29,869 nucleotides of DNA, taken from positions 1 through 29,869 of the IMG/VR virus record IMGVR_UViG_3300021425_000122; one strand, given 5' to 3'. Position numbers and translations under genes: made by a program. The first letter of the stretch is position 1; every line of letters starts with the position of its first letter. Positions 1 through 29,869 of this stretch are shown here, one piece after another. Under the pieces are notes generated by a model. The model had not been told where the DNA came from. It did no database searches and saw only the letters and a program-made list of their open reading frames with translations. The stretch is from a virus.

Positions 1-1365
1 AAATTAAATGTAAGAGTTTACTCTTCATTGAAACATGAAGCAAAAGGTTTCACTGCTGCGTCTGTTAAGCTTGAGCATGACGTTGCTAAACTGATAGACC
101 AGCAGCGTGAAAACGGTTTTATGTTAGACATAAAGGCAGCAACTCTACTAACTGCTCATCTTGAAGAAAAGATAGCAGCGATTATAGAAGAAGTACAAGA
201 AACATTTAAACCTAAAGTAACAACTCAAATACTTAAAGCTCAATTCACTAAATCTGGCGCACTGTCAAAACTGGCAAAAGATCAGGACGGTAAAGGGGTA
301 AGACTTAGCGAAGATGAGCTACTTAAATTAGAGCTAGATCCTAAAAAACCTATTAGGCGTGACACTTACACTGAGTTTAATCTTGGTTCACGGAAACAAA
401 TAGGCGAGTACTTAGTAGAGTTTGGTTGGAAGCCTAAGAAATATACGGCGACTGGTCAGGCTATTGTTGACGAAGGAACTCTTAGTAAAATAAAAAACAT
501 TCCTGAAGCGCATCTTATTGCTAAGTATCTTATGTTGCAGAAACGCTTAGCTCAGGTAAATAGCTGGTTAAAAGAAGTAGCCGACAATGGTAGGGTACAT
601 GGTTACGTAAATCCTAATGGGGCTGTGACAGGTCGTATGACTCACTCTCATCCTAATATGGCTCAGATCCCTAGTACTAATTCTCCTTATGGGAAAGAGT
701 GTAGAAGTTGTTGGACTGTTCCAGAAAACCATAAACTTGTTGGTATAGACGCTTCTGGGCTAGAGCTTAGAATGCTTGCACACTACTTGAATGATGAGGA
801 CTATACAAATGAAATCCTTAACGGAGACATTCATACCGCTAATCAAAAACTTGCGGGACTTGAATCAAGAAATCAGGCAAAGACTTTCATCTATGCCTTA
901 TTATACGGAGCAGGAGATGCAAAGCTTGGCTCAGTGGCTAACCGAGGTAGAGAAGAAGGTAAACGACTTAGACAATCATTCTTTGATAATCTCCCATCAT
1001 TTAAAACTCTTACAGGAAGAGTACAAAGAGAAGCAAAAAGCGGTTTTGTCCGAGGCTTAGATGGTAGAAAGCTAACTGTTCGCTCTGAACATGCAGCTCT
1101 CAACACTCTGTTACAAGGGGCAGGAGCTATTGTCATGAAAAAAGCTTTGGTGCTTCTTGATAAAGACCTTAAAGATAAAAACCTTAGAGCTAAGTTTGTT
1201 GCTAATGTTCACGATGAGTGGCAGATAGAATGTCATGAAGAAGATGCTGCTGCAACAGGTGAGGCTGGCATTAAAGCTATTATTAAAGCGGGCGCAGAGT
1301 TACAACTAAACTGTCCTCTTGATGGCGAATATAATGTAGGAGCTAACTGGGCGGAGACACACTAA
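1..1365 (+). CDS. DNA polymerase, family A (T7 gp5-like), 5' end cut off
   Basis: Template-directed DNA synthesis for phage replication. The frame is open to the first base, so the N-terminal part, including the 3'-5' exonuclease domain expected in T7 gp5 (704 residues), lies outside the window. The first possible start inside is TTG at 28, but I take it as internal. Numbering from that TTG, motif A is DASGLELRMLAHYL with metal-binding D241. The O-helix motif B is RNQAKTFIYALLYG, with R281, K285, Y289 and Y293. Motif C is VHDEWQIEC with H395-D396-E397. The spacing and the words NGDIHT and KTFIY are those of T7 DNA polymerase. Tyr289 occupies the position of E. coli Pol I Phe762 and T7 Tyr526, the residue that governs ddNTP discrimination. 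Its stop overlaps the next ATG (TAATG), so downstream translation is probably coupled. Family assignment is very secure; whether it uses thioredoxin as clamp cannot be judged here. Confidence 0.96.
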   Translation, partial: KLNVRVYSSLKHEAKGFTAASVKLEHDVAKLIDQQRENGFMLDIKAATLLTAHLEEKIAAIIEEVQETFKPKVTTQILKAQFTKSGALSKLAKDQDGKGVRLSEDELLKLELDPKKPIRRDTYTEFNLGSRKQIGEYLVEFGWKPKKYTATGQAIVDEGTLSKIKNIPEAHLIAKYLMLQKRLAQVNSWLKEVADNGRVHGYVNPNGAVTGRMTHSHPNMAQIPSTNSPYGKECRSCWTVPENHKLVGIDASGLELRMLAHYLNDEDYTNEILNGDIHTANQKLAGLESRNQAKTFIYALLYGAGDAKLGSVANRGREEGKRLRQSFFDNLPSFKTLTGRVQREAKSGFVRGLDGRKLTVRSEHAALNTLLQGAGAIVMKKALVLLDKDLKDKNLRAKFVANVHDEWQIECHEEDAAATGEAGIKAIIKAGAELQLNCPLDGEYNVGANWAETH

Positions 1366-1787
1366 TGGATCAGTCCGAACTAGATTTAACACATGAACAT
1401 TCTGATCTTGGCTGTGAAGAAGGAAAAACGTGTAGTAAATGTAAACAGTTCTTACCATTAGATAGTTTTAATTTTGCTTCTGGTGGAAACTATTTACGAG
1501 CTGAGTGTCGTAAGTGTAACAACGAAATGCAGAAGGTTCGTAAAGAGTTAAGAGCTATACACGGTATGCCACCTAAAGGTTATCATTGCCCTATCTGCAA
1601 GAAGAACGAGGAGCAGGTTAAAGGAACAGGCAATACACGTAACGGCTCTTGGGTTCTAGATCATTGCCACGAAACAGGCAAGTTCAGGGGTTGGTTATGT
1701 CATAAATGTAACAGAGCTTTAGGAGGCTTTGATGACGATGTATCAGTACTTAAAAATGCTATAACTTATTTAGGTGGAGGAAAGTAA
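1365..1787 (+). CDS. Endonuclease VII-type HNH nuclease
   Basis: Probable recombination endonuclease VII family member (T4 gp49 type). The family resolves branched DNA and Holliday junctions or makes nicks, through a beta-beta-alpha metal finger. The C-terminal half carries the signature: C75-x2-C78, then VLDHCHETGKFRGWLCHKCN with D99-H100-C101-H102, C112-x2-C115 and N116, followed by an LGGFDD stretch typical of the family. An extra N-terminal zinc-ribbon-like module has C23-x2-C26 and C48-x2-C51. At 140 residues it is close to T4 gp49 (157). The start overlaps the polymerase stop by one base. A homing or anti-competitor nuclease role is possible, because many free-standing phage HNH proteins share this fold, but its place inside the replication operon favours DNA processing. 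Confidence 0.88.
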   Translation: MDQSELDLTHEHSDLGCEEGKTCSKCKQFLPLDSFNFASGGNYLRAECRKCNNEMQKVRKELRAIHGMPPKGYHCPICKKNEEQVKGTGNTRNGSWVLDHCHETGKFRGWLCHKCNRALGGFDDDVSVLKNAITYLGGGK

Positions 1788-2347
1788 TGAAAGTACAAGA
1801 CAACTTTTTACGTAGTAGTCCTAGCCTTTTGCTAAAGCTCCAAGACAAAAAACTCTGGGAAGAGTTAGATGAAATACAACCACCTCTTATTTCTCGTTGG
1901 TGGGATGGTACAGGAGAGCTAGACACCATATGGAAGAAAGTAATTTTTGAACTGTGGTCAGGCTGCGCCAATGGTACAACACCTAAGTGCTTTGAGTATT
2001 GGGTAAATATAACTGACCCACACTTTTCTCTAGGTTGGCATCAAGATAAAGATGAGTTTGAGTATGAGAAAAGCGGTAAGCTTATTCACCCCTACAGAAG
2101 TATAGTCTTTTACGGTTATCCTCATGAAGTCGAAGGGGGTTATTTAGAAATAAACGAAGTCGGTAAAGACGACAACGTAGAAGTAGAAAGAATAAAACCT
2201 GTTTTTAATCGAGTAGTATTATTTAACCCATCAAGAGTTCATAGAGTTTCTAACATCCTTAGCGGAAAGCGTTACGGTTTCCAAGTTAATCTCTGGGACG
2301 AAATCCCTGAAGGCGCTTTGCCTTTCATCGAAGGAAAAAAAACATGA
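1787..2347 (+). CDS. 2OG-Fe(II) oxygenase
   Basis: Predicted non-haem iron, 2-oxoglutarate-dependent dioxygenase of 186 residues. The facial triad is visible as H85-x-D87 in GWHQDKDE and H152 in the word VHRV. R162 in GKRYGF sits where the 2-oxoglutarate carboxylate is normally bound. Strand-like segments between them (SIVFYGYP, GGYLEINE, VVLFNPS) fit the double-stranded beta-helix core. The start overlaps the preceding stop (TAATG), with GGTGGAGG just upstream, and the stop overlaps the next gene by ATGA. It therefore belongs to the replication operon. The substrate is unknown. Family members hydroxylate proteins, nucleic-acid bases or small molecules, and nothing in the sequence decides between these. 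An AlkB-type role is possible, but I see no AlkB-specific motif. Confidence 0.85.
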   Translation: MKVQDNFLRSSPSLLLKLQDKKLWEELDEIQPPLISRWWDGTGELDTIWKKVIFELWSGCANGTTPKCFEYWVNITDPHFSLGWHQDKDEFEYEKSGKLIHPYRSIVFYGYPHEVEGGYLEINEVGKDDNVEVERIKPVFNRVVLFNPSRVHRVSNILSGKRYGFQVNLWDEIPEGALPFIEGKKT

Positions 2348-3201
2348 GTAAATTAAATTCAGTAGTTCCCGATATTTATAATCTTCTTGAAAAACTTTCA
2401 GGGGGTGAGCCTCTCCCTATAACTGATCAAGTTCTTGATGATGTTACAGGTAAGATCCGTGACGTTCTAAAGTCTTGGGCGCATCCTAAAAAACGAGATT
2501 CAAACTTTACAGTTAGAATGTCTAACGTAGGTAAACCTTCACGACAGCTGTGGTTTGAAAGTAAAGATAATAATCGTAACTTATCTATTGATGGGCCAAC
2601 ACAAATAAAGTTTTTGTATGGTCATCTATTAGAAGAGATAGTTCTTATGCTTGTCAGGGCAGCAGGTTATAATGTTACTGATGAACAAAAAGAAGTCGTT
2701 ATAGAAGGCGTTACTGGACACATGGATTGTAAAATAGAAGGCGAGGTTATTGATATAAAGTCTGCATCTAAGTTTGCATTTAATAAATTTAAAAATAATC
2801 GCTTAGTAGAAGACGATCCCTTTGGTTATCTTGGACAGCTTTCAGGATATGAGGAAGCAGAAGGTACGAATAACGGTGGCTTCCTTGTTATCAATAAAGA
2901 AAGCGGAGAGTTATGTTTACATACCCCTGACCTAGAAGATAAGGTAGATGTAAAAAGTAAAATAAATTCTCTTTTACCTGCATTATCTCTTGACACACCA
3001 CCTGAAAGATGTTATGATCCTATTCCAGATGGTAAAAAAGGGAACATGAAACTACCTAAAGGGTGCAGCTGGTGTAAGTACAAATACAAATGCCACCAAG
3101 ACGCTAACGACGGTCAAGGTTTACGAACTTTTAAATACTCCAACGGATTAACTTACTTCACCAGCATATCAAGCGAACCTAAAGTTGAAGAATGCTTATG
3201 A
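2344..3201 (+). CDS. PD-(D/E)XK exonuclease (Cas4/RecB-like)
   Basis: Probable 5'-3' type DNA exonuclease of the PD-(D/E)XK superfamily, in the slot where T7 carries exonuclease gp6, so a role in host DNA breakdown and phage recombination is likely. Core motifs are H94 and E97 in GHLLEE, D128 in TGHMDCK, the D137-x-K139 of VIDIKSAS, and the Q165/Y169 motif of YLGQLSGY that is usual in RecB-family nucleases. The C-terminus has C223, then C241-x2-C244-x5-C250, a four-cysteine cluster that could hold Zn or Fe-S. Unlike classical Cas4 or AddB nucleases, no cysteine lies N-terminal to the core. An upstream RMSNVGKPSRQLWFE block matches phage exonucleases I remember. It overlaps its upstream neighbour by ATGA and its downstream neighbour by the same arrangement. 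Confidence 0.85.
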   Translation: MSKLNSVVPDIYNLLEKLSGGEPLPITDQVLDDVTGKIRDVLKSWAHPKKRDSNFTVRMSNVGKPSRQLWFESKDNNRNLSIDGPTQIKFLYGHLLEEIVLMLVRAAGYNVTDEQKEVVIEGVTGHMDCKIEGEVIDIKSASKFAFNKFKNNRLVEDDPFGYLGQLSGYEEAEGTNNGGFLVINKESGELCLHTPDLEDKVDVKSKINSLLPALSLDTPPERCYDPIPDGKKGNMKLPKGCSWCKYKYKCHQDANDGQGLRTFKYSNGLTYFTSISSEPKVEECL

Positions 3202-3476
3202 GTAAAAAACAAGAAAAAGAAATTAGAGCACAAGTAGGCGTAGTCCTAGTGAGTTGGCTCAAGGGGTTGGTCAATGAAGAAGAAGCAAAAAAAATAAATA
3301 TACATAATTATAAAAGCATGTTGCCTGACCAATCCCATGTTTATCTAAACGGCTCTTTTAAATTAAGCGCCTTTCATCCTAAGTGGGTATCTAACAGAAT
3401 TAAAAAGATACTTAAAAACAATCCTTCTAAGTCTATATCAGACATCACATTAGAGGATATAAAAAATGTCACATGA
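3198..3476 (+). CDS. Hypothetical small phage protein, 92 aa
   Basis: I cannot assign a function. An earlier ATG exists at 3192, but the ATG at 3198 makes an ATGA overlap with the exonuclease stop, the usual arrangement in this operon, so I prefer it. The product is basic and mostly helical, with an acidic helix around EEEAKKINIHNYKSM, a motif HVYLNGSFKLSAFHPKWV and a lysine-rich C-terminal helix VSNRIKKILKNNP. No cysteine motif, signal peptide or membrane segment is visible. The location between an exonuclease and a junction resolvase suggests a DNA-processing accessory or a small inhibitor of a host enzyme; that is inference from position only. Confidence 0.7.
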   Translation: MSKKQEKEIRAQVGVVLVSWLKGLVNEEEAKKINIHNYKSMLPDQSHVYLNGSFKLSAFHPKWVSNRIKKILKNNPSKSISDITLEDIKNVT

Positions 3477-3633
3477 TAATGAAGTTGCTGATGCTATACA
3501 AGAACAGGTAGTGCGTCACTGGTTTATCCACCATTTTAAACATTGTGTAGATTCTTTCGACTACGATGTTTTAGTGGAGCTATCAAGAGTTATTGACATA
3601 GCTATCATGCAAAATAAAAAGGAGTTACATTAA
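3466..3633 (+). CDS. Hypothetical small protein, 55 aa
   Basis: A short ORF running from ATG 3466 to TAA 3633. It begins inside the last codons of the preceding gene and its stop directly abuts the ATG of the endonuclease I gene. The product starts MSHDNEVADAIQEQVVRH and ends IAIMQNKKELH; it is helical, His-rich in the middle (HWFIHHFKHC) and has one cysteine. The filled gap, overlapping start and tight packing support it being real. No family recognised. A role cannot be given beyond membership of the replication operon. Confidence 0.6.
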   Translation: MSHDNEVADAIQEQVVRHWFIHHFKHCVDSFDYDVLVELSRVIDIAIMQNKKELH

Positions 3634-4098
3634 ATGAGAAGAGGCTTTAGAAAGCCCAGAGTAAAGAGGCCAGTGGAGAAAGATATTCCATCGGGCTACG
3701 ACTCCAACTGGGAATGTGAGTTACACCAAGGTATTCTAGAAGACTGGGAGTTCCATACAGATAAAGTTCCTTATGTGGTTGAGCATAAATACGAACCGGA
3801 CTTTGTTAGGAACGTTGAAGGTAAGAAAATATTACTTGAAGCTAAAGGGAGATTCTGGGATTACGCTGAGTATAGTAAATACATCTGGATAAGTAAGGTG
3901 CTTCCTGATGACGTAGAACTTGTGTTTCTTTTTGCTAACCCCAGCGCTCCTATGCCTCAAGCAAAGCGGAGGAAGGACGGAACAAAAAGGAGTCACGGAG
4001 AGTGGGCAACCGCTAATAACTTCAGGTGGTTTAGTGAAGACAGCATACCTGATTCTTGGATCAACCCTAACAAAAGAGAGACTTTTGACAATGAATAA
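3634..4098 (+). CDS. T7 endonuclease I-like Holliday junction resolvase
   Basis: Structure-selective nuclease that cuts four-way junctions and branched replication intermediates; in T7, gp3 also helps degrade host DNA. The PD-(D/E)XK core is present: E27 in SNWECEL, P55-D56-F57 in YEPDF, and E69-x-K71 in LLEAKGRF. These align with T7 gp3 residues E20, D55, E65 and K67. Other shared words are KVPYVV before the PDF motif, VELVFLF in the core strand, and the C-terminal HGEW/FRWFSEDSIPDSWI block that mirrors the T7 YGEFCEKHGIKFADKLIPAEWI region. Length of 154 is close to T7 gp3 (149). Its ATG directly follows the preceding stop, with AAGGAG upstream. It is one of two junction-resolving nucleases in this operon. 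Confidence 0.9.
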   Translation: MRRGFRKPRVKRPVEKDIPSGYDSNWECELHQGILEDWEFHTDKVPYVVEHKYEPDFVRNVEGKKILLEAKGRFWDYAEYSKYIWISKVLPDDVELVFLFANPSAPMPQAKRRKDGTKRSHGEWATANNFRWFSEDSIPDSWINPNKRETFDNE

Positions 4099-4441
4099 TC
4101 AAAAACAAAATCTATGGACAGACCTTGAAAAGAAAGATTGTAAGGACTCATTGCGGGGGGAGTGGTTGTCTATAAACGACGCTGCTCCGCACGAATGGGA
4201 CTTAGCTTCAAGAGCTATAAAGGACGCAGTAGATCATCCACCCCATTATAATAAAGGGGATATAGAAACAATAGATTATATTGTAGATGTTCTAGGTGAA
4301 GAGGGAGCTATAAACTATTGTCACGGTAACATCTTAAAGTATACAGGCACAAGACTGCATGAAAAAGGTAAGCCTATAGAAGATGCGAGGAAAGCAATCT
4401 GGTATCTTAATAAACTTGTGGAGCTTTTAGAGAGCAAATAA
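4091..4441 (+). CDS. DUF3310 protein (T7 gp1.7-like)
   Basis: Contains a DUF3310 domain over residues about 46-114: VDHPPHYNKGDIETIDYI, then INYCHGNILKYTGTRLH, then DARKAIWYLNKLVELL. The family includes T7 gp1.7, reported as a nucleotide kinase acting on dGMP and dTMP, so a role in dNTP supply fits the adjacent ribonucleotide reductase. This start, inside the end of the endonuclease I gene, gives 116 residues. A longer reading from 3920 would lie out of frame across most of that gene and adds a cysteine-rich, non-protein-like stretch, so I reject it. The N-terminal 45 residues are polar and unassigned. Activity is inferred from family only, since the fold has no classical P-loop. Confidence 0.85.
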   Translation: MNNQKQNLWTDLEKKDCKDSLRGEWLSINDAAPHEWDLASRAIKDAVDHPPHYNKGDIETIDYIVDVLGEEGAINYCHGNILKYTGTRLHEKGKPIEDARKAIWYLNKLVELLESK

Positions 4442-4442
4442 A

Positions 4443-4601
4443 ATGGATAGAAAAGATGAACGGCGTAGTCGCTTTGATCGTAAAAAGAAATACAAAAAGA
4501 TTAAAACGGCTTCGAGGTTTAAAGCTCAAAAACGTAAAGACAATCAACATAACCAAGCCGATATAAACGGCTATTTATTCTTCGAGGAGGAAGAAAAATA
4601 A
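4443..4601 (+). CDS. Small basic protein, 52 aa
   Basis: ATG at 4443 to TAA at 4601. It exactly fills the gap between the DUF3310 gene and the reductase gene, with a TAATG overlap at its end. The first 33 residues are strongly basic (RRSRFDRKKKYKKIKTASR and more Lys/Arg), while the C-terminus is acidic (FFEEEEK). Such a charge split could give nucleic-acid or partner binding. The stretch coding the acidic tail (GAGGAGGAAG) also serves as the Shine-Dalgarno of the reductase. No family recognised. Confidence 0.65.
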   Translation: MDRKDERRSRFDRKKKYKKIKTASRFKAQKRKDNQHNQADINGYLFFEEEEK

Positions 4602-6508
4602 TGGATTCATATCAACAATACATTCACAAATCCCGTTACGCACGGTGGCGGGAAGAAGATAATCGCCGTGAGACTTGGGAAGAAACAGTCCAAAGATACA
4701 TAGACTTTTGGGTAGATCGAGGTCAGATCAATAAAGCAACAGCTAAAACTTTGTACAATGCTATCTATAACCAAGATATAATGCCGTCTATGCGCTGCCT
4801 TATGACAGCAGGTAAGGCGCTAGACCGTGACAACATGGCAGGTTTTAATTGCTCATACATAGCTGTAGATCACGTAAGAGCTTTTGATGAGATTTTATAT
4901 GTACTAATGTGCGGCACTGGTGTAGGCTTTTCGGTTGAGCGTCAGTCCGTAAATAAACTACCAGAGGTGGGGGAGGAGTTCCATGAAACAGACACTACGA
5001 TCATTGTGCAGGACAGTAAAATTGGCTGGGCTAAAGCTTTCCGTGAGTTGGTCACTCTTTTGTATTCAGGTCAAGTTCCTAGTTGGGATGTTTCTAGGCT
5101 ACGTGCAAAAGGCGAAAGACTCAAAACTTTTGGTGGCCGTTCTTCTGGTTCAGATCCGCTTGTTTCTCTTTTTAGGTTTACTGTTTCTACTTTCAAACTT
5201 GCTGCCGGACGCAAGCTCACTTCACTAGAGGTACATGACATTGTATGTAAAATTGCTGAGATTGTTGTTGTTGGTGGTGTTAGGCGCTCTGCTCTTATCA
5301 GTCTTTCTAACCTTAGCGATGATAGAATGCGTCATGCTAAGTCTGGAAACTGGTGGGAGAGTGATTCGCAACGTGCGCTTGCAAATAACAGCGCTGTTTA
5401 CAATGAACGCCCTGACTTTGAAACATTCTTGGAAGAGTGGACGGCTTTGTATAAGTCAAAGGCGGGCGAGCGTGGCATCTTCTCTCGTACAGCTGCGAAA
5501 AAACAAGCGGCGAAAAACGGACGACGAGATATAGATTATGACTTTGGAACAAATCCTTGCAGCGAGATCATCTTGCGTTCAGCTCAAGTCTGTAACTTAT
5601 CAGAGATTGTAGTGCGGAGTACTGACACCTTTGAAGATTTAAAGCGTAAGGTTGAGTTAGCTACAATCGTAGGAACACTACAGTCATCTTTAACAGACTT
5701 CCGTTATGTACGTTCTGTTTGGAAAAAGAACACACAAGAAGAATGTTTGCTTGGTGTAAGCATGACAGGGATTATGGATCATCCTGTGATGTCTGGTAGA
5801 GATACCAAGACAACAGGCTTCGATCATCCCGACGCATCTAACCTCCCTGATATACTAGAGAAGCTTAAAGAAGTCGCCGTAGTCACCAATGAAAAGTGGG
5901 CTAAGAAGTTATGTATCAACCAATCTACTGCTATTACTTGTGTGAAGCCAAGCGGTACAGTATCACAGTTAGTCGATAGTGCTTCTGGCATTCACGCTAG
6001 GTTCTCTGACTACTACATTCGTACAGCACGTAGTGATGGTAAAGACCCTATCTCGGCCTTCCTTAAAGACGCTGGAGTTCCTTGGGAGAAAGATGTAATG
6101 AACGAGGAGAACTATGTGTTCTCGTTCGCTATTAAAGCTCCAGATGGTTCAACGACTGTAGACTCTCTCAATGTAAAGCAACAGCTTGATCTGTGGGAAA
6201 CCTACCAGAACCATTGGTGTGAACATAAACCTAGTGTTACAATATATTACTCTGATGCTGAGTTTTTATCAGCAGGGCAGTGGTTATGGGATAGACTAGA
6301 TAGTTGTTCTGGCATTAGCTTCCTACCTCGGACTGACCATGTATATCAGCAAGCCCCATACACAGCGGTCACTAAGGAACAGTATGACGAAGCTTTGGCT
6401 AAGATGCCTAAAGAAATTAATTGGGATCTTTTAAGCACCTTTGAACTAGAAGATACAACAACAGGTACTCAAGAACTGGCGTGTACAGCGAATAATTGTG
6501 AGATTTAA
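4601..6508 (+). CDS. nrdJ: Ribonucleoside-triphosphate reductase, adenosylcobalamin-dependent (class II)
   Basis: Monomeric class II ribonucleotide reductase, reducing ribonucleotides to deoxyribonucleotides with adenosylcobalamin as radical source, in the host cytoplasm. Visible features: C84 in GFNCSYIAVD, the redox pair partner of C331; NPCSE at 318-322 with thiyl cysteine C320 and E322; barrel motifs CGTGVGFSVE, VVGGVRRSALISLSN and KPSGTVSQLVDSASGIHARF; and the C-terminal cysteine pair C628-x4-C633 that re-reduces the active site. These correspond to C119, C408, C419 and C731/C736 of the Lactobacillus leichmannii enzyme. At 635 residues it is shorter than that 739-residue enzyme; part of the loss is upstream of C84 and part lies between C84 and C320. 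It is strongly translated judging by GAGGAGG upstream. It implies a host that makes or imports B12. Confidence 0.95.
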   Translation: MDSYQQYIHKSRYARWREEDNRRETWEETVQRYIDFWVDRGQINKATAKTLYNAIYNQDIMPSMRCLMTAGKALDRDNMAGFNCSYIAVDHVRAFDEILYVLMCGTGVGFSVERQSVNKLPEVGEEFHETDTTIIVQDSKIGWAKAFRELVTLLYSGQVPSWDVSRLRAKGERLKTFGGRSSGSDPLVSLFRFTVSTFKLAAGRKLTSLEVHDIVCKIAEIVVVGGVRRSALISLSNLSDDRMRHAKSGNWWESDSQRALANNSAVYNERPDFETFLEEWTALYKSKAGERGIFSRTAAKKQAAKNGRRDIDYDFGTNPCSEIILRSAQVCNLSEIVVRSTDTFEDLKRKVELATIVGTLQSSLTDFRYVRSVWKKNTQEECLLGVSMTGIMDHPVMSGRDTKTTGFDHPDASNLPDILEKLKEVAVVTNEKWAKKLCINQSTAITCVKPSGTVSQLVDSASGIHARFSDYYIRTARSDGKDPISAFLKDAGVPWEKDVMNEENYVFSFAIKAPDGSTTVDSLNVKQQLDLWETYQNHWCEHKPSVTIYYSDAEFLSAGQWLWDRLDSCSGISFLPRTDHVYQQAPYTAVTKEQYDEALAKMPKEINWDLLSTFELEDTTTGTQELACTANNCEI

Positions 6509-6523
6509 TTTTTTAACATTCTT

Positions 6524-6556
6524 GGAGGTACTAACGTGCCTCCATATTATTATTAA
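6524..6556 (+). promoter_or_regulatory. SD-sequestering hairpin with possible six-residue leader ORF
   Basis: An 8-bp stem (6524-6531 GGAGGTAC with 6536-6543 GTGCCTCC, one G-U pair) closes a four-base TAAC loop. The left arm contains a perfect Shine-Dalgarno, GGAGG. Seven bases after it, in the right arm, a GTG begins a minimal frame reading M-P-P-Y-Y-Y-stop, ending at 6556. No U-run follows, so it is not a standard terminator. It lies between the reductase and a tiny membrane protein, and could attenuate translation or protect an mRNA end. The hairpin is seen directly; leader function is inference. Confidence 0.35.
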
Positions 6557-6580
6557 TGTGTGGAGGACTTTTGGTTTAAT

Positions 6581-6721
6581 ATGAAATTAAAAAAAATAAA
6601 ATATTATACAGAAACAGCTAAAGATTTTTTTCTGGCTTGGCTTTGGTTCTGGAGCGCTTGGGCAGCATTGCTCGGAACACTATGGTTATTCTGCTTAACT
6701 TGGGAAGCTATGAATTTTTAG
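6581..6721 (+). CDS. Tiny Trp-rich membrane protein, 46 aa
   Basis: ATG 6581 to TAG 6721. After a short basic N-terminus (MKLKKIKYYTETAKD) comes one long hydrophobic stretch rich in aromatics (FFLAWLWFWSAWAALLGTL and on to LFCLTW), ending in a short EAMNF tail. This fits a single-pass inner-membrane peptide, N-terminus inside by the positive-inside rule. A GGAGG lies upstream but 14 bases away, so the ribosome site is not ideal. The following gene begins 11 bases later with its own site. It could be a superinfection or membrane modulator or a small holin-like peptide; no family recognised. Confidence 0.55.
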   Translation: MKLKKIKYYTETAKDFFLAWLWFWSAWAALLGTLWLFCLTWEAMNF

Positions 6722-6731
6722 GGAGAAAATA

Positions 6732-6956
6732 ATGAAAGATGGAAATATAATAACTTTTAGTTTGTTACTAAGTAGGAAAGGTAATCTTATAACAGAGCTA
6801 AGCGGTGTCCCTGAAAAACATCTTAGTAAAATTTTTAAGGATGAGGATCTGCAACTAGTAAGAACTTTATTAAGACTATGTAAAAATAAATTAGAGCCTT
6901 TACATAAAGAATTAGAAAACGAGTTAAGTGCTTTAAACCATGAAGCTTCTATTTAA
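6732..6956 (+). CDS. Hypothetical protein, 74 aa
   Basis: Last gene of the rightward operon, with a good GGGAG upstream of its ATG. The 74-residue product has a hydrophobic start (IITFSLLLSRKGNLITELSGV) and then a helical, charged C-terminal half with heptad-like leucines (LVRTLLRLCKNKLEPLHKELENELSAL), which suggests a coiled coil or dimer. No family recognised. Only 62 bases separate its stop from the stop of the converging late operon. Confidence 0.6.
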   Translation: MKDGNIITFSLLLSRKGNLITELSGVPEKHLSKIFKDEDLQLVRTLLRLCKNKLEPLHKELENELSALNHEASI

Positions 6957-6982
6957 GTTTACGTTAGACTTTGTACAGGAAC

Positions 6983-7012
6983 ACCCCCTCACCAAAAGAT
7001 TACGTAGGGGGT
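6983..7012. terminator. Candidate terminator hairpin between converging operons
   Basis: A 7-bp perfect stem, ACCCCCT (6983-6989) with AGGGGGT (7006-7012), and a 16-base loop, lies in the 62-base gap between two convergent genes. The stem reads on both strands. It is followed by TATCCTTT on the plus strand and by no clear U-run on the minus strand, so it is a weak or factor-assisted terminator at best. Position is its main support. Confidence 0.4.
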
Positions 7013-7018
7013 TATCCT

Positions 7019-7309
7019 TTACCACTTCACCTTATCGGCCCAGTAAGCCGCAGACATTTTTCCTTTAGCAATGTTCTTGCCGTGACGAGCTTTGAAGCTA
7101 GCACGTTTCTTTTTCATAGCTTCTGACTCACCAGCTTTAGGCTTCCCCGCTGTCTTAGCTCCTTGCTCACCAAACCGTATTGTTTTTATTTTGTCTCCCT
7201 GCTTAGCTACAACAACATGGCTTTTCTTAGGGTGGTTGGGGGTACGCTTAGGCTTGTTAAAACCAGAAACACCTGCTTTCGATAACCTTGAATCTTTTTT
7301 AGTTGGCAT
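7019..7309 (-). CDS. Small basic conserved-looking phage protein, 96 aa
   Basis: Last gene of the leftward late operon. It is strongly basic with many Lys and Gly and almost no hydrophobic core. Blocks are MPTKKDSRLSKAGVSGFNKP, TPNHPKKSHVVVAKQGDKI, IRFGEQGAKTAGKPKAGESE and the C-terminal KGKMSAAYWADKVKW. I recognise these blocks from other phage genomes, where the protein has no known function. Its start overlaps the preceding stop by one base, so it is coupled to the two similar small basic genes upstream. Binding to nucleic acid is a reasonable guess from charge alone; it might be packaged or act on the host nucleoid. Confidence 0.8.
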   Translation of the reverse strand: MPTKKDSRLSKAGVSGFNKPKRTPNHPKKSHVVVAKQGDKIKTIRFGEQGAKTAGKPKAGESEAMKKKRASFKARHGKNIAKGKMSAAYWADKVKW

Positions 7310-7554
7310 TACTTCCGATACCTCTTAGTTTTTGCTGCTATTTTTTTAGGTTGTTTGCTGTGTTGTTTTCCAGCTTTAGTATCTTTACGTTTCTTTGCTG
7401 TACTTTCTGCATATTCTTTTGCAGTTAAAGCTTTTCTAGCCTTTTTAGGCAGATACCTTTCACCTGTTTTTGCGCTAGGCTTTCCTGACTTAGTACCCCA
7501 TTCTTGTTTTGTCCACTTCTTCAAAGACTTTTGAGGCTTCTTTAATCCTGCCAT
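7309..7554 (-). CDS. Small Lys-rich protein, 81 aa (possibly DUF5872-like)
   Basis: Second of three tiny basic proteins in a coupled row. Key blocks are SLKKWTKQEWGTKSGKPS, TGERYLPKKARKALTAKEYA and HSKQPKKIAAKTKRYRK. Lys and Arg dominate and there are hardly any acidic residues. The block order resembles a family of unknown function seen in phages and some large DNA viruses, which I believe is DUF5872, but I am not certain of that name. One-base TAATG overlaps join it to both neighbours. A nucleic-acid-binding role is inferred only from charge. Confidence 0.75.
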   Translation of the reverse strand: MAGLKKPQKSLKKWTKQEWGTKSGKPSAKTGERYLPKKARKALTAKEYAESTAKKRKDTKAGKQHSKQPKKIAAKTKRYRK

Positions 7555-7742
7555 TACTTATACCCTCCCCCAGATGCTTTATATTCTTTAGCTAACATCT
7601 GAGCTTTACGGGCTGACCACTGACCAGCCTTGCCGCCTTTAGTGCCAGCTTTAATTTTATTAAATAGTTTTTTACGCATAGCAGGTTTAGTATAGTTACC
7701 GGCTTGGTTTACTTTAGACTTTGTAGTTTTTTTAGTTGGCAT
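7554..7742 (-). CDS. Small basic protein with GQWSARKAQ motif, 62 aa
   Basis: First of the three small basic proteins. The sequence opens with a Lys/Thr tail (MPTKKTTKSK), then NQAGNYTKPAMRKKLFNKIK, then AGTKGGKAGQWSARKAQMLA and a Gly-rich end (KASGGGYK). The KGGKAGQWSARKAQ block is one I have seen in several phage proteins of unknown role. A GGAGA site precedes the ATG. Function unknown; the shape (basic tail, one helix, Gly end) would suit binding to DNA or RNA. Confidence 0.78.
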   Translation of the reverse strand: MPTKKTTKSKVNQAGNYTKPAMRKKLFNKIKAGTKGGKAGQWSARKAQMLAKEYKASGGGYK

Positions 7743-7755
7743 AAGAGTTCTCCAA

Positions 7756-8502
7756 TTAACCTTGAGGATAGATTACTTCACGCACTATGTTCTCTGATAT
7801 ACTAGAACTAGAAATTCTTGTAAGCTCTGATCTATAAAATAAAGCCGCAGGTATTGCTGCGTCAAATATTAAGATAAACGGAAGAGTGCCGTCCACAAAC
7901 GCCGAATTAGTAGCGACTACCGCCCCGTCTAAACCGGAGCTGTTATTTACACGATAAGAATTACCTGCTCCGCCAGCTGTTTGAGGTACCGCAGTATTTT
8001 CCGTAGGGTGTCCTTCATCTTCAGGAGTTAAAAAGTTACTAACACCGTCCCTATCTTGACAATACACATGACTAAATGGAACTACGTTTGAGCTGCTGTC
8101 GAACTGCTCAATAACAAGTGTATAAGTTTCTCCTAAAGAAGCTTTATTGAAAACAGTATTAAAATCAAACTGAACATCTGTAATCCCTTCTGCTGGAATA
8201 TCTGCATCAAGCACTACATCAGCAGACTCTAAAAGATCATTGATGTCTAGAACAGCATCCGTTTCATTATCGTCTGTAGGATCGTTAGGGTCGTCAGGGA
8301 TAGAGCCTTTAAATACGCTTATCCTTAAAGTGTCTCCACTGTCCCCGCCTATTACCTTAGCAAGTTGGATAGTGTTAAACGAATCATTAAGGGTATTATA
8401 AGTAATCGCAGCCGCAGAGGTAGAAGCAAGAGTAGTTGAATCTCTGACATCTGCTTCATAAGGTGTCCCTAAAGTAACTGTATTTATGGGGGTTAAAGCC
8501 AT
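7756..8502 (-). CDS. Hypothetical protein, 248 aa, probable virion accessory
   Basis: No family recognised. The product is acidic and predicted mostly beta: it starts LTPINTVTLGTPYEADVRDS, holds an Asp/Pro-rich low-complexity loop (PDDPNDPTDDNETD, about residues 70-83), and ends in a longer Ser-rich section (ELTRISSSSISENIVREV). Thr/Ser/Ala-rich beta sequence without a signal peptide or membrane segment is usual for phage tail or capsid decoration proteins, and the gene lies in the late operon. A good AGAGGAAAC ribosome site precedes it. Placement beyond the lysis genes also fits an accessory or variable gene. Confidence 0.6.
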   Translation of the reverse strand: MALTPINTVTLGTPYEADVRDSTTLASTSAAAITYNTLNDSFNTIQLAKVIGGDSGDTLRISVFKGSIPDDPNDPTDDNETDAVLDINDLLESADVVLDADIPAEGITDVQFDFNTVFNKASLGETYTLVIEQFDSSSNVVPFSHVYCQDRDGVSNFLTPEDEGHPTENTAVPQTAGGAGNSYRVNNSSGLDGAVVATNSAFVDGTLPFILIFDAAIPAALFYRSELTRISSSSISENIVREVIYPQG

Positions 8503-8520
8503 TCTTGTTTCCTCTCTATT

Positions 8521-8724
8521 TTATTCTTCTGTATATTCAGTATTTTCTACAATGATTGAGTTTTTAGTCCACTCTAAAACCCCTATAACTTCTGAAACAC
8601 TAGAGCCTGTTCTATCAATATATTCTGTAAGGAACTCAAATAAAGAATAATATAAATCATCTGCTCTACTGTCATTAAAAGAAAAATTCTTATGCTCCAT
8701 AATAGATTTAATATTTTCTGGCAT
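8521..8724 (-). CDS. Hypothetical protein, 67 aa
   Basis: A small acidic, probably helical protein (MPENIKSIMEHKNFSF, DDLYYSLFEFLTEYIDRTGS, SEVIGVLEWTKNSIIV). It sits immediately downstream of the holin with a strong GGGGAGG ribosome site. No cysteine, signal or membrane segment is visible. It could be a lysis regulator by position, but nothing in the sequence shows that. Confidence 0.65.
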   Translation of the reverse strand: MPENIKSIMEHKNFSFNDSRADDLYYSLFEFLTEYIDRTGSSVSEVIGVLEWTKNSIIVENTEYTEE

Positions 8725-8738
8725 ACTTAACCTCCCCT

Positions 8739-9143
8739 TTATTTATCTCTTTGAACCTTTTTAGTTTTCTCTACAGTCCTTAAAGTTCCTAAGCCTAACA
8801 TACCCATTAGCACAGGCATCATTTCAGCAGTCTCTATCATTGGAACATTAATTTCTGAGCCTGCTAAAGCTAAACCGAAATTAGCCATAGGGATAACTAT
8901 AAAATTTCCTGCCATTCCTAAGACACATACCCACCCAACAGCGGGCCTCCATCCAGCAACAAATAAATTCTTGTGGGCGGCTTCAGTTTTGTTTACTTCT
9001 AGCTGAGCTTGAGCTAGCTCTTGTCCGTGCCTCTCAGCCATCGTAGCTATTTGATGAGCCAACATAGCCTTCTGGTCTTTGTCTTGTATTACTTTATCTA
9101 GAAGTCCCGTCACAGGGCCAATAAGTGAGTTTAGTATATTCAT
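8739..9143 (-). CDS. Holin, GTA-type three-TM family
   Basis: Inner-membrane pore protein that times lysis and releases or activates the endolysin. The N-terminal 57 residues are a charged helix (LLDKVIQDKDQKAMLAHQIA through EVNKTEAAHK). Then LFVAGWRPAVGWVCVLGMAG marks the signature of the three-TM GTA holin family, followed by membrane segments around residues 60-95 and 104-122. The C-terminal tail is basic (RTVEKTKKVQRDK), as in most holins. It lies two bases from the M15 endolysin, forming a lysis cassette. A separate holin-like peptide lies at 21142-21321, so which one triggers lysis is uncertain. Confidence 0.85.
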   Translation of the reverse strand: MNILNSLIGPVTGLLDKVIQDKDQKAMLAHQIATMAERHGQELAQAQLEVNKTEAAHKNLFVAGWRPAVGWVCVLGMAGNFIVIPMANFGLALAGSEINVPMIETAEMMPVLMGMLGLGTLRTVEKTKKVQRDK

Positions 9144-9144
9144 A

Positions 9145-9498
9145 TTAATAGCACCACATAACAGGTTTATCGGTTTCTCGAATGTCTACATGCACAAAGC
9201 TACGGGCAACTCCTATACCGTTGAAGCCTAGCTCTATTGCTTTTTCTACAATCTTACGGCGCTCAAGTCCATTAGAGACTTTAATATCTGCGGCAATTCC
9301 TTGAGCATGAGTACCGGCTTTAGCTTTAGTTTTTTCAAGGCTATGATAAGAGCTACGGTATCCTGAAGTAATAGTGAATGGAAAATCACAAGCTTCCCTT
9401 AGCTTATCAAGCCTTTCAATAAACTCATCTTTCATTTTATTTTCACCTGTCTCTTGACAGTCAAACTCTTTTATGTTAAAATACTTAAAGTAAGCCAT
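9145..9498 (-). CDS. Endolysin, peptidase M15 family
   Basis: Predicted zinc D-Ala-D-Ala-type carboxy- or endopeptidase that cuts peptide cross-links of peptidoglycan. Zn ligands are visible: H64 and D71 in GTHAQGIAADI, and H103 in FVHVDIR, with D105 beside it. ITSGYRSSYH ahead of it is the usual substrate-side loop of this family. At 117 residues it is a compact single-domain enzyme with no signal peptide, so it needs a holin to reach its target. It is followed two bases later by the holin gene. A structural role in the virion is less likely given this pairing. Confidence 0.88.
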   Translation of the reverse strand: MAYFKYFNIKEFDCQETGENKMKDEFIERLDKLREACDFPFTITSGYRSSYHSLEKTKAKAGTHAQGIAADIKVSNGLERRKIVEKAIELGFNGIGVARSFVHVDIRETDKPVMWCY

Positions 9499-9501
9499 CC
9501 A

Positions 9502-12500
9502 CTAAACCCCTCTTAGTTTTCTTAAAGCGTTACGAACTTTGCCACCTTCTTTTACTATAGGCTCTTTTAGTTTCCGTATAGCCTGTGTAATCTTTTGAGT
9601 AGGTTCAAAATTAATCTTCTCAGAATTTGATAGCTCTGTAGGTACAATTAATTTTTGATCTACGTAAATTTTATCTGGATCTTTTATATCATTAGTGGCT
9701 ATTAAAGCAGGCACTGTAGTATTATTTCTTTTAGCAATAGAACTTAAAGTATCACCCCTTTTAATTACATACCCACCTTCGTCATAACCACCTCTACGTC
9801 TACGGCTTTCTTGCGGAGACATATAAACAGCTTCACGTTTAGAAATTAAATCATCTATTACTTTTTCAGCTGCTTTAAAATCAGGAGCTTCAATTTTATA
9901 TCCTAGTTCGTTGTTATGTATATCCATATCTTTCCCAACTCTGTCAGGAAATGGTAAATACTCTCTAAGATTAATAGCTTTTAAAGCTAAGTTAGGGTTC
10001 TTGGATTTTTTAGAGATGAAACCTAAAGCTAAGTGAGCCGCTGCATCACCCATTCCATCATAAGCTGTGCTTTCAGGATAACGCTTACGTTGGCTCTTAG
10101 CCCATTCTAAAGCTTCTTTATCTATACCTATCTTCTCTGCTACAAACCCACCCATATCATACATGTCCCGTGGATCAGCAGGATCAAAGCTTACAGCGTT
10201 TACGTTTTTAAACTGCTCTGGGTCAAAAAGAATGTATGAGTATGGTTCTTCGCTAATTAAAGAAGGTTCCGCTTCATTTTTATATTGGATAGAATCAAAG
10301 CCTAACTCTTTAAAGAACTCACTAGCTTTTTTATTAAAGGCTGCTCTTAATATTAAATCTTTAATATGGTTCTCTAATTCATCTACGGAAGCCGTAGAAT
10401 ACTCTTTGTTTTCTATTTCCATAGCTTCGGCAGTTAGCTCATAAAAAATGTTATCTTCTTCTGAAGTGAGTCGTCGTCCTAAATTGTCTTCTAGTATATC
10501 TACTAAGTCTACAGCTCCCGCAGTAAAAAAGTGTTCGGCTGACCAAGTAGGGGCATCCTCTTCTATAACTAAAGGGTTCTTAATATTAATGTACCCTTTT
10601 ACCATAGATAAGGGGTCTTCTGCAACTTCAATTCCAGAGTCTCCAAAAGCTTCATCCATACGGAGCATTTTATAATTATATTCATCTTCAAATATTTCAT
10701 GGAAGTCTTCACGAGTAAACGCACCTCTGCTAAATACCTCGTCTAAATATTTATCGGAGCCTAATACTGTACGGGCTAAAATAGAATTAGCTTGTCCTTC
10801 TGTACCTACATGAGTCCCTATTTCTCTAGGCATTGCAAAAGAAATGTCTCTGTCTAGATTTACATAACTAGATATACCTCTAAAGATAGGGGTTTTAACT
10901 TTAGAGTCTTTTAAGAAAGTCTCTAAGCTCTCAACCCTATCTCCTACAAGATCAGGAATATCTTTTTCTCTTGCACTAGGCATAGCTTTAGAAAGAACCT
11001 CAACAGCTTCTTTAACTTCTTCGTCCCCCTCAGAGATTATTTTATAGATGTGCTGCTTAGAGCCTTCAAATAGACCATTTATAGTTACCCCTTCAACTCT
11101 GTTTCCTTTATTATCTAAAAGATCATTAGCTAAAAATTCAGCAAGAGGCTCATACTTATCAAAGTCTTTCGGAATATCTTTATAACCATCACGAGTAACT
11201 AGATCATACGTTTCTTTTAAAGGTCTAATGTGACTATCTAGGATATAAGTTATATCATCTTGAGGATCAATTTCTTCTCCTATCTCATTTGCTAAGTTAT
11301 AGTTTTCTATACTCTCTTCACTATAGCCTCTGAGTTTTTGGTATCTCAAACCTAACTCAGTTTCTTCGGCAATTTTTTGTTCTTCAGGAGTTTTTTCTCT
11401 ATTAAGCTCGTCAAAAAGTTTTTGTTGTTCGGGCGACTTTACGCTGTTTTTTTCTTCGAGTATTGCTTGAATACGAGCTTCAAAATATTCACTAATAGAT
11501 AGCTGTTCATCTTCATCTAGGAACATTGATTCGTCAGGTATATCTGGATCATAGTTATCGTTATAAAGATCACCGCCTTCTAACATAGGTGACTCTACTT
11601 CAAACTCAATTTCATCTCCTATTTCTTCTACTGTTTTCTGGTCAAATATTTTGTCAGTGTATGTATCTATAATTTCTGATAGCCTATTAGTCAAAGGCCT
11701 AGTAGCCTTAGTTACTAATGTACCTAGAGCAAAACCTAAACGTAAAGTCTTACCTTCATCAAGCTCATCCATAAAAGCAGAGCCAGCCTGTTTATTATAA
11801 GGAAGCCCTGTAACTTTATCTTTACGCTCATCAGGTTCAAAAGATGCACGGGGAACATTGACTTCACCGCCTTTATTAAAACGTACAGGAGAATAAGGAA
11901 ACTCAGGAATGAGCTTATCTTTCATTTTTTTGTCTATTTCTCTAAGGTTTCGTGTGTAAGCTTTATCTACGTCTTTACCTGCCACAAGGCCCATTGCGCC
12001 ATAAAGAGGTACTTTCTTGCCTACAGTGGGTATGACACCTTGTTGCGCTAGTGAAACCACATCTCCAGAAATGGGGCCAGTACCTACTGTTAAATATGGG
12101 ATAAGGCTATTAGAATACATGGCTGATTTTCTAGCTCTCTGTAGAGTATCTAACATAGCGCCGTTACCGCCCCAACGGGCTACAGCTTGACCATAAATTT
12201 CAGCAGTGCTTTTATTCTCTTCGTTCCTTCCGTGGCTTCTTACATAGTTTAACCACCTTGATGTTTCAGTCATAATTAAACCAGCCGTAGCTATTTTAGC
12301 TCCGTTTCTAACTGGAGATTTAATTAGATCTTTAGCAGCTCCTTTTAATACTGTATTTGTAAAAGCAGCGGGATACCCTAAAAGCTGAAAAAGTATTGAA
12401 GTCTGTGGGTCACTGTGCAACATAGGCTTTAAATTAGACATAGCTGTAGGCTGCATGATAACACCGTTAGTGTATCTAGCGGCCCCACTTAAAAGCTCCT

Positions 12501-15171
12501 CATAAAAAGGATCGTCTTTTCTTGAGCCGTTCTTAACCCATTGAATACCTTTTTCTATATCTATATTCAGTTCGTTTAAACGTCCTTCATAAACATCCGT
12601 TTTATGTGTACGGGCTTGAGAGCCTCTAGAAGCTAGATCTTTCAAGTGTCTTTCAATCATATTTTTTCCAGTAGCATACGAAGATGCCTGAACAAAATGA
12701 GTCCACTGATCTAGCATGTTCAACCGGAAAAACTTATTACTTACTTTTTGCATTCCTTCGTGTACAAGATCGTCGCCCGCTAAACGGTTCCCTATCTGAT
12801 CGGCCCCTTGCTCCATAGCAATACCAAACTTTTTCATTTCTCTCCAAGCTTCGTTAGCTGTTAAGTTATGCTTAGAAATAAGATTAGAGTGTAAGTCTTT
12901 GGTTATTGTTTTATGTCCTAAGTTTAAAGCGGTGCCAAATCCTTTTACAGAATCAACCACGCCCGCCTTACTAATATTAATAAAAACCTCTGTTAAGCTG
13001 CTTAATGTCGCCAAAGGAAGATACGCAAGACGATTCATGAGGGAGTAAGCATCTACACCTGTCTGAACTTTATCGCCAAAACGGTTTAAACCTTCGCTTG
13101 TTGTAAGCTGATAAAGTTTTAAAATATCTTTCTTTTCTGAAGCTGTCATTTTTTTACCAGCTTTTGCCATTTCTTTTTCAATAGGCGTAATCCATTTATT
13201 TATAAATTCTTGTTGAGATCTCACGCCCAAGACTTTTGATTTTGCAAGAGATTTACCAGCTTGGAAGTTGTACGAAGAAACAACTTTAAGTAGATCTTGT
13301 TCAAAGAACTCAGCAAACTTTGATTCATCCTCAATATCTATTAGCTTACGTTTTGCCGCAAAGAAAGAACCTCCTGTTCCTCCAGAAAGCTGGTTCTTAA
13401 TATCTAACATTCCTTCGAGAATATCATCAGCCTCTCTTTTATTGCTGGCTTGTCCTGTTTCAACTAAAAGACTTTTAAATAATTCTTGGTCTTGCTCAAT
13501 AGCTTTTCTATTCCACATACGAGGAATATAATTTTCAACTTCTTTATCTATAATTTTAGCGTCAGCTAACTGGCTACCTATGCTTTTAAAAAGGTTTCTT
13601 ATTTCCTTAGCCGCTGTATTAATACGCATGTCACTAGTACTTTCGCCACGTATTGCTCTATTAAGAGTTGCTTGGACAGCATCAGAAAGCTCACCTTTAA
13701 CTGCGTTTAGCGCTAAGGGCTGGATAGCCTTTAAGTATCTTTCATTAAAATCACCAGAGTATCTTTGAGCAACCTCAGAAAAATCTAAACCTACTTTTTC
13801 TTTTTGATTTGAAGTGCTTGTACCAAACTCATGAGCTAGTCTTTTCTGTAGGCTATCAGCCGTATTAGAGTATTTAGTAAGAGGAGTTAAGATACCTGCT
13901 GCCTTACCAAAAAATACTTTAGAAGTTAATCCTGTAGCCACCTGCATCATTTTAAAAGCTACTTTATTTTTTATTTCTTCGCCAGTAGCTCCTGATTTTA
14001 CAGCGTCTAAAATAATCTCAGTTACTTCTTCTTTAGTAGCTTCGCCGCCTCCAACATCATCAGCAAACTTGTTGATTACTTCTTCGTCTACTTCAGGCGT
14101 AATATCTATAGGTTCTCTACCTTCTGTCCCACCAAGCCTCCGTGCTTCTTCTATAATATCGTTTACGGACTTAGGAATATAGTCACCTTCGATGGCTTCT
14201 TCAACAACTTCTAAAGCTTGTGACTCGACATAGGCTGGAGTGTCATCTACATCAATTTCTTTATTAAGTCTACTTCCGAGTACTTTGCCTATGCCCCAAG
14301 TAGCTCCTGCACCTATAAGAGTGCCTGCGGCTGTAGCTATGCCTGTTTGAGTAAGATCATATTTTTGTTGCTCATCTACAGCAATATTAAGTTTCTGCGC
14401 TGATAAATCATCTGCCCCCGAAAATACTCCACCGTAAACGGCCCCCGCCTTTATGGGATTAGCTGCTAAAGCTGTTGCGCCTTTTGATAAAGCAGAATGT
14501 AACAAAGCTCTAGTAGTTGCTTGTGCTGCAAGCGGTACAGTTCCTTTTGAAAACAGTCCGCCTAAAACAAAAGGTATAGTTTCGTAGTTTGCTACTAAAT
14601 CAGTACCATAGTCTTTAACGGCTGTCATCCATTCGCCGAAACCTTCAAGCTCTGCATCTTCAAAACGATCTTGAAGAAAAACAAAAGCTTCTTTAACTTC
14701 GTCAGGAGCGTCTTTTATCATTGATGCTAATTTAATTTTAGAAGAAATACGGAGATTTACATCACGCAAAGTTTCAACCACGCCATCGTCTGCGTCAAAA
14801 GCGGGGTCTAAAAGAGCACCCATTGCAGTTTCATTTTGAGAAAACCAATCTGTAAAAACCTCATATTTTTTTATTACACGGGGATCGTTTTCAAAGTCCG
14901 TTACCGACAAAGGGAGATCTCTAGGCTGTTCCCAACTTACTAAGTTTTCAAAACCTTCATCGTCTTCAATAATTTTATAATCAGAAACGTTTAAGCCTGC
15001 TTCTGCTTTTGCGTAGTAGTCTTCATACCTACCTATAACACTAATTGGTTTTTTTACAGGCACAGCAGGCTTTTCAAAACGATCAAAGATACCGCTATAC
15101 TTTTGAGTCTCTTGAGGTTTTTCAGTCTCTTCAAAACGATCAAAGATACCGCCGTATTTTAATTCACTCAT
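9502..15171 (-). CDS. Giant internal virion/ejection protein with ADP-ribosyltransferase-like and LysM domains
   Basis: 1889 residues, far longer than T7 gp16 (1318). Residues 1-35 carry two copies of a KY(G/S)GIFDRFE motif. Residues about 100-1090 form a long helical core with an Ala/Gly-rich, membrane-active-looking stretch at 198-300. By length and position this is probably a gp16-type ejection protein, but no transglycosylase motif is visible. Residues 1091-1140 hold an RFNKGGEVNVPRASFEPDER block and about 1180-1420 an acidic linker. Residues about 1425-1665 look like an ADP-ribosyltransferase of the polyvalent-protein type: PIFRGISS (R1431), GTHVGTEGQAN (H1454), GYINIKNPLVIEEDAPTWS, GFDSIQYKNEAE and SYILFDPEQFKNV. 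Residues 1800-1844 are a clear LysM domain (YVIKRGDTLSSIAKRNNTT). The tail is basic. It is likely packed in the head and ejected into the cell; which steps each domain serves is inference. Confidence 0.9.
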   Translation of the reverse strand: MSELKYGGIFDRFEETEKPQETQKYSGIFDRFEKPAVPVKKPISVIGRYEDYYAKAEAGLNVSDYKIIEDDEGFENLVSWEQPRDLPLSVTDFENDPRVIKKYEVFTDWFSQNETAMGALLDPAFDADDGVVETLRDVNLRISSKIKLASMIKDAPDEVKEAFVFLQDRFEDAELEGFGEWMTAVKDYGTDLVANYETIPFVLGGLFSKGTVPLAAQATTRALLHSALSKGATALAANPIKAGAVYGGVFSGADDLSAQKLNIAVDEQQKYDLTQTGIATAAGTLIGAGATWGIGKVLGSRLNKEIDVDDTPAYVESQALEVVEEAIEGDYIPKSVNDIIEEARRLGGTEGREPIDITPEVDEEVINKFADDVGGGEATKEEVTEIILDAVKSGATGEEIKNKVAFKMMQVATGLTSKVFFGKAAGILTPLTKYSNTADSLQKRLAHEFGTSTSNQKEKVGLDFSEVAQRYSGDFNERYLKAIQPLALNAVKGELSDAVQATLNRAIRGESTSDMRINTAAKEIRNLFKSIGSQLADAKIIDKEVENYIPRMWNRKAIEQDQELFKSLLVETGQASNKREADDILEGMLDIKNQLSGGTGGSFFAAKRKLIDIEDESKFAEFFEQDLLKVVSSYNFQAGKSLAKSKVLGVRSQQEFINKWITPIEKEMAKAGKKMTASEKKDILKLYQLTTSEGLNRFGDKVQTGVDAYSLMNRLAYLPLATLSSLTEVFINISKAGVVDSVKGFGTALNLGHKTITKDLHSNLISKHNLTANEAWREMKKFGIAMEQGADQIGNRLAGDDLVHEGMQKVSNKFFRLNMLDQWTHFVQASSYATGKNMIERHLKDLASRGSQARTHKTDVYEGRLNELNIDIEKGIQWVKNGSRKDDPFYEELLSGAARYTNGVIMQPTAMSNLKPMLHSDPQTSILFQLLGYPAAFTNTVLKGAAKDLIKSPVRNGAKIATAGLIMTETSRWLNYVRSHGRNEENKSTAEIYGQAVARWGGNGAMLDTLQRARKSAMYSNSLIPYLTVGTGPISGDVVSLAQQGVIPTVGKKVPLYGAMGLVAGKDVDKAYTRNLREIDKKMKDKLIPEFPYSPVRFNKGGEVNVPRASFEPDERKDKVTGLPYNKQAGSAFMDELDEGKTLRLGFALGTLVTKATRPLTNRLSEIIDTYTDKIFDQKTVEEIGDEIEFEVESPMLEGGDLYNDNYDPDIPDESMFLDEDEQLSISEYFEARIQAILEEKNSVKSPEQQKLFDELNREKTPEEQKIAEETELGLRYQKLRGYSEESIENYNLANEIGEEIDPQDDITYILDSHIRPLKETYDLVTRDGYKDIPKDFDKYEPLAEFLANDLLDNKGNRVEGVTINGLFEGSKQHIYKIISEGDEEVKEAVEVLSKAMPSAREKDIPDLVGDRVESLETFLKDSKVKTPIFRGISSYVNLDRDISFAMPREIGTHVGTEGQANSILARTVLGSDKYLDEVFSRGAFTREDFHEIFEDEYNYKMLRMDEAFGDSGIEVAEDPLSMVKGYINIKNPLVIEEDAPTWSAEHFFTAGAVDLVDILEDNLGRRLTSEEDNIFYELTAEAMEIENKEYSTASVDELENHIKDLILRAAFNKKASEFFKELGFDSIQYKNEAEPSLISEEPYSYILFDPEQFKNVNAVSFDPADPRDMYDMGGFVAEKIGIDKEALEWAKSQRKRYPESTAYDGMGDAAAHLALGFISKKSKNPNLALKAINLREYLPFPDRVGKDMDIHNNELGYKIEAPDFKAAEKVIDDLISKREAVYMSPQESRRRRGGYDEGGYVIKRGDTLSSIAKRNNTTVPALIATNDIKDPDKIYVDQKLIVPTELSNSEKINFEPTQKITQAIRKLKEPIVKEGGKVRNALRKLRGV
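15071..15160 (-). repeat. Tandem copy of a short motif at the N-terminus of the giant protein
   Basis: Two near-identical stretches of about 30 bases, 57 bases apart, encode KYGGIFDRFE (residues 5-14) and KYSGIFDRFE (24-33). The shared DNA is TCAAAACGATCAAAGATACC on the plus strand. The DNA identity is higher than protein conservation demands, which suggests a recent duplication or selection for the exact motif. Confidence 0.8.
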
Positions 15172-15179
15172 AAAATATC

Positions 15180-17495
15180 CTATTTAGTTTTTGGGTTCAA
15201 TGTAGCTCTTTTGTCTTTAGCTTCTTGTATTTTTTTATTTAAGCGTTCTTCTGTGAAAAGGTCAGAAACATTAGACAGCCCTGTGTGATAACCAAACTGC
15301 TTGGCTGCTGTTCCTACAAAGTCTTTAGCGTTCGTCCCTAACTGTTTAGGTGCTCTAGCTAAACCGCCTATAATGTAATCAGTTAAGTATTGCTTCTGTT
15401 CCCTTTGTGCAACAGCCTCTTGTACTCTGCTTAAAATATCTTCTGAAGTAACATCAACACCTAAAGAAGAAAGACCTGCTAATATAACTTCAGCTTTTGT
15501 GTCACCTAGTTGATTAACGCCTGATAGACTGCTAGCGATGCCTTCGATAGCTACATCTACTAATTCACCCTTACTTGGATTAAGACCGGCTTTAACCTTA
15601 AGAAGGTTACTAACTGTTTTAACTTGTTTCTCTGGGACTTCTTTAATTAACTTTAAAGTTTTTTCTGGAGTCCATGTTAGAGTCGTTGTAGTCGGCTGTT
15701 CCGCTTCCTTTGCAGGCACAGTTGCATCGGGTTCAATTTTTTCGGGCCTTACAAAATGTTTATCATACTCTAATAAAAATTCAGGGTCATCTTTATTCTC
15801 CAAGAAAATTTCTTTTTCCTCTTCAGTAGGAATAATTTTCCCGTTTAAAGGAGGCTTATTTACAGGAGCTTGTTGGCTCGTGGGAGCACTAAGCAGTTCT
15901 TCTCGTAAATTAAGGTGTTGAAAACGTGGATCGTCTACAAGTCCTTTTTCTGTTACGTTACCTTCGCTGTCAGTAACCCCAAGAACATGGATTCTTTGAG
16001 AAAGAGTTTGAAAGCCGCTTTCTTTTACTGAGTTTAGTAATGATTTTTTAACCTCTAATAATTTTTTATTTGGGATTCCTGTCCTTAATCCTTTTTGTTC
16101 CGCTAGCGCAAGACCCAAGTACATTGCTAAGCTGTCATGAACTTTATTAGGCATAATGTCTTTTTTAAAGTCTGCTTCATCTGTTACAAAAGAGGAGAAA
16201 CTCAACATGCCCGCAGGTTTTAATATATTTTCATACCTAAGTTTATGAGCTTCTACAGCTACTTGATAAGCTACTGAAGATGGCATATTATATTTTTTTA
16301 CTAAGTTAGTACGGCTTCTAAGAATACGCCCATTGATTACTTTTCGAGCTGTCTTATTTATTTGTTGTTGTTCTTTTGGAGTTCCTCCGGTATTATTGCC
16401 CACCATTAAAGCAACAGCCCCGTCAAAAACTTTCTTTCCTTCTTTATCTGTATTTGTTGCTACTTGCGTTTGAATAATTTCAGACTGTTCGTCACTTAGT
16501 TGAGAAGCGCTCATGTCTGTTAGATCTGTTGGATTAGGATCAATAGAACTAGATATTGCTTTTTTAGTTAGGGCATCCACCAAAACACCAGTATCTATAC
16601 CGTTAGCTAATACAGGAACCACTGACCTTTTAATAGTAGTCACTTTTCCTGTAATATCTGTAGTGGGAACGTCAATGGAAACAACTTTTCCATAGGTTGT
16701 GTCAGGGCCGCTTAAATCTGTAAGTGCTATTCCACTATCTTCCAAGACTTCCAGTATGGTAGCTGCGGTAAACCCATCCCTAGATTCTTTATAAAGAGAA
16801 AAGTATGCTTCTTTTTGTTCAGCTTTATCTAAAAAACCATTTAAACGTAAGCCTGAAGTTACAGGATCTTCGCCTCCTTCAGAAAAAATCCCTTTAATTT
16901 TACCATACGCATACTTAGTAAAGTTAGTGGGAGCTGCTTCATTTGTTTTTTCCATATAAGTTTTATAGTTGATAGATCCAGCAGCTAGCTCCTGTGCCGC
17001 ACTGTGCTGTTTTTCGTGTGCTTCTTGTAACACCCTACCTAAATGCCCAGCCGCTAATTTTTTTATTTGGTCTAGTTGGCTTGTACTATATTTAGCAGGG
17101 CTGAACTCAGGATTCATAGCAAATATTTTTTCTACTTGAGGCATAGCTTGCGTGGCAAAAAAGGACGGGGAATCTAAACCAGAGTCAACTAAGTCTTTTT
17201 CTCTTTTAAATGCGTTTGTTTGCATAGTAGTAGCATTTTGTAATGTTAAAGAATTGTTTAAGTGTTCTGAGTTATTTAAAAACTCTTCGGTTTTATTTTT
17301 CAGGAAGTCATTACCCATCTCAGAGACTACTCCTGAAACAGCTTTTAAGCCTACACCGATTAAAGCTTGTTTACGTGCGTCTTTCGTTGCACGTTTATCT
17401 GCTTTTCTTTGCTCTCGTAAATATTGTTGGTACTGATCGTCTTTTCTTTTACGGACATCTGCGAGTAAAGACGTACCAAATTCTTCTATAGACAT
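15180..17495 (-). CDS. Internal virion protein, 771 aa (T7 gp15-like by position)
   Basis: Large, helix-rich protein directly before the giant ejection protein, in the slot of T7 gp15 (747 residues), which forms part of the internal core and the ejection tube. The N-terminus (MSIEEFGTSLLADVRKRKDD) runs into a strongly basic coiled-coil-like stretch (REQRKADKRATKDARKQA, about residues 27-44). The middle is a mix of helix and Thr/Ser loops (for example TYGKVVSIDVPTTDITGKVT). A Pro/Thr/Glu-rich linker lies near 545-610 and the C-terminus is Lys-rich (RLNKKIQEAKDKRATLNPKT). I see no enzymatic motif. A good AAAGGA site precedes the ATG. The role is inferred from length and gene order, not from recognised motifs. 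Confidence 0.75.
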   Translation of the reverse strand: MSIEEFGTSLLADVRKRKDDQYQQYLREQRKADKRATKDARKQALIGVGLKAVSGVVSEMGNDFLKNKTEEFLNNSEHLNNSLTLQNATTMQTNAFKREKDLVDSGLDSPSFFATQAMPQVEKIFAMNPEFSPAKYSTSQLDQIKKLAAGHLGRVLQEAHEKQHSAAQELAAGSINYKTYMEKTNEAAPTNFTKYAYGKIKGIFSEGGEDPVTSGLRLNGFLDKAEQKEAYFSLYKESRDGFTAATILEVLEDSGIALTDLSGPDTTYGKVVSIDVPTTDITGKVTTIKRSVVPVLANGIDTGVLVDALTKKAISSSIDPNPTDLTDMSASQLSDEQSEIIQTQVATNTDKEGKKVFDGAVALMVGNNTGGTPKEQQQINKTARKVINGRILRSRTNLVKKYNMPSSVAYQVAVEAHKLRYENILKPAGMLSFSSFVTDEADFKKDIMPNKVHDSLAMYLGLALAEQKGLRTGIPNKKLLEVKKSLLNSVKESGFQTLSQRIHVLGVTDSEGNVTEKGLVDDPRFQHLNLREELLSAPTSQQAPVNKPPLNGKIIPTEEEKEIFLENKDDPEFLLEYDKHFVRPEKIEPDATVPAKEAEQPTTTTLTWTPEKTLKLIKEVPEKQVKTVSNLLKVKAGLNPSKGELVDVAIEGIASSLSGVNQLGDTKAEVILAGLSSLGVDVTSEDILSRVQEAVAQREQKQYLTDYIIGGLARAPKQLGTNAKDFVGTAAKQFGYHTGLSNVSDLFTEERLNKKIQEAKDKRATLNPKTK

Positions 17496-17507
17496 ATTTA
17501 GTTTCCT

Positions 17508-18131
17508 TTATTGCTCTGGTCGGGCCATTAAACTTTCTTGATTATCTTTTGGTTCAGGGGTGGTTTCCTCAACACTTTCTTCTATTTTTATTTCCGATAG
17601 CTTTTCTAGATCTTCCTGCATTTTTGCAGTTAAAACACCTTCTGGAACTTTACTAGTTTCAGCTACATTTTTCATGTCCTGTATCTGTTCTTGCGTAAAC
17701 TCTATACCTACTTTTTCTTCGTTTTCGATTTCGTCTTCTGCTTCCTCATGATAAACAACAAAAGGAATATCTTGTTTTTCCGCTAAAGCTATTAACATAT
17801 AAGCAGTAGGCTCAAGAAGCATAGTCATTAAATCAGGGTTCCATTTTCCAGCATTGAAACCCATAAACAATATTCCACGGGTCAGATCCATTACAGGAAC
17901 ACCGTTGTTTAAAAGTTTCATTGCTTGAACATAGATTTCTGGACGTATTAAACTTTCCCAAACATGTTCAAGCGCTGGGTGTAGGGCCACAAACTCAGGA
18001 GCCTGTTCAAAAGGTAATGGAGCTTCTGGGTTATTAGTCAACGACTGCCCCGCAATAGGGCCATCAAAACTTGTTGTAGCTCCACCTAGATTTTCACTAG
18101 GGGCCATATTCATCATTTCTTCATTTGCCAT
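17508..18131 (-). CDS. Conserved-looking virion-associated protein, 207 aa, unknown role
   Basis: Residues about 55-120 form a compact, hydrophobic block: HPALEHVWESLIRPEIYVQA, then LLNNGVPVMDLTRGILFMGF, then KWNPDLMTMLLEPTAYMLIA. I recall similar blocks in structural-region proteins of other marine phages, where the function is unknown. The ends are low-complexity: the N-terminus is Met/Asn-rich (MANEEMMNMAPSENLG) and the last 70 residues are acidic (EESVEETTPEPKD). It lies between two ejection-type proteins, so a small core or assembly factor is plausible. It is not obviously membrane-spanning despite its hydrophobic segments. Confidence 0.75.
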   Translation of the reverse strand: MANEEMMNMAPSENLGGATTSFDGPIAGQSLTNNPEAPLPFEQAPEFVALHPALEHVWESLIRPEIYVQAMKLLNNGVPVMDLTRGILFMGFNAGKWNPDLMTMLLEPTAYMLIALAEKQDIPFVVYHEEAEDEIENEEKVGIEFTQEQIQDMKNVAETSKVPEGVLTAKMQEDLEKLSEIKIEESVEETTPEPKDNQESLMARPEQ

Positions 18132-18143
18132 TTTTAAATTCCT

Positions 18144-19436
18144 TTATGCTAAACTTTGTCTGTATTGTTCATAACCTACTTGATACTGGTATGCAGTATT
18201 CCCATAAGGGTTAGGATTAGTTGATATATCCTGTGCAAAGTTCCTGTAATCTACTTCAGGAGCTTGTACTTGCGTAGAAGCATAAGGCATTTCAATAGCA
18301 GGGACCCTTATTGTAGTGTACTGTGGGGCTGGGATTTCTCGGAAACCTTCGCCGTGTACAGTTTCTAAAGCTTTTTCTTGAGCTGCTGTACTTACATATT
18401 CCCTCATTGCAGCTTCAGGCGCTTCTATCGCTTGTTTCATTAGACGCTCAGGAGTTTCTTTAGCATATTCTAGTGCTTTATCTGGAAGCTCTTTTGCTTC
18501 TTTTAATAAGTCTGAGGGTAAACTTTTAATCTTATCCATGAAAGTCGGCTCTGTTCCAAGTTTAGCTAAAGCCTCAGCCTGTGAGTTTTGAGCCACGGCA
18601 CTCATCTCAATTGCTTCTCCTGTAAAAGGATCAGCAGCTTTAACAGGAGAAGACAGTAAAGAATCGGTAGAAACTGCCTTAGCGTTATCAAGAGCTGCTT
18701 GTTCAGCTAATCTTTCTGCTGTAAACTCTGCTATAAGCTCATCTTCAGCAACCTGCTTTAAAGCTTCTTTTTTTATTTGTTCTTGCGTAATAGCAGTTTT
18801 CTGTCCAGTAATAGGATCTGTAACCCCTACTTCTGGAAGAGTCACGCCATTGATTGTTGCTTCCTCTGCAATCTCAGATGCGGCTTTTGCAAGCTTACCT
18901 GCCTTTGTAGGATCCATAGTAAGGTTTTGAAACCTTGAAGACTCTCCAAAACTTCTGCTCCAAGCTGAATCAGCTCCCCCACTCCCAAAGAAATTAGATG
19001 CTCCTGCATTTGTGATTCCCATTTTATTTCCTAGAGTTTGTGCAAAGTTTCCTAAAGTATCAGTAACGCCTTTACTTACGTTTGCAAATACGTTACCGGC
19101 TGTAGTAACCGCCTTACCTACGAACTGTGCCATGTGACCAACACCAGCTTGAAGGGATCCCATAATTCCGGTTCCTGCCTGCGCAACCAAATTAGCTCCC
19201 CAGCCTGCCATAGCGCTGAAGCCTTTCATAAGCGCTCCACCAATTCCGGGCAATATAAACATCATAGCCACCTGTCCCACGACACCTATTTTATCCATAA
19301 ACTTACCGAAAGTTGCGACAACTTTTTTAACGCCTCGGCCTACTGCCTTAACTACTTTAGATACGCCTGTAACCTTGCTGAGTTTCTTTACAGCTTTTTT
19401 AATAGCTTTACCTATTTTTTTTAAACCTAATCCCAT
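18144..19436 (-). CDS. Internal virion protein with cationic amphipathic N-terminus, 430 aa
   Basis: The first 45 residues are a Lys-rich amphipathic segment (LKKIGKAIKKAVKKLSKV and on to GRGVKKVV) of the kind found in membrane-active peptides. A hydrophobic stretch follows at about 51-69 (GVVGQVAMMFILPGIGGAL), then Ala/Gly-rich helices to about 145. The rest is Ala/Glu-rich helix (for example EEATINGVTLPEVGVTD and EEL-type repeats). The pattern fits a protein stored in the head that inserts into or crosses the inner membrane during ejection, comparable in role to T7 gp14. That comparison rests on composition and gene order. Ribosome site GGGGAG. Confidence 0.75.
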   Translation of the reverse strand: MGLGLKKIGKAIKKAVKKLSKVTGVSKVVKAVGRGVKKVVATFGKFMDKIGVVGQVAMMFILPGIGGALMKGFSAMAGWGANLVAQAGTGIMGSLQAGVGHMAQFVGKAVTTAGNVFANVSKGVTDTLGNFAQTLGNKMGITNAGASNFFGSGGADSAWSRSFGESSRFQNLTMDPTKAGKLAKAASEIAEEATINGVTLPEVGVTDPITGQKTAITQEQIKKEALKQVAEDELIAEFTAERLAEQAALDNAKAVSTDSLLSSPVKAADPFTGEAIEMSAVAQNSQAEALAKLGTEPTFMDKIKSLPSDLLKEAKELPDKALEYAKETPERLMKQAIEAPEAAMREYVSTAAQEKALETVHGEGFREIPAPQYTTIRVPAIEMPYASTQVQAPEVDYRNFAQDISTNPNPYGNTAYQYQVGYEQYRQSLA

Positions 19437-19447
19437 TTTATCTCCCC

Positions 19448-21142
19448 TTAAAAAATACTTTCAAGTAATGAAGTGAGCGAGTCCTGAGAGGCTTTACCTT
19501 TATCGCCACCTTTAAGTAAGGACTCTTGACCTATAGCAGTTTGAAGTAAAGCAGTTTTTCGTTGTTCTTCTGATTCATAAGCAGTCCGCATATAAGCAGC
19601 CTCGTCACGTAACTGCTGCCACAGTTGTGATGTTTCTAAAGTAGTCATGTTATATGCCATCTGAACATTTGTTTGATTAGCGGCGTTATAAGCTGCTGTA
19701 GCTGCTGTGTTAGCATTTCTACGCCATGTTATATTAGACTGCTCCACTGCTTGAGCATTTGCAGCGTTCCAAGATTCACGAGCAAAGTTTTGCTGCTCTA
19801 CAAATTTAACAGCGTCTATTCGTTGTTGTTCTTCAAACTGTTGAGCTTGCAGCTCGTTACCAGCATTTAAAGCATTAATTCTATTTTGTTCTGTAATATT
19901 AAACTGTTTCATTGCATTATCAGACTGTGCGTTAAACTGATTAACATTAGCTTCTAAACTAGCCATGAACTGATCGGTCTGATTTTGGGTTGTAGCATTG
20001 AACTGCTTTGCAGCATTAGTCGCTGACTGATTAGAAAGAATTGTTTGTTGTCTGAAGTTTCTTTCTTGTATAAAAGCCTGCTGCTGGTTACTTAAATTTG
20101 CCAGTTTCATTTGCTGCTCAAACTCAGCTTCTTGTGTTTTAAACGTAACTGCCGCTGCTAGTTTTTCTGACGCTCGTTTTTGTAAAGCTTGTGAATTACT
20201 TTCAGCTAAAGGTAAAGCTGATTGAACAATGGCTGAAAATAAAGTATCACGACCAAGCGTAGAAGCGTTTAAACCTCGTGAAGCCATCATAGCGTTTACT
20301 TGATCTACAGCGGGTTTAGCCCACACTGGAACTCTTCCTTCTTCCATTTCTGCTAAAAGGCCATTGAGTTGTGTAGTTACTAAAGCTTCTTCAGGAAGGT
20401 CTGCAATGTTTGTTAAGCTTTCTAAATCTGTTCCTTCTATCTGATCAATAGCTGCTGTAGGATCTGTAGTAATTGTTTGACTTAGACCTTCTTCAACACC
20501 ACCTTCAGTAAGCCCAGAAGCTGTCTGAGCTACAGTTTGAGGCTGCTGTACAGGAACTTTCTCTAGTAATGTAGCTGCTGTTCCTATAGGAACTTCCATT
20601 AAATCTGCGGCAGCTTGTGTAAAGTCTGGTGCTAAAGCAGCATCCATTGTAGTTGCTTTAACTTCTGTAGGAGTAGCGGCTTTAGTCGAAACAGTTTCTA
20701 CTGTGTCAGCAACTACAGGAACGTCTAGCTTTTGAGTTTCAATAGCTTGTGTTGCTGGTTCTATTTGTTTTATGTCTTTTTGTTGCGTAACAAACGCAGT
20801 ATCTTTAGTTTGAGAAAGGTCAGGCGCTAAGCCTTCTGTAGCGTCAGGTAGATCAGGCTTTTTAATAGTTCCTAAGTCAAGACCTATAGGAGCTTCTTTT
20901 AGCGCTGCTTTTTTTGCTTCGCTTTGGGCCTCTACTTGTGCAGGCGTTAAGGTCAAGTTATCTATTTGTTTTTGTAGATCATCTATTTTATTTTTGCTTG
21001 ATCCCGTTACTTTTTTCTCTTCTTCTGTTTCTTCTTTTTTAATTGGTCTCCCCCATTTATCAACCTCCTTACCAGAAGAATACTTTTGACGAGGCTCGTC
21101 TTTTTGTTTTTTATTCTTTAAACTCTGTAAATATTTAGACAT
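19448..21142 (-). CDS. Gln/Asn-rich internal virion protein, 564 aa
   Basis: Three visible sections. Residues 1-60 are charged. Residues about 60-260 are Pro/Thr/Ala/Glu-rich and repeat short phrases (APDLSQ, APDFTQ). Residues about 265-315 form a compact block, VWAKPAVDQVNAMMASRGLN and LFSAIVQSALPLAESNSQAL, which I recall from other marine podophage proteins. Residues about 320-540 are a long, Gln/Asn/Ala-rich helix without Pro or Gly breaks (for example QQAFIQERNFRQQTILSNQS), consistent with a rod or coiled coil. This suits a component of the internal core or ejection tunnel. Its ATG overlaps the stop of the holin-like gene (TAATG). Function inferred. Confidence 0.75.
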   Translation of the reverse strand: MSKYLQSLKNKKQKDEPRQKYSSGKEVDKWGRPIKKEETEEEKKVTGSSKNKIDDLQKQIDNLTLTPAQVEAQSEAKKAALKEAPIGLDLGTIKKPDLPDATEGLAPDLSQTKDTAFVTQQKDIKQIEPATQAIETQKLDVPVVADTVETVSTKAATPTEVKATTMDAALAPDFTQAAADLMEVPIGTAATLLEKVPVQQPQTVAQTASGLTEGGVEEGLSQTITTDPTAAIDQIEGTDLESLTNIADLPEEALVTTQLNGLLAEMEEGRVPVWAKPAVDQVNAMMASRGLNASTLGRDTLFSAIVQSALPLAESNSQALQKRASEKLAAAVTFKTQEAEFEQQMKLANLSNQQQAFIQERNFRQQTILSNQSATNAAKQFNATTQNQTDQFMASLEANVNQFNAQSDNAMKQFNITEQNRINALNAGNELQAQQFEEQQRIDAVKFVEQQNFARESWNAANAQAVEQSNITWRRNANTAATAAYNAANQTNVQMAYNMTTLETSQLWQQLRDEAAYMRTAYESEEQRKTALLQTAIGQESLLKGGDKGKASQDSLTSLLESIF

Positions 21143-21321
21143 TACTTCCTACCTTTTATTAGTTTTTGAACTGTGTCAGATTCGTAGATTCTTATACCCA
21201 GCCAAATAATAGTAAACAATGATGCAGTAGGCGGCAACCAAGAAGCTAAAGCCAACACTCCTGTAGAGGCTGCTGCAACATCAGTAACCTCTTTAACTGT
21301 TTCAGCATCTAAAGAACTCAT
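21142..21321 (-). CDS. Holin-like single-TM peptide, 59 aa
   Basis: A short gene between the 93-residue protein and the 564-residue protein, overlapping the latter by one base. The product begins MSSLDAETVKEVTDVAAAST, then has one hydrophobic segment at about residues 21-45 (GVLALASWLPPTASLFTIIW) with a PP kink, and a charged tail (ESDTVQKLIKGRK). The tail IRIYESDTVQ resembles a small protein I recall from cyanophage and other marine podophage genomes, annotated as hypothetical or holin. Length and one-TM topology are like class II holins such as T7 gp17.5 (67 residues). It could equally be a membrane part of the ejection apparatus, given its neighbours. Confidence 0.65.
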   Translation of the reverse strand: MSSLDAETVKEVTDVAAASTGVLALASWLPPTASLFTIIWLGIRIYESDTVQKLIKGRK

Positions 21322-21323
21322 GA

Positions 21324-21605
21324 TTAAAATCCTGAAAGTTCTTGGATAGACGCAGAGCTAGTACCCGCAGAAGTTGCGCTATCGTGATCGCCCGCTGTAG
21401 CGCTGACGCTAATATATGAACAAGCTGAAATTTCTTTAATAGTACTTGCCGAAACTGTTTCTAGCTGCACGTAATTAGTTCCGTCTAAGCTTCCAAAAAT
21501 ATAAAGTGGTGAAGTATCTCCAATATTTACTTGTACTAAAACTTTTGAAGTGCTTGCTTTATTTGCAGTTTTGTAAGGTGTTCCTGCTGTTAAAGTTGTA
21601 GACAT
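21324..21605 (-). CDS. Small beta-rich virion-type protein, 93 aa
   Basis: Ser/Thr/Ala-rich, predicted beta: MSTTLTAGTPYKTANKASTS, then VLVQVNIGDTSPLYIFGSLD, then YVQLETVSASTIKEISACSY. The SLDGTNYVQL phrase is a common beta-sandwich pattern in phage structural proteins that bind as decorations or tail tips. A good AGAGGAA site precedes the ATG. No family recognised with certainty. Located after the tail-fibre genes, it is more likely part of the virion than an enzyme. Confidence 0.65.
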   Translation of the reverse strand: MSTTLTAGTPYKTANKASTSKVLVQVNIGDTSPLYIFGSLDGTNYVQLETVSASTIKEISACSYISVSATAGDHDSATSAGTSSASIQELSGF

Positions 21606-21690
21606 TTTTTTGTTCCTCTGTGTCGGTAATAAATTTAATTTTTGTTTCTGTTTATATAAGATTTAGTTTTACAAGACTTTAATTAGAGCC

Positions 21691-22236
21691 TTACTCGTCT
21701 TCATATATTAGTGTAATGCTAAAAGAGCCGGTGAACAGTGTGGTTGTTGTGCCGTGTTTTCTAATAGCGTAGCTGACCGTCATCGTAGTCTGATTAGCAT
21801 AAGTTATGTTGTTGTTCACCGACACGCCACGGTTTGCATCCAGTCTTACCCAGCTACCGGAGTCGGTTGTTGAGGCATTTTTCGTCCAGCCGGTAGGTAA
21901 GGAGTATGTGAACTTGACTTCATAATCGTTACCTACACTTGCATGTATAGGTGTACCCCAACTTCCAGTACCGCCCGGAGAGGTATTCGCAGACCCATCG
22001 GTTCTAAGATACACAGACCCCTGCCCGCCGACATAATTATTAGTTGTATACACGCTATTAATATTGTTTGCTAAAGTAAAATAAAATTCGCTAAAAGACA
22101 TCTCCGCCCCTGATGCCTTACCAATTAAACCTCTGATGTCAGTGTCATTTAAGTTAGCTAAATCACCTGAAGTACCACCAGCTTCTACATGGATCTGGTT
22201 GAGGCTTATTGACGATCCTGAACGGGGTAAGCCCAT
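21691..22236 (-). CDS. Tail-associated structural protein with SISLNQIHVEAGG N-terminal module, 181 aa
   Basis: The N-terminal block SGSSISLNQIHVEAGGTSG, followed by LANLNDTDIRGLIGKASGAE and MSFSEFYF, is a pattern I recognise from tail-fibre-region proteins of many phages. The C-terminal part, from about residue 60, is a beta-rich domain (SYAIRKHGTTTTLFTGSFSI near the end) that could be a receptor-contact or sandwich domain. Its start overlaps the fibre gene stop (TAATG). I infer a fibre-associated or adhesin role; a precise function is not known to me. Confidence 0.75.
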   Translation of the reverse strand: MGLPRSGSSISLNQIHVEAGGTSGDLANLNDTDIRGLIGKASGAEMSFSEFYFTLANNINSVYTTNNYVGGQGSVYLRTDGSANTSPGGTGSWGTPIHASVGNDYEVKFTYSLPTGWTKNASTTDSGSWVRLDANRGVSVNNNITYANQTTMTVSYAIRKHGTTTTLFTGSFSITLIYEDE

Positions 22237-23792
22237 TACTTACCTCCTTTAAGCTCATCAACTTCAGCTTTAAGTTCTTTAATTGCTTCAACAAGCAACC
22301 CAGTAAGCGCATCGTATTCAACTACATAATATTCTTTATCTTCTTCGCCAGTATGAAGCGGAAGAGTTTGAGACTTGACCGCTTCAGGCAAGACCTCCAT
22401 AACTTCTTGAGCTACAATACCTGCCGCTTTTTCTCCGTTATGGTTCCTTACAAACGTTACACCGTTAATTTTTCCAACTTTGTCAAGAGCTTTGGAAATA
22501 TTGGTAATGTTAGACTTAAGGCGTTTATCTGAAACTGTACTTGAATATGCAGTAATATTACCATCAACATGAAGATTTCCGCCGTTTGTTAAACGCATGT
22601 CTTCAGAAGCAGCTGTATAAAATCTCATTCCATTGTTAGGGTCAAAGTGAATATAATCGTGGGAATTTCCTGTGTAAACGTCCGCTGTAGATGAATTTCG
22701 CCGCCTATCGTTTTCTAGCCTAATAGTAGTGCCGCTTATAGTAATGCCGTAGTCCCCACCTCCAGTATATGTTGTGTTAGTATCAGTCCACGGAACATTA
22801 ACATACGCCTGATCGCTTGATAATTCAACCGGATAGTTTTTACCGTTTTCGGTGTATCCAATTTTAACAAGCCCTGCTGTGCTTGATGTAGCAGTTGCAT
22901 ATGTGGTATCAGTGTCAGTCCACGGAACATTAACATACGCCTGATCGTTTACTAATTCAACCGGATAGTTTTTACCGTTTTCGGTGAATCCAAGTTGTAT
23001 AAGCCCTGCTGTACTTGATGTAGCAATTGCATATGTTGTGTCAGTAGCACCAATAGTAATTGTATTTGTGGATTGAGATACCGATGCTGCACCGGATGCG
23101 GCTATTGTAATATCTCCAGAAACAAGTGTACCGCTAGTTCCTCCTTGGACTCTTGTAGCGGCAGTAACAGTATCAGTAAATACTGCGTTATCAGGCACAG
23201 CAGTTTTTACATTATCAAAAGCCCAATCAGAAGAAATAGGCGTGGTTGTTGCCCCGTTTGTAGGGGAGCTTGAGCAAGCAGTGATTTCAGTGCCGCCAAT
23301 ACTAAGGGTTCCGTTGACAGCAACATTGCCCGTTAAAGTAGAAGCACCTGTAACATTAAGAGTCCCGCTTACTGTGGTTGCGGGGGCTGTAACTGCAAAG
23401 GTAGTATCTGCTACAAGATCTAACTGCCCATCAGCACTTGAGTTTAAATAAATGTCTGTATCTCTAAACTGTAGTTTTTCAGTAGTGTCTATAAGAATGT
23501 CATCTGAAAACTTAAAGTAGTCTTCGTCTTCCATCCAAGACAACAAACCAGAGTTACTGGCCGCAAAGAAAGTAAGTACTACATCTGTATTGTCGCCTGT
23601 ACCAAGAGTAATTGCATCTGCAACCAAAGCATTTATACCTGCCCCGCCATTGGTAGTTCCGTCATGTGAGTGGCCGTTAGTTTCGTTGAAAGCGGTGACA
23701 ATAGCATTAAATTCATTATTAAATAGTGCCGCTGTTATAGTCTGCCCATCTACAATGCCTGCTGTGCTTTGTCTTGTATATCCTGTAGCCAT
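22236..23792 (-). CDS. Tail fibre/spike with C-terminal S74 intramolecular chaperone
   Basis: A Thr/Ser/Gly-rich, beta-structured receptor-binding protein. The N-terminus (GYTRQSTAGIVDGQTITAAL, then FNAIVTAFN and GHSHDGTTNGGAG) is the usual attachment module of podophage fibres. The central part holds two 44-residue repeats (see the repeat entry). The last 98 residues are a peptidase S74 chaperone: S421 and K426 in SDKRLK are the expected Ser-Lys dyad, followed by GVTFVRN, KAAGIVAQEVMEVLPEAV and a helical end, ALTGLLVEAIKELKAEVDEL. In this family cleavage falls just before the serine, here predicted between V420 and S421, after the trimer has folded. It is a probable host-range determinant. 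Confidence 0.9.
   Translation of the reverse strand: MATGYTRQSTAGIVDGQTITAALFNNEFNAIVTAFNETNGHSHDGTTNGGAGINALVADAITLGTGDNTDVVLTFFAASNSGLLSWMEDEDYFKFSDDILIDTTEKLQFRDTDIYLNSSADGQLDLVADTTFAVTAPATTVSGTLNVTGASTLTGNVAVNGTLSIGGTEITACSSSPTNGATTTPISSDWAFDNVKTAVPDNAVFTDTVTAATRVQGGTSGTLVSGDITIAASGAASVSQSTNTITIGATDTTYAIATSSTAGLIQLGFTENGKNYPVELVNDQAYVNVPWTDTDTTYATATSSTAGLVKIGYTENGKNYPVELSSDQAYVNVPWTDTNTTYTGGGDYGITISGTTIRLENDRRRNSSTADVYTGNSHDYIHFDPNNGMRFYTAASEDMRLTNGGNLHVDGNITAYSSTVSDKRLKSNITNISKALDKVGKINGVTFVRNHNGEKAAGIVAQEVMEVLPEAVKSQTLPLHTGEEDKEYYVVEYDALTGLLVEAIKELKAEVDELKGGK
22767..23030 (-). repeat. Two 132-bp tandem repeats in the tail-fibre gene
   Basis: Units at 22767-22898 and 22899-23030 are nearly identical in DNA and encode 44 residues each, including GKNYPVEL, DQAYVNVPWTDT and TSSTAGL. 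A short third start (ATATGTTGTGTCAG) follows. The period is an exact number of codons, so the reading frame stays open through a copy gain or loss. Confidence 0.9.
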
Positions 23793-23797
23793 TTATT

Positions 23798-25423
23798 TTA
23801 TCTCCTACCTGAAGGATAGTAATCTATGTAAAAACCGTTTATTGCATATGAAGGATGTGAATCTTCAGAACTTAAAGTTAGACTTATTGTATGTCCACTT
23901 CCTTCTACAGCCTGTCTAACTAAAGGATCAGGAAGCCCTCCAAATTGACCCACACCAAAAACTGCCGTGCCGAAAACAGAAGGTAAAGGCAAACGATTTA
24001 AAATATACGGCTGTGGTTGAGGGATATTTAAATCATTAAAATCGTAAGAAACTTTTAAACTCGGTTGAGCTTCTCCTTCTGGACTAAAAGAGCTTTTAAC
24101 ATACATTAAAGTTTTTAAAGTTCCAGTATCTCCAAAATCTAAAAAAGGCGTTGTGTATTCGGCTTTAATATCTATTTCTGTTGTTCCAACACAAAAAGAC
24201 TTTCCAGTATCGTGAGTATAAATATATCCGTCTTTATCGCCGTGATATATTATAGACTCGTTGTCTTCGTCAAAATTAGCGCCTATGCCTAAAGCTTGAA
24301 TGCCTTTAGTTTCAGACCATTCATAGCCTCTTGGAGTAAATGTACCTATAAAGCCTTTTGCGTCAACACTATTTTCTGTCTCAGAAGAATAAAAAAGCCT
24401 GTACTGTGATTTTTCTCGGACTACTACGCTTGTAATAGTGTAAGTAGATACAGAGCTTGTAAGTTCTTTTATATTACTTTGTATTTGCCTGCTTACAGAA
24501 CTTAACTCTACGTCACCGATACGTGCTGTACCCGCTACTGTTCGTATTCCATCGGGCGCTAAAAATAAAAGATCACCACCAATTTCTTGAATACTTGCTC
24601 TACTCATGCAGCCTACATTTTTTGTGATAGGCACAACCGCAATAGCGCTAGAGTCTTGAACATTTATTATTTTATGTATGCTATTTTTACAGAAGACTAT
24701 GACATCGTCACGGAAAGAGCGCAAAGCCACAATTTCGTCATCTACTGCTAAAGCATTTGAAGTGCTTGATCCAGTAATATCTGAGCCACTAGAAGCGTTA
24801 AAACTTGTGTATCCGATTATATTTGGAGCGTCTGAAATACCAGCAATAATGAGCATTGTTTTATGATAACAAGCTGTAGTAGGATTATCAGCATTAGTCG
24901 GGCCAATGTGACTACCTACAAGAAGCTCCTCTCCGTAGTACTGCCTAGAAGCTACACCTGCTGTGCCTGTCATATAGAACAAGTAAGGTGGGTTATCTCC
25001 GTCAAGGATTACGACTTTTCCGTATCCTCCATCGTCTATAAATACAAATTCACTTTGACCTTGTCCTGCTCTGGACAGCAAGCTTCGACCAGTGAATGTA
25101 ACGTAGTTATCTCCATTGTTATGGGCACCGACTCTGTTTATTTCAAACCAATTAATACCATCGTTACTAAAATAAATATCAGAGCCTGAGCATACAATAA
25201 CACCGTCAGCGTATGGAAATACTCCTTTAGGAGCGACAGCACCATTAGGGCGTGTAGTTCCATAAGGCGTGTACCCGTTGACCCTACGGTATCCTCCGTC
25301 TGGGTCTACTTCAAAGTTTAATAGTTTTGTTGCTTTGCCTGCAAATTCTAAAAGCTCTAGCTGACTTAAATTAGTATCTAAGCCGCCTTTACACGCAAAA
25401 CCAAAAGGTTGAGTAGCCGCCAT
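23798..25423 (-). CDS. Tail tubular protein B-like, 541 aa
   Basis: Beta-rich protein directly after the tail tubular protein A-like gene, as in T7 (gp11, gp12). The N-terminus (MAATQPFGFACKGGLDTNLSQ) is followed by a repeated blade-like pattern of short strands (for example ADGVIVCSGSDIYFSNDG, GRSLLSRAGQGQSEFVFIDD, ESIIYHGDKDGYIYTHDT) which suits a beta-propeller tube or nozzle subunit. It is shorter than T7 gp12 (794 residues). Closely abutting its neighbour, its start follows the preceding stop without a gap. It would form the lower tail tube on which the fibre sits. Confidence 0.8.
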   Translation of the reverse strand: MAATQPFGFACKGGLDTNLSQLELLEFAGKATKLLNFEVDPDGGYRRVNGYTPYGTTRPNGAVAPKGVFPYADGVIVCSGSDIYFSNDGINWFEINRVGAHNNGDNYVTFTGRSLLSRAGQGQSEFVFIDDGGYGKVVILDGDNPPYLFYMTGTAGVASRQYYGEELLVGSHIGPTNADNPTTACYHKTMLIIAGISDAPNIIGYTSFNASSGSDITGSSTSNALAVDDEIVALRSFRDDVIVFCKNSIHKIINVQDSSAIAVVPITKNVGCMSRASIQEIGGDLLFLAPDGIRTVAGTARIGDVELSSVSRQIQSNIKELTSSVSTYTITSVVVREKSQYRLFYSSETENSVDAKGFIGTFTPRGYEWSETKGIQALGIGANFDEDNESIIYHGDKDGYIYTHDTGKSFCVGTTEIDIKAEYTTPFLDFGDTGTLKTLMYVKSSFSPEGEAQPSLKVSYDFNDLNIPQPQPYILNRLPLPSVFGTAVFGVGQFGGLPDPLVRQAVEGSGHTISLTLSSEDSHPSYAINGFYIDYYPSGRR

Positions 25424-26194
25424 TTAAACAAATCTCGTTCTGTCGTCTTTTAAGTAAACAGGCTGGTTTTCCATTAAATTAGACCTCATTTGACGATAGC
25501 TAAATTTATAATCTTCTAAAGCAAAAGCCGCCGCCTGTGGGTTGTCTTTAAACTGCCAAATATAATAACGTGCTTTTGCAAGAAGAACATTTGCGTACAT
25601 GTCTGGGATAAGTACTTCGTCACTATATAGATTTAATTTTGTAGGCTGTACATAAGCGTAAAACCAGATATTGTATACTTTGTCCGGTATAGGGCTTAGT
25701 CCAAACATACGGGAATCAGGACTGCGGATAACTACATTAGGCTTTCCATAAGTCTGAGTATCTGCCGCATCTAAATTCTCGTTTACTCTTCGGTAGTCTT
25801 TCCAGTCTTCGGTTGTCATAAACCGGAGGTTCTCTCCTTCGTATGGAGCTGTTTCGCCTGTAACGCCCTCTGTAGTGAGATAAAAGTTATCCCAATCTAT
25901 AGCGCCATAGTCGTTTTTAATGCTATCACTAGAAGGCTTTAATTCGTACCAACGTGTACCGGCAACGGTTTCTATTTGTTTGTTGCCGTACATTGGGTTT
26001 GTTGTGCCGCTTGTAGCCACAGCCAAGAACGGCCACTTAGGTTCGTCTATAACAATGTCAAAATAAGCTTTATTGACTGAATCTTTAACATGTTGTTGAA
26101 CGCCTATAGCAGCATCAAAATTAGCCGCAGTAAGAGCAACTTCATTCAATTCCCGCAATAGCATGTTAGTTAATTCAAGATATGTTGTAGCCAT
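25424..26194 (-). CDS. Tail tubular protein A-like (adaptor), 256 aa
   Basis: A head-to-tail adaptor candidate by position and length (T7 gp11 is 196 residues). The N-terminus is helical (MATTYLELTNMLLRELNEVA), then a block VNKAYFDIVIDEPKWPFLAV, a beta-rich middle with TTEDWKDYRRVNENLDAADT and FGLSPIPDKVYNIWFYAYVQ, and helical ends (YANVLLAKARYYIWQFKDNP). The helix, strand, helix arrangement matches the connector-ring fold expected here. A GGAAG site overlaps the upstream gene end. Confidence 0.82.
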   Translation of the reverse strand: MATTYLELTNMLLRELNEVALTAANFDAAIGVQQHVKDSVNKAYFDIVIDEPKWPFLAVATSGTTNPMYGNKQIETVAGTRWYELKPSSDSIKNDYGAIDWDNFYLTTEGVTGETAPYEGENLRFMTTEDWKDYRRVNENLDAADTQTYGKPNVVIRSPDSRMFGLSPIPDKVYNIWFYAYVQPTKLNLYSDEVLIPDMYANVLLAKARYYIWQFKDNPQAAAFALEDYKFSYRQMRSNLMENQPVYLKDDRTRFV

Positions 26195-26197
26195 GTT

Positions 26198-26347
26198 TTA
26201 GTCTTCCTGTTTACGTAGACCTGATTCACTATAGTTGGCTTTACCGCCACACGTTTTTTCCATTTCGCTAATAGTTGAATAGCTACCTTTACCATAGCTA
26301 TCTTTAGTTGTTTGTTCTTTAACTTCTTTTTTTTCCTTGTCGTACAT
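26198..26347 (-). CDS. Hypothetical protein, 49 aa
   Basis: I choose the ATG at 26347 (MYDKEKKEVKEQTTKDSYGK) because GGAGG lies eight bases upstream; a longer reading from 26383 has no comparable site. This start overlaps the end of the previous tiny gene by 29 bases. The product is Lys/Glu/Ser-rich and probably unstructured, with one cysteine near the middle (KTCGGKANYSES). Small genes between capsid and tail adaptor are common in podophages; their role is unknown, and head completion is one guess. Confidence 0.6.
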   Translation of the reverse strand: MYDKEKKEVKEQTTKDSYGKGSYSTISEMEKTCGGKANYSESGLRKQED

Positions 26348-26486
26348 CTTTTGAGCCTCCAAAGATTTTATCGTAGTTATCATTAAATTTCTTTTTAGCT
26401 TCGCCTGAATAAACAGAGCTACTTATCCTTACTTTTCCTTTAGTCCCTAACCGTATAGGCTTTTTATCGCTACCTATTGTGGACAT
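26319..26486 (-). CDS. Hypothetical basic protein, 55 aa
   Basis: The ATG at 26486 has an excellent TAGGAGG eight bases upstream. A longer reading from 26531 would cross the terminator stem and start inside the capsid gene's 3' region, so I reject it. The product is basic (DKKPIRLGTKGKVRISSSVY, then GEAKKKFNDNYDKIF) and small. Its ribosome site lies just downstream of the terminator U-run, so its expression depends on readthrough or a second promoter. No family recognised. Confidence 0.65.
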   Translation of the reverse strand: MSTIGSDKKPIRLGTKGKVRISSSVYSGEAKKKFNDNYDKIFGGSKDVRQGKKRS

Positions 26487-26496
26487 ATATCCTCCT

Positions 26497-26529
26497 AAAA
26501 AAAAAACAAGAGGGGCTTTTACACCCCTC
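26497..26529 (-). terminator. Rho-independent terminator after the capsid gene
   Basis: On the minus strand a 6-bp stem, GAGGGG (26529-26524) with CCCCTC (26515-26510), closes an eight-base loop and is followed by TTG and a T10 run (26506-26497). It begins 16 bases after the capsid stop. The position matches the role of T7 T-phi after gene 10, which lets capsid transcripts outnumber those of the tail genes. Confidence 0.85.
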
Positions 26530-26545
26530 AAGCTATTGCTTACTA

Positions 26546-27529
26546 CTAGTCGATACCGTAGTGAGCAGTTACGATAGCTTCTGGACGTAATACGTCAGCT
26601 CCGTATACGTGTAAACCACGAACAATGTCACCGAAAGATGAAGGATCACGGATCACTTCAGTATTTACGATGGTTTGAGCCGTAGCACAAGCAGATACGT
26701 GACCGGCAATAACAACGCCTGCGGCATTAGCTTGCGTAGGCAAGTTGTTAGACTTGTACATATCAAAGCCACGTAGCTTACCAGAACTAACTAGACCGTT
26801 ACGGATAGAACCTTGACCGGCATTAAAGTCAGCAGAAAGCAACTTAGATGCAGATTGGCTCAACACTTCGTAGAACTCAGGAGAAGCTACTACATAACGA
26901 CCTTCTTCAGGTACATTAGCTTCGTCAAGCAAACGAGCCATACGAGCTAGTACGTCAAGAGGATCTACTTCGCTAGAACCGAAACCGATGTCGATATTAC
27001 CAACAGCTGTATCTAGATCAGTAATATCATCAGTGCTATCAGAACCGATAGTGTGGTCAGCAGTTTCACCGTCACCAAAACGGTCAAAGCTGTTTTGAGC
27101 GCCTGCCGCCAGAGTATTAAGAACGCCTTTATCGAAAGCATCACGCAAAGCGTAAGCCGCAGATGAAGAAGCCATCTCTTTAAAGTTGACATGAGACATG
27201 TTAGTTTCAATATCATCTACGATGAATTTGAAAGCGTTTGCGGTATCAACGACAAGAGTAGACTGAGTGTCTGTTAATACAGTTTTAGTGATGTCAGCGC
27301 CACGCTCATACTGAGCTACAGTGATAGTAGGCTCTTTAATGATTTTTACAGTGTCGCCAAAAGAAGCGATTTCACCGGCATAGTCGGTGTTAGTTACAGC
27401 TTCAGCTACAGAAGCTTTACGGAAAAAGTTAAGAACCTTTTTCGAGTATACTTCAGGTAGGAAGTTATTATTGGCAAAGTTACTGCCGCTTGTTTGTGCA
27501 AAGTTTTCGTCTGGTTGGTTAAAAGCCAT
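26546..27529 (-). CDS. Major capsid protein
   Basis: 327 residues, an expected size for the HK97-fold major capsid protein of a podovirus. The N-terminus (MAFNQPDENFAQTSGSNFAN) is followed by FLPEVYSKKVLNFFRKASVA, a typical start of the E-loop region, then FGDTVKIIKEPTITVAQYER and FIVDDIETNMSHVNFKEMAS, which I recognise from capsid proteins of marine podophages. The P-domain-like section VPEEGRYVVASPEFYEVLSQ and the end VRGLHVYGADVLRPEAIVTA are also characteristic. The neighbours are a scaffold gene upstream and a strong terminator downstream. The site GAGGTAAC precedes the ATG. Confidence 0.92.
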   Translation of the reverse strand: MAFNQPDENFAQTSGSNFANNNFLPEVYSKKVLNFFRKASVAEAVTNTDYAGEIASFGDTVKIIKEPTITVAQYERGADITKTVLTDTQSTLVVDTANAFKFIVDDIETNMSHVNFKEMASSSAAYALRDAFDKGVLNTLAAGAQNSFDRFGDGETADHTIGSDSTDDITDLDTAVGNIDIGFGSSEVDPLDVLARMARLLDEANVPEEGRYVVASPEFYEVLSQSASKLLSADFNAGQGSIRNGLVSSGKLRGFDMYKSNNLPTQANAAGVVIAGHVSACATAQTIVNTEVIRDPSSFGDIVRGLHVYGADVLRPEAIVTAHYGID

Positions 27530-27560
27530 GATGTGTTACCTCGTTAAAAAAAGAATAAAA

Positions 27561-28418
27561 TTAGGGTTGTACCCTGCCTTCTTTAACGGCTAGATCTATT
27601 TCTTGTTCAAATTTATCATAGTCGTTCATAGATAGGGCAGCGATTTCCCGCCTTGTCCAAATCTTTGGCTGTTTAGAATCTACAGTAGTTGTTTTAGTAG
27701 ATACCATGTCTGCCGCTGATCCGGTTGACTGTGACTTGGATGCCTTGCGTTTTGAAGACTTAGAAGAAATATTATTTTCCAGTTTATAAAGATCAATAGC
27801 TTTGATTGCTAAAGTAACATTATTAGGGTTGTTGTAAATCCAATCTTGAATTTGATCGGGTTGTGTTTCAGCCCACTCATGAAACTCGCTGCTGCTGCGA
27901 AGCTCGTCAAAGTCTGGGTGCTTAGACCGCAAACCTTCTTCTGCTTCTTTGCGTGAAATAGCTGCTTCACGTTCTTCTAGAACAGCCAACTTAGCTTTTA
28001 AAGCTTCTGTTTGCTTTTCTGTACGAAGATGTGCAACTGTCTCTACGGTTTCATATAGATCTGGATACTTCTCTCTAAACGTTTCTAGTTCTTCAGGTGT
28101 CTTAGGCGGAGAGGTTGAAATAACCTTTTCGCTTGCAGAAGCTTGGAGTTCTAGTTCTTTTTGTTTAAATTCAGCAATCCGTTGATCGTAATGTTTCTTT
28201 AGATCGTCGTATCGTTTTTTATAATCTGATGATTTTTTTTGAGCTTTTTCTTCAGGGGCTGCTTCGGAAGATTTATCTTCTTTCTTAGAGGTGGCCTGTG
28301 GTTTCTCAAAAAATAATCCATCTGCTGTACCCATTGAAGGCTTATCCGGCTCGTGCCAGTCTTTCTTCAAGTTATATGGGTTGGCTTCTGTTTCTTCTAC
28401 TTCAATTTGTTCTGACAT
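27561..28418 (-). CDS. Capsid assembly scaffolding protein
   Basis: Lies immediately before the capsid gene, as podophage scaffolds do. The 285 residues are strongly charged and helical: a disordered acidic N-terminus (MSEQIEVEETEANPYNLKKD), then a long coiled-coil-like core of Lys/Glu repeats (YKKRYDDLKKHYDQRIAEFK, EALKAKLAVLEEREAAISRK), a Ser/Lys-rich linker (NISSKSSKRKASKSQSTGS) and a conserved-looking C-terminus (WTRREIAALSMNDYDKFEQE). The C-terminal charged helix is where scaffolds usually bind the coat protein. It would chaperone procapsid formation and then leave. An AAGGAG site precedes the ATG. Confidence 0.9.
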   Translation of the reverse strand: MSEQIEVEETEANPYNLKKDWHEPDKPSMGTADGLFFEKPQATSKKEDKSSEAAPEEKAQKKSSDYKKRYDDLKKHYDQRIAEFKQKELELQASASEKVISTSPPKTPEELETFREKYPDLYETVETVAHLRTEKQTEALKAKLAVLEEREAAISRKEAEEGLRSKHPDFDELRSSSEFHEWAETQPDQIQDWIYNNPNNVTLAIKAIDLYKLENNISSKSSKRKASKSQSTGSAADMVSTKTTTVDSKQPKIWTRREIAALSMNDYDKFEQEIDLAVKEGRVQP

Positions 28419-28491
28419 CTTATCACACTCCTTTTGGGGCTTTTAATCTTTCAAGGTAGCTCTGTTGTTAGCTAAACAACTAAAGGGCTTG

Positions 28492-28497
28492 ATTATA
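28492..28497 (-). promoter_or_regulatory. Candidate promoter (-10 TATAAT) for scaffold and capsid genes
   Basis: A perfect sigma70-type TATAAT on the minus strand lies in the 138-bp gap upstream of the scaffold gene. Seventeen bases further upstream is only a weak -35 (TTTAAA). A 17-base near-palindrome (GTTGTT / AACAAC, 28464-28480) sits between the box and the gene, where it could form part of the 5' leader or an operator. Function is inference from location and consensus. Confidence 0.4.
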
Positions 28498-28517
28498 AAA
28501 GGTGGCCTCTAGGTTTT

Positions 28518-28559
28518 AAAAAAAATTAGTAAGGGGCTAAATAAATTTAGGTAGCCTTA
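28518..28559 (-). terminator. Candidate terminator after the 409-residue gene
   Basis: On the minus strand, AAGGCTA (starting at the stop codon) pairs with TAGCC(CC)TT through a 12-base loop, with a two-base bulge, and five bases later comes a T8 run (28525-28518). It is less perfect than the capsid terminator but well placed just ahead of the candidate scaffold promoter. Confidence 0.4.
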
Positions 28560-29786
28560 CCGCTGTCTTGGCATTTGGTTAGACTTGAGCATTTCTTTTT
28601 TTAAGTCTTCTGAAACTTCTGAAGAACCCAAAAAAGATTTCTCATACGATGTTGGATCTTCATCGTCGATAACCATTCCGCCATACTGCATTTGCAGTTT
28701 ACCGTTAGCTTCGTCATTAGCACGTTCTGCCTCGTCCATTATTTTTTGGAGGTTTTCTGCGCCAATTTGATCTACGGCTTTTTTGGTGAAAACAAATTCA
28801 CCGTCCGATAACCTAGCAGGTATCGAATCTGATACTCCAGTGCCGTTGCCTTTTACTGGGCCTGCACCGGAAAATTCTGTTGCAACATCCATAACTCTGT
28901 CAAAGATGATGCTTAATTTTTCGTCTTGTTCTAAAGCATTCATTAAATATGTTTGGTCGTTTTCATTTAATGATTCATCTAAAATAAACTCTGCATATTC
29001 TTCTTCCATTTGAGTGTCAGGAAGTTGTGATGCTTTAGCTTCTTCCATTTCTTCTGGAGGAATATTTGGGTATGTGTCTTCTAGTTCAGGAGGCACTGCC
29101 ATTTCACCACCGTCCGCTTTCTTTTTTCTTGTGGAGCTAGGAAAACTACTCGCTACATTCTCTGTTGGAATCATTGTTTTTAAAGCTTGTGGCTGCTTTA
29201 GAGTCTTAAAATCAAATGCCTTCCGAAACGTTTTATTAAAAAGCTTCGCCTTTTCTCTTGTTTTTTCTAAAAATGTTAGCGGCTTTTTATTTCCTTTACT
29301 GGCTGCCTTACGCATCAATTTTTCTACCCTTCCGCCGAATAATTTTCCTAAGCGTTCTGTTTCTTCAGTGTCTTCTTCTAACTCGGAAGCTTCATTAATA
29401 TCATATACTTTATCATTAAATTCAAATGTACTTTCGTCTTCAACTAACGCCTCAATCACCGCATCTTCAAAAGGATCAAGTTCTTCTTCTAAAGGAGGAT
29501 TTTCATTTTCAGAAAACCAAATAGAAGCTAATATAGGAGCAGGGACTTTTAATTCTTCTGCTCCTTCTTGAACAGGAGCTGTATCAGTTTTTGGTATAAA
29601 CGGTAACTCTAGTTGTTCTTCTTCTCGATTAATATCTGAAACTTCTTGTCTAGCAGCAGCTAGAAGAGAGTCAGCGCCTTCAGAAGCTTTTTGAGCTACT
29701 GAGCCTACAGCTTTCTTTTGTCGATCTTGTTTTTCACTTTCTTTCATTTCGCCGCCTTTTATTTTTTTATCTCTATCTAAAAACAT
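28557..29786 (-). CDS. Conserved virion-type protein upstream of scaffold, 409 aa
   Basis: Residues about 230-355 hold blocks I recognise in marine podophage proteins that lie just before the scaffold: PPELEDTYPNIPPEEMEEAK, EEEYAEFILDESLNENDQTY and GTGVSDSIPARLSDGEFVFT. The last is a motif (residues 313-333) also seen in other phage tail and structural proteins. The N-terminal half is acidic with a basic patch at about 150-195. GG-E-M phrases occur at residues 11-14 and 226-229, and GGMV at 369-372. The start is unsure: MFLDRD at 29786 has a weak site, while the ATG of residue 14 has AGGCGG just upstream, and the frame is also open above 29786. A head-assembly or head-completion role is inferred from position. 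Confidence 0.8.
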   Translation of the reverse strand: MFLDRDKKIKGGEMKESEKQDRQKKAVGSVAQKASEGADSLLAAARQEVSDINREEEQLELPFIPKTDTAPVQEGAEELKVPAPILASIWFSENENPPLEEELDPFEDAVIEALVEDESTFEFNDKVYDINEASELEEDTEETERLGKLFGGRVEKLMRKAASKGNKKPLTFLEKTREKAKLFNKTFRKAFDFKTLKQPQALKTMIPTENVASSFPSSTRKKKADGGEMAVPPELEDTYPNIPPEEMEEAKASQLPDTQMEEEYAEFILDESLNENDQTYLMNALEQDEKLSIIFDRVMDVATEFSGAGPVKGNGTGVSDSIPARLSDGEFVFTKKAVDQIGAENLQKIMDEAERANDEANGKLQMQYGGMVIDDEDPTSYEKSFLGSSEVSEDLKKEMLKSNQMPRQR

Positions 29787-29869
29787 TTTATCTACAATTT
29801 TTAAAATTGAAGGGTCGTAGATTGTATATTCTATATCACCGCCTACTTGTTTTATTTAAGATCCTCTTG

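What the first reader, a model, noticed from the sequence alone, without database searches (positions are those of the whole stretch)
10177..10899. ADP-ribosyltransferase-like domain inside a giant ejection-type virion protein
Seen: residues about 1425-1665 contain PIFRGISS, GTHVGTEGQAN, GYINIKNPL, GFDSIQYKNEAE and SYILFDPEQFKNV, in that order. This order is one I associate with ADP-ribosyltransferase domains in polyvalent phage proteins (ART-PolyVal type). Known: T4 packages and injects Alt, which ADP-ribosylates host RNA polymerase. Inference: this podovirus carries a virion-borne modifying enzyme fused to its gp16-type ejection protein, so host targets would be modified as soon as DNA entry begins. 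The fusion would link dose and timing to ejection. This is the strongest candidate for an undescribed system in the window.
Basis: partly seen in the sequence, partly recalled or inferred. Interest (0 to 1): 0.8.

Follow-up and report, generated by a model that had tools for sequence, protein, structure and literature searches.

The report
ADP-ribosyltransferase-like module on ejection protein
A marine short-tailed phage carries, on the end of the giant protein it probably ejects into its host with its DNA, a domain of the ADP-ribosyltransferase kind (enzymes that use NAD to tag other molecules), and nearly all of its relatives keep it, which suggests a built-in first strike on the host cell that still has to be proven.

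Summary
All five motifs lie where stated in one 1889-residue ORF, and they are the conserved core of a family found in 73 related viral loci. The ART interpretation is supported at fold and family level. Pfam ART-PolyVal is the recurrent hit (14 of 37 members, best 6.8e-7), though sub-threshold in the window. A confident AlphaFold model matches predicted phage ART-PolyVal proteins (E down to 1.5e-7). A tandem repeat in another phage protein bridges to a canonical ART-PolyVal domain. No solved ART structure matches significantly. The active site is not the published H-Y-D: it reads R1431-H1454, with Ser at the usual Glu position and invariant N1632/E1635 nearby, so catalysis is plausible but unproven. 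The carrier is LUZ24-gp50-like, the third of three ejection-type genes; LUZ24 gp50 stops where the extension begins. The ART is present in 15 of 16 readable loci recruited by the ejection core alone, fused in most, a separate downstream gene in some, under purifying selection. Virion-delivered ARTs in polyvalent proteins are already published, so this is a new variant (new carrier, altered triad), not a new kind. Packaging, NAD use and target are untested.

The parts
11881..14910 (-). Ejection/virion core of the giant protein (aa 88-1097), LUZ24 gp50-like
   Evidence: PHROG 7348 1018 bits, phrog_6958 virion structural protein 2.4e-23; tblastn to LUZ24 gp50 and KPP25 structural protein; LUZ24 gp50 blastp 1.7e-11
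10159..11274 (-). ART-like module with its helical N-terminal part (aa 1300-1671)
   Evidence: Family alignments A1/A2; AlphaFold model pLDDT 86, pTM 0.86
10159..10890 (-). ART-like core (aa 1428-1671): strands carrying FRG, GTHVG, GYINIK, GFDSIQY and SYILF
   Evidence: Pfam ART-PolyVal over aa 1522-1658, E 1.1e-4 on the core alone, 23.4 bits against cut-off 31.2; core model pLDDT 88.5, pTM 0.85
10879..10881 (-). R1431, first active-site position (His in H-Y-D/H-Y-E ARTs, Arg in R-S-E ARTs)
   Evidence: 33/38 R, 5/38 N; aligns with His of HGT in the bridging repeats of L091
10822..10824 (-). E1450, invariant Glu next to the second strand
   Evidence: 38/38
10810..10812 (-). H1454, second active-site position (GTHV aligned with GIHL/AIFL of L091)
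   Evidence: 37/38; alignment with L091 repeats
10267..10278 (-). N1632-x-x-E1635, invariant acid in the loop between the last two long strands
   Evidence: 38/38 each
10237..10239 (-). S1645, at the place of the catalytic Glu (PARP1 E988) by motif spacing
   Evidence: 38/38 Ser; the PARP1 comparison is from memory
10213..10215 (-). Q1653 of FDPEQFK, invariant
   Evidence: 38/38; equivalent Q in FNPNQIKS of crAss-like phage cr130_1
9859..10119 (-). DUF6973-like domain (aa 1685-1771) with conserved DAAAH...MDIHNN
   Evidence: Pfam 6.4e-4, below cut-off; motif also in L020, L021/L022, L024
9640..9771 (-). LysM domain (aa 1801-1844)
   Evidence: Pfam 2.1e-14, above cut-off
15180..17495 (-). 771-aa ORF directly upstream, putative second ejection protein (T7 gp15-like by size and position only)
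   Evidence: Gene order; no family match
17508..18131 (-). 207-aa ORF, putative first ejection protein (T7 gp14-like by size and position only)
   Evidence: Gene order; no family match

Best explanation
The region is a divergent ART-PolyVal-type ADP-ribosyltransferase domain carried as a C-terminal module on a LUZ24-gp50-like ejection protein of a marine podovirus. Most likely mechanism: several copies are stored in the capsid, expelled ahead of or with the DNA, and the part following the core emerges in the cytoplasm. There the domain binds NAD with R1431 and H1454, with E1635 and/or S1645 supplying or assisting the third catalytic position, and mono-ADP-ribosylates a host macromolecule in the first minutes, as T4 Alt does. 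Shown: the domain, its homology to ART-PolyVal at profile and predicted-structure level, its fusion or adjacency to the ejection gene, and its conservation. Inferred: packaging, copy number, cytoplasmic exposure, NAD use and target.
For: Pfam ART-PolyVal in 14 of 37 members, best 6.8e-7, next family in 2 of 37, and in 7 of 9 close relatives. Foldseek viral: 18 hits at E<=1e-3, nearly all probability 1.00, including named ART-PolyVal proteins. L091 has two tandem repeats sharing one upstream segment: one resembles this family (hhalign 98%, 2e-13), the other is the stretch that matches PF18760 at 5.3e-6; both align with the window motif by motif. Core similar to phage particle proteins. LUZ24 gene order, and gp50 ending where the extension starts. 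ART present in 15 of 16 readable core-recruited loci. dN/dS 0.10-0.33. In T7 the gp16 C-terminal part is thought to project into the cytoplasm (PMC8954989). Virion-packaged ARTs are a known strategy (PMC5512222, PMC9503650).
Against: The window's Pfam score is below the curated cut-off (23.4 against 31.2 bits). No significant PDB match; weak PARP hits cover only about 32-60 residues. hhalign against a six-sequence canonical set gives 9.8%. The catalytic Glu position is Ser in all 38 members. R1431 is Asn in five. LysM and, in relatives, lysozyme domains on the same chain point to the periplasm, where NAD is scarce (general knowledge). No transmembrane segment was seen by hydropathy. No proteomics.
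Confidence: 0.58

Rival explanations
1. ART fold retained without transferase activity: the domain binds NAD, ADP-ribose or a host or phage partner and serves assembly, ejection or anchoring.
For: The Glu position is invariantly Ser and the H-Y-D signature is lost. The domain co-travels with structural and peptidoglycan-related modules. Near-universal presence in the clade fits a structural role as well.
Against: Invariant polar residues (E1450, N1632, E1635, S1645, Q1653, and near-invariant H1454) cluster on the ART active-site strands, while the helical part before the FRG motif has few invariant positions. The ART also exists as a separate gene. It evolves faster than the core.
Confidence: 0.25
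2. An active ART-superfamily enzyme that does not modify host protein: an RNA- or DNA-modifying or NAD-consuming enzyme (KptA/TRPT1-like, DarT-like or NADase), for example to counter NAD-based immunity or repair RNA.
For: A His at the second strand position, instead of Tyr or Ser, recalls the KptA/TRPT1 class (from memory). Nucleic-acid-modifying ARTs exist (PMC8053099).
Against: No sequence match to KptA or DarT families in Pfam, NCBIfam or PDB searches. The best relatives are polyvalent ARTs.
Confidence: 0.12
3. Not an ART: an unrelated alpha/beta module with chance motif resemblance.
For: No significant match to any solved ART; the single-sequence Pfam score is below cut-off.
Against: Recurrent Pfam hits, named ART-PolyVal structure hits, the L091 tandem bridge, and motif order and spacing.
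Confidence: 0.05

Closest known systems
ART-PolyVal domains in polyvalent proteins (Pfam PF18760; Tox-ART-HYD2 clade; prototype Roseovarius Plymouth podovirus 1 vRNAP; PMC5512222)
   Same: Fold-level match, shared G[FY]D[SG]I..N...YI.F.P.Q.K ending, location in a giant multidomain virion-type protein
   Different: R (or N) instead of H in strand 1, H instead of Y in strand 2, Ser at the Glu position; carrier is a LUZ24-gp50-like ejection protein, not an N4 RNA polymerase; score below the Pfam cut-off
T4 Alt (Alt/VIP2 clade, R-S-E)
   Same: Proposed logic: virion-borne ART acting at the start of infection; Arg at the first position
   Different: No sequence match; second residue His, not Ser; Glu not at the usual place; fused to an ejection protein rather than a free internal protein
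LUZ24 gp50 (virion structural protein, Bruynoghevirus)
   Same: Homologous core and the same place in the gene order, next to a convergent DNA polymerase/endonuclease VII/exonuclease module
   Different: 1055 aa; ends where the ART-bearing extension of the window protein begins
PHROG 7348 ('endolysin', 2564 columns)
   Same: Whole-protein family: covers the core and the ART region; all 37 ART members match it
   Different: Annotated only as endolysin (apparently for lysozyme modules of some members); the ART is not annotated
T7 gp16 / P22 gp16 ejection proteins
   Same: Third and largest of three consecutive ORFs with T7-like sizes (207, 771, 1889 aa)
   Different: Direct sequence homology not tested; no transglycosylase domain found in the window protein; a large C-terminal effector-like extension

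Membership tests
ART superfamily | ART fold (split sheet of two three-stranded units) | tested here: met
   AlphaFold strands at the expected motifs; Foldseek to phage ART-PolyVal models, E down to 1.5e-7. Not met against solved structures, so support is by predicted structures only
ART superfamily | Catalytic triad facing one NAD pocket | not testable with these tools
   Model coordinates are not returned, so residue geometry could not be measured
ART-PolyVal (PF18760) | Score above the curated cut-off of 31.2 bits | tested here: not met
   23.4 bits for the window core, E 1.1e-4; no hit above cut-off in the window record
ART-PolyVal (PF18760) | Significant similarity to the family profile across the group | tested here: met
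   14 of 37 members, best 6.8e-7; 7 of 9 close relatives
ART-PolyVal (PF18760) | H in strand 1 | tested here: not met
   R in 33/38, N in 5/38; H is present in the bridge L091
ART-PolyVal (PF18760) | Y in strand 2 | tested here: not met
   H in 37/38
ART-PolyVal (PF18760) | D in strand 5 | tested here: inconclusive
   No conserved D at the strand start; invariant E1635 in the preceding loop lines up with D of NNVYDD/NNVIDG
Alt/VIP2 R-S-E clade | R-S-E triad | tested here: not met
   R present, second residue H, Glu position Ser
Polyvalent proteins | Two or more domains of disparate activity in one polypeptide | tested here: met
   ART-like + DUF6973-like + LysM; Pesticin-type lysozyme in relatives L018, L033
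Polyvalent proteins | Packaged and injected with DNA | not testable with these tools
   Inferred from the virion-protein core only; needs proteomics
LUZ24 gp50-like virion protein | Homologous core and conserved gene position | tested here: met
   blastp 1.7e-11 over aa 628-942 and same convergent layout
T7 gp16-type ejection protein | Direct homology to T7 or P22 gp16 | not tested
   Only position, ORF sizes and LUZ24 gp50 similarity were examined

The most novel reading that the evidence does not exclude
A separate ART family with an R-H-(E/S) active site, built in as a near-constant part of the DNA ejection machine of a marine podovirus group, so that each ejection event delivers a stoichiometric dose of an NAD-using enzyme, possibly with a nucleic-acid target.
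Probability: 0.25. Interest if true: 0.72.

Novelty: new variant of a known kind. Interest (0 to 1): 0.5.

Why it matters
If active, this would extend the T4 Alt strategy to short-tailed marine phages and tie enzyme dose to genome ejection. A 2022 survey found ARTs in only about 3% of podoviruses (PMC9503650), so a podovirus group in which nearly every member carries one on the ejection protein would be unexpected. The altered triad offers a test of how ARTs work without the canonical Glu. Relatives with the ART as a separate gene, and LUZ24 gp50 without it, give natural controls.

Tried and rejected
tblastn of the ART region against 50,697 phage records: no match for the window, L048 or L077, so no isolated phage relative was found. 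Genome-contig scans with A1 and with the cr130_1 ART found no relatives, so a larger canonical ART-PolyVal set could not be collected. PDB sequence searches gave only noise. PDB fold searches with the full and core models gave nothing significant. hhalign with Roseovarius-type ARTs plus cr130_1 was weak, 9.8%. An alignment including the L091 repeat was misaligned because of its insert and was replaced by the repeat alignment. A hydropathy scan of the window protein found no 19-residue segment above 1.5, so classic transmembrane helices were not seen. NCBIfam gave only LysM-type matches and noise. No literature was found that describes an ART fused to a LUZ24/P22/T7-type ejection protein; the paper library is partial.

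Full report
What is there. The window is a 29,869-base virus record. The finding lies in one ORF, 9502-15171 on the minus strand, 1889 aa. All five motifs are present in the stated order (residues 1428, 1452, 1526, 1624 and 1645).

Setting. The ORF is the last and largest of three consecutive ORFs of 207, 771 and 1889 aa. It is followed by a peptidase M15 gene and a holin, then by a convergent module with DNA polymerase, endonuclease VII and a Cas4-type exonuclease. LUZ24 has a similar layout, with gp50 in this place. The core of the window protein (aa 88-1097) is PHROG 7348 (1018 bits) and resembles a virion structural PHROG and LUZ24 gp50. LUZ24 gp50 is 1055 aa. From the alignment (window 628-942 to gp50 597-903) its end falls near window residue 1094, where the extension starts. 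The three sizes resemble T7 gp14, gp15 and gp16 (from memory); direct T7 homology was not tested.

Relatives. The core as query brought 18 loci. Of the 16 where the downstream part can be read, 15 carry the ART-like domain. One (L011) does not, and two (L008, L019) are cut off; the contig of L019 has the domain further on, as L030. Several of these loci look like near copies of one another, so they represent fewer distinct phages, roughly eleven. The ART alignment as query brought 73 loci, most with the domain C-terminal to the same core. In L034, L044, L040 and L075 the domain is in the next gene, behind a stop and an AAGGATTA..ATG start. In L023 and L071 it is in an overlapping ORF. The module can therefore be carried separately.

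Is it an ART? Four lines say yes. (1) Pfam ART-PolyVal is the only recurrent family: 14 of 37 members, best E 6.8e-7. The window itself scores 23.4 bits, below the curated 31.2. (2) AlphaFold gave confident models (pLDDT 86 and 88.5, pTM 0.86 and 0.85). Foldseek against predicted viral structures gave 18 matches at E<=1e-3, with named ART-PolyVal proteins among them; some unnamed top hits may be close relatives and not independent. (3) A 3888-aa open frame in L091 carries two tandem repeats with the same upstream segment. One has FHGT...GIHLGDKEQA...GFDGIKYLNEYEG like this family. The other has YHGT...AIFLASD...YDSVQINNVYDD...IYIVFDSNNIKSA and is the stretch that PF18760 matches at 5.3e-6; the first matches A3 by hhalign at 98%. 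(4) The conserved polar residues fall on the ART strands. Against: no solved ART matches significantly. PARP4, tankyrase and PARP3 appear among the hits of the core model, but at E 3-9 and over about 32-60 columns. A six-sequence canonical set gave only 9.8% by hhalign.

Active site. Published ART-PolyVal domains have H in strand 1, Y in strand 2 and D in strand 5 (PMC5512222). Here strand 1 has R1431 (33/38; N in 5), strand 2 has H1454 (37/38), and the usual Glu position is S1645 (38/38) by spacing to the conserved Gln (the PARP1 spacing is from memory). N1632 and E1635, in the loop before that strand, are invariant. E1635 is the best candidate for the acid, but geometry could not be measured. 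The second-strand His recalls KptA/TRPT1 (from memory), which act on RNA; this is a lead, not a test. Membership in ART-PolyVal by its defining triad and cut-off is not met; membership in the ART superfamily is supported.

Selection. dN/dS for the ART region is 0.10-0.33 in close pairs, against 0.03-0.16 for the core: purifying selection, somewhat faster than the core in most pairs, as expected for a host-facing domain. The rates do not prove catalysis.

Mechanism. For T7 the C-terminal part of gp16 is thought to project into the cytoplasm (PMC8954989). A C-terminal ART would then reach NAD at the start of infection. The LysM domain here and lysozyme domains in relatives act on peptidoglycan, so the chain may work in more than one compartment, or be cut between modules. 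The recurring [FY]xxGGx[VILA] motif at the junctions (101 seen against 32 expected in shuffled sequences) would suit linkers or processing sites; this is speculative.

Comparison. Injected polyvalent proteins with ARTs, and T4 Alt, are established (PMC5512222, PMC9503650). What differs is the carrier (a LUZ24-gp50-like ejection protein), the near-constant presence in the group, and the altered triad. No paper describing this combination was found in the partial library.

Verdict. It is a new variant of a known kind. My estimates: ART fold about 0.9, active NAD-using enzyme about 0.6-0.7, delivered Alt-like effector on host macromolecules 0.58.

Noticed in passing
window aa 1098, 1671, 1796 of ORF 9502-15171 (-); same in 28 relatives: A [FY]xxGGx[VILA] motif recurs at module junctions and at C-termini (FAEGGLV), 101 occurrences against 32 expected in shuffles; possible linkers or processing sites.
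   Followed up: partly
9859-10119 (-), aa 1685-1771: DUF6973-like domain with DAAAH...MDIHNN, shared by L020, L021/L022 and L024; unknown activity, possibly a His-rich hydrolase site.
   Followed up: partly
L018, L033 ejection-protein C-termini: Pesticin-type lysozyme domains replace or accompany other modules, so the C-terminus is a modular array.
   Followed up: partly
L020, L021, L024, L033, L035, L064, L071: A further conserved domain with an EE.QSD motif in several relatives, without a Pfam match where scanned.
   Followed up: no
window 8739-9498 (-): Lysis cassette: M15 peptidase and GTA-type holin directly downstream.
   Followed up: yes
window aa 1098-1671 against the last 45 residues: The linker and ART region are strongly acidic (net -27, -14 and -27 by segment) while the last 45 residues are basic, +6.
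   Followed up: no
L071 5897-5922: Overlap of the core ORF end and the ART ORF start near a TTTAAAAAGGG run: gene fission, frameshifting or sequencing error not distinguished.
   Followed up: no
window 4601-6508 (+): Ribonucleotide reductase gene, with a B12-dependent-type insertion-domain match.
   Followed up: no
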